Notes under the pieces: model-generated
Database searches by the model: none
The model's input: the letters and a program-made list of their open reading frames with translations, nothing else
Told to the model about the DNA's origin: nothing
DNA from: Achromobacter deleyi
Lineage (GTDB): Bacteria > Pseudomonadota > Gammaproteobacteria > Burkholderiales > Burkholderiaceae_B
NCBI RefSeq assembly: GCF_902859705.1
Contig: NZ_CADIJO010000017.1
Location: forward strand, 1 to 64,000
Reading direction: 5' to 3'
DNA: 64,000 nucleotides
Program-made: the position numbers and the translations under genes
Shown: piece after piece, positions 1 through 64,000 of the stretch
Layout of the letters: each line of letters starts with the position of its first letter
How positions within the stretch are numbered: the first letter of the stretch is position 1

Positions 1-1
1 C

Positions 2-2404
2 GGCGCGGGCGGCAACGGCGTGCTGGTCACCAACAACGGCGGCAGCGTGCTCAACCGCGGCACCATCACCGGCGGGGTCGGCGGGGAAGGCGGCACGGCC
101 GGCGCCGGTGGCGGCACCGGCGCAGCGGGCGCCGGCGGGGTGGGCATCCAGGGCCAGAACATCGCCATCGTCAACGAAGGCGTCATCACGGGCGGCCTGT
201 CCGGCACCGGCACCCAGGCGCGCGCCATCCAGTTCACGGCCGGCACCAATTCGCTGGAGATCCATGCGGGTTCCAGCATCTCGGGCATCGTCGATGCCAA
301 TACCGGCAACAACACGCTGATCCTGGGCGGCACCGCGTCGGGCAGCTTCAGCGTGTCGGACGTGGGCCCCGGCCAGCAGTACCAGGGCTTCATCGCCTTT
401 CACAAGACGGGCACCAGCACCTGGACGCTGACCAACGCCACCACGGCCGTCACGCCATGGACGCTGTACGGCGGCACGCTGTCGGCCAGCCAGGACAGCA
501 ACTTCGGCGCCACCAGCGGCAGCCTGACCTTCAACGGCGGCACGCTGCAGCTGGGCTCGGCCTTCGACCTGGCGGCCAGCCGCGCCATCGTCGCGGACAC
601 GGGCGGCGGCACCATCGACACCAACGGCTTCAACAGCACGGTATCGCAAGGCATCACCGGCACCGGCAGCATGACCAAGGCCGGCGCCGGCATCCTGACC
701 TTCAACGGCAACAACACCTACAGCGGCGGCACCAACGTCAACGCCGGCACGCTGGTGGTGGGCAGCAGCGCCGCCAGCGCCGGCGCCCTGTCCGGCGGCG
801 GCGCGGTCGCCGTGGCGTCGGGCGCGACGTTGGGCGGCTACGGCAGCGTGACCGGCAACGTCACCAACAACGGCACCCTTGCCGTGGCAGACGCCACGCC
901 GGGGCTGGCGGGCGGCGCCAAGGGCAACTTCACGCTGACCGGCAACGTCACCAACAATGCGCTGCTGCAAGTGGCCGGCGCGGGCATCGGCAACACGCTG
1001 ACGGTGTCAGGCAACTACCAGGGCAACAACGCCACCATGGCGCTGAACACCCGCCTGGCCGGCGATGGCGCGCCGTCCGACAAGCTGATCATCCAGAACG
1101 GCGCGACCAGCGGCGCCACGGGCCTGCGCATCACCAACGTAGGCGGACTGGGCGCGGCCACGCCGGGCAATGGCATCCAGGTGGTGCAGGCCGGCGCGGG
1201 CGGCACCACCTCGGCCGGCAATTTTTCGCTGGGCGCGCCGGCAGTGGCCGGTCCGTATGAATATTCGCTGTATCGCGGCAGCCGCGACGGCAGCGATCCC
1301 AACAGCTGGTTCCTGCGGTCCACGGTGGATTGCGCCAAGCCGGGCGTGCCGGCCTCGCTGTGCCAGGTGCCCCCCGGCACCACCGAGCCGCCCACCGGCG
1401 TGCCGGACTATCGCCCCGAAGTGTCGATCTACGGCTCGCTGGCGCCGACCGCGCTGCAATACGGGCACACGCTGATCGACAGCCTGCACGAACGCGTGGG
1501 CGAGCAGGAACGCCGCAGCAACGCCAACGGCGACCCCCTGGCGCTGAGCAACAACCGCGTATGGGGCCGCTATATCGGCATGAGCGGCAAACGCGAAGGC
1601 TCGGCCGACGGCATCTACGGCAACGAAGGGCCGCGCTACGACTACGAGTTCAACGGCGTGCAGATGGGCGCCGACCTCTGGCGGCGCCAGCGCGATGACG
1701 GCCATCGCGACATGGCCGGCCTGACCGGGGCCATCGGCTACGCCAAGACCAAGGTCGACAACTACGACGGCAACAAGGCCGGCGAAGGCCGCCTGAACGG
1801 CTATTCGCTGGGCGCTTACTGGACCCACTACGGTCCCACCGACTGGTATGTAGACACCGGCGTGATGGCCACCTGGTACCGCATCCGCGCCAACGGCTAC
1901 CGCGACCTGCCCGAACTGAAGACCGACGGCCTGGGCCTGGCCGCCAACGTGGAAGGCGGCTACCCCTTCCGCCTGAATCCGGAATGGGTGCTGGAACCGC
2001 AGGCGCAGTTGACCTACCAATGGGTCAACATCGACTCGGCCCACGACGGCGCGGCCAACGTGCGCTTCAAGAACGTGGAATCGCTGGTCGGCCGGCTGGG
2101 CGTGCGGCTGGCGCGCACCTGGGCGCTGGACAACAGCAGCAAGCCGCGCACCATCACCACGTGGGGCCGCCTGAGCGTGCTGCACGAAGCGATGGGCAAC
2201 CCCAAGACCGAGTTCTCGTCCGAGACGGGCTACATCCCGTTCCGCAGCGACGTCAGCGGCAGCTGGACCGAAATCCTGCTGGGCGTCAGCGGCTCGGTCA
2301 GCGACAACATGGTGCTGTACGCCAGCGGCGGCTACCAGGAAACCTTCTCGGGCGGCAAGGCCAGCGCCTGGAACGGCAAGGTGGGAATGCGCTGGCAGTG
2401 GTGA
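2..2404 (+). CDS. Autotransporter, C-terminal part (partial at left edge)
   Basis: This is the C-terminal part of a type V secreted autotransporter. The frame is open at the left edge, so the start and signal peptide lie outside. About the first 500 residues are Gly/Asn/Thr-rich passenger sequence, with an autotransporter-associated beta-strand repeat near residues 225-260 (motif NNTYSGGTNVNAGTLVVG). From about residue 520 (VWGRYIGMSG) to the end lies the outer-membrane translocator barrel, about 280 residues long. It ends in MRWQW, an aromatic C-terminus of the kind recognised by the BAM complex. The cargo function cannot be read from the visible part. A decayed fragment of a different autotransporter barrel lies at 57699-58028. 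Confidence 0.9.
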   Translation, partial: GAGGNGVLVTNNGGSVLNRGTITGGVGGEGGTAGAGGGTGAAGAGGVGIQGQNIAIVNEGVITGGLSGTGTQARAIQFTAGTNSLEIHAGSSISGIVDANTGNNTLILGGTASGSFSVSDVGPGQQYQGFIAFHKTGTSTWTLTNATTAVTPWTLYGGTLSASQDSNFGATSGSLTFNGGTLQLGSAFDLAASRAIVADTGGGTIDTNGFNSTVSQGITGTGSMTKAGAGILTFNGNNTYSGGTNVNAGTLVVGSSAASAGALSGGGAVAVASGATLGGYGSVTGNVTNNGTLAVADATPGLAGGAKGNFTLTGNVTNNALLQVAGAGIGNTLTVSGNYQGNNATMALNTRLAGDGAPSDKLIIQNGATSGATGLRITNVGGLGAATPGNGIQVVQAGAGGTTSAGNFSLGAPAVAGPYEYSLYRGSRDGSDPNSWFLRSTVDCAKPGVPASLCQVPPGTTEPPTGVPDYRPEVSIYGSLAPTALQYGHTLIDSLHERVGEQERRSNANGDPLALSNNRVWGRYIGMSGKREGSADGIYGNEGPRYDYEFNGVQMGADLWRRQRDDGHRDMAGLTGAIGYAKTKVDNYDGNKAGEGRLNGYSLGAYWTHYGPTDWYVDTGVMATWYRIRANGYRDLPELKTDGLGLAANVEGGYPFRLNPEWVLEPQAQLTYQWVNIDSAHDGAANVRFKNVESLVGRLGVRLARTWALDNSSKPRTITTWGRLSVLHEAMGNPKTEFSSETGYIPFRSDVSGSWTEILLGVSGSVSDNMVLYASGGYQETFSGGKASAWNGKVGMRWQW

Positions 2405-2424
2405 TGCAGTGCGCTTTTGCATCA
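2402..2424 (+). terminator. Weak hairpin after the autotransporter gene
   Basis: TGATGCA and TGCATCA form a 7-bp stem around a 9-base loop that overlaps the stop codon. No clear T-tract follows directly, so a terminator role is only possible. Confidence 0.25.
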
Positions 2425-2545
2425 GCGATGTCGATCATCAATATCCACTAAACTGATGCAATAACCGCGGCGGGCGGCGCTGCCTAGCATACAGGCGCAC
2501 CGCGCCCGTCCGCGGTGCATTGCCTTTGCCACCCGGAGTTTTCCC

Positions 2546-3346
2546 TTGAGCGACATCTATCACTTCAGCCGCGGGTCCGCGCCGCTGCTGATCTCCATTC
2601 CCCATCTCGGCAGCCAGATTCCCGACGCGCAGCGCGCCCGGATGACGCCTGTCGGCCAGCAGTCCGGGGACACCGACTGGCACCTGGACACGCTGTACCA
2701 GTTCGCCGACGCACTGGGCGCCTCGGTGCTGGGCGCACGCTATTCGCGCTACGTGGTGGACCTGAACCGCTCGCCCGACGACGAAAGCCTGTACCCCGGC
2801 CAGACCAAGACCGGCCTGTGCCCGACCCATACCTTCCGCGGCGAACCGCTGTACCTGAGCGACGCCGCCCTGACCGACGACGAACGCGCGCATCGCGTGC
2901 AGAACTACTGGCAGCCCTACCACGCCAAGCTGCGCGAAGAACTCGACCGCATCCGCGCCGAGCACGGCACGGTGCTGCTGTGGGAAGCCCATTCCATCGC
3001 CAGCGTGCTGCCGCGCCTGTTCGAGGGCAAGCTGCCCGACCTGAATCTGGGCACCGCCGACGGCGCCAGCTGCGCCCCCGACATCCTGGCCGCCATCGGC
3101 GAACGGCTGCCCGGCTGCGGCTACACCTCGGCCCTGAACGGCCGCTTCAAGGGCGGCTACATCACGCGCCACTATGGCTCGCCGGCCGAAGACATCCACG
3201 CCGTGCAGCTCGAGATGTGCCAGTCCACCTACATGGACGAGGCCTACCCCTACGGCTACCAGGCGCAGGCCGCGAACAAGGTCATTCCCGTGGTGGAAGG
3301 CCTGGTGCGCGCCGCGCTGGCGCAGACGCTGGCCCGCAAGCGCTGA
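2546..3346 (+). CDS. hutG: N-formylglutamate amidohydrolase (deformylase)
   Basis: Predicted to hydrolyse N-formyl-L-glutamate to formate and glutamate, the last step of the five-step histidine degradation route. The 266-residue protein matches the usual family length. It has the family landmarks SIPHLGSQIP near the N-terminus, YSRYVVDLNRSPDDE near residues 65-80, HTFRGEPLY near residue 96 and LWEAHSIAS near residue 149. I chose the TTG start because GGAG lies 7 bases upstream. No other hut enzyme is adjacent; a HutD-family gene lies 3 kb away, so this may be a stand-alone copy acting on formylated amino acids. A LysR gene follows after 21 bases on the same strand and may be co-transcribed. 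Confidence 0.85.
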   Translation: MSDIYHFSRGSAPLLISIPHLGSQIPDAQRARMTPVGQQSGDTDWHLDTLYQFADALGASVLGARYSRYVVDLNRSPDDESLYPGQTKTGLCPTHTFRGEPLYLSDAALTDDERAHRVQNYWQPYHAKLREELDRIRAEHGTVLLWEAHSIASVLPRLFEGKLPDLNLGTADGASCAPDILAAIGERLPGCGYTSALNGRFKGGYITRHYGSPAEDIHAVQLEMCQSTYMDEAYPYGYQAQAANKVIPVVEGLVRAALAQTLARKR

Positions 3347-3367
3347 GCCGGCCCCCCGCCCGCCTGA

Positions 3368-4393
3368 ATGCCGCCGCCCATGAACCGCTTTTCGGTCAGC
3401 GCTACCGAGAACTATCCTGAATGGAGCCTGCTGCTGACCTGGGTGGCGGTGGTGGAAGCGGCGTCGGTTTCAGGCGCGGCGCGCTTGCTGGGGCTATCGC
3501 AGGCGGCCGTATCGCAGCGCATCAAGCAGCTCGAAGCGGCCATGTCCACCGAACTGCTGGACCGCAGCACGCGGCCGGCGCGCCCCACACCGGCCGGTGA
3601 ACTGCTGTTCGAGCACGCCGCCCGGCTGCTGGCGCAGGCGGGCGACATGACGGAAAGCGTGCGCAATCTCAGCCGCGCCAAGCGCAACATCGTGCGCTTC
3701 GGCTGCGTGGACTCGTTTGCCGGCACCTTGGGGCCGACGCTGATCCACGGGCTGTCGGGCGCGTCGCGCCAGATCCGCCTGTGGTCGGGCATCACGCCCG
3801 TGCTGGACAAGCAACTGGAAGATCGGCAACTGGACCTGGTGGTGACCACCAGCGCGGCCACCGGCAAACCCGGCATCCGCAAGACCAGCCTGTTCAGCGA
3901 GCCCTACGTGCTGGTGGTGCCGCGCACCATGGACATGGACCGCATCACCACGCTGAAAGAACTGGGCAAGCGCGCCCAGTTCATCCGCTACAGCGCCCGC
4001 TCGTTCATCGGCGCCGAGATCGACCGCCTGGTCGAGGCGCACGACGTGATGATCGAGCGCACCTTTGAATTCGACAACACCGATCCCCTGCTCAGCCTGG
4101 TCACGGCCGGACTGGGGTTCGGCATCAGCACGCCGCTGTGCGTCTGGCAGTCGCGCCATTTCGTCGACCAGTTGCGCGTGCTGCCGCTGGCGCCCTTCCT
4201 GGGCATGGCGCGCAGCGACGACGCCAGCCTGTCGCGCAGCTTCTACCTGGCGGCCCGCCCGCAAGAAGTCGGCAAGCTGCCGACCGAGGCGCGCGACGTC
4301 ATCCTGGTGGCGATGGAACGGCTGGTGCACAAAGACATCGCGCCTGCGCTCGGCCTGCCGCCGGCCACGCTCTGGCGCAGCCTGCGGCGTTGA
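3368..4393 (+). CDS. LysR-family transcriptional regulator
   Basis: The 341-residue protein has an N-terminal winged helix-turn-helix (about residues 20-80, with VSGAARLLGLSQAAVSQRIK) and a LysR substrate-binding domain behind it. It would bind DNA as an oligomer and respond to a small co-inducer. Two in-frame ATG codons lie at 3368 and 3380, and I see no decisive ribosome site for either. The gene starts 21 bases after the deformylase gene, which makes that gene or its operon a likely target. LysR genes are more often divergent from their targets. It converges on etfA across a 106-base gap. Confidence 0.85.
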   Translation: MPPPMNRFSVSATENYPEWSLLLTWVAVVEAASVSGAARLLGLSQAAVSQRIKQLEAAMSTELLDRSTRPARPTPAGELLFEHAARLLAQAGDMTESVRNLSRAKRNIVRFGCVDSFAGTLGPTLIHGLSGASRQIRLWSGITPVLDKQLEDRQLDLVVTTSAATGKPGIRKTSLFSEPYVLVVPRTMDMDRITTLKELGKRAQFIRYSARSFIGAEIDRLVEAHDVMIERTFEFDNTDPLLSLVTAGLGFGISTPLCVWQSRHFVDQLRVLPLAPFLGMARSDDASLSRSFYLAARPQEVGKLPTEARDVILVAMERLVHKDIAPALGLPPATLWRSLRR

Positions 4394-4499
4394 TCCCGCC
4401 AGGCCCTGTGCAGGCCGGCCCCTCTGCGCGCCAGCCCGCCCGGCGGCGCGCCGATCCGCTGACGAACCGGCGCCACCCTCGGCGACGGGCGCGCGCCCC

Positions 4500-5426
4500 T
4501 CACAGCGCCGCGGTCAGCGCCGGCACGGCCTCGAACAGATCCGCGACCAGGCCGTAGTCGGCCACGCCGAAGATCGGCGCATCACCATCCTTGTTGATGG
4601 CCACGATGGTCTTGGAATCCTTCATGCCGGCCAAGTGCTGGATAGCGCCCGAGATGCCCACCGCCACGTACAGTTCAGGCGCAACGATCTTGCCCGTCTG
4701 CCCCACCTGCCAGTCATTGGGCGCATAGCCCGCGTCCACTGCCGCACGGGAGGCGCCCAGCGCCGCCCCCAGCTTTTCCGCCAACGGATCGAGCAGCTTG
4801 AAGTGCTGCGCGCTGCCCAGGCCCCGTCCGCCCGACACGACGGTGCGTGCGCCGCCCAGTTCGGGGCGTTCGGACGTGACGATCTCGCGGCTGACGACGC
4901 GGGCCAGCCCCGTATCGGCCACGGCGGCCACGTCTTGCACGGGGGCATTGCCGCCGCCCGCGGCGGCATCGAACGCCGTGGGGCGGATGGTGGCCACCAC
5001 CACCGGATAGGCGCTGCGCACCGTGGCGATGGCGTTGCCCGCGTAGATGGGGCGCTTGAAGGTGTCGGCGGCCACCACGTCAATCACGTCCGAGACTTGC
5101 GCCACGTCCAGCAGCGCGGCGATGCGCGGCGCCACGCTCTTGCCCTGCGCGGTGGCGGCCAGGAAGACGTGCGTGTATCCGCCCGCCAGCGCCACCGCCT
5201 GCGCGGCCAGGTTCTCGGGCAGGCCGTCGGCCAGATGCGGCGCCTGCGCCAGCAGCACCTGATCCACGCCCGCCACCTGCGCGGCGGCGTCAGCCACCGC
5301 CTGCACGCCGTCGCCGGCCACCAGCACGTGGATCGGCCGCGCCAGCCGGGCGGCGGCAGCGATGGCATTGAGGGTGGCGCCGTGCAGCGTGCGCCCATCG
5401 TGTTCGGCAATTACCAGGACGGTCAT
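4500..5426 (-). CDS. etfA: Electron transfer flavoprotein alpha subunit
   Basis: Large subunit of the soluble ETF heterodimer, which takes electrons from FAD dehydrogenases and passes them to ETF:ubiquinone oxidoreductase. The 308-residue length is normal. The C-terminal FAD-binding domain shows the family signature [19 protein letters not shown] followed by the DAPIF and ADYGLVADL segments. The start codon overlaps the etfB stop by one base (TGATG), so the two are translationally coupled. Upstream in the same operon lie a HutD-family gene and an FAD oxidoreductase, which suggests that this ETF copy serves the oxidoreductase. Confidence 0.95.
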
Positions 5427-6175
5427 CAGATCACCTTTGCTTCATGCTTGAGTTTGTCGACCAGCGCGGCCACGTCGGCCACCTTGATGCCGGGCGCGCG
5501 CGCGGCGGGCGATTCCACCCGCAGGGTTTCCAGGCGCGAAGCCGGGTCCACCCCCAGGGCGTCGGGCGAGGTCACGTCCACCGGCTTTTTCTTGGCCTTC
5601 ATGATGTTGGGCAGCGTGACGTAGCGCGGTTCGTTCAGGCGCAGATCGGCCGTGACGACGGCCGGCAGCGCCAGGTCCACCACTTCCAGGCCGCCGTCGA
5701 CCTCGCGGGTGATGCGGGCGCGGCCGTCTTCGATCTGGATGGCGCTGGCCTGCGTGGCCTGCGGCCAGCCCAGCAGCGCGGCCAGCATCTGGCCCGTCTG
5801 GCAGGCGTCGTCGTCGATGGCCTGCTTGCCCAGGATCACCAGCGCCGGCTGCTCGGCCGCCACCACGGCGCGCAGCAGCTTGGCCACCGCCAGGGGCTGC
5901 AAGGCGACGTCGGTCTGCACCAGCACGCCCCGGTCCGCACCGATGGCCAGCGCGGTGCGCAGCGTTTCCTGCGCGGCCGCGACGCCGCAGGTCACGGCCA
6001 CCACCTCGGTCGCGATGCCCTGCTCTTTCAGGCGCACGGCGGCCTCGACGGCGATCTCGTCGAACGGGTTCATCGACATCTTGACGTTGCCGATGTCGAC
6101 ACCCGTCTGGTCGGCCTTGACGCGTACGTTGACGTTGTAGTCCACCACGCGCTTGACCGCGGCAATTACCTTCAT
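5426..6175 (-). CDS. etfB: Electron transfer flavoprotein beta subunit
   Basis: Small, AMP-binding subunit of ETF. The 249-residue sequence begins [20 protein letters not shown] and carries the classical [19 protein letters not shown] segment near residues 33-50. It also has the recognition-loop region [20 protein letters not shown] near residues 177-196, which contacts partner dehydrogenases. It sits between a HutD-family gene (15 bases upstream) and etfA (one-base overlap), all leftward. The pairing order beta-alpha is usual. Confidence 0.95.
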
Positions 6176-6190
6176 GAAAAGACTCCTGGG

Positions 6191-7006
6191 TCAGTAGAAA
6201 ATGTCCAGCAATACGGCGGCCAGGCCGGGGGCTTGCCGTGACACGCCGGGGCTGGGCGTGAAGGCGTCTACGGCCTGGCCTGCGGCCGCGCCGGGATCGC
6301 CGGGATTCACCGGGCTGCCGGGACAGGCCGCCCGCCGCAGCAGGAATTCGCCCGCGGCCAGCTCCGTCGCGCCATCCGGCGTCTGCCAGCGGCCCGCGAC
6401 GAGCGCCACGCACAGCTGCAGATGCCGCGCGGCGCCGTCTGCCAAGGCCAACGCGCCGGCTGACACGCCAGCCGGCGCGTCTGCCGGCCCGGCTGGCGAA
6501 GCCAGGTTCACGCCGCGCACCCGCGCCCGCGCCGACCCGCGCCGCACGAACAGGTTCAGCACCTGCACCGGGCCGTCGACCAGCGTGCCGTGCCAGGCCG
6601 CGTCGCCCGCGAAGGCGACGGGCTGGCCGGGCGCCAGCCAAATCTGCGCTCCTGCGTCGCACACCTGCGCTCCTGCGTCGCGCAGTGGCACTCCTGCGTC
6701 GCGCAGTGGCACTCCTGCATTGCCCCGCGGGAGACATTCATCGCGCAACCCCGCACGGGTATCACGCAAGACCACCCCCGCACCGGACAGCACCACCGAC
6801 ACGCGGTCATCGCCCGCGAAACGGGAATACGGACCGTCCCGCGTGATGTCCGCGATGCTGACGCGCCACCGCGCCGCCGCGCTCTCGGCCGCATCCTTGT
6901 CCGCGGCCAGCGTGCGCGTCACGCCGCCGCCGTTCTTCCACGGCTCGGGCGGCAGCGCCTGCCAAGGGCCGCGCCGGGCGCCGCCGGTTTCAGGAAACTG
7001 CGCCAA
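6191..7006 (-). CDS. HutD/Ves-family cupin-like protein with internal repeat
   Basis: The first 90 residues match the HutD/Ves family (PPEPWKNGGGVTRTL, then WRVSIADITRDGPYSRFAG), a bicupin fold often encoded in histidine-use operons with an unclear, possibly regulatory, role. The 271-residue protein is longer than usual. Residues near 94-120 form a heptad repeat, (D)AGVPLR / DAGAQVC, encoded by 21-bp tandem DNA units at 6649-6724. The TTG start lies 7 bases after GGGAAG and overlaps the end of the upstream FAD oxidoreductase by 17 bases, which indicates one transcript with etfBA. Whether the repeat disrupts the cupin fold cannot be told from sequence alone. Confidence 0.75.
   Translation of the reverse strand: MAQFPETGGARRGPWQALPPEPWKNGGGVTRTLAADKDAAESAAARWRVSIADITRDGPYSRFAGDDRVSVVLSGAGVVLRDTRAGLRDECLPRGNAGVPLRDAGVPLRDAGAQVCDAGAQIWLAPGQPVAFAGDAAWHGTLVDGPVQVLNLFVRRGSARARVRGVNLASPAGPADAPAGVSAGALALADGAARHLQLCVALVAGRWQTPDGATELAAGEFLLRRAACPGSPVNPGDPGAAAGQAVDAFTPSPGVSRQAPGLAAVLLDIFY
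6649..6724. repeat. 21-bp tandem repeat inside the HutD-family gene
   Basis: The 12-base core CTCCTGCGTCGC begins at 6649, 6670 and 6691, with a diverged fourth copy at 6712, so the period is exactly 21 bp. Because 21 is a multiple of three, copy-number change would keep the reading frame and add or remove seven residues. Confidence 0.9.
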
Positions 7007-8177
7007 GGCCGTACTTCCCGGTCAGCAACGCGCCGCGCTGAAAGCGGCTCAGCGCGTACGGCGCCAGCGACACATCGGTAGCCAGGCCCAGCGCTTCCTG
7101 CGCCAGCACCCTGCCCACGGTGGGCGACAGCTTGAAGCCATGGCCCGAAAAGCCGAACCCGACCACCAGCCCCTGGACGCCAGGCACCCGGCCCAGCACC
7201 GGGTTCCAGTCCGGCGTCACGTCGTACACGCCCGTCCACGACGACGCCAGGCCGGCGGTTTCATAGGCCGGAAAGCGTTCGGCCACCTGCGCGCCGACCT
7301 CGGCCACGTAATCCAGCGGAATATCACCTTGCTCGGCGTCGCTGTGCTGCAGGGTTTCGCCCACCACGCCCTCGCTCACCAGCATTTGGTTGCCGCCGTA
7401 GCTGCGGCAATACAGCATGCCGGGCGAGGCCAGGTCCTTGTAGACCGGCATCGAATAGGTATAGGGCGCGGCCTCGCATTCCAGCGCCAGCACCGCGTGG
7501 CGTTCGGGCAGGACGGGCATGGCCACGCCCGTCCAGGCGGCCAGTTCCGACGTCCAGATGTTCTGCGTGCTGATGACGAGCGGGCTGGCGAAATCGCCTT
7601 CGGACGTGGACACGCCGATGACCCGGCCGTTCTCGACCAGCAGGCGCTGCACGTCGACGTTTTCGCGGATGGTGACGCCGCGGCGGCGGGCGCCGCGCGC
7701 AAAGCTGGTGGCCACCAGGTAGGCATCGGCAAAGCCCGCATCCGGCTCGAAGCCGATCAATGCCGCGTCGTCGAAGGTGGCGATCGGCAGCAGTTCACGG
7801 GCCTGCGCGGCATTGAGCAATTCCAGCGCGATGCCCTGGGCCTGCTGCTGCGCCAGCGCGCTGCGCAGCGGCTCCAGCTTGTCGTTGTCGGCCGCGCTGA
7901 TCAGGTAGCCGCACTTGACCAGGCCGCACGAGGCTTCGTCGTCGCCCAGGTAGTTGGCGAAATCGTTGAACACGCCCCATGAGCGCTGGGCCAGTTCCAC
8001 GTTCTCGCGCACCGAATAGTGGGTGCGCAGAATGCCGGACGATTGCGAGGTGGTGCCCGCGCCGATCGTCGCGCGATCCAGCACCAGCACATTCTTCGCC
8101 CCCAACGCGGCCAGGTGGAAGGCCACCGAACTGCCGATCACGCCCGCCCCGATCACGATCACGTCATAACTTTTCAC
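6990..8177 (-). CDS. FAD-dependent oxidoreductase of the DAO family
   Basis: Predicted flavoenzyme oxidising an amine or amino acid, in the D-amino-acid oxidase/sarcosine and dimethylglycine dehydrogenase superfamily. An N-terminal dinucleotide-binding motif GAGVIGSSVAFHLA follows the first strand (residues 3-20), then TTSQSSGILR, and the C-terminal family segment VVGFGFSGHGFKLSPTVG. I place the start at the GTG at 8177, 7 bases after GGAG, rather than at the longer frame opening at 8231, because the extension has no family character. It is the first gene of an operon with HutD and etfBA, so electrons probably go to ETF rather than oxygen. A NitT/TauT-type importer is divergent. Substrate unknown. 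Confidence 0.8.
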   Translation of the reverse strand: MKSYDVIVIGAGVIGSSVAFHLAALGAKNVLVLDRATIGAGTTSQSSGILRTHYSVRENVELAQRSWGVFNDFANYLGDDEASCGLVKCGYLISAADNDKLEPLRSALAQQQAQGIALELLNAAQARELLPIATFDDAALIGFEPDAGFADAYLVATSFARGARRRGVTIRENVDVQRLLVENGRVIGVSTSEGDFASPLVISTQNIWTSELAAWTGVAMPVLPERHAVLALECEAAPYTYSMPVYKDLASPGMLYCRSYGGNQMLVSEGVVGETLQHSDAEQGDIPLDYVAEVGAQVAERFPAYETAGLASSWTGVYDVTPDWNPVLGRVPGVQGLVVGFGFSGHGFKLSPTVGRVLAQEALGLATDVSLAPYALSRFQRGALLTGKYGLGAVS

Positions 8178-8235
8178 GACTTGGCTCCAAGAACAAGTGG
8201 CCGGAGTGTGAACCCGCGTTTCCCGGGCCATCGAA

Positions 8236-8276
8236 ATATAAGCGCGTTGGATTTAGAGCATCGGCATTGCTTATAT
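8236..8276. promoter_or_regulatory. Mirror-image divergent promoter region
   Basis: ATATAAGC (8236-8243) and GCTTATAT (8269-8276) form an inverted pair 25 bases apart. Read outward, each provides a TATATA/TATATT-like -10 element, one for the leftward oxidoreductase operon and one for the rightward ABC importer. The 25-base centre would suit a shared operator. Inference only. Confidence 0.4.
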
Positions 8277-8380
8277 ACAGGCCGGCGCCCCGGCGGCGGG
8301 CGAAAGTCTGGGCAGCCGCACCGCAGAGTGCCGGCGACATCAGTCGTTCAGTCCATCACCATTCAAGCAGGGGAAATCGC

Positions 8381-9379
8381 ATGAACATGAATCGCCGCGC
8401 CATGCTGGTCCGCACCGCCGCGCTGGCCGGGGCCAGCGCCTTGGGCTTTCCGATGATCGGCCGCGCCGCCGGGGCGTCCTACACCTACGGCGGCTCGGCC
8501 TGGCTGGGCCATTACTCGGCCTACATCGCCCTGAAGACGGGCCTGTTCGCCAAGCAGGGCCTGGATATCAAGTGGCAGAGCTTTGCCACCTCGTCCGACC
8601 GGATGAGCGCCGTGATGGCCGGCAACATCGACCTGGCCGGCACTGGCGTGGTCTCGTCGCTGGCCCTGATGGCAGCCGGCGCCCGCCAGTTCCAGGTGAT
8701 CGCCACGCCCAACAACTTCGGCCGCGCCGAAGGCGTGCTGGTGCGCGACGACGTCAAGTCGGTCGCCGACCTGAAGGGCAAGAAGATCGGCGTGACCTAC
8801 GCGTCCAGCGCCCACGTGTTGCTGCTGGACGTCTTGCGCCAGGCCGGGCTGGACCCGGACCGCGACGTGTCCATCATCAACCTGCCCGCCACCAACATCC
8901 TGTCGGCCTACCAGGGCAAGCAGATCGATGCTGCCGTGGCCTGGACGCCGGCCTTCGACCGCATCAAGGCCGTGCCCGGCACCCGTGTGCTGCTGGACGA
9001 CACCGCCTTCTCGCTCTACAAGCAATACGCCATCACGCCCGGCCCGGACGTGCTGCTGACCCGCGCCAAGCTGGGCCAGGACAACCCCGAGGCCGTGCGC
9101 AAGTTCCTGGCGGCCGTGTTCCAGGCCAACACTATGCTGACCGAGCAGCCGCAGGAAGCGGCCGGCGTGCTGCTGGAACTGACCGGCCTGTCGCGCGACG
9201 ACCAGCTGGGCGTCATCAAGCAGACCCAGTGGTACAACGCAGCCGACCAGAAGGCGCTGATGGTCGACCCGGGCAATTTCGTCAGCGGCATGCAGAAGCT
9301 GGCCGAGATGCTGGTGTCCCTGAATCAGATCGACCGCGCCCCGACGGTCAAGGACTGGGTCCAGGCCTCGTACCTGTAA
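8381..9379 (+). CDS. ABC importer substrate-binding protein, NitT/TauT type
   Basis: Periplasmic receptor of an ABC importer of the nitrate/taurine/aliphatic sulfonate class. The 332-residue protein starts at an ATG 5-6 bases after AGGGGA. It carries an RR-containing signal sequence (MNMNRRAMLVRTAALAGASA, cut near GRAAGA), which could be Tat-dependent. The mature part shows the SsuA/TauA pattern: LGHYSAYIALKTGLFAKQGL, the DLAGTG hinge and LKGKKIGVTYASSAHVLLLD. The permease and ATPase genes follow directly. The ligand is not determined; the divergent amine-type oxidoreductase operon argues for a nitrogenous compound rather than a sulfonate. Confidence 0.85.
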   Translation: MNMNRRAMLVRTAALAGASALGFPMIGRAAGASYTYGGSAWLGHYSAYIALKTGLFAKQGLDIKWQSFATSSDRMSAVMAGNIDLAGTGVVSSLALMAAGARQFQVIATPNNFGRAEGVLVRDDVKSVADLKGKKIGVTYASSAHVLLLDVLRQAGLDPDRDVSIINLPATNILSAYQGKQIDAAVAWTPAFDRIKAVPGTRVLLDDTAFSLYKQYAITPGPDVLLTRAKLGQDNPEAVRKFLAAVFQANTMLTEQPQEAAGVLLELTGLSRDDQLGVIKQTQWYNAADQKALMVDPGNFVSGMQKLAEMLVSLNQIDRAPTVKDWVQASYL

Positions 9380-9397
9380 GCCCGGAGCCGTCGCCTC

Positions 9398-10168
9398 ATG
9401 TCCACGCGTACCGCTCCCCGCGATACCACGCTGATCTGGGTCAGCGTGGTGTCCCTGCTGTGTTTCCTGCTGTTGTGGGAAGGCCTGTGCCGCGCCGGCG
9501 CGGTCGACCCGATCTTCCTGCCCGCGCCGTCGCAGGTGCTGGCCCGCGCCCTGTCGATGTCCGACCAGGGCACCCTGTTCTACAACGTGCTGGCCTCGAC
9601 CCGGCGCGTGATGGTGGGCTTTCTGGCGGCCGTGGCGGTAGCCATTCCGCTGGGCATCCTGCTGGGCACGTCCAAGGTGGCGCGCGCCGTGTTCGACCCC
9701 ATCATCTCGTTCCTGCGCCCGCTGCCGTCCATGAGCTGGATTCCGCTGTCGCTGCTGTGGTTCGGCATCACCGAGACGCAGAAGTACAGCATCGTCTTCA
9801 TGGGTTCGTTCGTACCCGCCCTGCTCTACGTGATGGAGGCCTCGCGCAGCATCGACCCCGTGCTGGTGCGGGCCGCGCGCAACCTGGGCGCCAACCGCTG
9901 GCAGGTGATGCGCGAAGTGCTGTTTCCCGGCTGTCTGCCGCAGATCCTGTCGGGCATGAAGATCATCCTGGGCCTGTCCTGGACCTGCGTCATCTCGGCC
10001 GAACTGGTCGCGTCCAAGGAAGGCCTGGGCTTCATGATCATGAACGGCAAGGAATTCTTCCAGACCGATACCGTGGTGCTGGGCATGGTGCTGATCAGCT
10101 TCACCGTGCTGGTCACCGACCTCTGTCTGCGTCTACTTGAACGATGGGTACTGGCATGGCAACGATAA
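9398..10168 (+). CDS. ABC importer permease, NitT/TauT type
   Basis: Inner-membrane permease (256 residues) with about six membrane segments. It shows the EAA-like ATPase-contact loop in the region DPVLVRAARNLGANRWQVM (near residues 150-170), as in SsuC/TauC. GGAG lies about 10 bases before the ATG. The gene lies 18 bases after the receptor gene, and its 3' end overlaps the ATPase gene by 25 bases, so the three are one operon. Confidence 0.9.
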   Translation: MSTRTAPRDTTLIWVSVVSLLCFLLLWEGLCRAGAVDPIFLPAPSQVLARALSMSDQGTLFYNVLASTRRVMVGFLAAVAVAIPLGILLGTSKVARAVFDPIISFLRPLPSMSWIPLSLLWFGITETQKYSIVFMGSFVPALLYVMEASRSIDPVLVRAARNLGANRWQVMREVLFPGCLPQILSGMKIILGLSWTCVISAELVASKEGLGFMIMNGKEFFQTDTVVLGMVLISFTVLVTDLCLRLLERWVLAWQR

Positions 10169-10947
10169 GCAACGACACGATGATCCACCTGCAGGACGTG
10201 TCCAAGGCCTATGGCGACATCACCGTGCTGGACAAGGTGGACCTGTCGGTCAAGCGCGGCGAATTCCTGGTGCTGCTGGGCGCTTCGGGCTGCGGCAAGT
10301 CCACCTTGCTGAACCTGATGGCCGGCTTCATCACCCCCAACACGGGCACGGTGACGGTGAACGGCAAGCCGGTCACCGACGTCACGGCGGCCTGCGGCAT
10401 GGTGTTCCAGCAGTACGCGCTGTTTCCCTGGCGCACGGTGCAGGAAAACGTGGAATTCGGCCTGAAGATGCGCGGCCTGTCGCGCGCGGAACGCGCCCCC
10501 ATCGCCCGCAAATACATCGAGATGGTGGGCCTGAAGCAGGCGGCCGACAAGTACCCGCATGCGCTGTCCGGCGGCATGAAGCAGCGCGTGTCCATCGCGC
10601 GGGTGCTGGCCAACGACCCGGACGTGATGCTGTTCGACGAGCCGTTTGCCGCGCTGGACGCCATGACGCGGCAGGTGCTGCAGGAACAGCTGCTGTCGAT
10701 CTACGAGCAGAGCGGCAAGACCATTGTCTTCATCACGCATTCCATCGACGAGGCGCTGACGCTGTCCACCCGCATGGCGGTCATGGGGTCCAAGCCCGGT
10801 CGCATCGTGCAGGACATCCAGAACGACCTGCCCCACCCGCGCAGCGCGGACGTGCAGCTGTCGCCGCGCTTCGTCGAGCTGAAGCGCGCCATCTGGGAAC
10901 GGGTGCAGGAAGAAGTGACGCGCAGCATGGAGCTGGCCGACGGCTAG
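10144..10947 (+). CDS. ABC importer ATP-binding protein, NitT/TauT type
   Basis: Nucleotide-binding subunit (267 residues) with Walker A GASGCGKST near residue 46, Q-loop FQQYALFPWRTVQENV, signature LSGGMKQRVSIARVL and Walker B DVMLFDEPFAALDAMT. It would energise the adjacent permease. The start at 10144 lies inside the permease gene; a second in-frame ATG at 10156 is equally possible. Length and motifs match the SsuB/TauB family, with a typical C-terminal extension. Confidence 0.92.
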   Translation: MGTGMATISNDTMIHLQDVSKAYGDITVLDKVDLSVKRGEFLVLLGASGCGKSTLLNLMAGFITPNTGTVTVNGKPVTDVTAACGMVFQQYALFPWRTVQENVEFGLKMRGLSRAERAPIARKYIEMVGLKQAADKYPHALSGGMKQRVSIARVLANDPDVMLFDEPFAALDAMTRQVLQEQLLSIYEQSGKTIVFITHSIDEALTLSTRMAVMGSKPGRIVQDIQNDLPHPRSADVQLSPRFVELKRAIWERVQEEVTRSMELADG

Positions 10948-10994
10948 GGCGGCCACGCCAGCAGGGGTGGCGCGGCGCGGGCCGCGCCCGCCCG

Positions 10995-11450
10995 TCAGGG
11001 CTCTTCGGTGTACCGCTCGATGCGGATGTGAAAGCTGGGAATCTGGTCCCACTGCGAACGGGACGACAGCAGGGTTTCTTCGGAACCGAAGCCGATCATG
11101 TAGCCGTCCCCCGTGCGGGAATCGCGCCAGAACTGCGGCGGCGTCTGCCAACCGCAGCACTGGTATTGCAGCGGCGCGATGCCAAATTGACGCCGCAGAT
11201 AGCTTTCGGCCAGCGCAGCGGCTGCGCCATCCACCCGGTAGCGCGCCACCAGCGGCTTGCCGTGCGTGCGCATTTCCAGGCGGCAACCCTGGTATTCGAT
11301 GAAATCGGGCTTGTTCGTCAGGGCCGCCAGAAAATCGTCGCAACCCGGCGTGGGCGCGGCCTGCGCCTGGGCGGACAGCGGCAACAGCAAGACCGGCAGC
11401 AACAGCCAGGCGCGCAGCGGGCGCAACAGCAATTGAACCAAGGTATTCAA
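10995..11450 (-). CDS. Small exported protein of unknown function
   Basis: I do not recognise this family. With the TTG start at 11450 (GAGG 5 bases upstream) the product is 151 residues. It opens with a hydrophobic signal peptide (LLLRPLRAWLLLPVLLLPLS, cut near AQAQA) and a mature periplasmic domain of about 120 residues. The mature part contains four cysteines (GCDDF, GCRLEM, QCCGW), possibly disulfide-paired, and ends RIERYTEEP. The frame stays open upstream into the divergently oriented... in fact same-strand LysR gene, so longer starts would overlap it and lack the signal peptide at the N-terminus. It converges on the ABC importer genes. Confidence 0.6.
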   Translation of the reverse strand: MNTLVQLLLRPLRAWLLLPVLLLPLSAQAQAAPTPGCDDFLAALTNKPDFIEYQGCRLEMRTHGKPLVARYRVDGAAAALAESYLRRQFGIAPLQYQCCGWQTPPQFWRDSRTGDGYMIGFGSEETLLSSRSQWDQIPSFHIRIERYTEEP

Positions 11451-11517
11451 GGACGCCTCGACAGGAAGGGACCGCGGACACTTGCCCGTTCGCCAGATGG
11501 CGCCGCGGGCCGGCGCG

Positions 11518-12486
11518 CTAGCTGCGCGCCGCAACCGGATTCTGCCATGCCGCGGCGGCGCGGCCCTCTTCGGCCAGGAATTCCACCAGCGCCGGCAACG
11601 ACGCGTCCATCGGCCGATTGGCATGGATGCGCATCACGTAGCCCCACGAGCCCGGCATGCGCAGGCCCGGCGTCAGCGCCACCAGCCGGCCGCTGGCCAG
11701 TTCTTCATCGATCAGCGGCGCGCGGCCCAGCGCGATGCCCACACCCGCCGCGGCAGCCGCCACCACCGTGCTCAGGCCCGACAGCACCAGCGGGTCCTGG
11801 CCGGCGCTTTCCGCCAGGCCCAGGCGCGGGCGCCAGGTGCGCCAGTCGGTTTCCGGGCTGTCGATGTGCTTTTCTTCCAGCCAGCGGTGCCGCGCGAAGA
11901 CGTTGGGGTCGTCGCGATCCTGCGGCGCCACCAGCGCCGGGCTGCATACCGGCACCACGGTCTCGGTCATCAGCGGAATGTCGCCCGGCGCGGCCAGGTG
12001 CGGCCCCAGGGCGCGCACGTGCAGGAATGCCAGGTCGATGTCCTGCGCCTTCCAGGCTGGGTCCTGGCTGGCGTGCAGGAACACCTGGATGTCGATGTCC
12101 GGGTGCAATTCGATGAACCGGCCGATGCGCGGCGCCAGCCACAGCGCCGCCAGCGAGGGGTTGGCCGACACGTTCAGGTTATAGCGGCGCTTGCCCCGGG
12201 CGCTGGCCCGCGCATTGCGGCAGGCGGTCTCCAGCAGGGTCAAGGCCTGTTGTACCGACGCCAGCAGCGCGGCGCCTGCCTCGGTGGTTTCGGCGCGCCG
12301 CACCGTACCCCCGCGCCGCAGCAGGCTCACCCCCAGGTCGGCTTCCAGCGCCCGCAGCTGGTGGCTGACGGCGCTTTTGGTCACGTGCAGTTCAACCGCG
12401 GCGCGGCTCAGGCTGCCCAGGCGGGCAACGGCTTCAAAGGCGCGCAGGGCCGCCAAGGGCGGCGTATGGGTGGGCAGATCGGACAT
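11518..12486 (-). CDS. LysR-family regulator, GcvA-like
   Basis: A 322-residue regulator with a GcvA/AmpR-type DNA-binding domain (PLAALRAFEAVARLGSLSRA, then HVTKSAVSHQLRALE). Residues 90-300 form a substrate-binding domain with the GcvA-like NVSANPSLAALWLAPRIGRF segment. It is divergent from the fused ABC exporter gene with 94 bases between the starts, so that exporter is a possible target. The intergenic stretch contains a dyad-like TGAGTTTATCTCAA element at about 12490, where such a regulator might bind. The exported small protein gene lies downstream on the same strand. Confidence 0.88.
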   Translation of the reverse strand: MSDLPTHTPPLAALRAFEAVARLGSLSRAAVELHVTKSAVSHQLRALEADLGVSLLRRGGTVRRAETTEAGAALLASVQQALTLLETACRNARASARGKRRYNLNVSANPSLAALWLAPRIGRFIELHPDIDIQVFLHASQDPAWKAQDIDLAFLHVRALGPHLAAPGDIPLMTETVVPVCSPALVAPQDRDDPNVFARHRWLEEKHIDSPETDWRTWRPRLGLAESAGQDPLVLSGLSTVVAAAAAGVGIALGRAPLIDEELASGRLVALTPGLRMPGSWGYVMRIHANRPMDASLPALVEFLAEEGRAAAAWQNPVAARS

Positions 12487-12580
12487 AGGGTTGAGTTTAT
12501 CTCAACCCATGATTGAATAACTATCGCTTTCGCGCCGCTGCCGGATGCGTGACCATTCAGGCTTCAGAGGGAGCATTGAT

Positions 12581-16222
<3,642 letters not shown>

Positions 16223-16642
16223 CCCGCCGCCACCCCCACAAACGTGGCGCCTCCCCCACCGCGCGCCCCCAACGCCCAAGTACGCTACCCCCGTAGCCAC
16301 TTTGGCAGCAAAGAAAGGCCTTCCCGTCACCCACTCCGAAAGGCGAACGGACCCAGTCCTCAAAAGAAAGAAGCCAAACGCAACAGCCGCCAATAAGGCA
16401 AACCGTGAGCCTGTCGCGGCGGGGATGGGGGGAGCACGGGGCGTGTAGATGCGCCCGAGGGAATCTGAAGGCAGTCGCCGAAGGCGACAACGAAGATGAC
16501 GAAGGGGCAGTCCGGAGCGAAGGCTCCGGACCGCAATCGTAGCCCCGTGCTCCCCCCATCCCCGCCGCGACAGGCGTCTCAAGAACGCCCCTCTCCCCAA
16601 GAAGCGATCGTCAGAAAAACCCCACATGCCCACCCCACCGGG
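16223..16642. other. Non-coding stretch between two ABC exporter genes
   Basis: Apart from the inverted-repeat element, this stretch holds no convincing gene. Long frames on both strands cross it but have no family character. It has a purine-rich section near 16300-16380 that may belong to the same repeat element. Confidence 0.5.
16409..16575. repeat. 34-bp perfect inverted repeat with two nested hairpins
   Basis: Bases 16409-16442 and 16542-16575 are perfect reverse complements (34 of 34) separated by 99 bases. Inside are two smaller hairpins: GTCGCC-GAA-GGCGAC at 16474-16488, and GTCCGGAGC-GAAG-GCTCCGGAC at 16510-16531. The whole lies in a non-coding gap between two ABC exporter genes. The nested layout resembles dispersed REP/BIME-like intergenic elements. 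Copies elsewhere cannot be checked here. Confidence 0.85.
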
Positions 16643-16671
16643 TTGATTCCCCTACACCACATCTATAAAAT
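16643..16671 (+). promoter_or_regulatory. Predicted sigma-70 promoter of the ABC exporter leader
   Basis: TTGATT (16643-16648) and TAAAAT (16666-16671) are spaced by 17 bases, giving 4/6 and 5/6 matches to the -35 and -10 consensus. Transcription would start near 16679 and give a leader of about 280 bases before the exporter gene. Confidence 0.5.
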
Positions 16672-16678
16672 CATCAAT

Positions 16679-16711
16679 CCGGGCCAACGCCCGGTTTTCG
16701 GGCCCAAGCCC
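16679..16711 (+). promoter_or_regulatory. Hairpin pair at the start of the leader
   Basis: CCGGGC-CAAC-GCCCGG (16679-16694) is followed by TTTT, and then by a second short hairpin GGGC-CCAA-GCCC (16700-16711). The first looks like a small intrinsic terminator placed at the predicted transcript start. It could be an attenuator or a 5' stabilising hairpin. Confidence 0.45.
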
Positions 16712-16747
16712 AACTTTCCCCCTTCACCTACACCTGGGAGGCGCAAG

Positions 16748-16798
16748 ATGACAAATCCGCATACCGCCATCCCGCGCGTATCTCCGCGACGCCATTAA
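16748..16798 (+). CDS. Putative 16-residue leader peptide
   Basis: A short frame encodes MTNPHTAIPRVSPRRH and stops at TAA. The strong ribosome site GGGAGG lies 6-7 bases before the ATG, better than that of the downstream exporter. The peptide is rich in Pro and Arg near its end, as in several leader peptides whose slow translation controls folding of the following RNA. A hairpin at 16816-16848 begins 18 bases after the stop. The ABC exporter gene starts 160 bases downstream. Leader function is my inference from position, ribosome site and residue composition; I do not recognise the peptide. Confidence 0.55.
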   Translation: MTNPHTAIPRVSPRRH

Positions 16799-16815
16799 GT
16801 AGTCGTCGCCCGCGC

Positions 16816-16848
16816 GGACCCATCGCCTGGTTACCTGGCGACTGGTCC
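16816..16848 (+). promoter_or_regulatory. Leader hairpin downstream of the short frame
   Basis: GGACC pairs with GGTCC and, inside it, CGCC pairs with GGCG, with a further GG/CC pair around a TTA loop. A third hairpin, CCGGCA/TGCCGG at 16929-16949, ends 9 bases before the exporter ATG at 16959 and could mask its translation start. Confidence 0.5.
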
Positions 16849-16958
16849 TCCGTGCCCGCTCCAACCCCTTGAACGCAATGCCTGCGCCTCGCTGTGCAGG
16901 TCGTATCACCCCCTTTCCCACAAGGAATCCGGCATCCCCGCGTTGCCGGCCAATCGCA

Positions 16959-18857
16959 ATGAATCGAACAAAAATCGATCTGCGAGGACAAGCCTTCAAG
17001 GACGTCCTCGGCTTTACCTTCCGCTATTGGCGCGCCCAGCCCTGGCGCACTGCCGTCATCATCGGCCTGGCATTGCTGTCCGCATTGGCCGACGTGCTGA
17101 CCCCGCTGTACGCCGGCCGCCTGGTCGACGCCGTCGCGTCCGGTGCCGCGGCCGACGAGATGATCTGGGGCGCGGCCATCACCTCGTTCTGGCTGCTGAT
17201 CGCCCTGGGCATCGGCGGCACCCTGCTGCGCCAGGGGGTCTTCCAGAACATCATCACCTTCACCCTGAAGATGATGAATGAAATGGTGTCCAACGCCTTC
17301 TACCGCGTGCAGCGCTTTTCCACCGACTGGCATGCCAACAGCTTTGCCGGCTCGACCGTGCGCAAGATCACCCGCGGCATGTGGGCCGTCGACGTGCTCA
17401 ACGACACCTTGCTGGTGGCCCTGCTGCCGTCCGTCGTCATGCTGGTCGGCGCCACCGCCTTGCTGGGCGTGCACTGGCCCATCATGGGCCTGGTCGTCGG
17501 CGTAGGGTCGGTGCTGTACATCGCCGTCACCGCGGCGCTGTCGCTGGGCTACGTCGCGCCGGCCGCGCGGCTGGGCAACGCCTGGGATACGCGCATGGGC
17601 GGCGCGCTGGCCGATGCCGTCAGCTGCAACCCCGTGGTCAAGGCCTTCGGCGCCGAAACGCGCGAAGAAACCCGGCTGGGGCGCGTGGTCGACAAGTGGC
17701 GCCGCCGCACGCGCCGCACCTGGGTTCGCGCCACCATCAACGGTGGCGTCCAGGGCGCGATGCTGGTGGCGATGCAGGCCGGCATCCTGGGCGCGTCGCT
17801 GTTCCTGTGGTCGCGCAACCAGGCCAGCGTCGGTGACATCACCTTCGCGCTGACGATGTTCTTCATGCTGCAGGGCCACCTGCGCGACGTGGGCATGCAC
17901 ATCCGCAACCTGCAGCGCTCGGTCAACGACATGGAAGAACTGGTGGCCATGGCGCGGCATCCGCTGGGCGTGGACGACCGGCCCGGCGCGGGCGACATCC
18001 GCGTCGGGGCGGGCGAAATCCGCTTCGAGGACGTCACGTTCCGCTACGGCCGGCACGACACGGCGCTGTACGACCATTTTTCGGCGCGCATCGCCCCGGG
18101 CGAACGCGTCGGGCTGGTCGGCCATTCCGGGTCGGGCAAGACCACGTTCATCAAGCTGATCCAGCGCCTGTATGACGTGAACGGCGGCCGCATCACCATC
18201 GACGGGCAGGACATCGCCCAGGTGAAGCAGTCGTCGCTGCGCAGCCAGATCGCGATCGTGCAGCAGGAACCGGTGCTGTTTCACCGCACGCTGGCCGAGA
18301 ACATCGCCTACGCCCGCCCCGGCGCGACGCAGGCCGAGATCGAGCACGCGGCGCGGCTGGCCAGCGCGCACGACTTCATCATGGCGCTGCCCAAGGGCTA
18401 TGAAACGCTGGTGGGCGAGCGCGGTGTGAAGCTGTCGGGCGGCGAGCGCCAGCGCGTGGCAATCGCGCGGGCGTTCCTGGCGGACGCGCCCATCCTGATC
18501 CTGGACGAGGCCACCTCGAGCCTGGACAGCGAAAGCGAAGTGCTGATCCAGCAGGCCATGGAACGCCTGATGGTCGGCCGCACCACGCTGGTGGTCGCGC
18601 ACCGCCTGTCGACCGTGCGCGCGCTGGACCGCCTGCTAGTGATGGACCGTGGCCGCATCATCGAAGAAGGCAGTCATGACCAGCTGATCCGTTTGAAGGG
18701 CGGCCTGTACCGGCGCCTGTTCGAGCGCCAGGCCCTGGAACTGACCAAGGGCCTGACGCAGGCGGAGATGCTGGCCGATGGCGCCCAGCCCAAGCCGGTG
18801 AAAACGGATGGCGAGGCCGAGGACCAGGACGAAACGTCCTTTGCCTTCGGCAAGTAA
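16959..18857 (+). CDS. ABC exporter half-transporter (MsbA/MdlB type)
   Basis: A 632-residue membrane-ATPase half transporter that should act as a homodimer. The N-terminal six-helix exporter domain (residues 15-330) is followed by an ATPase with Walker A GHSGSGKTT near residue 388, Q-loop VQQEPVLFHRTLAENIAYAR, signature LSGGERQRVAIARAFL and Walker B PILILDEATSSLDSESE. The C-terminal tail is acidic. The ATG at 16959 has no strong ribosome site; alternatives at 16869 (TTG) and 16878 (ATG) are no better. Together with the structured leader and leader peptide, this suggests controlled translation. The substrate is unknown; lipid and drug exporters share this architecture. Confidence 0.88.
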   Translation: MNRTKIDLRGQAFKDVLGFTFRYWRAQPWRTAVIIGLALLSALADVLTPLYAGRLVDAVASGAAADEMIWGAAITSFWLLIALGIGGTLLRQGVFQNIITFTLKMMNEMVSNAFYRVQRFSTDWHANSFAGSTVRKITRGMWAVDVLNDTLLVALLPSVVMLVGATALLGVHWPIMGLVVGVGSVLYIAVTAALSLGYVAPAARLGNAWDTRMGGALADAVSCNPVVKAFGAETREETRLGRVVDKWRRRTRRTWVRATINGGVQGAMLVAMQAGILGASLFLWSRNQASVGDITFALTMFFMLQGHLRDVGMHIRNLQRSVNDMEELVAMARHPLGVDDRPGAGDIRVGAGEIRFEDVTFRYGRHDTALYDHFSARIAPGERVGLVGHSGSGKTTFIKLIQRLYDVNGGRITIDGQDIAQVKQSSLRSQIAIVQQEPVLFHRTLAENIAYARPGATQAEIEHAARLASAHDFIMALPKGYETLVGERGVKLSGGERQRVAIARAFLADAPILILDEATSSLDSESEVLIQQAMERLMVGRTTLVVAHRLSTVRALDRLLVMDRGRIIEEGSHDQLIRLKGGLYRRLFERQALELTKGLTQAEMLADGAQPKPVKTDGEAEDQDETSFAFGK

Positions 18858-18881
18858 TGCGCCGGCAACGCCGCAGATGAC

Positions 18882-18916
18882 AAATGGGCCTGATGTATGT
18901 CAGGCCCATTTTTTTT
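18882..18916 (+). terminator. Strong Rho-independent terminator of the ABC exporter
   Basis: AAATGGGCCTGA (18882-18893) pairs perfectly with TCAGGCCCATTT (18900-18911) around a TGTATG loop, and the T-run continues to 18916. It lies 25 bases after the exporter stop codon. Confidence 0.92.
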
Positions 18917-18927
18917 GATCTGAGTTT

Positions 18928-18980
18928 CAGGCTTTTTTTGGCCTATTCATCAGGCCCATTTTTCAGGCCCGTTTTATTTG
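18928..18980. repeat. Partial copies of the terminator's 3' arm
   Basis: After the terminator, CAGGC(CC) followed by T-runs recurs at 18928, 18951 and 18964. These look like decayed or duplicated copies of the right arm, between convergent genes. Confidence 0.6.
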
Positions 18981-18999
18981 GCCGAGCCGCCCCCTGCGC

Positions 19000-19629
19000 C
19001 TACCGGCTCAACGTCAGCTTCAAGCCGAAGCCGATCAGCGCGGTGCCGAACACCGCGCCCTGCCACTTGCGTACCCGTGGCCGGGCCGCCAGCCAGCGGC
19101 CCAGCGCACCGCCGGCCAAGGCGCACAGCACGTCGAACGTCAGCCCCAGGCTCACCAGCACCACGCCCAGCACCGCGAACTGCTGGCCGATGCTGCCTTG
19201 GGCCGGCGACACGAACTGCGGCAGCAGCACCGAGCAGAACAACAGCGCCTTGGGATTGAGCACATTGGTCAGCACACCGCTCAGCAGCGCCGCGCCCAGG
19301 CCCTTGCCGCGCGCGGCGGCCTGCGCCTGGGTCGCCACGTCATACGACAGCGGCCCGGCGCGCAGCAGGCGCACGCCCAGCCACACCAGGTAGCAGCCGC
19401 CCACCGTGCGCGCCGCGTCGAACGCCCACGGATGCGTCTTGAACAGCGCCGCCAGCCCCAGCGCGGCCAGCGTCACATGGGCGGCGCGGGCAATCGCCAG
19501 GCCCACTGCCACGGCCAGGGCCGGCGCCCGGCCGCGCAAGGCGCCGGTTTCGAGCAGCAGGATCATGTCCGGCCCGGGCACCACATAGACCACCAGCAAC
19601 GCCCCCAGGAACAACGCCATATCGGCCAT
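19000..19629 (-). CDS. LysE/RhtB-family amino-acid exporter
   Basis: A 209-residue inner-membrane protein with about six membrane segments. It has the family N-terminal signature (LVVYVVPGPDMILLLETGAL, residues 13-32) and conserved VLNPKALLF near residue 124. It would export an amino acid or analogue. It diverges from an Lrp/AsnC regulator with 112 bases between the starts, the classical LysE-LrpA arrangement in which a high amino-acid level activates the exporter. The 3' end faces the terminator array of the ABC exporter. Confidence 0.9.
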   Translation of the reverse strand: MADMALFLGALLVVYVVPGPDMILLLETGALRGRAPALAVAVGLAIARAAHVTLAALGLAALFKTHPWAFDAARTVGGCYLVWLGVRLLRAGPLSYDVATQAQAAARGKGLGAALLSGVLTNVLNPKALLFCSVLLPQFVSPAQGSIGQQFAVLGVVLVSLGLTFDVLCALAGGALGRWLAARPRVRKWQGAVFGTALIGFGLKLTLSR

Positions 19630-19741
19630 GACTACCCTCTTTCAACGACTTGGAATGAGGGTCATTCTAGGGAAAAGGCATCGGCATGTGCTTTCTATTC
19701 CTGCCACTTGAAGTAGCATTATTGGCATACTTCACCAATCA

Positions 19742-20245
19742 ATGACATACCAAATCAATTCCATGCCAAAACGTGAATTGGACGCCTACGACCGCCGCAT
19801 CCTGGAAGCTCTGCAGAAGAACGGCCGCCTGACCAACGTGGAACTGGCCGAGCAGATCGGCCTGTCGCCGTCGCCCTGCCTGCGGCGGGTGCGCCTGATG
19901 GAAGAAGCCGGCGTGATCCAGGGTTACGAAGCGCGGCTGGCGCCCGACGAGGTCGGCCTGGGCCTGACCGTGTTCGTGGGCGTCAAGGTCGAACGCCACC
20001 ACGAGCGCGACGCCGCCCAGTTCCGCCAGGAAGTCAGCGCGCTGCCCGAAGTGGTGGCCGCGCACCTGGTGTCAGGCGAATCCGACTTCCTGTTGCAGGT
20101 GGTGGTGCCGGACCTGCGCGCCTATGAAACCTTCCTGCTCGGCACCCTGCTGAAACTGACCGGCGTGAAGGACATCCGCAGCAACTTCGCGATCCAGACC
20201 GTCAAGCCGCATGGTCCGCTGCCGCTGGATCATCTGGGGCGCTAG
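19742..20245 (+). CDS. Lrp/AsnC-family transcriptional regulator
   Basis: A feast/famine regulator with an N-terminal helix-turn-helix (LDAYDRRILEALQKNGRLTN, then VELAEQIGLSPSPCLRRVRL) and a C-terminal amino-acid-sensing RAM domain (about residues 75-155). Two starts are possible, 19742 and 19763; the second begins MPKRELDAYD and fits the family better. The N-terminal seven extra residues of the longer form may not be made. The divergent LysE exporter is the likely target. Confidence 0.9.
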   Translation: MTYQINSMPKRELDAYDRRILEALQKNGRLTNVELAEQIGLSPSPCLRRVRLMEEAGVIQGYEARLAPDEVGLGLTVFVGVKVERHHERDAAQFRQEVSALPEVVAAHLVSGESDFLLQVVVPDLRAYETFLLGTLLKLTGVKDIRSNFAIQTVKPHGPLPLDHLGR

Positions 20246-20302
20246 GCGCCCACCCGCGGCCTGGGCAGGCCGGCGCCAAGCCCCCGCCCGCGCAACAGGC
20301 GC

Positions 20303-20983
20303 CTAGTCCCGCGGCATCACCGCCGCGGCGCGCTCGACCGCCGCCCGGCGCGTCTCGAACCGCGCCTGCGACATATCCAGGTAGCGCTGCACGATGGCCG
20401 GCTCCGACGTCTTGGGCGTGCCGCCCGGAAACGGCGGCTTGGGGTCGTATTCGATCTGCAGCTGGATCTGCTTGGCCACGTCGTCGCCGCACAGCGTGGC
20501 CACCACTTTCAGGGCCATGTCGATGCCGGACGTGACGCCGCCCGCCGTAAAGAATTTGCCGTCCACGCACAGGCGTTCGTCGGTGGGGATGGCGCCGAAA
20601 TGCGCCAGCAGCTCGCGTGCCCGCCAGTGGCTGGACGCGCGCTTGCCGCGCAGCAGGCCTGCCGCCCCCAGCAGCAGCGACCCCGTGCAGATGCCGAACA
20701 CGTGACCCGCCGCCAACCCCTGCCGGCGGGTAAAGGCTACCCAGTCCGGATCAACGATGGCATCATCCGTGCCCGGCCCGCCGGGCGCCACCAGCAGATC
20801 GCACGGCGGCGCGGATTCCAGCGTCTGGGTCGGCACGAACCGCAGGCCGCGATCACTACGCACCGGCGCGAGCGTTTTTGCGACAAAATCCACGGTGAAG
20901 CCAGGCGCGGCGGCCAATACCTCGTACGGCCCCGTCATATCCAGCTGGGTCAGCCCTTCGAACAAGAGAATATTCACATGCAT
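20303..20983 (-). CDS. DJ-1/PfpI-family protein (isonitrile hydratase-like)
   Basis: A 226-residue class I glutamine-amidotransferase-like domain. The nucleophile elbow is GICTGSLLLGAAG (Cys near residue 99), with the strand-loop VAPGGPGTDD before it and the HWRARELLAHFG segment after, as in isonitrile hydratase and the N-domain of GlxA regulators. No DNA-binding domain is present. AAGGAG lies 7 bases before the ATG. The start codon directly abuts the start codon of the divergent GlxA-type gene (ATGCAT at 20978-20983), so neither gene has a private promoter region. The substrate is unknown. Confidence 0.85.
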   Translation of the reverse strand: MHVNILLFEGLTQLDMTGPYEVLAAAPGFTVDFVAKTLAPVRSDRGLRFVPTQTLESAPPCDLLVAPGGPGTDDAIVDPDWVAFTRRQGLAAGHVFGICTGSLLLGAAGLLRGKRASSHWRARELLAHFGAIPTDERLCVDGKFFTAGGVTSGIDMALKVVATLCGDDVAKQIQLQIEYDPKPPFPGGTPKTSEPAIVQRYLDMSQARFETRRAAVERAAAVMPRD

Positions 20984-21955
20984 GACGATGCTCCTTCGCA
21001 GAATGGAAACGCCAGCGTAGGCGGACGCGCCGGCGAGCGTGCGCCAAATGCGTCCGCGATCGCGCCAAAACGCATTGTGTTCCTGCTGTACGACGGTTTC
21101 CAGCCGCTGGACCTGGCCGGCCCCTGGCAGGCCTTCAGCGCCGCCAACGAAGAAGGCGGCGCCCCCTATTACCAACTGGCCACCGTGGCCGCCACGCCGG
21201 TGGTGTCCACCTGGGACCAGGGCCTGCGCATGCAGGCCGACGCCACCTTCGCCCAGGACGACGACGCCCCGATCGACATGCTGTTCGTGCCCGGCGGCCC
21301 GGGCATCGACCAGGCCAGCGCCCACGGCGAAACGCTGGCCTGGCTGCGCCGCCGCAGCCCGCAGGCGCGCCGCACGTGCAGCGTCTGCACCGGCGCCTTC
21401 CTGCTGGCCTCGGCCGGCCTGCTCGAGGGCCGCCGCGTGACCACGCACTGGCGCTCGGCCGACCGGCTGCGCCAGCTGCACCCCGGCCTGCGGGTGGAAG
21501 ACGACCGCATCTATATCGAAAGCGGCGCCATCTGGACGTCGGCGGGCGTCACGGCCGGCATCGACCTGGCGCTGGCCCTGATCGAACGCGATGTCGGCGC
21601 GCAAGTCGCGCAGGACGTGGCGCGGCGCCTGGTCGTGTTCATGCGCAGAAATGGCGACCAGCGCCAGTACAGCCAGTCGCTGCGGCTGCAGGACCGCATG
21701 GCCGCGCCGTTTCGCGACCTGGTGGAAAAGATCGAAGCCAGCCTGTCGGCGCGCTGGTCGGTGGACGACATGGCGGACGCCTGCCATATGTCGCGCCGCA
21801 CCTTCCAGCGCAAGTTCGCCGCCCATTTCGGCGTGACGCCGGCCGAGGTGCTGCGCCGGCTGCGGCAGGAACGCGCCGAGGCCTTGCAGGCCTCGGGCAA
21901 GGTGTCCGGCAAGACGTTGCGGCACGTGATCGGCCGGAACCGGCCCGCAGCCTGA
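20978..21955 (+). CDS. GlxA-type regulator (DJ-1 domain plus AraC domain, shortened)
   Basis: Transcription regulator with an N-terminal DJ-1/PfpI sensor domain (RIVFLLYDGFQPLDLAGPWQ; elbow SVCTGAFLLASAG) and a C-terminal AraC helix-turn-helix (WSVDDMADACHMSRRTFQRK). The first HTH is intact, but the usual second HTH of about 45 residues is replaced by a short tail, KTLRHVIGRNRPAA, so the DNA-binding domain looks truncated. The 325-residue product uses the only reasonable ATG, whose codon abuts the start codon of the divergent gene. The ribosome site is weak (AAGAG 12 bases upstream). It may be a degenerating gene. Confidence 0.75.
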   Translation: MHDDAPSQNGNASVGGRAGERAPNASAIAPKRIVFLLYDGFQPLDLAGPWQAFSAANEEGGAPYYQLATVAATPVVSTWDQGLRMQADATFAQDDDAPIDMLFVPGGPGIDQASAHGETLAWLRRRSPQARRTCSVCTGAFLLASAGLLEGRRVTTHWRSADRLRQLHPGLRVEDDRIYIESGAIWTSAGVTAGIDLALALIERDVGAQVAQDVARRLVVFMRRNGDQRQYSQSLRLQDRMAAPFRDLVEKIEASLSARWSVDDMADACHMSRRTFQRKFAAHFGVTPAEVLRRLRQERAEALQASGKVSGKTLRHVIGRNRPAA

Positions 21956-21975
21956 TCCGAACGCCGCCGCGCCCT

Positions 21976-22617
21976 TCAGGCCAGAACAATTTCCACGCGT
22001 TCGCGATCGCGACCCGGATTTCTGCGCTTGAGCGACACACCGCCGATTTCGCCCGTGCGGCGGGGATGGGTGCCGCCGCACGCCATCTGCGCAAAGCCGT
22101 CGACCCGCCAGTAGCGCCGCTCGGCGCCAGCGTCGCTGAAGGCCGTGACGATGGAATGATCGGCGTCGATCAGCGCCTGCGCATCGCCAGCGATACCGGC
22201 CAATAGCGGCGCCAGACTGTGCTCACTGGTGAAATCGATCCTGGCCTTGGCCGGCGCGATGTGCGCGCCGGTCCGCACGATACCGGGACAGCGCTGGTAA
22301 ATCAGCTGCAGCACCATCTCGGCCGCGAAGTGCAGCCGCATGAGCCGGTAGCGGCGGTCCCAGTCAAGCTGCGTGGCCACCCTGTCGCCCACCTTGATCG
22401 CGTGATCGGCGGGCAAGGTGTACACGATGTCCAGGCCCCGCTTGGCCGCCTGCAGCACGGGATAGCCGGCAATCGTGCCGGCATCGCTTTCCTGGCCGCC
22501 AGAAAAGGCGAACAGAATCGTCTGGTCCAGCAGCACCTGGGCGCCTGCCACCTCGGTGACCTGGGCGTCGAGCGCGGTCAGGTACGGGTCTTGCCAGAAT
22601 ATCTTGCGGGTCATCAC
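21976..22617 (-). CDS. Alanyl-tRNA editing protein, AlaX type
   Basis: Free-standing relative of the alanyl-tRNA synthetase editing domain, which hydrolyses mischarged Ser- or Gly-tRNA(Ala). The 213-residue protein shows the threonyl/alanyl SAD pattern. The metal-site motif HxxxH appears in degenerate form near LMRLHFAAEMVLQLI, and the C-terminal zinc motif CGGTHPRRTGEIG is intact. The start can be either of two adjacent ATG codons (22617 or 22614). It stands alone between a shortened GlxA-type gene (convergent, 20 bases) and an SDR gene. Confidence 0.82.
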   Translation of the reverse strand: MMTRKIFWQDPYLTALDAQVTEVAGAQVLLDQTILFAFSGGQESDAGTIAGYPVLQAAKRGLDIVYTLPADHAIKVGDRVATQLDWDRRYRLMRLHFAAEMVLQLIYQRCPGIVRTGAHIAPAKARIDFTSEHSLAPLLAGIAGDAQALIDADHSIVTAFSDAGAERRYWRVDGFAQMACGGTHPRRTGEIGGVSLKRRNPGRDRERVEIVLA

Positions 22618-22750
22618 GGCAACGTCGGGCGAAGAATGCCCGCATCATAGCCACGCCAGGTCGGCAGGCGCCGGTACACCTTGTCGGATGCCGCCCTGTA
22701 CAGCGGGCGCACGAAGTGATCCGGCTGCACCCGTTGCCGCCGCCCAGCCC

Positions 22751-23476
22751 CTACCCCGCCAGCCCCACCGACATTCCCCCGCACACGTACAGCACCTGCC
22801 CGGTGATGAAGCCCGCGCGCGGGTCCATGAATCCGGACACTGCATGCGCCACGTCTTCAGGCCGGCCGATCCGACCCACGGGAATCGACGCTTCCAGCGC
22901 CACGGTCTTCGGCTCGCCCGGCGGGTTGGACTGGTCGAACAGTTCGGTGGCGATGGGCCCCGGCGCCACCGTGTTGACGGTGACGCCGGCCTTGCCCAGC
23001 TCCAGCGCCCAGGTGCGCGTCATGCCGACCAGGCCCGACTTGGTGGCGCCATAGACCGAGCGGCCGGGCTTGCCCAGGGCTGCCCGGCTGCCGATGTTGA
23101 CCACCCGGCCGTAGCCGGCCTGGCGCATGCCCGGCAGCAGCGCCTGCATCAGCAGCAGCGGCGCGGTCAGGTTCAGCGCCACGGTGCGCGCCAGGTCTTC
23201 CTGCGTGACGGATTCGATATCGGCGACCTGGATCATGCCGGCGTTGTTGACCAGGTGCAGCACGGGCTGCGCGGCGACCAGCGCGCCGGCCGCCGCGACA
23301 GTCACCGCGGCATCGCCCAGGTCGACAGACTGGAAGGTCTCGCCGGGCAAGGTTTCGTCAGGCGCGCGGCGGCTGAAATTGACGACCCGAAAGCCGTCCT
23401 GCAACAAGCGCGCGACGATGGCGCGGCCGATGCCGCGGCTGCCGCCGGTCACCAATGCGATGGGAGAAGGGTTCAT
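22751..23476 (-). CDS. SDR-family oxidoreductase (3-ketoacyl reductase-like)
   Basis: A 241-residue short-chain dehydrogenase with the cofactor motif TGGSRGIG near residue 10, the NNAG segment (LVNNAGMI) and the YxxxK active site SVYGATKSGL. It ends with the ITGQVLYVCGG motif typical of FabG-like reductases. The start codon overlaps the stop of the upstream Bug receptor gene (ATGA), so the two are co-transcribed. The substrate is probably an intermediate of the compound handled by the neighbouring cyclase and CoA-ligase genes, which lie divergently. Confidence 0.88.
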   Translation of the reverse strand: MNPSPIALVTGGSRGIGRAIVARLLQDGFRVVNFSRRAPDETLPGETFQSVDLGDAAVTVAAAGALVAAQPVLHLVNNAGMIQVADIESVTQEDLARTVALNLTAPLLLMQALLPGMRQAGYGRVVNIGSRAALGKPGRSVYGATKSGLVGMTRTWALELGKAGVTVNTVAPGPIATELFDQSNPPGEPKTVALEASIPVGRIGRPEDVAHAVSGFMDPRAGFITGQVLYVCGGMSVGLAG

Positions 23477-24468
23477 TGCGCGGTGATTCCTTTGTCTTTG
23501 ATGAGGCCGCCCCATTTCTTGCGCTCGTCGCGCTCGAAGGCGCCCAGGTCGGGGCCGAACAGCGTACCCGGCCGGGCGCCCATGGTGGCGAAATTGGTGG
23601 CGATGGCCGGACTGGCCAGGCCCGTACGCGCGGCCTCGATCAGTTGCCTGACGACCGGTTCCGGTGTGCCGCGCGGCGCATACAGCGCGAACCAGGCCGT
23701 GACGTCAAAGCCCGGCAGGCCGGACTCGGCCACGGTAGGCAGGTCGGGCAGCGACGGATCACGCGTGGCCGAAGTGACGGCCACGCCGCGCACCAGGTTG
23801 CCATCCTTGATCTGCGCCAACGCGCCCGGCAGGTTGTCGAACAGCAGGTCCACCTGGCCGCCCGCCACTGCCGGCAGCGACGCCGACGTGCCCTTGAACG
23901 GCACGTGCAGCATCGTCACCCCCGCCATCGCCTCGAAATAGGCGCCGGTCAGGTGCACCGACGAGCCGATGCCGGGCGAGGCATAGGTCAGTTTCTTGTC
24001 TTTGGACTGCCGGGCCGCCTGGATCACGTCGGCCACGGTCTTGTAGGGCGACTTGGCGCTGACGGCAATGACGTTGGGCGTGGTGGACACCAGCGCGATC
24101 GGCACCAGGTCGCGCTCGGGGTCGAACGTCATGTTGGCGTACAGGAACTGGTTGATGCTCTGCGTGCCGATGGTGCCCAGGCCCAGCGTGTAGCCGTCGG
24201 CCTTGGCGCGGGCCACGTAGGCCATGCCGATGTTGCCGCCGGCGCCAGGCTTGTTCTCGACCAGCACGGTCTGCTTCAGGCCCGGCTGCAGCGCATTGGC
24301 GATGGCGCGGCCGAAGATGTCCGCGCCGCCGCCCGGCGGATACGGCACGACCACGGTGACGGGATGCTCCGGATAGCCCGCGGCGTGCGCCGCGGACAGG
24401 GCCAGCGCGGCCAGGGCGGCCGCGGCCAGCGCCCGCCGCCCGGCACGACGATGCAGGGAATGCGTCAT
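23473..24468 (-). CDS. Bug-family periplasmic receptor (TctC-like)
   Basis: Solute receptor of the Bug family, relatives of TctC in tripartite tricarboxylate transporters. The 331-residue protein has a signal peptide (RRALAAAALAALALSAAHA) and the family start YPEHPVTVVVPYPPGGGAD, then VENKPGAGGNIG and HVPFKGTSASLPAVAGGQVD. No TctA/TctB permease is adjacent, as is common for Bug proteins in this lineage. The ATG at 24468 follows GGAGACAGATCC. It is divergent from the cyclase gene across a region with a long palindrome at 24590-24613. Confidence 0.92.
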   Translation of the reverse strand: MTHSLHRRAGRRALAAAALAALALSAAHAAGYPEHPVTVVVPYPPGGGADIFGRAIANALQPGLKQTVLVENKPGAGGNIGMAYVARAKADGYTLGLGTIGTQSINQFLYANMTFDPERDLVPIALVSTTPNVIAVSAKSPYKTVADVIQAARQSKDKKLTYASPGIGSSVHLTGAYFEAMAGVTMLHVPFKGTSASLPAVAGGQVDLLFDNLPGALAQIKDGNLVRGVAVTSATRDPSLPDLPTVAESGLPGFDVTAWFALYAPRGTPEPVVRQLIEAARTGLASPAIATNFATMGARPGTLFGPDLGAFERDERKKWGGLIKDKGITAQ

Positions 24469-24589
24469 GGATCTGTCTCCTCGCGAATCCGCTGATTGCG
24501 GATTTCTGTTGGCTCCACCGGCGGCGGATTGCCATTTTTTTCCCATCGGCCGACACGGCTTGCGGCGCGTGCGGCCAGCAGGTGCTTCC

Positions 24590-24613
24590 TATAGTACGTA
24601 AATACGGACTATA
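24590..24613. promoter_or_regulatory. 24-bp palindrome, candidate GntR operator
   Basis: TATAGT-A-CGTA-AA-TACG-G-ACTATA is a near-perfect dyad (10 of 12 half-site bases pair). It lies 32 bases upstream of the cyclase start and between the divergent Bug and cyclase genes. The inner GT...TA...AC pattern resembles sites of HutC-type GntR regulators, and such a regulator is encoded at 27386-28129 in the same gene block. Confidence 0.6.
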
Positions 24614-24644
24614 TTCACAAGTACACGAAAAACAGACCGGAGAC

Positions 24645-25685
24645 ATGCCCATGAAACGCTGGACGCAACGGCCCGAAGGATCCACCTGGGGCGATTTCGG
24701 CCCCGACGACGAGATCGGCCGGCTGAACCTCCTGACCGAGGAAAAGGTGCTGCAAGCCGTGCGCGAGGTGCGCGCGGGCAAGGTGTTCTGCCTGTCGCTG
24801 CCGCTGGACCTGCCCGGCGGCAACGTGCTGAATCCGCGCCGCCATCCGCCAGTGCTCAAGCCCACGTTTCGCGACGGCGCCCCCTACCTGAATTTCGCCA
24901 TGTCGCGCCTGCAACCCGAGGCCGTGGACGTGCTGTCCGACGACCAGGTCACGCTCAGCATGCAGTATTCGACGCAATGGGACGGCCTGTGCCACGTAGG
25001 CGCGCAGTTCGACATCCAGGGCGACGGCGAGGCCCGCCGCGTCTACTACAACGGCTATGCGGCCGGCGTGGACGTGTTCGGCGGCGACGACGCCGCCCCG
25101 GGCGACTGCTGCCCGCCCGGCGGTTCGTATGCCCGCAAGCTCGGCATCCACCGCTACGCCGAAAAAGGCATGCAGGGCCGCGGCGTGCTGATCGACCTGG
25201 CGCGCGCCTTCGGCCCCGGCCGCACGCTGGTCGGCCATACCCAGCTGCAGGCGGCGATGCGCGAACAGAAGGTGGTGGTCGAACCCGGCGACATGCTGGT
25301 GCTGCGCACCGGCTTTGCCGAAACGCTGGTGGAAATGAACGGCCAGCCCGATCCGCACCGGCTCGAGCAGACCAGCGCGGTGCTGGACGGCGCCGACCCG
25401 GCGCTGCTGGGCTGGATCACCGACAGCGGCGTGGCGGCCATCTGCGCCGACAACTACGCGGTGGAAGCTTACCCGGCGCGTACCTCGGGCCCCGGCCATT
25501 CGATCCTGCCGCTGCACCATCATTGCCTGTTCAAGCTGGGCGTGCCGCTGGCCGAGCTGTGGTACCTGAAGGCGCTGGCCGACTGGCTGCACACGCAGGG
25601 CCGCAACCGCTTTCTCCTGACCGCGCCGCCGCTGCGCATGCCGGGCGCCGTGGGTTCGCCCGTCACTCCCATCGCCACGGTGTAA
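24645..25685 (+). CDS. Cyclase-family metal hydrolase (kynurenine formamidase-like)
   Basis: A 346-residue member of the cyclase family (kynurenine formamidase, isatin hydrolase). The family motif is present as WDGLCHVGAQFD near residue 112-123, followed by YYNGY, and the C-terminal half has the conserved LHHHCLFKLGVPLAE segment. Such enzymes hydrolyse amides or lactams using zinc or manganese. The ATG at 24645 follows GGAG by 3-4 bases; the second ATG at 24651 may be the true start. It is followed after 3 bases by an acyl-CoA ligase gene, which suggests that the released acid is activated to a CoA thioester. Confidence 0.82.
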   Translation: MPMKRWTQRPEGSTWGDFGPDDEIGRLNLLTEEKVLQAVREVRAGKVFCLSLPLDLPGGNVLNPRRHPPVLKPTFRDGAPYLNFAMSRLQPEAVDVLSDDQVTLSMQYSTQWDGLCHVGAQFDIQGDGEARRVYYNGYAAGVDVFGGDDAAPGDCCPPGGSYARKLGIHRYAEKGMQGRGVLIDLARAFGPGRTLVGHTQLQAAMREQKVVVEPGDMLVLRTGFAETLVEMNGQPDPHRLEQTSAVLDGADPALLGWITDSGVAAICADNYAVEAYPARTSGPGHSILPLHHHCLFKLGVPLAELWYLKALADWLHTQGRNRFLLTAPPLRMPGAVGSPVTPIATV

Positions 25686-25688
25686 GCC

Positions 25689-27374
25689 ATGACGCAGCCT
25701 GTTGCCCCGGCCCCGTCCGCCGCCAAGTCCACCGCCGCGTCCGAATCGCCGCGCCTGACGCCGATCGCCGCCACCTTTTCGCAGCACCTGGACGCCCTGG
25801 CCGCGCGCCAGCCCGATGCCCCCGCGCTGATCGACCGCGACCAGCCCATCAGCCACACTCAGCTGCGCACCCGCAGCCGCGCCCTGGCCGCCGGCCTGGC
25901 GCGCGCCGGTGTGCGGCCCGGCGACCGCGTGGCGGTGTGGCTGCCCAATTGCGCCGCCTGGGTCGAGACCTTCCTGGCAGCCGCCCACCTGGGCGCACTG
26001 GTGCTGGCGGTGAACACGCGCTTTCGCGCGCTGGAAGTCGCCGACATCCTGGGCCGCGGCCGCGCCGACTGGCTGGTGTTCTGGCCGGGCTTCAAGGGCA
26101 TCGACTTCCAGGGCATCCTGAACGACGTCGCGCCCGAACACCTGGCGCGGCTGCGCGGCGTGGTGGCGGTCGCCGACGAAGGCGGGGCGGACGACGCGTC
26201 TTCCCAGGCTTGCCTGAACGGCCGGCCGCTCTACCGCTACGCCGACCTTCTGGCCTGCCCCGACGCCCCGCCGTCCGCCCAGCCCAATGCCGGCGTGCTG
26301 TGCTTCACCACGTCCGGCACAACCTCGCAGCCCAAGTTCGTGCTGCACGACCAGACGACGCTGCTGCGCCACGGCGCGGCGGTGGCCCACGCCTTCGGCT
26401 ACGACGACCGCACCTGCGTGCTGGCCAGCGCGCCATTCTGCGGCGCCTTCGGCTTTGCCACCCTGGTGGGCGGCCTGGCGCAAGGCGCGCCGGTGGTGTG
26501 CGCGCCGGTGTTCGATGCCGCCGAGTCCGCCGCCGCGGTGGCGCGCCACCGGGTCACGCACACCTATGCCAACAACGAAGCGCTGGTCGCCATGATGCGC
26601 GCGGCTGCCCCCGGCGGCTTTGCCTCGGCCCGGCTGTTCGGCTTTGCCAGCTTCACGCCCGCGCTGGACCACATGCTGGACCTGGCCCGCGAGGCCGGCG
26701 TGCCCTTGACCGGCCTGTATGGATCCAGCGAACTGATCGCCCTGGTGGCCGGCCAGCCACGCGAGGCCGCCGAAGGCGACGTGTCGGCCCGCCACCAGCC
26801 CGGCGGCACGCTGGTCTACCCCGACGCCCGCGTGCGGGCGCGCGACCCGGCCAGCGGCGCGGTGCTGCCGCACGGCGAGTCGGGCGAACTGGAAATCCGG
26901 TCACCCAGCCTGATGCAGGGCTACCTGGACAACCCCGACGCCACCGCCCGCGCCTTTACCGAAGACGGCTACTTCAAGACGGGCGACCTGGGCTACACGC
27001 TGAACCCGCGCCAGTTCGTGTTCCAGACCCGCATGGGCGATTCGCTGCGGCTGTCGGGCTTTCTGGTGAACCCGGTGGAAATCGAACAGGTCGTCGAAGC
27101 CCTGCCCGGCGTGCGCGCCTGCCAGGTGGTGGGCGCCACCCGCCACGGCAAGACCGTGCCCTACGCCTTCGTGCTGCTGCACCCGGGTGCGACGCCGGAT
27201 GCCGCCGGCTGGACCGCCGCGTGCAAGCAGGCGATGGCCGGCTTCAAGGTGCCCGTGGGCTTTACCGCGCTGGACGCCTTTCCGTCGGTGGAAAGCGCCA
27301 ATTCGGTGAAAATCCAGAAACACCGGTTGCGCGACATGGCCGACGCCCTGCTCGCCGCCCCACTCTCTTCCTGA
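25689..27374 (+). CDS. Acyl-CoA synthetase / AMP-dependent ligase
   Basis: ATP-dependent acid:CoA ligase of the adenylate-forming family, 561 residues. The P-loop-like motif TTSGTTSQPKF lies near residue 203, YGSSELIALV near 342, GDLGY near 431 and the C-terminal lysine region NSVKIQKHRL near 540. The acid substrate cannot be named. It would activate the carboxylate made by the preceding cyclase-family enzyme. The two genes are 3 bases apart and a GntR regulator gene follows after 11 bases. Confidence 0.9.
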   Translation: MTQPVAPAPSAAKSTAASESPRLTPIAATFSQHLDALAARQPDAPALIDRDQPISHTQLRTRSRALAAGLARAGVRPGDRVAVWLPNCAAWVETFLAAAHLGALVLAVNTRFRALEVADILGRGRADWLVFWPGFKGIDFQGILNDVAPEHLARLRGVVAVADEGGADDASSQACLNGRPLYRYADLLACPDAPPSAQPNAGVLCFTTSGTTSQPKFVLHDQTTLLRHGAAVAHAFGYDDRTCVLASAPFCGAFGFATLVGGLAQGAPVVCAPVFDAAESAAAVARHRVTHTYANNEALVAMMRAAAPGGFASARLFGFASFTPALDHMLDLAREAGVPLTGLYGSSELIALVAGQPREAAEGDVSARHQPGGTLVYPDARVRARDPASGAVLPHGESGELEIRSPSLMQGYLDNPDATARAFTEDGYFKTGDLGYTLNPRQFVFQTRMGDSLRLSGFLVNPVEIEQVVEALPGVRACQVVGATRHGKTVPYAFVLLHPGATPDAAGWTAACKQAMAGFKVPVGFTALDAFPSVESANSVKIQKHRLRDMADALLAAPLSS

Positions 27375-27385
27375 TCCTGCCCCCC

Positions 27386-28129
27386 ATGCCCGCGCGCAAG
27401 CTTTTTTCGCACAGTCCCCAGCCCCTGTACCTGCAGGCGGCCGCGCTGTTTCGCAGCCACATCCAGAACCGCACCTGGCGGCCCGGCCAGCAGATTCCGC
27501 CGCTGGAATCGCTGATGGACACCTACGGCATTTCGCGGGCCACCATCCGCCAGGCCTTCGGCCTGCTGGAGCAGGACGGCCTGATCCGGCGTTCGCGCGG
27601 GTCAGGCACCTTCGTCAATGCCGCGCTGCCCGAAACGCCCACGCTGCTGATTCCCAAGACCTGGGCCGAAACGGTGGAACTGAGCAATCAGCTGGGCACC
27701 GTGTCGCTAGTGGAATCCAGCGCCGATTCGCCGTTGCCGGACACCCTGGGCATGCCGTGCGAGGCCGACCGCGATGGCCGTTTCCAGTACCTGCGGCGGG
27801 TGCACACCACCGATGCCGGCCCCTTCTGCTACAGCGAGGTGTTCCTGGAAAGCAGCCTGTTTCGCAAGCACCGCGCCCGCATCCAGAAAAGCACCGTGGC
27901 GCCGGTGCTGGACCAGTTCTACGGCGCCCGCATCAGCGAAGCGCGCCAGGTGCTCAACGTGATCGAGGCCGGCCAGGAATCCGCGGAATCGTTGCAGATT
28001 CCCGTGTCCTCGCCCGTGGCCGAACTGCGCCGCTACGCCTGCATCGACGGCCGCGTGGTGTATTTCGCGCGGCTGGAGTTTCCGTTCCGCAAGGTCCGCA
28101 TGGAATTCGACCTGCTGACGCAGCGCTAG
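27386..28129 (+). CDS. GntR-family regulator, HutC subfamily
   Basis: A 247-residue repressor-type protein. The N-terminal winged helix (PLYLQAAALFRSHIQNRTWR, then YGISRATIRQAFGLLEQDGL and RRSRGSGTFV) is followed by a UTRA ligand-binding domain (about residues 95-245). The upstream reading frame stays open for more than 2 kb in this high-G+C DNA, but the ATG at 27386 gives the exact family N-terminus. It probably controls the cyclase/ligase operon through the palindrome at 24590-24613, with the acid or its CoA ester as effector. Confidence 0.88.
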   Translation: MPARKLFSHSPQPLYLQAAALFRSHIQNRTWRPGQQIPPLESLMDTYGISRATIRQAFGLLEQDGLIRRSRGSGTFVNAALPETPTLLIPKTWAETVELSNQLGTVSLVESSADSPLPDTLGMPCEADRDGRFQYLRRVHTTDAGPFCYSEVFLESSLFRKHRARIQKSTVAPVLDQFYGARISEARQVLNVIEAGQESAESLQIPVSSPVAELRRYACIDGRVVYFARLEFPFRKVRMEFDLLTQR

Positions 28130-28242
28130 CCGCGCCTGTGGCGCACGCGGCGCCCCCCGCTATTCCAGAAAAGGCGCGGCTGACCGCCCAAGCGCCCGCT
28201 GTTCCCCGCACGTATCCGGCATAACCATAAATGGAGACAACC

Positions 28243-29529
28243 ATGACCCCGATGCCCCGGATTTCGCAGCAACGCAGCCCCCAGACCCGCCGCCGCTACG
28301 CGCGGCTTGCCCCGTGCGCGGCGGTGCTGGCCGCCGCCCTGGCCTGGAGCGGCCCAGGCGCCGCCCAGTCCGCCCCCGCCATCTCGGACGACATCGTCCG
28401 GCTGGGCCTGATCCTGGACATGAGTGGCGTCTACGCCGACGTGACCGGCAAGGGCAGCGCCACCGCCGCGCAGATGGCCATCGACGACTTCGGCGGCACG
28501 GTGCTGGGCAAGAAGATCGACCTGCTGGTGGCCGACCACCAGAACAAGGCCGACATCGCCGCGGCCCGCGCCCGCGAGTGGTACGACACGCAGAAAGTCG
28601 ACGCCGTGATGGACGTGGCCGGCTCGGCCCCGGCGCTGGCGGTGCTGGAAGTGGCCCGCGAGAAAAAGAAGATCGTGGTCTTCAGCGGCCCCGGCACCGA
28701 ACGCATCACCAACGACCTGTGCTCGCCCTATTCGGTGCACTACACCTACGACACCTGGTCGCTGGCCAACACCACCGCCCGCGCCATCGTCGACCGCGGC
28801 GGCAAGAGCTGGTACTTCCTGACGGCCGACTATGCCTTCGGCCATACGCTGCAAGCCTCTGCCACCGACGTGGTCAAGGCCCGCGGCGGCACCGTGCTGG
28901 GCGCCGCGCGCCATCCGCTGGGGTCCAGCGACTTCGCCTCGTACCTGTTGCAGGCGCAGTCCAGCCGCGCCCAGGTGGTGGGCCTGGCCAACGCGGGCGG
29001 CGACACGGTCAACGCGATCAAGGCGGCCAGCGAATTCGGCCTGACCCAGGGCGGCCAGAAGATGGCCGGCCTGCTGCTGTACATCAACGACATCCACGCC
29101 ATCGGCCTGGATGCGGCCAGCGGTCTGATGCTGACCGAGGCCTTCTACTGGGACATGAACGACCAGACGCGCGCCTGGTCGCAGCGCTACTACGACAAGC
29201 TCAAGAAGATGCCGAACATGAGCCAGGCCGGCACCTATTCATCGGTGATGCACTACCTGAAGGCGGTGCAGGCCGCTGGCACCGACGCGCCGGACGCGGT
29301 GATGAAGCAGATGAAGGCCATGCCCATCAACGACTTCTTCGCCGCCAATGGCCGCATCCGCGAAGACGGCCGCATGGTGCACGATATGTACCTGTTCGAA
29401 GTGAAAAAGCCGTCTGAATCCAAACGGCCCTGGGACTACTACCACCTGGTGGCCACGGTGCCGGGCGACGAGGCCTTCATGCCCTTGTCAAAGTCGACAT
29501 GCCCGCTGGTGAAGACGGCGGCGAAGTAG
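28243..29529 (+). CDS. ABC transporter receptor, branched-chain amino-acid type
   Basis: Periplasmic-binding protein of the LivK/Peripla_BP_6 family, 428 residues. A signal peptide (CAAVLAAALAWSGPGAAQS) is followed by IVRLGLILDMSGVYADVTGK and the two-lobed fold. I prefer the ATG at 28243 because GGAG lies 6 bases upstream, over the ATG at 28231, which contains that ribosome site. No permease or ATPase genes of this class are adjacent, so the receptor must share a transporter encoded elsewhere. In soil betaproteobacteria such receptors often bind aromatic acids. Ligand unknown. Confidence 0.85.
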   Translation: MTPMPRISQQRSPQTRRRYARLAPCAAVLAAALAWSGPGAAQSAPAISDDIVRLGLILDMSGVYADVTGKGSATAAQMAIDDFGGTVLGKKIDLLVADHQNKADIAAARAREWYDTQKVDAVMDVAGSAPALAVLEVAREKKKIVVFSGPGTERITNDLCSPYSVHYTYDTWSLANTTARAIVDRGGKSWYFLTADYAFGHTLQASATDVVKARGGTVLGAARHPLGSSDFASYLLQAQSSRAQVVGLANAGGDTVNAIKAASEFGLTQGGQKMAGLLLYINDIHAIGLDAASGLMLTEAFYWDMNDQTRAWSQRYYDKLKKMPNMSQAGTYSSVMHYLKAVQAAGTDAPDAVMKQMKAMPINDFFAANGRIREDGRMVHDMYLFEVKKPSESKRPWDYYHLVATVPGDEAFMPLSKSTCPLVKTAAK

Positions 29530-29540
29530 CCGGCGCTTGG

Positions 29541-29567
29541 GGCCCGGTCGGTCAGGATGGCCGGGCC
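29541..29567. terminator. GC-rich hairpin between convergent genes
   Basis: GGCCCGG and CCGGGCC form a 7-bp stem with a 13-base loop just after the receptor gene. There is no T-tract, so it is at most a weak terminator or a Rho-related pause. Confidence 0.35.
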
Positions 29568-29615
29568 GGGTAGCCGCGCTTCACGCCCGCCCCGGCCCGA
29601 TCAGGCCACGCGTCG

Positions 29616-30215
29616 CTATACCGGCGCGGCCACCGCCTCTTCCAGCATGTCCAGCCGGTCCTGCCCCCAGAACAGCTCGCCGCGGTAGACGTACGACGGC
29701 GAGCCGAAAACGCCCGCCGCCACCGCGGCGTCGGTGTTCTGGCGGTAGATCTGCCCGGCTTCGGGGCGCTCGGCGGCGGCCAGCCAGGCGTCGGCGTCCA
29801 GGCCCTGCTGCCTGACGATCGCGTGCAGCGTAGCGGGCGACGAAATGTCCTGCTCGTCGCACCACTCGGCCTTCAGGATGGCCTTGTACAACGCCGCCAC
29901 CGGCAACCCGGCGCGATCCGCCGCGATGACGATGCGCGAAGCCAGCCCCGCGTCCGGGCACATGAACGCCGGCTTGGGGTTGACGAAGATGCCCAGCTTG
30001 CGGCACCAGCGCGCCAGCTCGGCCACGCGGTAGGCCTGGCGTTCGGGCGAGCGCTGGCCGAGCAGCACGCCGCCGGTACGCGAGTACACATCGGGCAGGT
30101 CCACCGGCAGGTAGCGGATGCGCGCCTGGTGGCGCGCCGCCAGGGCTTCGAGCCGGTCGGCGCCCAGGTAGGCCCAGTCGGAATTCAGCCAGAAGTAGTA
30201 GTCGATCGTCTTCAT
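29616..30215 (-). CDS. 2-hydroxychromene-2-carboxylate isomerase-like protein (DsbA/kappa-GST fold)
   Basis: A 199-residue thioredoxin-fold protein of the HCCA isomerase/kappa-GST group. It begins MKTIDYYFWLNSDWAYLGAD, in which the Ser of the NSDW segment fits the catalytic serine position. The C-terminal part has GVFGSPSYVYRGELFWGQDR, the family cis-Pro and WGQDRL region. Such isomerases act in naphthalene-type ring degradation with glutathione, but many have other roles. The ATG follows GAGGACGAC. It is the last gene of an operon with an MHS transporter (7-base gap) and a class II aldolase. Confidence 0.85.
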   Translation of the reverse strand: MKTIDYYFWLNSDWAYLGADRLEALAARHQARIRYLPVDLPDVYSRTGGVLLGQRSPERQAYRVAELARWCRKLGIFVNPKPAFMCPDAGLASRIVIAADRAGLPVAALYKAILKAEWCDEQDISSPATLHAIVRQQGLDADAWLAAAERPEAGQIYRQNTDAAVAAGVFGSPSYVYRGELFWGQDRLDMLEEAVAAPV

Positions 30216-30222
30216 GTCGTCC

Positions 30223-31548
30223 TCAGGTTCGGATGCCGGCCGGCACGGCCCGCGCCACTCGCGTCGGCGTGTCGCCGCGCATGCGCCAGGCGCTGAACAC
30301 GGCAACGACGCCCAGCGCGCTCAGGTAAGCCACCACGTACTTCGGATCGCCGCCCGCCTTGGCCAGCAGCCAGGTCGCGATGATGGGCGCCAGGCCGCCG
30401 CCGATGGCGCCGGACACCTGCACCGCCAGCGAGATGCCGGTGTAGCGCACCTCGGCCGGGAACTGGCTGGAAAACAGCGTGCCCTCGGGGCCGTACAGGC
30501 AAGCGTAGACCAATCCCACCGCCAGGCATACCGCCGTGATGATCCAGGCGGTCTGGCCCGTGGCCAGCAGCTGGAAGAACAGCGGCGCGCAGGCCAGGAT
30601 GCCCACGGCGCCCGCCATGAAGACCCACTTGTGGCCGACCTTGTCGCCCAGCACGCCGAACAGCGGCATGGTGAACAGCGCCAGCGCCGCGCCCCAGATG
30701 GTGGCGTCCAGCATCACCGAACGCGGGATGCCCAGGGTGCCCGTGGCATAGGCCAGCGAGAACGTCACCACCGTGTAGAACCACGTCACTTCGGCCAGCC
30801 GGGCCCCCACCACCGTCAGCAGCGCGCGCCGGTGGTGCTTGAGCACCACGGCCACGGGCACTTCCACCTTGGCGCCCTGCTCGCGCATCTGCTCGAAGTC
30901 CGGCGATTCGGCCACCTTGACACGGATGAACCAGCCCACCAGCAACAGCACCACGCTGGCCAGGAACGGCAGGCGCCAGCCCCACGCCAGCATGTCGGCT
31001 TCGGGCAGCGCGGCCACGGCCCCCATCGCCAGCGACGACAGGATCAACCCCGGCGCCACGCCCGCCTGCGGCAGGCTGCCGAAAAAGCCCTTCTTGCCTT
31101 CGGGTGCATGCTCGACAGCCATCAGCACCGCCCCGCCCCATTCGCCGCCCACTGCGATGCCTTGCAGGAAACGCATCAGCACCAGCAGCACCGCGGCCCA
31201 GTAGCCGATCTGCTCGTACGACGGAATCAGCCCGATCAGGATGGTGGGCACGCCCATCAGCAGCAGCGTGATCAGCAGCATGGACTTGCGGCCGATCCTG
31301 TCGCCGTAATGGCCGAAGATCACCCCGCCCAGCGGCCGCGCGAAAAAGCCCACCGAATAGGTGGCAAAGGCCGCCAGCGTGCCCGTCAGCGGATCGAACG
31401 ATGGAAAGAAGATCTTGTTGAAGATCAGCGCGGCGGCCGTGCCGTACAGGAAAAAGTCGTACCACTCGATGGTGGTACCCATCATGCTGGCCAGGCCAGC
31501 CGTGACGTAGTCGCGGCGCGTGCGCGCGCGTGGTGTCTTGGACGTCAT
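30223..31548 (-). CDS. MFS transporter, metabolite:H+ symporter (MHS) family
   Basis: A 441-residue inner-membrane carrier with about twelve membrane segments. The MHS hallmarks are the N-terminal TIEWYDFFLYGTAAALIF and the loop GDRIGRKSML, plus ARPLGGVIFGHYGD. The family imports organic acids such as shikimate, proline betaine, alpha-ketoglutarate and aromatic acids. AGGGGAG precedes the ATG at 31548. The frame is open 30 codons further upstream, but that extension lacks family character. Neighbours suggest it imports the substrate of the aldolase/isomerase operon. Confidence 0.92.
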   Translation of the reverse strand: MTSKTPRARTRRDYVTAGLASMMGTTIEWYDFFLYGTAAALIFNKIFFPSFDPLTGTLAAFATYSVGFFARPLGGVIFGHYGDRIGRKSMLLITLLLMGVPTILIGLIPSYEQIGYWAAVLLVLMRFLQGIAVGGEWGGAVLMAVEHAPEGKKGFFGSLPQAGVAPGLILSSLAMGAVAALPEADMLAWGWRLPFLASVVLLLVGWFIRVKVAESPDFEQMREQGAKVEVPVAVVLKHHRRALLTVVGARLAEVTWFYTVVTFSLAYATGTLGIPRSVMLDATIWGAALALFTMPLFGVLGDKVGHKWVFMAGAVGILACAPLFFQLLATGQTAWIITAVCLAVGLVYACLYGPEGTLFSSQFPAEVRYTGISLAVQVSGAIGGGLAPIIATWLLAKAGGDPKYVVAYLSALGVVAVFSAWRMRGDTPTRVARAVPAGIRT

Positions 31549-31589
31549 CTGCGTGACTCCCCTTGAAGTATTGGTATGGAAAGCCGCGC

Positions 31590-32375
31590 TTAACGGCTGG
31601 GCAACGACAACGGCGCGATGCCGTGCGTCTGGCGGCACCAGTAATCGAAGGTGGCGCGCACGATGGAAGGCTTGAGCAGGTAGTCGTGCGCTTCGCGCGC
31701 CAAGGCGTCGTCCACCGGCGTCAGCGGGCCGAAGGCCTGCGCCCGGATCTGCATGCGCGCGGCGCGTTCCAGGTAGACCGACAGATACGTCGCTTCCTCA
31801 CAGCTGGCGCCCGCCGTCAGGTAGCCGTGGTGCGCCAGGATGATGGCGCGCTTGGCGCCCAGCGCGGCCGAGATGATCACGCCTTCCTGGTCGGCGATGG
31901 GTACCCCGGGCCATTCGCCCAGGAACGCGCAGTCGTCGTGCAGCGGCGTCATGTCCATCTGCGAAATCACCAGCGGCTGGCGCGCTGCCGCCAGCGCCGA
32001 GGCCCACGGCGAATGCGTGTGGATGATCGAGCGCACGTCGGGCCGGGCCTCGTACACCCACAGGTGAAAGCGCGTGGCCGGGTTGGCCATGCCGTCGCCC
32101 GTCAGGGTGTTCAGGTCGCGATCGACCTCGATGAAATCGGCGGGCGTGGCCTCGTCGAAACCCAGGCCGAAGCGCAGCGTCCAGTAGGCGCCCGGGCGGT
32201 CCGAGCGCACGCTGATCTGGCCGGCCAGGCCGGCTTCCTGCTCGGTCATCGCCAGGATGCGGCAGGCGTAGGCCATGGTTTCCTGCGTGGTGCGCGGCAC
32301 GGCGCGCAGGTGTTGCGCCATTTCCTTGGTGGCGCGGGTGTCGAAATAGGCTTTCTCGCGCAGGGCGTTGTCCAT
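31590..32375 (-). CDS. Class II aldolase/adducin-family protein
   Basis: A 261-residue metal-dependent aldolase or decarboxylase-type protein. The zinc-binding histidines are visible in IIHTHSPWASA (near residue 118) and ILAHHGYLTAG (near 186), as in fuculose-phosphate aldolase and related enzymes that act on hydroxylated side chains or organic acids. GGAG lies 5 bases before the ATG. It is the first gene of the leftward operon with the MHS transporter and HCCA-isomerase-like gene, with 41 bases to the next gene. Confidence 0.88.
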   Translation of the reverse strand: MDNALREKAYFDTRATKEMAQHLRAVPRTTQETMAYACRILAMTEQEAGLAGQISVRSDRPGAYWTLRFGLGFDEATPADFIEVDRDLNTLTGDGMANPATRFHLWVYEARPDVRSIIHTHSPWASALAAARQPLVISQMDMTPLHDDCAFLGEWPGVPIADQEGVIISAALGAKRAIILAHHGYLTAGASCEEATYLSVYLERAARMQIRAQAFGPLTPVDDALAREAHDYLLKPSIVRATFDYWCRQTHGIAPLSLPSR

Positions 32376-32512
32376 GCTGTCTCCTCATGTTGCGGACGGC
32401 GCGGACGGACCCCGCGCCATGGGAAGCAGTATGGAAACCTTGGCGGCATCAAGCCATGCAGCGCGGGTCATAGCAGGTATTCGGCGGCCGCCGCGGGCCG
32501 GCCTTGCCGCCC

Positions 32513-33388
32513 CTACCCCCGCGCGATGCGGCGCGCGCAGTCCAGCAGTTCGCCCACCAGCGGCAGCGGCTGGCGCTGGGCCGGGGTAATGGCCACCACC
32601 CGGCGGCGCAGCACCGGGCTGGCAATGGCCACCTTGCGCAGTTCGTAGTCGGCCAGCAGCTTTTCGGGAATGCGCGACGGCAGGATACAGGCGCCCACGC
32701 CCGAGGACACCAGCTTGAGCATGGCATCGATGGTTTCGGCTTCGGCCACGAATTCGGGCTGCAGGCCCGCGCTGTGGATCATCTTGCGCAGCGCGTAATG
32801 CGGCGGAAAGCCCACCAGCCGCAGCGCCATGGCGCCCAGGTCGACGCCGTCGGCGACGTCGACCCCGCGCCGCACGATCAGGCACATGTCGTCGTCGAAC
32901 AGCGGCGTGGACGCCAGCGCATCGGACGCCACCGCGGCGTCGTAGACAAAGCCAATGTCGGCCTTGCCGCTTTCCACCAGCGCGACAACCTCGGGCGAGC
33001 TGCGGCCCATGACCGACAGGTTGACGTGTTCGCGGCTGCTGACGAACTGCGCCACGACCTCGGCCATGAAGTAGTAGCTGAGCGTATGCACGGTGGCCAG
33101 CCGCACCGACCCTTGCGTCACGCCTTCGCGCTGGCGCACGGCTTCCAGCGTCTGGTCGATGCTGCGGTAGGCGGGCAGAATGCCGTCCAGCAAGCGCGTG
33201 CCGGCTTCGGTCAGTTCGACCCCGCGGCCCGTGCGCACGAACAGCGGCTTGCCCACGTGCGCTTCCAGCGCGGCCAGCTGGCGGCTCAGGCCCGACTGCG
33301 TCTGGTCCAGGTCTTCGGCCGCGCGCGACAGCGATTTCAATTCCGCGATCCGCACGAAATAGCGCAATTGGCGGTCTGGCGTGTCCAT
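32513..33388 (-). CDS. LysR-family transcriptional regulator
   Basis: A 291-residue LysR protein beginning MDTPDRQLRYFVRIAELKSL, with helix-turn-helix SRAAEDLDQTQSGLSRQLAALE and a sensor domain of normal length. CAGGGG precedes the ATG. The frame is open 130 codons further upstream, but this is a high-G+C artefact. It lies upstream of the aldolase operon on the same strand (137-base gap) and diverges from the TetR-Nudix gene. The aldolase operon is the likelier target. Confidence 0.88.
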   Translation of the reverse strand: MDTPDRQLRYFVRIAELKSLSRAAEDLDQTQSGLSRQLAALEAHVGKPLFVRTGRGVELTEAGTRLLDGILPAYRSIDQTLEAVRQREGVTQGSVRLATVHTLSYYFMAEVVAQFVSSREHVNLSVMGRSSPEVVALVESGKADIGFVYDAAVASDALASTPLFDDDMCLIVRRGVDVADGVDLGAMALRLVGFPPHYALRKMIHSAGLQPEFVAEAETIDAMLKLVSSGVGACILPSRIPEKLLADYELRKVAIASPVLRRRVVAITPAQRQPLPLVGELLDCARRIARG

Positions 33389-33494
33389 GCTTTCCCCTGC
33401 GAGGCCTGTCGGCAGGCCCCATCCTTGTCGATCGCGCTCGAAGCGGCGCGGCTGACAGTGTGCCCCAAGGGGCGCGGCGCCACTATCGGGAGTT

Positions 33495-33508
33495 TCATTG
33501 ATCGATGA
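33495..33508. promoter_or_regulatory. Dyad upstream of the TetR-Nudix gene
   Basis: TCAT-T-GATC-G-ATGA is a 14-base dyad located 31 bases before the TetR-Nudix start. Its TCAT/ATGA arms recall the centre of tetO-type operators, so autoregulation is plausible. Confidence 0.45.
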
Positions 33509-33539
33509 TAAATTACCGCACTCGACAAGGAACCCCGAC

Positions 33540-34568
33540 ATGGCCAAATTGCAACGTGACGCCGTCATCGCCAGCGCGCTGGAACTGCTGGACGAAGTGG
33601 GCGTGGACGGCCTCACCACCCGCAAGCTGGCCGAGCGCCTGGGCGTGCAGCAGCCGGCGCTGTACTGGCATTTCAAGAGCAAGCAGGCGCTGCTGGACGC
33701 GCTGGCCGAGACCATGCTGCGCGACCACATGCAGGCCATGCCGACGCCAGGCGGCCACTGGAAAGAATTCCTGCTGGCCAACGCCCGCAGCTTTCGCCGG
33801 GCGCTGCTGGCTCATCGCGACGGAGCGCGCATCCACGCCGGCACCCGGCCCGCCGAACCGCAGTACGACCGCGTGCAGGCCCAGTTGAAACTGTTGTGCG
33901 ATGCCGGCTTCACGCCGCTGCGCGCGGCCAATGCGCTGCTGGTGATCGGCCACTATGTGGTGGGCTCGGTGATGGAGCAGCAGGCCTTTGACGCCGCCGC
34001 GCCCGACCGCATTGCACCGCCCAGCCCGCCGCCAGCCCTGGCCCGCGCCATGAAGGCGCTGGACAAGCAAGGCCCCGATGCCACCTTCGAATTCGGCCTG
34101 GCGATGATGCTGGACGGCCTGGCGCCCGACCCGGTCCCCCGCCCCATCGCCGCCACCATCGCCGCCGTCATCCGCGACGGCCACGTGCTGCTGGTACAAC
34201 GCGCCAACCCGCCCGACCAGCACCGCTGGGCCTTTCCCGGCGGCAAGATCGATGCCGGCGAACGCCTGGAAGACGCGGCCGCGCGCGAATTGTTCGAGGA
34301 ATGCGGCGTGCGCGCCGAGCCGTTGAGGGTGTTCGATGCCGTCGACGTGTTCGACCGCGACGACAGCGGCGCGCTGCGCCGGCACTACATTCTGACTGCG
34401 GTGCTGTGCCAATGGCAGTCCGGCGAACCGGTGGCTGGCGACGATGCCCTGGATGCGCGCTGGGTGCCGCTGGCCGATCTGGATGGCCAGGCGCTGGCAA
34501 CCAGCTTCGGCGTGGCCGACATTGCGCACAAGGCGGCGGCGCTGATGGCAGACGCCGGTAAGCTATAG
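33540..34568 (+). CDS. Tetracycline-repressor-like protein fused to a Nudix hydrolase
   Basis: One 342-residue chain with two domains. Residues 1-200 align over their length with tetracycline repressor: HTH GLTTRKLAERLGVQQPALYW, then the sensor core FLLANARSFRRALLAHRDGA and HAGTRP. By eye, the TetR residues that hold tetracycline-Mg correspond to N81, F85, H99, T102, R103 and E146; the TetR H64 position is Met, next to H63. Residues 210-340 form a Nudix domain with a complete box, G235-x5-E241-x7-R249-E-L-F-E-E-C-G-V257, so catalysis should be possible. AAGGA precedes the ATG. An APH(6)-like kinase gene follows 57 bases downstream. Confidence 0.88.
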   Translation: MAKLQRDAVIASALELLDEVGVDGLTTRKLAERLGVQQPALYWHFKSKQALLDALAETMLRDHMQAMPTPGGHWKEFLLANARSFRRALLAHRDGARIHAGTRPAEPQYDRVQAQLKLLCDAGFTPLRAANALLVIGHYVVGSVMEQQAFDAAAPDRIAPPSPPPALARAMKALDKQGPDATFEFGLAMMLDGLAPDPVPRPIAATIAAVIRDGHVLLVQRANPPDQHRWAFPGGKIDAGERLEDAAARELFEECGVRAEPLRVFDAVDVFDRDDSGALRRHYILTAVLCQWQSGEPVAGDDALDARWVPLADLDGQALATSFGVADIAHKAAALMADAGKL

Positions 34569-34625
34569 CGCAATCCCCCTGGCCTCGGCCTGCCCTGCCT
34601 ATTGTCGGATGACTGACACACGCCC

Positions 34626-35435
34626 ATGTTCGCCCCCTACCTGTCCCGCTGGAACCTCGTGCCCGACGGCGCCCCCCTCACCACGCCCGCCGCGCGGCTC
34701 TTGCCGGTGCGCCAGGCGGGCGTGCCCGCGATGCTGAAGGTGTCGGTCGAGGAAGACGAGCGCCAGGGCGGCGTGTTGATGACCTGGTGGGATGGCCAGG
34801 GCGCGGCCCGGGTGCTGGCGCATGACGCGGATGCCATCCTGCTGGAACGCGCCACCGGCACGCGTTCGCTGGCCGCCTACGCCCGCACCGGCCGCGACGA
34901 CGAAGCCACCCGCATCATCTGCGGCGTGCTGCGCGATCTGCACGCGCCGCGCGCCAAGCCGCTGCCGCCGCTGCGCCCTTTGCGCGAATGGTTCGTCGAC
35001 CTGTGGCCGATGGCGCAAGCGCGCGGCGGCCTGCTGGCCCACAGCGCCCGCCACGCCCGCGCGCTGCTCGATGATCCGCAAGACCTGGTCGTGCTGCACG
35101 GCGACATGCATCACGACAACATCCTGGACTTCGGCGACCGCGGCTGGCTGGTCATCGACCCCAAGCGGCTCTATGGCGAACGCGGGTTCGACTACGCCAA
35201 CGTGTTCTGCAACCCCGACCTGGCCGACCCGAACCCGGCGGTCGCCATCGTGCCGGGCTGCTTCGAGCGGCGCCTGAACATCATGGTCGATGAATCGGGC
35301 CTGGACCGCCGCCGCCTGCTGCAATGGGTGGTGGCCTGGTGCGGCCTGTCGGCCGCGTGGTTCCTGGGCGATGGAGACGATGCGGCCATCGACCTGAACA
35401 TCGCCGCGCAGGCGCTGGCGCTGCTGGAAGGCTAG
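34626..35435 (+). CDS. Aminoglycoside phosphotransferase, APH(6)-like
   Basis: A 269-residue kinase-fold protein resembling streptomycin 6-phosphotransferases (StrB type). The catalytic Brenner motif is VLHGDMHHDNILDFG near residue 157, followed by the metal-binding GWLVIDPKRLYGERGFDYAN. The C-terminal CGLSAAWFLGDGDDAA segment is also as in APH(6). It would inactivate streptomycin-like substrates or phosphorylate a natural sugar. It lies 57 bases after the TetR-Nudix gene on the same strand and converges on the AraC gene. Chromosomal location among housekeeping genes suggests an intrinsic rather than recently acquired gene. Confidence 0.85.
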   Translation: MFAPYLSRWNLVPDGAPLTTPAARLLPVRQAGVPAMLKVSVEEDERQGGVLMTWWDGQGAARVLAHDADAILLERATGTRSLAAYARTGRDDEATRIICGVLRDLHAPRAKPLPPLRPLREWFVDLWPMAQARGGLLAHSARHARALLDDPQDLVVLHGDMHHDNILDFGDRGWLVIDPKRLYGERGFDYANVFCNPDLADPNPAVAIVPGCFERRLNIMVDESGLDRRRLLQWVVAWCGLSAAWFLGDGDDAAIDLNIAAQALALLEG

Positions 35436-35497
35436 CGGGTTCGCGCCACGAAGATCGGCCGGCCAGGCTCCGGCCAGCCACGCCCCGACCCACCGCG

Positions 35498-36256
35498 CTA
35501 CGTCGGCGCAATCTGCTCCAGATAACGCGTGGGCGACACCCCCATCAGATTGCGGAACATATACACGAACGCGCTGGCGCTGGCATAGCCCAGCGCGCGC
35601 GCCACGCTCACCACCGACTGGCCCTGCAACAGCCGGCAGATGCCTTCGTCGATGCGCACCTGCAGGCGCCAATGGTGAAACGTCATGCCGGTCTCGTCCT
35701 TCATGCGGCGTGCCAGCGTGCGGGCGCTGGCCCCCATGCGCTCGCCCCACTGTTCCAGCGTGTCGTCATTGCCCGGCGTTTGCAGCACGGCCGCGCAGAC
35801 CTTGCGCAGGCGGCGGTCGAACGGCAGCGGCAGTTGGCGGTGCTGGCGCTCGGTGCCGGCCAGCAGGTTGAGCAACAGCTCGGCGCTCAGGCGCTGCACC
35901 GGCCCATGGCGCGCGGCCGGCTGGTTCAGCGTCAGGATCAGTTCGCGCATCAGCGGCGCCACGTCGAGCGCGCAGGTATCCTTCCAGAGCCACGGCGCGG
36001 CGTCCGGCGCAATGAACGCCGAACGCATGGTGACCTTGCCCACCATGCGCACTTCGTGGGCCACGCCCGGCGGAATCCACAACGCGCGCATCGGCGCCAG
36101 CAGCCAGGCGCCGTCCTCGGTCATGACGCGCATGATGCCGGTGGGCGAATACATCAGCTGGATGCGTTCGTGCGAATGCGGCTCCTGGCGCTGGCCGTCT
36201 TCATAGTGAAACGAGCGCGCCACCACCGGTGGCGCTTCGGAAGGAAACTCTCGCAT
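35498..36256 (-). CDS. AraC-family regulator with N-terminal cupin
   Basis: A 252-residue regulator of the NimR/YdeO-like type. The N-terminal cupin segment has PHSHERIQLMYSPTGIMRV and WIPPGVAHEVRMVG. A C-terminal AraC domain with both helix-turn-helix motifs follows (LEQWGERMGASARTLARRMK; VVSVARALGYASASAFVYMF). It is divergent from a TonB-dependent receptor gene with 138 bases between the starts. It is not of the PchR siderophore-sensing subtype, so control of the receptor is possible but not certain. Confidence 0.88.
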   Translation of the reverse strand: MREFPSEAPPVVARSFHYEDGQRQEPHSHERIQLMYSPTGIMRVMTEDGAWLLAPMRALWIPPGVAHEVRMVGKVTMRSAFIAPDAAPWLWKDTCALDVAPLMRELILTLNQPAARHGPVQRLSAELLLNLLAGTERQHRQLPLPFDRRLRKVCAAVLQTPGNDDTLEQWGERMGASARTLARRMKDETGMTFHHWRLQVRIDEGICRLLQGQSVVSVARALGYASASAFVYMFRNLMGVSPTRYLEQIAPT

Positions 36257-36361
36257 TGGCGGGTTTTCGATAGCAATGGATCAAACGACGCGCATCCGGA
36301 CAGTTATGTCCGTTTTTCGACATTTTCTGTCCTGCGTCCGGGGAACTTGCTTTTTATCATT

Positions 36362-36380
36362 AATGCAAATGATTCCCATT
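36362..36380 (+). promoter_or_regulatory. Predicted Fur box
   Basis: The 19-mer AATGCAAATGATTCCCATT follows the classical Fur pattern of ATGATAAT-like hexamers, and lies 14 bases before the TonB-receptor start. With iron, Fur would repress the receptor. The adjacent TATCATTAA could serve as the -10 element. Confidence 0.75.
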
Positions 36381-36394
36381 GTTTTCAAAAGAAA

Positions 36395-38575
36395 ATGACC
36401 CCCGCCGCACTCCTCCCTGTCGCTTTTGGCCCACGCCCCGCTGCCTTCCCCCACACCGCCCCCCACCGCCTGCGCCTGACCCTGGCCGCCGCCCTGCTGG
36501 CCCAGGCGTGCCTGCCCGCCCTGGCCCGCGCCGACGACGCCGTGCCGCAACTGAGCCCGGTGCGCGTCACCGGCTCGGCCGACAAGATGTCCGACCCCGG
36601 CCAGACCGAAGGCGTGCCGTCCTACACCGCCAACAAGGCCACCGTCAGCAAGACCGGCGCCGACGTGCGCAACATTCCCAATTCGGTGTCGATCGTGACG
36701 CGCCAGCGCATGGACGACCAGAACATGGTCACGGTGGAAGACGCCCTGCGCCAGACCACCGGCGTCAGCGCCATGACCTACGGCGACGGCACCGCCTATT
36801 TCACCGCGCGCGGCTACGAAGCCGACGTGCAGTTCGACGGCATCCCGGCCAACGGCGCCCTGCAATACCTGCCGCAGTTCGACCTGGCCCTGTACGACCG
36901 CGTGGAAGTGCTGCGCGGCCCGGCCGGCCTGCTGCAGGGCTTTGGCAGCCCCGCCGGCACCGTCAACCTGGTGCGCAAGCGCCCGCAGGATGCCTTCAGC
37001 CTGACCGGCGCGGTCATGGCCGGTTCCTGGAACAACTATCGCACCGAGCTGGACGCCACCGGCCCGATCACCGAAGACGGCCGCGTGCACGCCCGCGCCG
37101 GTTTCGCCGCGCAGGACCGCGACTATTTCTTCGACAAGGCCAACACCCGCCAGGGCCTGGTCTACGGCGCGCTGGAATTCGACCTCACGGCCAACACCAC
37201 GCTGACCCTGTCCGCCGCTTACCAGCGCCAGCGCATGGCGCCGTTCGACTACGGCCTGTCGATCTACTCGAACGGCAAGTTCGTCGACTCGCCGCGCAAG
37301 GGCTTCTACGGCACCGACTGGGCGCGCGGCGACACCACCCTGTCCGAAATCTATACCGAACTGAGCCACCGCTTTGCCAATGGCTGGACCGGCCAGGTGT
37401 CCATGAACTACCGCTCGACCGACCTGGACAGCCGCTACGGCTACGTCAACGGCCCGGTCAACCCCGCCAACGACCGCGCCGGCTACCGCGTGCAAGTGCA
37501 GAAAGACCAGATCCGCTGGCTGGGCATGGACACCCATGCCACGGGTCCGTTCGAACTCTTCGGCCGCACCCATCAGGCCATGATCGGCGCCAACTACGCC
37601 GAGCGTAACCAGGACAGCCGCTCGGGCGGCGCCAACTACACCAACGTGTCGATCTACGACATCGACGTGCCCAACCCGGACCTGCCCTACACCTCGGGCG
37701 ACAAGTCCAAGTCCAGCCAGATGGGCGTCTACGGCCAGCTGAGCTTGAACGTCGCCGACCCGCTGACGCTGATCGTGGGCGGGCGCCAGAGCTGGTATCG
37801 CAATTCCACGCAGGCGGTGCTGCCCACGCCGGGCGACACCCGGCGCGACCCCGAGGTGAGCAAGTTCGTGCCCTACTACGGCGCGGTGGCGCAGCTGAAT
37901 TCGTGGCTGTCCGCCTACGCCAGCTACTCGGACGTCTACGCGTTCTCGGAAGCCTGGCAGATGACGGCCGACGGCAAGCCGCTCAAGCCGCGCACCGGCA
38001 AGCAGTACGAAGTCGGCCTGAAGGGCGAATTCCTGGACGGCGCGGCCAACGCCTCGCTGGCGCTGTTCCGCATCCGCGACAAGAACCGCGCCGTGGCGGA
38101 CGACGCCAACCCCGGCCGCTACCTGGCCCAGGGCGAAGCCCAGAGCCAGGGCGTGGAAGCCGAAATCACCGGCCGCCTGCTGCCCAACTGGGACCTGTAC
38201 GCCGGCTACACCTACCTGCAGACCCGCTACCTGTCGGACCCCACGCAGGAAGGCCAGATCGTCAACCCCGAAACGCCCAAGCACCTGTTCAAGGTCTGGA
38301 CCACCTACCGCTTCACCCCCGACGTGCTGCCGGGCTGGCGCGTGGGCGGCGGGGTGCGCACGCAAAGCCGCACCAGCCGCAACAACGTCTCGTGGCAAGG
38401 CGGCTATGCCGTCGTCGATGCGCAGGTCGGCTACAAGATCAACCGCAACCTGGACGCCTCGCTGACGCTGAACAACGTCTTTGACCGTAGCTACTACGCC
38501 CGCGTGCCGTCCAGCTACTACGGCATCTATGGCGAACCGCGCAACGTGATGCTGACGCTGCGCGCCACCTACTAA
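36395..38575 (+). CDS. TonB-dependent siderophore receptor
   Basis: Outer-membrane receptor for a ferric siderophore, 726 residues. After the signal region (LRLTLAAALLAQACLPALAR) comes a TonB-box-like stretch (LSPVRVTGSA). The plug domain follows (NIPNSVSIVTRQRMDDQNM, VEDALRQTTGV, YDRVEVLRGPAGLLQGFGSP), then a 22-strand barrel ending in an aromatic residue (LRATY). The length and plug are of the FpvA/FhuE type without the extra N-terminal signalling domain. I chose the ATG at 36395 because the frame upstream is only coincidentally open. A Fur box overlaps the promoter. The siderophore cannot be named. Confidence 0.93.
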   Translation: MTPAALLPVAFGPRPAAFPHTAPHRLRLTLAAALLAQACLPALARADDAVPQLSPVRVTGSADKMSDPGQTEGVPSYTANKATVSKTGADVRNIPNSVSIVTRQRMDDQNMVTVEDALRQTTGVSAMTYGDGTAYFTARGYEADVQFDGIPANGALQYLPQFDLALYDRVEVLRGPAGLLQGFGSPAGTVNLVRKRPQDAFSLTGAVMAGSWNNYRTELDATGPITEDGRVHARAGFAAQDRDYFFDKANTRQGLVYGALEFDLTANTTLTLSAAYQRQRMAPFDYGLSIYSNGKFVDSPRKGFYGTDWARGDTTLSEIYTELSHRFANGWTGQVSMNYRSTDLDSRYGYVNGPVNPANDRAGYRVQVQKDQIRWLGMDTHATGPFELFGRTHQAMIGANYAERNQDSRSGGANYTNVSIYDIDVPNPDLPYTSGDKSKSSQMGVYGQLSLNVADPLTLIVGGRQSWYRNSTQAVLPTPGDTRRDPEVSKFVPYYGAVAQLNSWLSAYASYSDVYAFSEAWQMTADGKPLKPRTGKQYEVGLKGEFLDGAANASLALFRIRDKNRAVADDANPGRYLAQGEAQSQGVEAEITGRLLPNWDLYAGYTYLQTRYLSDPTQEGQIVNPETPKHLFKVWTTYRFTPDVLPGWRVGGGVRTQSRTSRNNVSWQGGYAVVDAQVGYKINRNLDASLTLNNVFDRSYYARVPSSYYGIYGEPRNVMLTLRATY

Positions 38576-38583
38576 GCGCCCCG

Positions 38584-38603
38584 GGCCCGCGGCGGCGCGG
38601 GCC
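38584..38603 (+). terminator. GC hairpin after the TonB receptor gene
   Basis: GGCCCGCG-GCGG-CGCGGGCC forms an 8-bp perfect stem 8 bases after the stop codon. No T-tract follows, so intrinsic termination would be inefficient. Confidence 0.4.
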
Positions 38604-38685
38604 TGTCCGCTGTCAAACGGCCGCCTGGATTGATTTGTTAAGGTGTAGCTCCACACCCCCTAACCTCTCATTCCAGGAGTACCGG

Positions 38686-40080
38686 ATGACCGGATTGTTT
38701 ATCGTGGTGGCGGCGTTGGCATTCCTGATGCTGGCGGCGTATCGAGGCTACAGCGTGATTCTCTGCGCGCCCATCGCAGCCATGGGCGCGGTGCTGTTGA
38801 CCGACCCGTCGGCGCTGGCGCCCGTGTTCTCGGGCATCTTCATGGAGCGCATGGCGGGCTTCGCCAAGCTCTATTTCCCCGTCTTCCTGCTGGGCGCCGT
38901 GTTCGGCAAGCTGATCGAACTGTCGGGTTTTTCGCGGGCCATCGTGCAGGCCGTGCTGCGCCTGATCGGCGCCGAGCGCGCCATCATGGCCATCGTGCTG
39001 GTGTGCGCCGTGCTGACCTACGGCGGCGTATCGCTGTTCGTGGTGGTGTTCGCCGTGTACCCCTTCGCGGCCGAGATGTTCCGCCAGGGTGGCATCCCCA
39101 AGCGGCTGATGCCCGGCGCCATCGCCCTGGGCGCGTTCACCTTCACCATGACGGCGCTGCCCGGCACGCCGCAGATCCAGAACATCATCCCCACCACGTT
39201 CTTCGAGACCACCACCTGGGCCGCGCCCTGGCTGGGCCTGATCGGCGCGCTCTTCACGCTGACGGCCGGCATCAGCTACCTGGAATGGCGCCGCAAGCGC
39301 GCCGCGGCCGCCGGTGAAACCTACGGCACCGACCTGCGCAACGAACCCGACACCCCGGCCGGCGGACGCGAGCATCACCCGCTGATCGCCCTGCTGCCGC
39401 TGGTGGTCGTGGGCGTGGCCAACTACCTGCTGACGCGCTGGATTCCCGGCTGGTACCCCGCCGGCTCGCAGGTCGACCTGCCCGGCCTGGCCCAGCCCAT
39501 GCCCGTGAACGCCGACGACCAGGTCGCGCTGTGGGCGGTGATGGGCGCGCTGATCGCCGGCATCGTCACCATCCTGCTGTTCTCGTTTTCCAGCATCAAG
39601 GCGCATTTCGCCGAAGGCAGCAAAAGCGCCGTGTCGGGCGCCCTGCTGGCATCCATGAACACCGCCGCCGAATACGGCTTTGGCGGCGTCATCGCCGCGC
39701 TGCCGGGCTTTCTGATGGTGGCCAGCGCGCTCAAGGCCATCCCCGACCCGCTGGTGGGCGAAGCCGTGGCGGTCACGTCGCTGGCGGGCATCACCGGGTC
39801 GGCCTCGGGCGGGATGAGCATCGCCCTGGCGGCCATGGCGCAGACCTTCATCGACAGCGCCAACGCCGCCGGCATTCCCATGGAAGTGCTGCACCGCATC
39901 GCCGCCATGGCCAGCGGCGGCATGGACACCCTGCCCCACAACGGCGCCGTCATCACCCTGCTGGCCGTCACCGGCCTGACCCACCGCCAGTCGTACGGCG
40001 ACATCTTCGCCATCACCCTGATCTCGACGCTGTCCGTCTTCCTGGTGATCGCGGTGTACTACCTGACCGGCATCGTCTGA
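38686..40080 (+). CDS. GntP-type organic acid/H+ permease
   Basis: A 464-residue inner-membrane permease with about twelve membrane segments, similar to the GntP gluconate/hydroxybutyrate permease family. Characteristic features are LTYGGVSLFVVVFAVYPFAA, the PGTPQIQNIIPTTFF loop and NTAAEYGFGGVIAALPGF. AGGAG precedes the ATG at 38686. It would import a hydroxy or keto acid; 3-hydroxybutyrate is a common substrate of relatives. The 3' end overlaps the convergent LysR gene by 22 bases. Confidence 0.85.
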   Translation: MTGLFIVVAALAFLMLAAYRGYSVILCAPIAAMGAVLLTDPSALAPVFSGIFMERMAGFAKLYFPVFLLGAVFGKLIELSGFSRAIVQAVLRLIGAERAIMAIVLVCAVLTYGGVSLFVVVFAVYPFAAEMFRQGGIPKRLMPGAIALGAFTFTMTALPGTPQIQNIIPTTFFETTTWAAPWLGLIGALFTLTAGISYLEWRRKRAAAAGETYGTDLRNEPDTPAGGREHHPLIALLPLVVVGVANYLLTRWIPGWYPAGSQVDLPGLAQPMPVNADDQVALWAVMGALIAGIVTILLFSFSSIKAHFAEGSKSAVSGALLASMNTAAEYGFGGVIAALPGFLMVASALKAIPDPLVGEAVAVTSLAGITGSASGGMSIALAAMAQTFIDSANAAGIPMEVLHRIAAMASGGMDTLPHNGAVITLLAVTGLTHRQSYGDIFAITLISTLSVFLVIAVYYLTGIV

Positions 40081-40970
40081 CCAAACGCCTGGCCGAAAAT
40101 CTCGGCCAGCCACTGGCTGAACACCCGCACCCGCGCCGACACCTGGCGGTTCTGCGGGTACAGCACCGACACCGGCATCGGCGCGGGCGGGCAATCGGGC
40201 AGTACCACCTTCAGCCGCCCGCTGGCCAGTTCATCGGCCACGCGATAGCGCGGCACCTGCGCCAGCCCCAGGCCGGCCAGCGCCGCGCTGGCATAGAGCT
40301 CGGCGCCCGTCACGCTGACCACCGCCGCCGGGCGCACCAGCACATTGCGCCCGTCCACCATGAAATCCAGCGGCAGGCTGCGGCCGGTGGAAGATGACAG
40401 GTAGTCCACCGCCTGGTGGCCGGCCAGGTCGTCAAGGGTGCGCGGTTCGCCATGGCGCGCCAGGTAGGCGGGGCTGGCCACCGTCACCTGCGGCATCAGC
40501 GCAATCTGCCGCCCCACCAGCGACGAATCCTGCAAGGTGCCCGCGCGCAGCACGCAATCGACCCCTTCGCGCACCAGGTCCACCAGGCGATCGTCTTCGC
40601 CCAGGTGCAGCACGATGTCCGGATAGCGCGCCAAGAAGGCCGGCAGCGCCGGCACCACGAACACCCGCGCCAGGGTGCCCTGCACATTCACCCGCAACAG
40701 CCCCTTGGGCGCCGTGTTCAGAAAGGCGCCGTCCGCCTCTTCCAGATCGGCCAGCAGGCGCACGCAGCGGCGGTAATACGCCTCGCCGTCGTGCGTGAGC
40801 CGAACCTGGCGGGTGGTGCGTTCCAGCAGCCGCGCGCCCAGCCGCTTTTCCATGCGCTTGATCAGGTTGGTTACCGTGGCGCGGGGAATCTGCAGGTCTT
40901 CCGATGCCTGCGAAAAACTGCGCCGCTCGGCAATGCGCACGAACACCTGCATTTCCTGAAAGCGATCCAT
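40059..40970 (-). CDS. LysR-family transcriptional regulator
   Basis: A 303-residue LysR protein of the DmlR/CrgA-like group. It begins MDRFQEMQVFVRIAERRSFS and has the HTH QASEDLQIPRATVTNLIKRME. It diverges from an SDR gene (113 bases between starts), which is its most likely target. Relatives often repress neighbouring oxidoreductase genes. The A/T-rich intergenic stretch (ATTATTAAAGTAAATGAAAT) is a plausible binding and promoter zone. Confidence 0.9.
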   Translation of the reverse strand: MDRFQEMQVFVRIAERRSFSQASEDLQIPRATVTNLIKRMEKRLGARLLERTTRQVRLTHDGEAYYRRCVRLLADLEEADGAFLNTAPKGLLRVNVQGTLARVFVVPALPAFLARYPDIVLHLGEDDRLVDLVREGVDCVLRAGTLQDSSLVGRQIALMPQVTVASPAYLARHGEPRTLDDLAGHQAVDYLSSSTGRSLPLDFMVDGRNVLVRPAAVVSVTGAELYASAALAGLGLAQVPRYRVADELASGRLKVVLPDCPPAPMPVSVLYPQNRQVSARVRVFSQWLAEIFGQAFGQTMPVR

Positions 40971-41082
40971 AACCGGCCCCGATTATTAAAGTAAATGAAA
41001 TTATGTTAGCAAAACCAGGGTAATTATCTTTCGTTTGGAATAGTCGATGATTCGTCTCACCCACTCACCCACGGAGCCTTAC

Positions 41083-41826
41083 ATGAACACCCAAGCCCCC
41101 CAACGCGTTGCCCTGGTCACCGGCGGATCCCGCGGCATCGGCGCCGCCATCGCGCGCCGCCTGGCCGCCGACGGCTTTGCCGTCGCCATCAACTACGCCA
41201 CCGGCGCCACCGAAGCCGACGCCCTGGCCGCCGAAATCCGCCAGGCCGGCGGCCGCGCCACCACCGTGCGGGCCGACGTGTCCAAGAGCGCCGACGTGCG
41301 CGCCATGTTCGATCACGTCCAGGCCGAACTGGGCCGCATCGACGTGCTGGTCAACAACGCCGGCGTGCTCAAGCTGCAGACGCTGGCCGACACCACCGAC
41401 GAGCAATACGACCAGACCTTCGACATCAACACCCGCGGCACCTTCAACACCCTGCGCGAAGCCGGCGCCCGCCTGGCCGACGGCGGCGCCATCGTCAACG
41501 TGTCCAGCACCACCCTGGCGCTGAACATGCCCACCTACGGCATCTACATCGCCAGCAAGGCCGCCGTCGAAGGCTTCACCCGCGTGTTCGCCAAGGAACT
41601 GCGCGGCCGCCGCATCACCGTCAACGCCGTCGCCCCCGGCCCCGTCGCCACCGACCTCTTCAAGAAAGGCAAGAGCCCCGAGCTGATCGAGCACTTCGCC
41701 AAGATGCCGCCCCTGGAACGCCTGGGCGAACCCGAAGACATCTCTGGCGTCGTCTCCTTCTTGGCCAGCCAGGACGGCGGCTGGATCAACGGCCAGGTGC
41801 TGCGCGCCAACGGCGGCATTGCCTGA
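41083..41826 (+). CDS. SDR-family oxidoreductase
   Basis: A 247-residue classical short-chain dehydrogenase. The cofactor motif is TGGSRGIG (near residue 15), then LVNNAGVLKLQTL and the catalytic YGIYIASKAAVEGF (YxxxK near residue 155). It ends GQVLRANGGIA. NADP use is likely from the basic residue following the glycine motif (TGGSRGIG). GGAG lies 7 bases before the ATG. It is divergent from a LysR regulator and followed by another SDR gene after 93 bases. Substrate unknown. Confidence 0.9.
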   Translation: MNTQAPQRVALVTGGSRGIGAAIARRLAADGFAVAINYATGATEADALAAEIRQAGGRATTVRADVSKSADVRAMFDHVQAELGRIDVLVNNAGVLKLQTLADTTDEQYDQTFDINTRGTFNTLREAGARLADGGAIVNVSSTTLALNMPTYGIYIASKAAVEGFTRVFAKELRGRRITVNAVAPGPVATDLFKKGKSPELIEHFAKMPPLERLGEPEDISGVVSFLASQDGGWINGQVLRANGGIA

Positions 41827-41919
41827 CTCGACGGCCGGGTGCAGCCCGTCCCCCTGATTCAACGGCCTGGTGCCGCGCAGCGACGGCGGCACCGCAGGCC
41901 CCTTCCTGGAAGTTCTCTC

Positions 41920-42822
41920 ATGTCATCCGTCATCCTCATCACCGGCGCCGGCAGCGGCATCGGCAAGCTGTCCGCCGAAACCCTGGCCCTGGCCGGCCAC
42001 ACCGTCTACGCCACCATGCGCGACGTCGCTGGCCGCAACGCCGAGCGCGCCCAGGCCATGCGCGACTGGGCCGCGGCCCACCACGCCGACCTGCGGCCGC
42101 TGGAACTGGACGTGCTGTCGCAACCGTCCGCCGACGCCGCGGTGGCCGCCATCGTGCAGGCCCACGGCCGCCTGGACGTCGTCATGCAGAACGCCGGCCA
42201 CCTGGTCATCGGCCCCACCGAAGCCTTCACGGCCGAGGACATGCACCGCGCGTTCGACACCAACTTCTACGGTGCCCAACGCGTCAACCGCGCCGCCCTG
42301 CCCCAGCTGCGCCAGCAACAATCCGGGCTGATGCTGTGGATCAGCAGCACCACCACCAAGGGCGGCTTTCCGCCGTTCATGGGGCCCTACGGCGCCGCCA
42401 AGGCGGCAATGGATTCGCTGGCGGTCAGCCTGTCGTACGAACTGACGCGCTTCGGCATCGAAACGTCCATCGTGGTGCCGGGTGCGTTCACGCGCGGCAC
42501 CGAACACTTTCCCAGCGCCGGCAAACCCAGCGACACGGCGCGCGTGGCGGCGTATGCGCGCTACGACGGCGTGATGGATCGGGTCGGGGAACGGCTCAGC
42601 GCATTGACGCCGGACGAGGCCACGCCGCAGGCGGTGGCCGATGAGGTGGCGCGCATTGTCGGACTGCCAGCCGGCAGCCGGCCGGCACGGTCGGTGGTGG
42701 ATTTCGTGGGGGACGGGGCCGAGGAAGTGCTGGCACTGGCCGAGGAATTGCGGATTGCGTTTGCCGAGCGGATCGGGATTGCGGATCTGTTGCGGCCGGT
42801 GATCACGCCGCAAACCGCATAA
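41920..42822 (+). CDS. SDR-family oxidoreductase
   Basis: A 300-residue short-chain dehydrogenase with TGAGSGIGKLSAETLA near residue 8 and the catalytic segment YGAAKAAMDSLAVSLS. The NNAG motif is changed to QNAGHLVIGPTEAF, as in a subset of SDRs, and the C-terminus is longer than in FabG-like members (FVGDGAEEVLALAEELR). The ATG at 41920 follows GGAAG by 7 bases. It probably belongs to the same unit as the preceding SDR gene. Substrate unknown. Confidence 0.88.
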   Translation: MSSVILITGAGSGIGKLSAETLALAGHTVYATMRDVAGRNAERAQAMRDWAAAHHADLRPLELDVLSQPSADAAVAAIVQAHGRLDVVMQNAGHLVIGPTEAFTAEDMHRAFDTNFYGAQRVNRAALPQLRQQQSGLMLWISSTTTKGGFPPFMGPYGAAKAAMDSLAVSLSYELTRFGIETSIVVPGAFTRGTEHFPSAGKPSDTARVAAYARYDGVMDRVGERLSALTPDEATPQAVADEVARIVGLPAGSRPARSVVDFVGDGAEEVLALAEELRIAFAERIGIADLLRPVITPQTA

Positions 42823-42905
42823 CAGCTTTGCGCCCCCAGGCCCATCCCCCGGCGCGCACCAACTCCTAGACTGGCTGCCAATCATCGCAGTCAAGGAGAG
42901 GTTCG

Positions 42906-44126
42906 TTGCAATCGCTGTTATCCAACCTGAAAGTGCTCGACCTGAGCCGCGTGCTGGCCGGCCCCTGGGCCAGCCAGATCCTGGCGGACCTGGGCGCTGA
43001 CGTCATCAAGGTCGAACGGCCTGGCCAGGGCGACGACACCCGGTCCTGGGGGCCGCCCTTCCTGAAGGACGAGCAGGGCCGCGACACGGCGGACGGCGCC
43101 TACTTCGTGGCCACCAACCGGGGCAAGCGTTCCATCACGCTGGACCTGCAGACGGCCGAGGGCCAGGCGCTGGTCAAGCAGCTGTGCCGCGACGCCGACG
43201 TGGTGCTGGAGAACTACAAGGTCGGTACGCTGGCGCGGCTGGGGCTGGACTATGCGTCGCTGTCGGCGATCAACCCGCGCCTGGTGTACTGCTCGGTGAC
43301 GGGGTTCGGCCAGACCGGGCCGCGCGCGGCCGAGCCGGCCTACGATTTCCTGATCCAGGCCATGGGCGGGCTGATGAGCGTGACCGGCGAACGCGATGAC
43401 AAGCCGGGCGGCGGGCCGCAGAAGGTGGGCGTGCCGATCGTGGACCTGACCACCGGCGTGTATGCCGCGCTGGGCATCGTGGCCGCCTTGCTGCGGCGCT
43501 CGCAGACCGGCCAGGGCGAGTACATCGACGTAGCCATGCTGGACGTGCAGGTAGGCCTGTTGGCCAACCAGGCCATGAATTTCCTGCTGGGCGGGCGCGT
43601 GCCGCGCCGCACCGGCACGGCGCATCCCAATATCCAGCCGCAGCGCACCTTTGCCTGCGCCGATGGCGACATCGTCATCGTGGTGGGCAACGACGCGCAG
43701 TTCGCCACCCTGTGCGAGGCGCTGGGCCAGCCCACCCTGGCGCGCGATCCGCGCTACGTCAGCAACAGCCAGCGCGTGAAGAACCTGGACACGCTCGATC
43801 CGCTGCTGGACGCCATTTTCATCCGCGAACCGCGCGCCCATTGGCTGGACCTGCTCAAGCGGGCCGGGGTGCCGGCCGGCTCGATCAACACGGTGCCCGA
43901 GGTGTTCGACGACCCGCAGGTGCAGCACCGCGGCATGCTGCGGCGCCTGCCCCACCCCGTCGCAGGCGAGGTGCCGCAGGTGATGAACCCGCTGCGCTTC
44001 GGGCAGTCGGCGCTGCGGGTGGACCGCGCGCCGGCGCTGCTGGGCCAGCACACCGACGAAGTACTGGCCGAACTGGGGCTGAGCGCCGCGCAGATCCAGG
44101 ACTACCGCGACCGCAAGATCATCTGA
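42906..44126 (+). CDS. CaiB/BaiF family III CoA-transferase
   Basis: A 406-residue formyl-CoA-transferase-like enzyme that moves CoA between carboxylic acids. The N-terminal family signature is LKVLDLSRVLAGPWASQILA, followed by LGADVIKVERPGQGDDTRSW. The catalytic Asp is expected in the QAMGGLMSVTGERDD to PIVDLTTGVYAA region. The TTG start is supported by AAGGAG 5-6 bases upstream. It opens a rightward operon with an enoyl-CoA hydratase, a second CoA-transferase and a double acyl-CoA dehydrogenase, which would activate and oxidise an unidentified acid. Confidence 0.92.
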   Translation: MQSLLSNLKVLDLSRVLAGPWASQILADLGADVIKVERPGQGDDTRSWGPPFLKDEQGRDTADGAYFVATNRGKRSITLDLQTAEGQALVKQLCRDADVVLENYKVGTLARLGLDYASLSAINPRLVYCSVTGFGQTGPRAAEPAYDFLIQAMGGLMSVTGERDDKPGGGPQKVGVPIVDLTTGVYAALGIVAALLRRSQTGQGEYIDVAMLDVQVGLLANQAMNFLLGGRVPRRTGTAHPNIQPQRTFACADGDIVIVVGNDAQFATLCEALGQPTLARDPRYVSNSQRVKNLDTLDPLLDAIFIREPRAHWLDLLKRAGVPAGSINTVPEVFDDPQVQHRGMLRRLPHPVAGEVPQVMNPLRFGQSALRVDRAPALLGQHTDEVLAELGLSAAQIQDYRDRKII

Positions 44127-44162
44127 CCGGCCTCGACAGACCGGACAACTAGGAGACACATC

Positions 44163-44960
44163 ATGACCATGCCGGAAAACCTGGCCGGGCCCTACACCGC
44201 GCTGGACGTCAGCCTGGACGGCGGCGTCGCCACCCTCCTGCTGGCCAATCCCCCCGTCAACGCGCTCAGCACTGAAATGATGAACGAGCTTGCGTGGGTG
44301 CTGGACCGCATTTCCGAGACGCCCGAGGTGCGCGCGGTGGTGCTGTCGGGCCAAGGCAAGACCTTCTGCGCGGGCGCCGACCTGAAGAACCGCGCCGCCA
44401 CCATCAAGGGGCCGGGCGACCTGCCGCAGCATTCGCGCCGAACGCGCGAGTGCTTCCATGCCATCCGCGAATGCGCCAAGCCGGTGGTGGGCGCCATCAA
44501 CGGCGCCGCGCTGGGTGCGGGTCTGGCCATCGTGGCCTCGTGCGACATCCTGCTGGCGGCGTCCGACGCGGTGGTGGGCCTGCCGGAGATCAACGTCGGG
44601 CTGCTGGGCGGCGGACGCCATGGCATGCGGCTGTTCGGCCATTCGCGCCTGCGGCGCATGATGCTGACCGGGCTACGGGTGGACGGCAACGAGCTGTACC
44701 GGCTGGGCGTGGTCGAGGAAGCGCTGCCGGCCGAGGCCCTGATGCCACGCGCACTGGAACTGGCGCGCGAGCTGGCGTCCAAGAGCCCGCTGGCGACCAT
44801 GCTGGCCAAGCAGACGCTCAACGCCATCGAGGACATGAGCCTGCGCGACGGCTACCGCTACGAGCAGGACATGACGGCGGCCATCGCCAAGACCGAAGAC
44901 GCGATGGAGGCGCGCCGCGCCTTCCTGGAAAAACGCGCGCCGGTGTTCCAGGGCCGCTAG
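44163..44960 (+). CDS. Enoyl-CoA hydratase/isomerase
   Basis: Crotonase-fold enzyme, 265 residues. The CoA/oxyanion-hole segments are GKTFCAGADLKNRAA (near residue 66) and NGAALGAGLAIVASCD (near 114), and the catalytic region ASDAVVGLPEINVGLLGGG places one Glu (PEI) at the active-site position. AGGAG lies 6 bases before the ATG. It would hydrate the enoyl-CoA made by the acyl-CoA dehydrogenase encoded two genes downstream. Confidence 0.92.
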   Translation: MTMPENLAGPYTALDVSLDGGVATLLLANPPVNALSTEMMNELAWVLDRISETPEVRAVVLSGQGKTFCAGADLKNRAATIKGPGDLPQHSRRTRECFHAIRECAKPVVGAINGAALGAGLAIVASCDILLAASDAVVGLPEINVGLLGGGRHGMRLFGHSRLRRMMLTGLRVDGNELYRLGVVEEALPAEALMPRALELARELASKSPLATMLAKQTLNAIEDMSLRDGYRYEQDMTAAIAKTEDAMEARRAFLEKRAPVFQGR

Positions 44961-45058
44961 CGGCGCCCCAGGCGGGACGCATGACAGCTATTGCGGTGGC
45001 GCCGTCGGAACAAGGCCGGGCGCTGCCTGCACTTCGAAAAAAGACACAAGGAGACGAC

Positions 45059-46282
45059 ATGACGAGCGCGTTGGACGGCGTGAAGGTGCTGGACCTGAGC
45101 CGGGTGTTCTCGGGGCCGTGGGCCGCGCAGATGCTGGCCGACTTCGGTGCCGAGGTGATCAAGGTCGAGCGCCCCGGGCGCGGCGACGACGTGCGCCACC
45201 AGGGCTACCCGATGCCCGGCCGCGACGGCGCGCCCAGCCCGCAGACCTCGTCGTTCGTGGCCATGAACCGCGGCAAGAAGTCGCTGACCATCGACATCTC
45301 CCGGCCCGAGGGGCAGGCGCTGGTTCGGCAGCTGGCACAACAGGCGGACATCGTCATCGAAAACTTCAAGGCCGGAGACCTGCGCCGCTACGGGCTGGAC
45401 TACGCGGCGCTGGCGGCCGTCAATCCGCGCCTGGTGTATTGCTCGATCACCGGCTTCGGCCAGAGCGGGCCTTACAGCCACCTGCCGGGCTACGACCCGA
45501 TCTTCCAGTCCATGAGCGGGCTGATGAGCGTGACCGGCGTGCCCGACGGCGAGCCGGGCGCGGGGCCGGTCAAGGCGGGCTATTCAGTGTCGGACCTGAC
45601 GGCGGGGTTCTATGCGGTGTGCGCCATCCTGGCGGCGCTGCGGCACCGCGACCAGGTGTCCGGCACGGGCCAGCACATCGACCTGGCGCTGCTGGACGCG
45701 CAGATCGCGGCCTTGTCGCACATCGGCATGAACTACCTGGCCAGCGGCCAGTTGCCGGCGCGCATGGGCTCGGCCTCGCAGATCACCGCGCCGTTCCGGG
45801 CGTTCGAATGCCAGGACGGGCACCTGATGGTGGCGGTGGGCAACGACTCGCAGTTCCGCGGCTTCTGCCAGGTGATCGGGCTGCCTGACCTGGGATGCGA
45901 TGCGCGCTTCGATACCAACCCCAAGCGCGCCGCCGCGCAGCCGGAACTGTCGCGACTGATCGAGCCGGCCATGCGCACCCGCACCGTGCAGGACTGGAAC
46001 CAGGCGCTGGCCGCGGCCAACGTGCCCTGCGGGCCGATCTACACCATGGACCAGGTGTTCGAGGACCCGCAGGTGCGCCACCGCGAGGTGCTCGACAGCG
46101 TCGAGCATCCGCAACTGGGCACCCTGCCGGTCATCCGCAATCCGATCCATTTTTCCGGCACGCCGATCACGGGCGGCCTGCCACCGCCCCTGCTGGGCGA
46201 GCACACGGCCGAGATCCTGCGCGCCGAGCTGGGACTGGCCGATGACGAGATTGCCCGCCTGCGGGCGGAGGGCATCGTATGA
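45059..46282 (+). CDS. CaiB/BaiF family III CoA-transferase (second copy)
   Basis: A 407-residue family III CoA-transferase beginning MTSALDGVKVLDLSRVFSGP and similar over its length to the product of the gene at 42906. It has ADFGAEVIKVERPGRGDDVR and the expected catalytic Asp in the PIFQSMSGLMSVTG to YSVSDLTAGFYA region. AAGGAG precedes the ATG. Its stop codon overlaps the start of the acyl-CoA dehydrogenase gene (ATGA), indicating coupled translation. Two such transferases in one operon suggest two acids, for example a substrate and a CoA donor, or two related substrates. Confidence 0.92.
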   Translation: MTSALDGVKVLDLSRVFSGPWAAQMLADFGAEVIKVERPGRGDDVRHQGYPMPGRDGAPSPQTSSFVAMNRGKKSLTIDISRPEGQALVRQLAQQADIVIENFKAGDLRRYGLDYAALAAVNPRLVYCSITGFGQSGPYSHLPGYDPIFQSMSGLMSVTGVPDGEPGAGPVKAGYSVSDLTAGFYAVCAILAALRHRDQVSGTGQHIDLALLDAQIAALSHIGMNYLASGQLPARMGSASQITAPFRAFECQDGHLMVAVGNDSQFRGFCQVIGLPDLGCDARFDTNPKRAAAQPELSRLIEPAMRTRTVQDWNQALAAANVPCGPIYTMDQVFEDPQVRHREVLDSVEHPQLGTLPVIRNPIHFSGTPITGGLPPPLLGEHTAEILRAELGLADDEIARLRAEGIV

Positions 46283-48609
46283 GCCGCATCGACCCTGACC
46301 TGATCGAAGAGATCCGCGACAGCGCGCGCGACTTCCTGCAGCGGCGCGACCAGCGCCAGCGCAAGCGCAGCGCCGCCCCGCCAGACCGCGACTACTGGCG
46401 CGAGATCGCCGAGGTCGGCTGGCTCGGCATGAGCGTGCCCGAAACGCAAGGCGGCCTTGGGCTGGACTGGCGGGCCATGGCGGCGGTACTGGAGGAAGCG
46501 GGCCGCGCGCAACTGCCCGAACCGCTGGTAGCCGCGGGCGTGCTGCCGGCGGCGCTGCTGGCGCGGATCGAACCGGTCGATGCGGCGCGACGCGACGCGC
46601 TGTTGCAAGCGGTGTGCGGCGGCGCAATGCTGATCGGGCTGGCCTGGCAAGAGACCGAGGGCCAGCTGGAGGCCGGCGAGGCCGCCACGGCCTTCGGCGT
46701 CAGCGTCATCGAACGCGAGGGCGCCTACGTGCTCAATGGCGAGAAGCGCCACGTGGTCCCCGGGGCCGGCGTCGATGGCTGGCTGGTCACGGCCGACGGC
46801 GAGCGCGGCAGCGCCCTCTTCTACGTCGCGGCGGGCACGCCGGGCGTGTCCGCGCACGTCCACGAGCGCGCCGACGGCACCGCCGCCTGCCACCTGGCGA
46901 TCGAGTCGGCCGTGGTGCCGGCGGACGCGCTGCTGGCAATCGACGGCGTGCTGGACGCGGTGGACGAAGCGCTGGACCTGGGCCGCCTGATGCAGTCGGC
47001 GGAACTGGTGGGCGTGGCGCGGCAGGTACTGGCTGATTCGGTGGCCTACCTGAACACGCGCCAGCAGTTCGGCCGGCCGCTGGCGTCGTTCCAGGCCTTG
47101 CAGCACCGGCTGGTGGACGCCGCCATGCAGGTCGAGCTGGCGGCCAACAGCCTGCTGGACGCGCTGGATGCGCTGGCCGCGCAGCCGGACGACGCCACCT
47201 TGCGCAAGAGCGTGGCCAGCCGCGCCAAGGCCCGTGCGGCGCGCGCCGGCCTGGAAGCGGCGCGGCTGGCGATCCAGCTGCACGGCGCCATCGGCTACAC
47301 CGACGAATGCGACGTCAGCCTGTACTTCCGCAGCGCGCTGCACCTGGCGGCGTGGCTGGGCAATGCTGCGGCCCATCGCCAGCGCTACGGCGCACTGGCG
47401 GCGCTGCCGGCGCAAGACGCCGAGGACGACACCGCCGCGCCCGCCATCGACTTCCCGCGCGAGGCCGACTGGAACGGCATGCCGGAAGCTGATTTCCGCC
47501 GGCTGGTGCGCGGCTTTTTCCGCGCCCATTATCCCGAGCACCTGCGCCACGTGCCCTGGCGGCTGCACTGGGACGAGATCAAGAACTGGTATTTCACGCT
47601 GTCGCGCCAGGGCTGGATCGCGCCGTCGTGGCCGCGCGAGCATGGCGGCATGGCGCTGTCGCCAGCGCGCCAGATCGCCTTCATCGAAGAGGCCGAACGC
47701 CACGGCGTGGCGCGCGCGCCGGACCAGGGGCTGGTGATGCTGGGGCCGATCCTGATCCGCCACGGCACCGCGGAACAATGCGCCCGCTTCCTGCCGGGCA
47801 TCCTGTCGGGCGTAGCGGTATGGGCGCAGGGCTATTCGGAGCCGAACGCCGGTTCGGACCTAGCCTCGCTGCGCTGCGAGGCGCTGGTCGACGGCGACGA
47901 GCTGGTGGTGAGCGGCCAGAAGACCTGGTCGACGCTGGCGCAGGACGCGACCCACATGTTCATGCTGGTGCGCACCGACAAGACGGTCAAGAAGCAGGCC
48001 GGCATCAGCTTCCTGCTGGTCGACCTGGCCAGCCCGGGCGTAAGCCGCCGCCCCATCCGCACGCTGTCGGGGCACGAGGAATTCTGCGAGGTGTTCTTCG
48101 ACCAGGTTCGCGTGCCGCGCGCCAACGTCGTGGGCGAGCTGAACGCCGGCTGGGGCATCGCCAAGGCGCTGCTGGGCTTCGAGCGCCTGTTCAGCGGCAG
48201 CCCCAAGCACGCCAACCATGCCTTGCAGCAGATCTACAGCATCGCGCGCCAGCGCGGCCTGCTGGCCGACCCGGCATTCGCCGACCGGCTGGCCGAGTTG
48301 CGGCTGGACGCGGCCGACCTGACCGCCATGTACAGCGTCTTCGCCGAGCTGGCCAAGGCCGGCCGGCCGCTGCCGCCCGAACTGTCGCTGCTGAAGGTCT
48401 GGGCCACCGAGACGCACGAACGGCTGGGCGCCCTGCTGATCCAGATCGCCGAGGAATACGGCGGCGCGGCGATGCGGCTGGGCTACGGCAACGGCCAGGT
48501 GCACGCGCTGGCGCCGTACGTCAACGCGCTGGCGGCAACCATTTTCAGCGGCACCAACGAGATCCAGCGCAATATCTACGCCAAGCAGCTCGGCCTGGAA
48601 GGCGCATGA
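46279..48609 (+). CDS. Fused double acyl-CoA dehydrogenase
   Basis: One 776-residue chain made of two acyl-CoA dehydrogenase modules. Module 1 (about residues 1-380) is more diverged and contains QFGRPLASFQALQHRLVD and LHGAIGYTDECDVSLYFR. Module 2 (about 390-776) is closer to the consensus: AQGYSEPNAGSDLASLRCEA (FAD site), VSGQKTWSTLAQ and FSGTNEIQRNIYAKQLGLEG. The usual catalytic Glu of the YEGT motif is Ser here (FSGT), so the base must lie elsewhere, as in isovaleryl-type enzymes, or in the other module. Separate alpha/beta pairs of this sort occur in steroid side-chain degradation. Confidence 0.9.
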   Translation: MSRIDPDLIEEIRDSARDFLQRRDQRQRKRSAAPPDRDYWREIAEVGWLGMSVPETQGGLGLDWRAMAAVLEEAGRAQLPEPLVAAGVLPAALLARIEPVDAARRDALLQAVCGGAMLIGLAWQETEGQLEAGEAATAFGVSVIEREGAYVLNGEKRHVVPGAGVDGWLVTADGERGSALFYVAAGTPGVSAHVHERADGTAACHLAIESAVVPADALLAIDGVLDAVDEALDLGRLMQSAELVGVARQVLADSVAYLNTRQQFGRPLASFQALQHRLVDAAMQVELAANSLLDALDALAAQPDDATLRKSVASRAKARAARAGLEAARLAIQLHGAIGYTDECDVSLYFRSALHLAAWLGNAAAHRQRYGALAALPAQDAEDDTAAPAIDFPREADWNGMPEADFRRLVRGFFRAHYPEHLRHVPWRLHWDEIKNWYFTLSRQGWIAPSWPREHGGMALSPARQIAFIEEAERHGVARAPDQGLVMLGPILIRHGTAEQCARFLPGILSGVAVWAQGYSEPNAGSDLASLRCEALVDGDELVVSGQKTWSTLAQDATHMFMLVRTDKTVKKQAGISFLLVDLASPGVSRRPIRTLSGHEEFCEVFFDQVRVPRANVVGELNAGWGIAKALLGFERLFSGSPKHANHALQQIYSIARQRGLLADPAFADRLAELRLDAADLTAMYSVFAELAKAGRPLPPELSLLKVWATETHERLGALLIQIAEEYGGAAMRLGYGNGQVHALAPYVNALAATIFSGTNEIQRNIYAKQLGLEGA

Positions 48610-48653
48610 CAACGATGCGCCGGCCCCGAGCCGGCGCCACAGGAGAGAGACAG

Positions 48654-49625
48654 ATGAAGCAAGCAACCGCACTGACGGTGGCCACCCTGCTGCTGGGCGC
48701 CACCTTTGCCGCCCCGGGCCAGGCCGCCGCGCCCTGGCCGAGCCAGCCGATCCGGCTGATCGTGCCCTACCCGCCCGGCGGCTCGGTCGACAACCTGGCG
48801 CGGCTGCTGGCGCCGGCGCTGGGCCAGCGGCTGGGCCAGACCATCGTGATCGAGAACAAGGCCGGCGCCAGCGGCACCATCGGCGTGGACGCCACGGTGC
48901 GCGCCACGCCCGACGGCAACACCTTCGGCTTCGGCGTGCCCGGCGCCATCACCGGCCTGCCGCACGTGATGAAGGTGCCGTACGACGTGTCCAGGATCCA
49001 GTACGTGTCGCTGGTGGCGCGCATTCCCTTGGTGATCGTGGTCAACCCGTCCCTGCCCGACGCCACGCTGGCCGACTTCGTCGCCAGCGCCCGGCGCCAG
49101 CCCGGCAAGTACAACTATGGCTCGGCCGGCAACGTCACCACCCCGCACCTGGGCGGCGAATTGCTCAAGCAGCAGACCGGCATCGACATCATGCACGTGC
49201 CGTACAAGGGCGCGTCGCCCGCCGTGACGGCGCTGCTGTCCAACGAGGTGCAGATGTTCCCGGGCGACGCCTCGGCGGTGCTGGGCTTCATCAAGGCCGG
49301 CAAGCTGCGCACGCTGGCGGTGGCCAGCCCGACGCGCTTCGAGGGCCTGCCCGATGTGCCGACCACCAAAGAGGCGGGTTTTCCCGATGTGATCGTGGAA
49401 TCGAACTACGGCATCATCGCCCCGACCGGCACGCCGCCCGAGATCGTGCAGAAGATGTCGCAGGCCATCGCCCAGACGCTGGCCGAGCCGGCCCTGCGGC
49501 AGAAAATGATCGACCAAGGGGCCATTCCCACCGCCACCACGCCCGAGGCCTACCAGGCGCTGATGCAGGCCGAATCGAAGAAATGGGGCGAGGTGATCCG
49601 GCGCGGCAAGCTGGGGCTGGAATAG
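48654..49625 (+). CDS. Bug-family periplasmic receptor (TctC-like)
   Basis: A 323-residue solute receptor with signal peptide (TALTVATLLLGATFAAPGQA) and family pattern PIRLIVPYPPGGSVDNLA, IENKAGASGTIG, MHVPYKGASPAVTALLSNEV. AGGAG lies 8 bases before the ATG at 48654. It follows the acyl-CoA dehydrogenase gene by 44 bases, so it probably delivers the acid degraded by this operon. No TctAB permease genes are near. Confidence 0.93.
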   Translation: MKQATALTVATLLLGATFAAPGQAAAPWPSQPIRLIVPYPPGGSVDNLARLLAPALGQRLGQTIVIENKAGASGTIGVDATVRATPDGNTFGFGVPGAITGLPHVMKVPYDVSRIQYVSLVARIPLVIVVNPSLPDATLADFVASARRQPGKYNYGSAGNVTTPHLGGELLKQQTGIDIMHVPYKGASPAVTALLSNEVQMFPGDASAVLGFIKAGKLRTLAVASPTRFEGLPDVPTTKEAGFPDVIVESNYGIIAPTGTPPEIVQKMSQAIAQTLAEPALRQKMIDQGAIPTATTPEAYQALMQAESKKWGEVIRRGKLGLE

Positions 49626-49688
49626 TCCCATGCCGGTCCGCTTTTGCCGTACCCTTATGCCGTCTAATTCGTTGCCGCCTTATCGATC

Positions 49689-50651
49689 ATGCCGCCTGCC
49701 AAAGCCACGGGCCTGAGCCTGGACGTCACCGCCGACCTGCACAAGTGGCGGGCCTTCCTGGCCATCGCGGAACTGGGCAGCATCTCGCGCGCCGCCCTGT
49801 ACCTGGACCAGGACCAGTCGGTGCTGAGCCGCCGCATCAACGCGCTGGAACGCGAATGCAATGCGCGGCTGTTCAATCGCACCGGCCGCGGCGTGCACCT
49901 GTCCGAGGTGGGCGAACGCCTGTTTCCGCTGGTACGCACGCTGCTTGGCGACGCCGAACGGCTGGAACTGGAACTGAACGGCGAGGCACGCGAACCGGCC
50001 GGCGAAGTCACGCTGGGGCTGCTGCCGTCCACCGCGCATCCGCTGATCCGGCGGCTGTTCTCGCGGCTGCGCAAGCAGTTCCCCAAGGTACACCTGAAGA
50101 TTCTCGAAGGCTCAAGCGGCCAGATCGAAGAATGGCTGACCGACAGCCGCGTCGACATCGCCATCCTGTACCGCTATGGCGACAAATGCCCGCCGGGCGA
50201 GCAAGCGCTGGCCTCGGTCGATTCGTACCTGGTGGGCGCCGCGGGCGATCCCCTGACGAGCGGCGGCGAAGTCGCGTTCGAACAGCTGGACGGCCTGCCC
50301 TTCATCCTGCCCGGCGCGCCCAACGGCCTGCGCAATGCACTGGACGGACTGGCGCGGGCGCGCAAGATCACCATCGCGCCGCTCATCGAGGCCGATTCGC
50401 TGCCGCTGATGAAGTCCATCGTCGAGCACGAGCACATGTACACGGTGCTACCGCTGCACGCGGTCTGGCAGGAGGTGCAGGAAGGCCGCCTGGGCATCGC
50501 CGCGCTGCGCGATCCGGCCATGGGCCGCATCATCTCGATGGCGTTCGCCCGCGCCAAGGGACCGGGCCGCACCGTCACCGAGGTGGCGGCGCAGATCCAG
50601 AGCCTGGTGCGCGAGATCGGCGGCGAAGGCGTGTGGCACGCCAGCCCCTGA
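49689..50651 (+). CDS. LysR-family transcriptional regulator
   Basis: A 320-residue LysR regulator with a 17-residue N-terminal extension before LHKWRAFLAIAELGSISRAA and the HTH YLDQDQSVLSRRINALE. The sensor domain is of normal length. It ends the rightward acyl-CoA operon (63 bases after the Bug gene) and converges on the leftward hydrolase operon, 13 bases away. It probably senses a substrate or CoA ester of the operon. Confidence 0.9.
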   Translation: MPPAKATGLSLDVTADLHKWRAFLAIAELGSISRAALYLDQDQSVLSRRINALERECNARLFNRTGRGVHLSEVGERLFPLVRTLLGDAERLELELNGEAREPAGEVTLGLLPSTAHPLIRRLFSRLRKQFPKVHLKILEGSSGQIEEWLTDSRVDIAILYRYGDKCPPGEQALASVDSYLVGAAGDPLTSGGEVAFEQLDGLPFILPGAPNGLRNALDGLARARKITIAPLIEADSLPLMKSIVEHEHMYTVLPLHAVWQEVQEGRLGIAALRDPAMGRIISMAFARAKGPGRTVTEVAAQIQSLVREIGGEGVWHASP

Positions 50652-50664
50652 CGGTGCCAGCGCT

Positions 50665-51561
50665 TCAGGCGAAGCCGTACAGCCGCGCCGGGTTGTCGAC
50701 CCACACCTTGCGGCGCAGGGCATCATCGCTCAGCCAGCGCTGCGCCACAGCCACCAGCGCGTCGGCCGAGGGCGCGGCCTCGCCCATGCGCACGAACGGC
50801 CAGTCCGAGCCCCACAGCACCTGGTCGGGGTTGGCGGCGACGAAGGCGTCGTGGATGAAACGCGCATTCTCGTAGTCCGGCGCGCTGCCCACGCGGCACA
50901 GCGTCAGCTTCATCCACAGCCGGCCATCGGCCAGCAGGCCGCGCAGCAGCTGGAACGCCGGATCCTGCTCGCCGCGCGCGGGCACCAGGCTGCCCAGGTG
51001 ATCGATCACCAGCGGCAGGTTCAACGCCGCCAGGGCCGGCAGGTGCCGCAGATAGGTGTCGCACGGGGCCCACAGCTGCGCGTGCAGGCCGTATTGCTTC
51101 ATGCGCGGGGCCAGCGCTGCGACCTGATCGAAGCCGACACTGCCCGGAAACAGGTTCCCGGCCGGGTCGCGCGCCTCGACAAAGCGCAGCCCGCGCACGC
51201 CGCCGTCATACAGGGCCTGCAGTTGCGCATCGCTGACTGACGGGTCGGCCACCGCGATGCCGCGCAGGCGGTCGCCGCCCAGCGCCAGCGCGTCCAGCAA
51301 GGCGTCGGGATGCGTGCCGTAGGGTGCGGGCTGCACCAGCACGCCGCGTGCGGCGCCCAGGGTGTCCAGCATGCGCAGGTAGCGCTGCGCCGACGCGTCG
51401 GGCGCGGCATAGGACGACGGATGCCAGAGCGGAAAGCGGTCGTAGGGGCCGAACACGTGGCAGTGCGTGTCGCAGGCCTGCGGCGGCAGCGGCTGGGCGG
51501 GGGCCGCCGGCATGCGCGGCGTCTCGACGCCGTCGGGCACGTAGGCGCTGGCGGCGGTCAT
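50665..51561 (-). CDS. Amidohydrolase-family protein, LigI-like (PDC lactonase type)
   Basis: A 298-residue TIM-barrel hydrolase of the COG3618 group, which includes 2-pyrone-4,6-dicarboxylate lactonase. Metal or substrate residues are visible in ACDTHCHVFGPYDRFP (near residue 29), LVIDHLGS (near 184) and LWGSDWPFVRM (near 252). Its ATG overlaps the stop of the preceding carboxymuconolactone decarboxylase-like gene (ATGA). In this operon context it may open a lactone ring during ring-cleavage catabolism. The exact substrate is not shown. Confidence 0.85.
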   Translation of the reverse strand: MTAASAYVPDGVETPRMPAAPAQPLPPQACDTHCHVFGPYDRFPLWHPSSYAAPDASAQRYLRMLDTLGAARGVLVQPAPYGTHPDALLDALALGGDRLRGIAVADPSVSDAQLQALYDGGVRGLRFVEARDPAGNLFPGSVGFDQVAALAPRMKQYGLHAQLWAPCDTYLRHLPALAALNLPLVIDHLGSLVPARGEQDPAFQLLRGLLADGRLWMKLTLCRVGSAPDYENARFIHDAFVAANPDQVLWGSDWPFVRMGEAAPSADALVAVAQRWLSDDALRRKVWVDNPARLYGFA

Positions 51562-52172
51562 GCCTTGCCCTGCCCGGCCAGCGGTGCCAGCCGGCTCAGC
51601 GCCGGCCGGCCATCCTGCTCGGGCACGTCCAGCGGCGCGGGCGCGTCGTCCGGCATCGGGATCTCATGCGCGTTCAGCGTCATCGACACCATGGTGTAGT
51701 AGCCGATGACGGCGGTCAGCTCGACCACCCCCACCGCGGCCCAGCGCCGCACCGCCTCGGCGTAGAGCGCGGGCTCGACCTGGCCGGTCTCCTGCAACTG
51801 GCAGGCGTAGGCGTAGACGATCTCGTCGTCGCGGTTGTCGAAGGCAGGTTCGCTGCGATGCTGGATGGCGTCCAGCACCGCATCCGAAATGCCGGCGGCG
51901 CGGGCGGCCTGGGCGTGGATGTGCCATTCGATCTGGCTGTTCCAGCGCCGCGCCGTGACCACGATGGCCAGTTCGCTGACGCGCGGCGGCAGGCTGGTGC
52001 CAAAGCGCAGCAACGCGCCCAGCGCCTGCCAGCGCTCGGCCAGCTCGGGATTGTGCAGCGCCGCGCGCAAGGGGCCGACCAGCCGGCCGCGCGGACCGGA
52101 GACGATGCGCTCGTAGACGCGCTTCTGGTCGTCGCTCATGCTGTCGGGCGTGGGCAGGGGAATGCGGCTCAT
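51558..52172 (-). CDS. Carboxymuconolactone decarboxylase-family protein
   Basis: A 204-residue all-helical protein of the CMD/AhpD superfamily. It lacks the AhpD CxxC redox pair; the corresponding region is SQIEWHIHAQAARAAGIS with the conserved Glu and His residues (EWHIHA) of decarboxylase-type members. Two adjacent ATGs lie at 52175 and 52172; AAGGA spacing favours 52172. It lies between a GST gene (13-base gap) and the LigI-like hydrolase gene (overlap). Together these suggest late steps of an aromatic or lactone pathway. Confidence 0.85.
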   Translation of the reverse strand: MSRIPLPTPDSMSDDQKRVYERIVSGPRGRLVGPLRAALHNPELAERWQALGALLRFGTSLPPRVSELAIVVTARRWNSQIEWHIHAQAARAAGISDAVLDAIQHRSEPAFDNRDDEIVYAYACQLQETGQVEPALYAEAVRRWAAVGVVELTAVIGYYTMVSMTLNAHEIPMPDDAPAPLDVPEQDGRPALSRLAPLAGQGKA

Positions 52173-52185
52173 CATCGTCCTTCGC

Positions 52186-52800
52186 TCAAGGGGTTTCGTC
52201 GGGCTGGCTGCGCTGCACCGAGGGCCGCGCGCTGAAGTCCTGGTGCCAGGCGGCCAGTGCCGGATGGCCGTCGCGCCAGGCCAGGTCCGGGAAACGATAG
52301 TCCAGATACGACAGCGCGCAGCCAATGGCGATCAGGCCCAGGTCGAAGCGGCTGGCCCGCAGCGCCGGCGCCTCGGCTTCCAGCACGGCCAGCACGGCGC
52401 GGGTCTTCAGCGCGAAGGCATCGAGCCAGGCCTGGGTCTGCTTGTCGACCGGTTTGTTGCGCTCCTGCCGGTACAGCAGCAGCGCGTCCAGGAAACCGTC
52501 GCCCAGCGCCTGGCGGCGTTCGGCCAGCAGGCGCGCGGCCGGGTCCGCGGGCAGCAGGCCGGCGCCGGCCAGGCCGTCCAGATAGGCGCAGATGACGCGC
52601 GAGTCGTACACCGGCGTGCCGTCGTCCAGCACCAGCGTGGGCAGCTTGATCAACGGGTTGTCCGCCACCAGGTCCAGGTTGGGCTTGTCCATCGCCACCG
52701 GCGTGCGCACCAGCGCCACGCGGTCGGCGATGCCGGCTTCGTATAGAACGATCATCACCTTGCGCACGAAGGGCGAGCGCGGCGACCAATGCAATTTCAT
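52186..52800 (-). CDS. Glutathione S-transferase family protein
   Basis: A 204-residue GST. The N-terminal thioredoxin-like domain reads MKLHWSPRSPFVRKVMIVLY, with the likely catalytic Ser in SPRSPFVRK, and has the LPTLVLDDGTPVYDSRVICA glutathione-binding segment (Asp-Ser near residue 62). The C-terminal helical domain is normal. GGGAG lies 8 bases before the ATG. It is probably a catabolic GST for glutathione-dependent isomerisation or dehalogenation in the same operon. Confidence 0.92.
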   Translation of the reverse strand: MKLHWSPRSPFVRKVMIVLYEAGIADRVALVRTPVAMDKPNLDLVADNPLIKLPTLVLDDGTPVYDSRVICAYLDGLAGAGLLPADPAARLLAERRQALGDGFLDALLLYRQERNKPVDKQTQAWLDAFALKTRAVLAVLEAEAPALRASRFDLGLIAIGCALSYLDYRFPDLAWRDGHPALAAWHQDFSARPSVQRSQPDETP

Positions 52801-52837
52801 CAAAAGGCTCCCTATGGATTCGAAATCGTGACGCGCG

Positions 52838-53482
52838 TCAATGGCCCTGAGCCGGCCGCACCGCCGGATCGTTGGCGGCGTCCGGCGCGCGCATCTGGAA
52901 CAGGTCGCTGGTGTGCGCATACCAGCCGGCGCCGTGCATGCGGCCCAGCAGGCGCAGCGCGGGCGTGTCCACGTGAAAGCGCTGCGCATCCAGCAGCGCG
53001 TCGTCGCGCAGGTACAGCGCCACCACCCGCGCCAGCACGATGACCCGTTGCGGCGCGGCATCTAGCACCTGCCACACCCGGCATTCCAGCGCTGCCGGGC
53101 TGAGCGCGATGCGCGGCGGCACGACCACCAGCGACGGTTCGGTCGCCAGCCCGGCGCGCGTCAGCTCATCCACCTCGGACACGTAGTCCAGGCTGGTGTG
53201 GTTCATCTGCGCGGCCAGCTCGGCCGACACCAGATTGATGACGAACTCGCCCGTCTCAAGAATATTGCGCGACGTGTCTTTGAGCTGCCCGCCGCGCGGG
53301 CCAATGCCCAGCGCCACGATCGGCGGATCGCTGCTGACCACGTTGAAGAACGAGAACGGCGCGGCGTTGCGTTGCCCCTGCGCCGACTGGCTCACCACCC
53401 AGGCGATGGGCCGCGGCACCACCACGCTGGACAGCAGCTTGAAGGCATTGGTCGTGCTCAGTTCGCTGAAATCGAAATTCAT
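52838..53482 (-). CDS. Flavin reductase-like FMN-binding protein
   Basis: A 214-residue protein of the flavin reductase/DIM6-NTAB family. The family N-terminus KLLSSVVVPRPIAWVVSQSA is followed by NAAPFSFFNVVSSDPPIVAL and the flavin-binding KDTSRNILETGEFVINLVS. It may supply reduced flavin to a monooxygenase or act directly on a quinone-like substrate. No flavin-dependent monooxygenase gene is in the operon. It lies between two Bug receptor genes upstream and the GST gene downstream. Confidence 0.9.
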   Translation of the reverse strand: MNFDFSELSTTNAFKLLSSVVVPRPIAWVVSQSAQGQRNAAPFSFFNVVSSDPPIVALGIGPRGGQLKDTSRNILETGEFVINLVSAELAAQMNHTSLDYVSEVDELTRAGLATEPSLVVVPPRIALSPAALECRVWQVLDAAPQRVIVLARVVALYLRDDALLDAQRFHVDTPALRLLGRMHGAGWYAHTSDLFQMRAPDAANDPAVRPAQGH

Positions 53483-53504
53483 GGATGATGCGTCCCTTGC
53501 GTCC

Positions 53505-54470
53505 TCATTTGGCCAGCAGCCCCAGCGCGCCCAGCAGTCGGCGCATGTCGGCCTGGTCCTTGGCGACGTAGGCGTCCGCTTCCTGCGGCGACAACGCCAT
53601 CAACTCTATCGCCTGCTCCTGCATCACGCGGCGGTAGTCGGGATCGTCGTTCACGGCCCGGACGGTCTCGCTCAGCGTGCGCACGATGTCGGCGGGCGTG
53701 CCGGCCGGCGCCGCCAGGCTGTACCAGGTAGCCGCGTCCGCGCCCGCCACGCCCGCTTCGGCCAGCGTCGGCACGTCCGGCAGCAAGGGCGAGCGCTTGT
53801 CCGACGCATAGGCCAGCGCCACCAGGCGCCCCTGGCGGATGAACGGCAGGCTGGCCGACAGGTTCAGCATGGCCAGATCGGTCTGGCCGCCCACCACGTC
53901 GTTGATGGCAGGCGACGCGCCGGCATAGGGAATGTGGTTCAGCTGCACACCCGCGACCTGCTGAAACAGTTCAGCGCCCAGGTGCGTGGCGCCGCCCACG
54001 CCGGCTGAGCCGTAGCTCCACTTGCCGGGTTCGGCCTTGGCGCGGGCTATCAGCGCCGGCACCGAACGGATGCCGCGCGACGGATTGACCACCAGCATGA
54101 TGGGCTGCACCGCCACCACCGAGCAGAAGGCGAAGCCCTTGACGCCGTCGTACACGGTCTTCTGCATCAGCGGCGTGACCACGTGGCCGGCCGAGGTGCC
54201 CAGCAGCAGCGTGTAGCCGTCCGGCTTCGCGCGCGCCACAAAGCCGGTGCCGATGGAAGCGCCGCCGCCGGGTTTGTTCTCCACCACCACCGGCTGGCCC
54301 AGGCGCTTTTCCAGCGCCCGCGCCAGGCTGCGCGCCACCACGTCGGCGGGGCCGCCCGCGGCATAGGGATTGACCAGAATGACCGGCCGGTCGGGATAGG
54401 CCGCCATGGCAGAGGCGGCAGCGACGGACAGCGCAACCGTCGCCAGCAAGGATCGAAGCATCGTACGCAT
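53505..54470 (-). CDS. Bug-family periplasmic receptor (TctC-like)
   Basis: A 321-residue solute receptor with signal peptide (LRSLLATVALSVAAASAMA) and the family start YPDRPVILVNPYAAGGPADV, then VENKPGGGASIGTGFVARAK and HIPYAGASPAINDVVGGQTD. The substitution of the usual PYPPGG by PYAAGG is in the loop that contacts the ligand carboxylate. It is the second of two tandem receptor genes, 26 bases apart. Confidence 0.92.
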   Translation of the reverse strand: MRTMLRSLLATVALSVAAASAMAAYPDRPVILVNPYAAGGPADVVARSLARALEKRLGQPVVVENKPGGGASIGTGFVARAKPDGYTLLLGTSAGHVVTPLMQKTVYDGVKGFAFCSVVAVQPIMLVVNPSRGIRSVPALIARAKAEPGKWSYGSAGVGGATHLGAELFQQVAGVQLNHIPYAGASPAINDVVGGQTDLAMLNLSASLPFIRQGRLVALAYASDKRSPLLPDVPTLAEAGVAGADAATWYSLAAPAGTPADIVRTLSETVRAVNDDPDYRRVMQEQAIELMALSPQEADAYVAKDQADMRRLLGALGLLAK

Positions 54471-54496
54471 GGGTGTTCCCTAGTCGGGCCGGGGCC

Positions 54497-55477
54497 TCAA
54501 TCGGCGCGCGCGCCGGACTGTTCGATGATGTGCGCCCATTTCGCCGTATCGACGCGGATGCGTTCGGCAAAGGCCTCGGGCGTGCTGTGAGTGGTCTGGA
54601 TGCCATAGCCGGCCATGCGCTCGACCATCTGCGGCGACGTCATCACCGCCTGGATGTCGGCATTCAGGCGGTCGATGACCGGACGCGGCGTACCCGCCGG
54701 CGCCAGCACGCCCGACCACAGGCTGACCTCGTAGTCCTCGAACCCTGGAGTCTCCGACATGGACGGCACGTCGGGCAGCGCCGCCAGCCGCTGGCGGCTG
54801 GTCACGGCCAGCGCCCGCACCTTGCCCTGCTTGACCTGCTCGATGAAGTTGGACGAGGTGTCGATCATCATCGAGATGCGGCCGGCCAGGAAGTCATTGA
54901 TGGCGCCCGACGTGCCCTTGTAGGGAATGTGGCGGATGTCGGCATGCGCCGCCGTCTTGAACATCTCGCCCGCCAGGTGGCTGGTGGTGCCGTTGCCCGA
55001 CGAACTGAAGGTCAGCTCGCCCGGCCGCTGGCGCGCCATCTCGGCCAGCGCAGCCACCGAGTCGACCTTCAGCGCAGGGTTGACCACCAGCAGGTTGGAG
55101 GTCAGGTTGGTCAGCGACACCGGCGCGAAGCTGCGCTGCGGGTCATAGCGCAGCTTGGGATACAACGACGGGTTGATCGTCAGCACGCCCATGGTCGAAT
55201 ACAGCAGCGTGTAGCCGTCGGGCGCGGCGCTGGCCACGGCCTCGGCGCCGATGGCGCCGCCGGCCCCCCCGCGGTTTTCCACCACGACGGTCTGGCCAAG
55301 CTTTTCGCCCAGCCCCTGCGCCAGCGAGCGCGCCATCAGGTCGGTGGCCCCGCCGGCCGGGAACGGCACGATCAGTTTGACCGGCCGGTCGGGATACGCC
55401 CCGGCCGCCACCGCCGCCGATATCAGGCCCGCACCGAGCCACAGGCTGACCGCGGTCAGCGCACTTGCCATTCTCAT
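54497..55477 (-). CDS. Bug-family periplasmic receptor (TctC-like)
   Basis: A 326-residue solute receptor with signal peptide (ALTAVSLWLGAGLISAAVAA) and family pattern YPDRPVKLIVPFPAGGATDL, VENRGGAGGAIG, RHIPYKGTSGAINDFLAGRI. GGTGGAG precedes the ATG at 55477. It heads the leftward operon that includes a second Bug receptor, flavin reductase, GST, CMD-like protein and LigI-like hydrolase. It is the last core-type gene before the lower-G+C island on the right. Confidence 0.92.
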   Translation of the reverse strand: MRMASALTAVSLWLGAGLISAAVAAGAYPDRPVKLIVPFPAGGATDLMARSLAQGLGEKLGQTVVVENRGGAGGAIGAEAVASAAPDGYTLLYSTMGVLTINPSLYPKLRYDPQRSFAPVSLTNLTSNLLVVNPALKVDSVAALAEMARQRPGELTFSSSGNGTTSHLAGEMFKTAAHADIRHIPYKGTSGAINDFLAGRISMMIDTSSNFIEQVKQGKVRALAVTSRQRLAALPDVPSMSETPGFEDYEVSLWSGVLAPAGTPRPVIDRLNADIQAVMTSPQMVERMAGYGIQTTHSTPEAFAERIRVDTAKWAHIIEQSGARAD

Positions 55478-55652
55478 GCTGTCTCCACCCTGGGGGTTCT
55501 TGTGTTTGCAGCATGGTAGGCGCGGCGCAGATATGGCGCTATGCGCAGGACCGCATATCTGCTTTGCTCGACGTTGGGAAATGGGGTGGCAGCGCGGCGA
55601 CGACGGGAACACCCGCCTCACGCGAGACTGGGGAGGCTGCAGCGCGTCCGAC

Positions 55653-56318
55653 TTAGAGATCGGCTACATCGCGCAGCCGCACGCCGGAGAAGTTGGCCGC
55701 ACGCAATGCGTCAAACATCGCGCGGTCGCAGATGGGAGGCGCGCCCATGCGATCCTGGCGGAAAATATGGGCATCTCCCACTACATCCTGTCTGAACACC
55801 AGGCTGGCCCCGCCGACAAGGCTATAGAGCTTCTCGTCCTCGCCGGTCTGATCATTGTGGTCGAGCTTGATCCTCACGCGGGAGGAGGCTTCATCCAGGG
55901 CATCCAGTCTGCGCAGCACATTGCCCAGGTAGTACTGAGGACCGGCGCTGCCGTCCGCAAGGCTGAAGTCGCAGGCCACAAATGCAAACGCCTCGGCGTC
56001 CATTTGTTCAAACAGCTGCTTCAAAGGCTCCGACACCATCCATATGCCGGCAAGCTCCTCCAGATCGCGTGGCATTGCGCCCTTCTCCGGTACATGGACC
56101 AGGTGGGGACGCTCTGGATACTGATTTGGCGTTCCGTCAGGGCGCGAGACGACATGCATCCCTGGAGGGATCAGCTTCTCTTCGTTGGCGATTGCTATGC
56201 CGGGAACCCCGCCGTTGCCCAGGAAACTGGCGTCGATCAGGAAAAATTCGCCCTTATGAGAGGCGGCTGCGGCTGAAATTTCAGTGGCGGTCGGTTCGGT
56301 CACGGTGGCTTCCGTCAT
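55653..56318 (-). CDS. Imm11-like (DUF1629) immunity-type protein
   Basis: The 221-residue form starting at MTEATV resembles DUF1629/Imm11 proteins, which often protect against polymorphic toxins. Family-like segments are KGEFFLIDASFLGNGGVPGI, AFAFVACDFSLADGSAGPQY, VLRRLDALDEASSRVRIKL and the C-terminal SLVFRQDVVGDAHIFRQDRM with CDRAMFDALRAANFSGVRL. The frame remains open to 56612, adding 98 residues that do not look like the family, so I favour the ATG at 56318, although its ribosome site is poor. A short second frame overlaps this start. No intact toxin gene is visible upstream. Confidence 0.65.
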   Translation of the reverse strand: MTEATVTEPTATEISAAAASHKGEFFLIDASFLGNGGVPGIAIANEEKLIPPGMHVVSRPDGTPNQYPERPHLVHVPEKGAMPRDLEELAGIWMVSEPLKQLFEQMDAEAFAFVACDFSLADGSAGPQYYLGNVLRRLDALDEASSRVRIKLDHNDQTGEDEKLYSLVGGASLVFRQDVVGDAHIFRQDRMGAPPICDRAMFDALRAANFSGVRLRDVADL

Positions 56319-56445
56319 GGCGGCTAAAGGGGTCGACTTCGCTGAAGCCAATCTTGATGAATCCATTTTTGCTCGGAGTGAGCTGGAGATACATAGCCTG
56401 CGGCGGAACTTCGTAGCTGCTAAGCAATTTTCGAGGGTATCCCAT
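56281..56445 (-). pseudogene. Short frame overlapping the Imm11-like start; possible toxin gene 3' remnant
   Basis: From ATG 56445 this frame encodes 54 residues (MGYPRKLLSSYEVPPQAMYL and on to FIKIGFSEVDPFSRHDGSHR). It ends at a TGA that overlaps the Imm11-like start by 38 bases. Composition and codon use look like genuine protein, whereas the alternative frame over the same bases is rich in Arg/Ser. Such overlaps are usual where a toxin gene ends in its immunity gene. A stop lies 36 bases before the ATG, so if it is a toxin end, it is a remnant. Function unknown. Confidence 0.3.
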
Positions 56446-56766
56446 GGGATGCACTGCCCTGCTTTTCTGCGCAGGGTATGTTCAGCGGCTCTGCTTGGGG
56501 TTCCACCATAGTAGAACTCATGACCGCCCTCGTTCATGAATGCTTCACGGACGGCTTTGGACAGACGGCCTGCATCAACCGTAAGAGAAAGAGAGATGGA
56601 CTGGGATTTCAAAAAGGCTAATTCGCTGATTTAAACCGATACCAGCACGGTCGGCTAAGTTGCAATTCTGGGCCGGAATTACTGGCTGGAAGACCGCAAT
56701 CCGTCGGACTCGGCCCGTCGACGACGTCCGCTCGCGGCCATTTTGAGTCGTTGGCGATAGACCCCT

Positions 56767-57519
56767 TCAGGCTAGATTCAAGATATCGCACGGCGCTAGG
56801 GCTTCGCGTAGCCTGTCCTTCATTGAGTTGTTCATATCCACGAACCACTCAGGTTTGAGTTCCGCTGCTGCAGCCATCGCTTTGGCCCAATCCGGCATCA
56901 CATGTGAGTTATGAACAGCGGTGCGCGTGTCAGCAATAGCGGCTTGTGGATCAATGGCCGCTTGGAAGACACCTGCGTTGTTCAATGTGTCGAAGATCAC
57001 GCCACCGATCACCGACTCACACTTCGTGATGATGTTCAGCACGTATTTATCGAAGGCATGGAAAGTCCTGGTCTTTGCTGGATTCGTAGCGTTGTTTTGG
57101 AAACTCGGTTCCGCGATAAGCATCGGGAAATCACCGGCCATGTGACAGGCTGAGGTGATGTCGTATCCGCGATGGACGATGGCGTTTCTCAGGTACTTGA
57201 TGTACTCGTAATTCAACTCACCGTCCTGAAATCCAGGGAAGACAAATCGCGCATACAACTCAGCCTCGAAAGACTTCGGCGGTAGTGGTGCCGGTTCGCG
57301 CATTAGCTCAGTTGCGGACAATAGATTCTGGAAATAGGCGCTGTACTGCACGCGCATATCAGTGTGTGTGAGCGTGGTGAGTGGCGTGCGAAACGACAAG
57401 GCTGCTCGCAGCGCGGTCTTCCGTGCCGCCATATACCAAGTCAACGCATGCAGCATATCTCGAGTTTCGGGGCTCAGTATTGTCATACGCATTTCCGACC
57501 GATGGTTATGCTCGGGCAT
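56767..57519 (-). CDS. Protein of unknown function with HEPN-like Rx4H motif
   Basis: I do not recognise the family. The 250-residue, mostly helical protein has an R-N-A-I-V-H motif at residues 111-116 within LNYEYIKYLRNAIVHRGYDI. This fits the R-x4-6-H active-site pattern of HEPN ribonucleases, where Arg is often followed by a polar residue such as Asn, Asp or His. No membrane segment or signal peptide is visible. Starts at 57519, 57492 and 57486 are possible; the last has a GGA spaced 7 bases. Codon use is more A/T-rich than in the core genes. It lies between the Imm11-like gene and the palindrome, with no clear partner antitoxin. Confidence 0.5.
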   Translation of the reverse strand: MPEHNHRSEMRMTILSPETRDMLHALTWYMAARKTALRAALSFRTPLTTLTHTDMRVQYSAYFQNLLSATELMREPAPLPPKSFEAELYARFVFPGFQDGELNYEYIKYLRNAIVHRGYDITSACHMAGDFPMLIAEPSFQNNATNPAKTRTFHAFDKYVLNIITKCESVIGGVIFDTLNNAGVFQAAIDPQAAIADTRTAVHNSHVMPDWAKAMAAAAELKPEWFVDMNNSMKDRLREALAPCDILNLA

Positions 57520-57632
57520 CGTACTCGCAATTTGTTACCCGTACACTCACCTAACATCTTCGGCCGGAAGGTAAGTCATTAAGGGCGTGGCAGTCCCCCC
57601 GATCAGTGACCGCAACCGGCCGGAAACAAAGA

Positions 57633-57696
57633 AAATAAGGTGCCAGACTATGTTTTCGACGAGTACCCCTCGAATACATAGTCTGGCACCTTATTT
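57633..57696. repeat. 64-bp near-perfect palindrome, probable dispersed element
   Basis: AAATAAGGTGCCAGACTATG (from 57633) is matched exactly by its reverse complement ending at 57696, giving a 21-bp perfect arm. After one mismatch (57654 and 57675) five more pairs follow, leaving a 10-base loop. GGTGCCAGACTATG/CATAGTCTGGCACC-type hairpins resemble the REP-like sequences associated with RAYT transposases. No such transposase is present here. The right arm directly abuts the autotransporter remnant. Confidence 0.85.
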
Positions 57697-57698
57697 CC

Positions 57699-58028
57699 TT
57701 GGCATGGAACCAACTGCGCACGCGCGACTTCCAGGAATCGGGCGGATAGGCGGCGCTGCGAGGGTCGGGCAATACCGACGACGTGACCAGCACCACGCTG
57801 GGCATGCGCGGCTCGTGGGAGTTTGAGTCCAAGGGCGCCCCGGGCTGCGTGACCGCGTCGCTGGGCTGGCGCGATGCCATGGGGGATGTCAAACCCAGGC
57901 AGAAACTGGCGTTTGAAGGCGGCAACACGTTCTCCGTAACGGGCGTGCCGATTGCGCGGAATACAGCGGCGGAGGTTGCGTATGACGCGCAGTTTGGCGG
58001 CGGGAATCGGCAGCAGTCGGGGGGCTGA
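57699..58028 (+). pseudogene. Autotransporter barrel fragment (decayed)
   Basis: The translation reads WNQLRTRDFQESGG, a TAG stop at 57747, AALRGSGNTDDVTSTTLGMR, then ASLGWRDAMGDVKPRQKLAF and TVTG-like VTGVPIARNTAAEV. It ends YDAQFGGGNRQQSGG. This matches the last part of pertactin/BrkA-type translocator barrels (FxESGGxAALRG, TTTLGxRGSW, LGWRHAxGDV, FEGGNxFTVxGxPIA). It lacks everything before and the last roughly 30 residues, which include the final strand. It starts abruptly at the palindrome. Its G+C is high, like the core, in contrast to flanking island genes. Confidence 0.8.
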
Positions 58029-58065
58029 GATTGGCTGTGCGGTTCTAGGCTGACGCTTCAATGAC

Positions 58066-58093
58066 CGCAGGCGTCGCACTAGCGACGCCTGCG
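58066..58093. terminator. Strong hairpin after the autotransporter remnant
   Basis: CGCAGGCGTCGC-ACTA-GCGACGCCTGCG forms a perfect 12-bp stem with a 4-base loop. There is no T-run on either side. It may be the old terminator of the decayed autotransporter gene. Confidence 0.5.
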
Positions 58094-58427
58094 ACGGCCA
58101 ACGCCAAAGCGCGAAAACCGAGCTAGATCTGCCTTTAGCCTAACAGCAAGCGTTCGTTAAAGTCCGCGTCCGGCCAATAGTGATCGCTCCGATAGAGCGA
58201 AAAAGCAGAAGAAAGATATGGCGAATCTCCACCCCGTCCCCCCGACGGTCACATTTATCTCCGCTATTGTGATCGCCATTCGCCCGGAGATATTTTCTTT
58301 TTCCGTAGCGGAAGCACCTCAGAATCATTGATAATACGTGTCGGACTGTAACGGGCCGGCAGTCGTTCTTGCTGCCTGGCCGTTCTGGCAACGCAAAATA
58401 CGGAAATGGCAGATAGGGGTAAATACG
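58094..58427. other. Non-coding, A/T-richer stretch upstream of the helicase gene
   Basis: I find no convincing gene here. A minus-strand frame at 58140-58505 has no family character. The stretch probably holds the helicase promoter, but I cannot point to a clear -35/-10 pair. Confidence 0.4.
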
Positions 58428-61400
58428 TTGGGGGTAACACGACCATATTTCAGTTTGAGCATTGGGGATTTGGAATCCATCTTTGAGCAGGCTCGCAGCA
58501 ACCAAGATATCTTGGCGCTACTTCAGAGCGAACTCAATTACCGAAAAACTGAGCGAGCAACGCAATTGGCGAACCTCATTCGGGGAAGCATGGCGCCTCA
58601 GCGTGAGATTTCCACGGCAAAAACCAGCCCTGCTCAAAATTCTCCAGAAAACCAGCCTTCTTCTCAGCCCACCAAGCGGAAAATTCAGCCTCAGAGAAGT
58701 CAGCCCATCACACCTGCCAATCTGCACGGCGCACGTCCTGTGCCCGCCCAGCCAACTGCTAGCGCACGATTCCCCACGCGACGAGTCTCACCCACCGACA
58801 GACGCGCAGATGATCCTGTCTCGATCATTGAGGCCTGGACTGCGATGGAAGCACTTTCTCCGCAGACCTACCGTCAGCCGGCGGATTTGGCCAATGGCGA
58901 TGCGCGCTGCATCGCGCAACTCGATCAAGACCTATTGCCTTGGCAGCGCGATGAAAAATCTCGCCCGAACTATCAACTGTTCTATCAGGTTGTGTTTGGC
59001 GCAATTGATATGGAGGTTGCCACTGAAGCTCTGACCCAGACATACGGAGCGGAAGAAGAAAGAAGCGCTCGTACGCGGGAAAAGTCTGCCATTGCGGCAG
59101 TTTTAGTGGACCGCATTGGGAATCTGGTCCAGGAAAAAGGCGTCGCCATATCCAGCTTTGCCTGGGCATTGCCTGTTGCCTTGGAAGGCGATATCACCCG
59201 CTTGGGTGAATGGGCTGATCTGGAAGAGCGCCTAGTCAAAGATTTTACCGAACACTTGGTAGAGCATGACAAACATGGTGAGCCTCTGCCCATGAGTCGA
59301 AAATTGATCGATGATGCATTCAAATGGCTAGTCGAGAGACTGCAAATTCCCGCAGATTTTTATCAAGCTCCGAAATTCTCGTTCAGGGTCTACCACTACT
59401 ACAAGGCCAAAAACCCACCCGAAGTCTCTCTACTGAACTCGTTTTATCTGAATGATCTGGCGAGAATTCGAAAGTTGGTGGCTGCCAACGAGGTCACGCC
59501 CGCCCTTGCCCGCTATATTGGTCTGCAATCAGTTGGGCATAGCTCTGACCTACTGAGTAATCGCGATCTAATCGAAGAGCTCATCGCCCCCAAGAGCTTC
59601 CCTCAAGCACGTTGGCCTGCTCCTGGCGGGCATTCTCTCGTGACGCTGCAACAGGCTGCGGTGAATGCAACGCGTAGCTCCATTGCTCAAACGCCAGGTA
59701 TCGCGGCGGTGAACGGCCCACCCGGAACTGGGAAGACGACACTGCTGCGCGATATTGTCGCGGCTTGCGTAATGGACCGTGCAACGGCCATGGCCAGATT
59801 CGACGATCCCACCCTGGCCTTTGAAACTACCGGGATCAAAATTCCAGCGGGTGATCGCGCGTTTTTTCACTTGTACCGGATAGACTCGTCGCTAAGAGGC
59901 CATGAAATCATCGTTGCCTCAAGCAACAACAAGGCCGTTGAGAACGTCAGTCGCGAACTGCCCTCTTCCAAGGCGATTGGCCGAGATTTTCAGTATTTCA
60001 AGACTATTTCTGACCGGCTCAACACAACCCGCGCTGAACAAGGCACGAAGCCTCCTGAAGAAACCACATGGGGCCTGATTGCAGCCGTGCTTGGTAATGC
60101 GGAGAATCGGAGTGCTTTCCAGCAGACCATCTGGTTCGACCCGGATTACAGCCTACGCATCTATCTAAAGGCCGCCAAAGGTGATTCGGTAATTCGCGAA
60201 GTTCGTGATAGCACCGGAAAACTCATCCGACGCGAAATACCCATCATTGTCACGAAAGAGGCACCACCGTCGCCTGAGCAAGCCAGGACAGAATGGGCGA
60301 AGACCCGCCGCCACTTCCAGACATTGAAAAATGAACTGGACAGGGAATTGTCCCATCTGGAAGCGATCCGGCAAGAATGCCTGAAGCTACCCAATGCTCG
60401 TCACGCCGTCACTGTGGCCCAACAAGCGCATCAACGCGATCAGGCGGCATACGAACGCCTTTCAGCGCTTACGCAAGAGATCAAATCCCAGTTGACTCGC
60501 GCCGAACACGCGCTGCGAAACGCCGAAGCCAGCGAGCAGACCGCACGCTCATCCAAACCCTGGTGGCTGCATCGAATATTCAATACTTGTCGTTATCGAG
60601 ACTGGGAAGTTCAATATGCGCCTCTTGTCGAAAAAGCGCGAGATCTGCGCAATGCTGTCGCTCAATCAAGAAGGGATTATCTGGCTGCGCAAAGTGCCAG
60701 TGACGAAGCAGAACTTAAGCACGCACTCAGCCACCAGGCCCTCGAAACACGCTTGCACGAACTGGAACGGCTACAACTAGCGATAGCAGACCATAAAGAG
60801 AATATTGGCAAACACCTGGTGGGCGACGATTTCTTTTCCCAAGGCCATGAAGCTTGGAATCTGGCCACACCTTGGATCCCCCCGGCCATCCAGGGCAAAC
60901 GAGAGGAACTCTTTGAAGCCTCGATGGCATTGCATCGCGCCTTCATCAACGTCAACGCACAACGGGTCTCCCACAACTTCGGCGCTCTTATGGGCGCCAT
61001 GCAAGCCGGCGCGTTTCAGGACCCAGCCAAACTGGCGCTACTGGGTGACCTCTGGACTACCCTATTTCTGATCTGCCCGGTCGTATCGACGACTTTTGCG
61101 TCGGTCGACCGCATGCTGGGCGACTTGCCTCCGGCATCCTTTGGTTGGCTCCTGTTGGACGAAGCCGGCCAAGCAACACCGCAGGCAGCAGCCGGCGCCA
61201 TGATGCGCGCTCAACGCGCAGTCGTTGTGGGCGATCCCCTACAAATCCCCCCGGTCGTATCGCTGCCTACGATGTTGACCGAACAGATCGCCAAGCACTT
61301 CAATATCAATAACGTCCGTTGGCTGGCCCCGGATGCATCGGCCCAGACGTTGGCGGACGAAGCCTCGTATCACCGTGCCGAATTCCAAGCCAGCGCAGGC

Positions 61401-62015
61401 ACACGCGAAGTCGGCCTGCCCTTGCTGGTACATCGTCGATGTCAGGATCCAATGTTTCGCATCGCCAACGACATTGCCTACGATGGGCAAATGGTGCACG
61501 CCGCCGGCAGGCCTTCGATCAGCAAAATTGTCGATATCTTGGGTGAAGCGCGGTGGTTTGATGTAGATGGCACAGGAGACTCCAAGTGGTGCCCAGCCGA
61601 AGGCAAGCTCGTACTGGACCTGCTGCACCGGCTATCCGAGGGTGGCGTAACTGCTCCAGATATTTACATCATTACGCCCTTCCGTATCGTTGCCAACGAA
61701 CTTCGGCAGTTGCTCCGGCAGGAAGAGGCACTATTCAAAACCTTTAACGTGGACATGAATGCTTGGCTAAAAGAACGTGTTGGCACCATTCATACCTTCC
61801 AAGGCAAGGAGGCCGAAGCGGTCATTGCGGTTTTGGGAGCCCCGATGAAGGCGCAACAGGGTGCCAGATCGTGGGCGACTAGCACGCCCAACATTCTGAA
61901 TGTGATGGTATCTCGCGCTAAGCGGACCATGTACGTAGTCGGCTCCAGAACATCCTGGTCCACGTCGGGGCATGGTCGAACGATGGCGAAATTCCTGGAT
62001 AGCCACATCAATTGA
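58428..62015 (+). CDS. Large superfamily 1 (UPF1/DNA2-like) helicase
   Basis: A 1195-residue ATP-dependent helicase with all SF1 motifs: I GPPGTGKTTLLRD near residue 430, II LLLDEAGQATPQ near 911, III VVVGDPLQIPPVVSLP, IV LLVHRRCQDPMF, V IHTFQGKEAEAVI and VI LNVMVSRAKRTMYVVG near 1163. Between motifs I and II lies an insert of over 400 residues with long coiled coils. The N-terminal 100 residues include a Ser/Gln/Pro-rich linker. The TTG start has AGGGG 8 bases upstream; the frame is open to a GTG at 58338. DNA or RNA as substrate cannot be decided. A PIN-like gene follows after 93 bases. Confidence 0.88.
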   Translation: MGVTRPYFSLSIGDLESIFEQARSNQDILALLQSELNYRKTERATQLANLIRGSMAPQREISTAKTSPAQNSPENQPSSQPTKRKIQPQRSQPITPANLHGARPVPAQPTASARFPTRRVSPTDRRADDPVSIIEAWTAMEALSPQTYRQPADLANGDARCIAQLDQDLLPWQRDEKSRPNYQLFYQVVFGAIDMEVATEALTQTYGAEEERSARTREKSAIAAVLVDRIGNLVQEKGVAISSFAWALPVALEGDITRLGEWADLEERLVKDFTEHLVEHDKHGEPLPMSRKLIDDAFKWLVERLQIPADFYQAPKFSFRVYHYYKAKNPPEVSLLNSFYLNDLARIRKLVAANEVTPALARYIGLQSVGHSSDLLSNRDLIEELIAPKSFPQARWPAPGGHSLVTLQQAAVNATRSSIAQTPGIAAVNGPPGTGKTTLLRDIVAACVMDRATAMARFDDPTLAFETTGIKIPAGDRAFFHLYRIDSSLRGHEIIVASSNNKAVENVSRELPSSKAIGRDFQYFKTISDRLNTTRAEQGTKPPEETTWGLIAAVLGNAENRSAFQQTIWFDPDYSLRIYLKAAKGDSVIREVRDSTGKLIRREIPIIVTKEAPPSPEQARTEWAKTRRHFQTLKNELDRELSHLEAIRQECLKLPNARHAVTVAQQAHQRDQAAYERLSALTQEIKSQLTRAEHALRNAEASEQTARSSKPWWLHRIFNTCRYRDWEVQYAPLVEKARDLRNAVAQSRRDYLAAQSASDEAELKHALSHQALETRLHELERLQLAIADHKENIGKHLVGDDFFSQGHEAWNLATPWIPPAIQGKREELFEASMALHRAFINVNAQRVSHNFGALMGAMQAGAFQDPAKLALLGDLWTTLFLICPVVSTTFASVDRMLGDLPPASFGWLLLDEAGQATPQAAAGAMMRAQRAVVVGDPLQIPPVVSLPTMLTEQIAKHFNINNVRWLAPDASAQTLADEASYHRAEFQASAGTREVGLPLLVHRRCQDPMFRIANDIAYDGQMVHAAGRPSISKIVDILGEARWFDVDGTGDSKWCPAEGKLVLDLLHRLSEGGVTAPDIYIITPFRIVANELRQLLRQEEALFKTFNVDMNAWLKERVGTIHTFQGKEAEAVIAVLGAPMKAQQGARSWATSTPNILNVMVSRAKRTMYVVGSRTSWSTSGHGRTMAKFLDSHIN

Positions 62016-62108
62016 AAGGTCTGTTATCGGCCAAAAGCAGTCATTCATATGTGACTACTATCGGCAAGACATATATTTCATCTTCAACTTTCGAGAACAC
62101 CCGCACAC

Positions 62109-63152
62109 ATGAATGAAGCCATCCCCTACGACCAGCGCTGTCACCGCACCGAGTCAGGAGTTGCCGTTATTTGGCCGTTCCTAAACGTTCAGCGGAGCCG
62201 AGGAGAACTTGAGCTTTTCTTGGACACCAATGCCCTCACCAGGTCTCAGTGGCTGTCCGAACTATCTGAAGATCTGCTTCGATATTGCGTGGTAAATCCT
62301 TGGATGGCAATCCAAGAACAGTGGTTTTCTAACTCCTGCTTTCGCAATGACCCCGAGAGCCGTATCAATGGCTGGATCGAAAATCTTGCGCAGTACGGCG
62401 TCAAGTTCCGCCCAGGATACGCAAGCGATCAAGTTCAGTTATTGATAAAAAACGAAAGGGCGCTTCGCAGGCAGTTCAGTTCGATAGTTCCATTCGTCGC
62501 AATCATGAAGTGCCTGCTGTCGCAGAAGATGCCGGTCGATGAATCGCTGGCACGCTTGAAAGAAATGGGACAGTCCGACATTCCGCGTTTCACAGGTGTG
62601 ATTGCGCTGACAGCGCTGGGGGTTTCGCTAAAGAAGCAGCAGGCATTCAAGTGGGAAAGAGACCCCAAACCTGCCTACTCTTACCTCTCGTCTTTCTTGG
62701 ATTTCCAACCGGCGGGCAAAGACGAGAGCGACTACATGAACGTCTCGTACCTCCGTAATCGCGCTGGGGATCTGAATACATGGCTGGCACTACCAGTTCT
62801 GCGCCAACTGGGATATTCGATCGGTAGCCATTCCGCGCTGGCTACCGGTGACAAGGCCCTCCATCGGCTCATCTTTCGGGCGATTCCCCCGGTCATGATG
62901 CCCACTGGAGCGACCAGTTTCAGTGTGGCGCCCAATGAACTCTCTCAAGAGACTTTTGAACGCGTCGTCGGGGTTGCCCGAAGCTTGCAGGCTCGAGAAA
63001 TATCTACTCTTGATGAGCAACTTGCGAGAATGAAGACAGTGTTCAACCTCGCCAGGACGTGGACTAATGATCAACGCGAGCGCGATGCGCTAGATGAGAT
63101 GCTCTCCGAATGGTGGCTACCGGGCCATGGAATGGAGATCAAGCCACTGTGA
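62109..63152 (+). CDS. PIN-like nuclease candidate paired with the helicase
   Basis: A 347-residue protein with no family I can name, but with the four-acid PIN nuclease pattern. The first strand ELELFLDTNAL has Asp39, VVNPWMAIQEQWF has Glu70, NRAGDLNTWLALPVLRQLGY has Asp221, and SHSALATGDKALHRLI has Asp248 (the last two match the xxD...A and TxDkxL motifs). A helical insert of about 140 residues separates Glu70 from Asp221, much longer than in VapC toxins. It lies 93 bases after the helicase gene on the same strand. The ribosome site is weak. A/T-rich codon use matches the helicase gene. Confidence 0.6.
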   Translation: MNEAIPYDQRCHRTESGVAVIWPFLNVQRSRGELELFLDTNALTRSQWLSELSEDLLRYCVVNPWMAIQEQWFSNSCFRNDPESRINGWIENLAQYGVKFRPGYASDQVQLLIKNERALRRQFSSIVPFVAIMKCLLSQKMPVDESLARLKEMGQSDIPRFTGVIALTALGVSLKKQQAFKWERDPKPAYSYLSSFLDFQPAGKDESDYMNVSYLRNRAGDLNTWLALPVLRQLGYSIGSHSALATGDKALHRLIFRAIPPVMMPTGATSFSVAPNELSQETFERVVGVARSLQAREISTLDEQLARMKTVFNLARTWTNDQRERDALDEMLSEWWLPGHGMEIKPL

Positions 63153-63426
63153 GTCGCGGAGCGACACGGCTTGATGCACTCGCCTGCTGGTACTTAGTGC
63201 AGGGCTTTTTCGGCTGTCTAACGGGGCCAAGGCCAGCTTGCGAGCCTCAAATTCGGTGCGCCGGATGACTGCAATGGGTCGGAAGCGGCCCGTCGCCGGC
63301 GACAGCCCGTCTTCTTTTCGAGATTCGGCTGAAAGCTCCCCACCCGTAGGCAAGATCGTGGTGCGGTCGTGTCTTTCTGCGATAAGCCCAAGGTGGAACA
63401 GGGCTGTCGGTTCTTGCCCCCCGACA

Positions 63427-64000
63427 TCACACCTTATTCAGCACCTCCACATCCAAGTCTGTATCCGGCCTTCTCGCAGATTCACCCGCCTGCCCCCCTT
63501 TAACAGCCTGCTGCGCCCGCCGTGCCTGTTTGTCTGCATACATAAGCTGATCAGCCTGCTTGAGGGCGGCTTGCAACGAACTGACGGCGGGATCCACGGT
63601 GACGATGCCAAAGCTTGCACCTCGATAGTGGAAACTGCACTCGGCGGCGGTGTAGGTACCGATCAGCGGCTGCGCCAGCCGGTTGCGCATCTCGTCGACG
63701 ACCCTTTGCGGATTGTCGGACCTGGACGGATCCACAAGTCCAATCACAACGAACTCGTCGCCGCCCCATCGACCCAGCATGTCGCTCGCACGGAGACCGG
63801 CCGACATACGCCGGCCCACCTCGATCAGGAATCTGTCGCCGGCCTCATGCCCATAGGTGTCGTTGATGGGTTTGAACCCATCCAGATCGATAAACGCTAC
63901 CAGAACCCATTGCTGTGTCCGCTTCGCCAGCGCAAACAACCGCTCCAATTCAGCCAACACCGCGCGTCGATTCGGCAGGCCGGTCAGCGCGTCATAGTTG
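63427..64000 (-). CDS. GGDEF diguanylate cyclase, C-terminal part (partial at right edge)
   Basis: C-terminal catalytic domain of a diguanylate cyclase, which makes cyclic di-GMP from two GTP. The frame is open at the right edge, so any sensor domain lies outside. The domain starts YDALTGLPNRRAVLAELERL, with IDLDGFKPINDTYGHEAGD, the intact active site RWGGDEFVVIG and an RASD inhibitory site five residues before it (RxxD-x5-GGDEF), so product inhibition is expected. A 60-residue tail rich in Gln/Ala/Lys follows. No EAL domain is present in the visible part. Confidence 0.92.
   Translation of the reverse strand, partial: NYDALTGLPNRRAVLAELERLFALAKRTQQWVLVAFIDLDGFKPINDTYGHEAGDRFLIEVGRRMSAGLRASDMLGRWGGDEFVVIGLVDPSRSDNPQRVVDEMRNRLAQPLIGTYTAAECSFHYRGASFGIVTVDPAVSSLQAALKQADQLMYADKQARRAQQAVKGGQAGESARRPDTDLDVEVLNKV

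Follow-up and report, generated by a model that had tools for sequence, protein, structure and literature searches.

A rare, mobile gene for a putative split-PIN protein, probably independent of the MkoC-like helicase gene beside it in an Achromobacter deleyi island

Introduction

DS-3, reported in 2026 with DefensePredictor (Science), is outlined in that paper as a defence system of one protein, whose PIN domain is split between the N- and the C-terminus; it comes without an antitoxin, and its catalytic residues are required for defence (PMC13092281). On the helicase side, the published account of CoCoNuT types II and III describes CnuH, an SF1 helicase of the UPF1-like kind in which Walker A is followed by a large insert that is helical and in part coiled-coil, and differing effectors are said there to adjoin the UPF1-like helicases of CoCoNuTs (PMC11090510). 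No helicase-PIN pair was met among the titles and abstract openings of a literature collection with few subscription papers or preprints, and PIN terms were absent, by word search, from a preprint on helicase defence (PMC12458937).

Here we analysed a stretch of 64,000 nucleotides from Achromobacter deleyi (contig NZ_CADIJO010000017.1, positions 1 to 64,000; hereafter the window), in which a gene for a large helicase is followed on the same strand, after 93 bases, by a gene for a small protein. The original prediction, made from the letters of the window, took the two for one module and a candidate defence system made of a helicase and a PIN-like nuclease. We examined both genes and their relatives elsewhere (Table 1).

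Results

The expectation of a UPF1/DNA2-type helicase with a long insert held. Its product matched the Pfam families AAA_11 (1.2e-15) and AAA_12 (7.6e-14), Walker A, DEAG, GDP and motif VI were all intact, and motif Ia (at ~506) and motif II (at 911) are separated by about 400 residues. This insert gave weak matches to coil-rich ATPase profiles (E 0.05-0.6). Among solved structures the helicase matched SMUBP-2 (1.5e-11), and an alignment of 14 sequences, including that of the window, contained 110 invariant columns. The frame is read from a TTG at 58428; AGGGG stands 8 nt upstream, and in several close homologues the annotated start falls within a few residues of this position.

With a GC content of 54.9% and 53.4% (GC3 57.4 and 60.3), helicase and small gene are A/T-richer than their surroundings, as had been proposed: the window averages 67.2%, the two genes to the left have 67.8 and 70.3% (GC3 86.9 and 88.8), and the value for a GGDEF fragment on the right is 60.0% (GC3 69.6). 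The foreign, defence-island-like character of the setting was likewise borne out. Its Imm11-like gene could be confirmed (PF07791, 3.3e-66), and the reported palindromic element is an inverted repeat at 57629-57700 with 36-nt arms, no loop and 89% complementarity. Positions 56767-57519 encode a 250-residue protein with a weak match to phrog_23351 (0.0077) and the sequence RNAIVH, which we take to be a HEPN-type R-x4-H motif.

Table 1. Features of the helicase gene, the small gene and the block around the latter (positions in the window)
Feature	Position	Strand	Remarks
SF1 helicase, UPF1-like	58428..62015	+	1,195 aa; ~400-residue insert; N-terminal ~400 residues outside assigned domains
Walker A GPPGTGKT, helicase residues 430-437	59715..59738	+	
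Block common to congener G036	62028..63278	.	1,251 bp, 97.8% DNA identity; proposed moving unit
Left end motif CGGCCAAAAGCAGTCAT	62028..62044	+	
Right end motif, inverted	63265..63281	-	13/17 identical to left
Putative PIN-like protein, 347 aa	62109..63152	+	No match in Pfam, NCBIfam, PADLOC, PHROGs
Invariant Asp39 codon (LELFLDTNAL)	62223..62225	+	Alignment of 8
Invariant Glu70 codon (MAIQEQW)	62316..62318	+	Alignment of 8
~150-residue insert between PIN-like motif halves	62319..62768	+	Mostly helical in low-confidence model
Invariant Asp221 codon (RNRAGDL)	62769..62771	+	Alignment of 8
Invariant Asp248 codon (LATGDKAL)	62850..62852	+	Alignment of 8

To characterize the small gene we compared seven other copies, the products of which are 22-97% identical to that of the window: one in a congener (G036, 97%), one in Janthinobacterium (77%), one in G633, a genome from the same order (22-25%), and four on plasmids of Agrobacterium/Allorhizobium (29-33%). 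An eighth relative (NZ_CP138323.1, 29%) lies outside these seven loci. The gene is rare. Among 268 genomes from the family, 2 carry it, the window's own included, and it was found in 2/398, 2/399 and 1/312 genomes of the phylum, order and class samples, respectively; these samples overlap, the window's own genome counts in each, and the profile used for the order and class samples itself included G633. Among 50,697 phage records there was no match to the small protein at E<=0.01, and viral contigs, searched mostly with small-protein queries, yielded no further relatives.

The alignment of the eight homologues contained 24 invariant columns. Among the 40 acidic residues of the window protein, four are invariant, and they are exactly D39, E70, D221 and D248, the residues that had been singled out beforehand from the single sequence. 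Four acids drawn randomly from 40 would coincide in this way with a chance of 1.1e-5, a figure that has to be read against a choice that was not random. The four are conserved down to 22% identity, and the insert divides them into an N-terminal and a C-terminal pair. They appear in the order D, E, D, D, and three to four ordered conserved acids of this kind mark the PIN superfamily. Their contexts, a hydrophobic stretch followed by DxN, then E, RNRxxDL and T/S-x-D, fit PIN as well.

Comparisons at the level of profiles and folds gave a different picture. None of the eight homologues matched a PIN family of Pfam at E<=10; the single match at this threshold, to a rhamnosidase domain (0.18, one member), is implausible. 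Alignments with hhalign to single members of PIN_3, PIN_8 and PIN_12 were not significant, the reversed controls being better in 4 of 8. Against a PIN_3 alignment, with the insert removed, the best piece was GSHSALATGDKALHRL, in register with the T/S-G-D motif of PIN_3, at E 0.024-0.04 versus 0.048-0.064 for the reversed controls; the lowest value, 0.024, covers 16 columns (reversed 0.048). Searches of solved structures found no credible relative, with two matches at chance level (E 0.91 and 1.1), and an AlphaFold2 model built on a shallow alignment of 2 sequences reached a pLDDT of 37.4. Highly divergent PIN families can miss profile matches. The small protein is therefore likely PIN-like, judging from its sequence pattern, but short of proof: the invariant acids fit, whereas the profile comparisons are insignificant and the model is poor.

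We then asked how often the two genes occur together. The seven other small-gene loci were each covered over 11-19 kb (L002 stops 2 kb downstream of the gene), and none of them held a helicase of the window's type; the best tblastn matches there were short and weak, none better than E 0.018. Conversely, the small gene was absent from all of 17 other helicase loci. The positive controls of the comparison were detected. The 17 loci represent 8 of the 15 other family genomes with the helicase and the best 9 of 576 plasmid records. Within the family the helicase occurs in 16 of 268 genomes (E<=1e-30), and the window's genome is the only one to hold both genes. The congener G036 carries the small gene without a helicase match at this threshold. 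A conserved two-gene helicase-PIN module, with homologues of the two genes regularly adjacent, is thus rejected (0/7 and 0/17 loci). Since the pairing is absent across the other loci examined, the two genes look like separate units. Being on the same strand with a gap of 93 bp, they could nevertheless be co-transcribed; a consensus scan upstream of the small gene revealed no promoter-like site.

The comparison with G036 further separates the genes. The block that the two genomes have in common (Table 1) begins 13 bp past the helicase stop codon and takes in the 81 bp that precede the small gene; in G036 it lies in a different defence island, without the helicase. The small gene keeps its own upstream region where the helicase is missing, and the claim that the two genes form one module found no support. 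The ends of the block carry inverted motifs, and their match was reached by 6 of 2,000 shuffles; the right one straddles the break in homology with G036. As a candidate genome-wide repeat the end motif was discarded: when one mismatch was allowed, the genome had 2 sites, 63267 itself among them, versus 3 for a backwards control. In a search for an empty site, similarity to six relatives returned at 63424-63513 on the side of the GGDEF fragment; the island's left side was not placed.

The seven small-gene loci lie in defence-rich or mobile stretches, an assignment that rests on annotation at two of them and on the interpretation of open reading frames at a third. The G036 copy is found beside PhoD-like, TIR/ThsB and GTPase-associated system genes. 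The island around it (L027:3447-17071) encodes DO-GTPase2, GASH, GAAD-metallophosphatase, DUF4062 and PhoD_2 proteins, together with three TIR/ThsB-like genes. SIR2-HerA lies near the copy in L002 and HEC-05 near that in L003. Annotation places SAVED and Shedu/AbiE genes near the copies in L005 and L006, and in G633, where open reading frames were interpreted by eye, transfer-like and AbiEii-like genes are nearby. An Allorhizobium plasmid (L004:10338-15553) carries Mokosh type I (MkoA 9.6e-208, MkoB 9.1e-84) close to its small-gene copy. This MkoA is a different SF1 helicase, encoded with MkoB on the other strand ~2 kb downstream of that copy, and L003 holds a close relative of the MkoA gene (88%). 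Across the loci compared, which did not include L101, the only neighbour genes to recur are those common to the related plasmids L003 and L004.

Relatives of the helicase have neighbours of another kind. In three of the eight annotated plasmid loci (L040, L045 and L047), the next gene after the helicase encodes an Mrr_cat endonuclease, and the spacing ranges from an overlap of 1 base to a gap of 75 bp. Two of these three loci are from Agrobacterium and may not be independent, and a ninth plasmid locus, L043, is unannotated. The other five annotated loci have no annotated same-strand gene within 400 bp after the helicase. These combinations of helicase and type IV-like Mrr_cat gene, on three plasmids (L040:6992-12261, L045:7001-12100 and L047:6992-12261), are a better candidate for a helicase-nuclease pair than the two genes of the window.

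Discussion

We consider it probable that the window holds two independent single-gene cassettes with anti-phage or anti-plasmid roles, placed side by side: a split-PIN RNase and an MkoC-like helicase without a PLD part. For the small protein we infer a PIN fold, RNase activity, autoinhibition and a role in defence. It would be a stand-alone PIN-like RNase, with an active site assembled from its N-terminal (D39, E70) and C-terminal (D221, D248) halves, and its gene would spread as a cassette of ~1.25 kb that includes the upstream region. Because no conserved partner or antitoxin gene is adjacent, the insert itself most likely restrains the nuclease until an infection signal releases it; the released enzyme would then cut RNA and phage growth would stop. 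By analogy, the small protein may work as DS-3, through RNA cleavage that is held back by the insert and released by infection. The solitary helicase presumably translocates on invading nucleic acid, most likely acting alone or with host nucleases.

Whether the small protein is a PIN at all bears on this reading. It might be a defence-island protein of another fold whose four acids belong to a metal site of another type, and the lack of family or profile support and the low pLDDT of the model would suit such a protein. Its sole invariant acids, however, are precisely the four of PIN, in the right order and contexts, and we regard another fold as unlikely. A recent local two-gene system is doubtful to a higher degree. 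Here a nuclease-less helicase would use whichever downstream nuclease is present: PLD fused in MkoC, an Mrr-type enzyme in some plasmids and the PIN-like protein in the window. The shared strand and the short gap speak for it, as do the extent of the MkoC match, which covers the helicase up to, and excluding, the PLD part, the Mrr_cat genes behind close helicase relatives and the varied effectors of CoCoNuT helicases as described (PMC11090510); yet the helicase is missing from all seven other small-gene loci examined, and the block common to G036 starts just past the helicase stop and brings along the upstream region of the small gene. We therefore think a local partnership of helicase and PIN unlikely. 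The wider idea that nuclease-less MkoC-like helicases are a plug-in platform to which PLD, Mrr or split PIN is supplied in trans, the window being a fresh combination, strikes us as a long shot.

Least probable of all is a cargo reading, in which neither gene serves defence and both merely travel with the island, for instance as RNA maintenance genes. Defence is deduced from the neighbourhood only, and some helicase relatives of the same genus lie among apparent housekeeping genes (open reading frames interpreted by eye), but the defence-rich or mobile stretches around the seven small-gene loci do not suit mere cargo. A counter-point to two independent cassettes is the other SF1 helicase, MkoA, so near the small-gene copy in L004. 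Taken together, the guess of a nuclease gains support and that of a two-gene system loses it. Short same-strand gaps in defence islands do not prove a system, and here a close relative has one of the two genes alone. The small gene stands for an unclassified single-gene family, rare and mobile, whose catalytic pattern is of the PIN type and which would add to the defence-island repertoire.

Among known systems, the helicase is nearest to Mokosh. Its residues 402-1182 correspond to positions 247-952 of the profile of MkoC, the Mokosh type II protein (E 9.5e-61). In contrast to MkoC it has no C-terminal PLD part and no HxKx4D motif; that part, placed by the MkoB match at MkoC 986-1117, lies beyond the end of the helicase match. 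Mokosh type I needs a separate PLD partner, MkoB, whereas the protein downstream in the window has no PADLOC match. In the layout of its insert the helicase is like CnuH, going by the published description of the latter (PMC11090510); the CoCoNuT components CnuB, an McrB-like GTPase, and CnuC, a coiled-coil protein, were absent among the four island proteins scanned. The small protein shows no significant sequence or profile match to PIN_8 (PF18476). By eye, two PIN_8 proteins (L053 and L080) nonetheless share with it DTN, E, a long helical insert, GD and T-x-D/E; their open frames are longer, at 535 and 499 residues, and include additional parts at the C-terminus. A blastn search of 20,395 E. 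coli records with the DNA of the small gene gave no match; such a search is blind to distant protein relatives. In plan, the small-gene family comes close to the system reported in 2026: as far as DS-3's description goes, both combine a split PIN, or PIN-like pattern, with a single protein and no antitoxin, and the family offers four residues for mutation.
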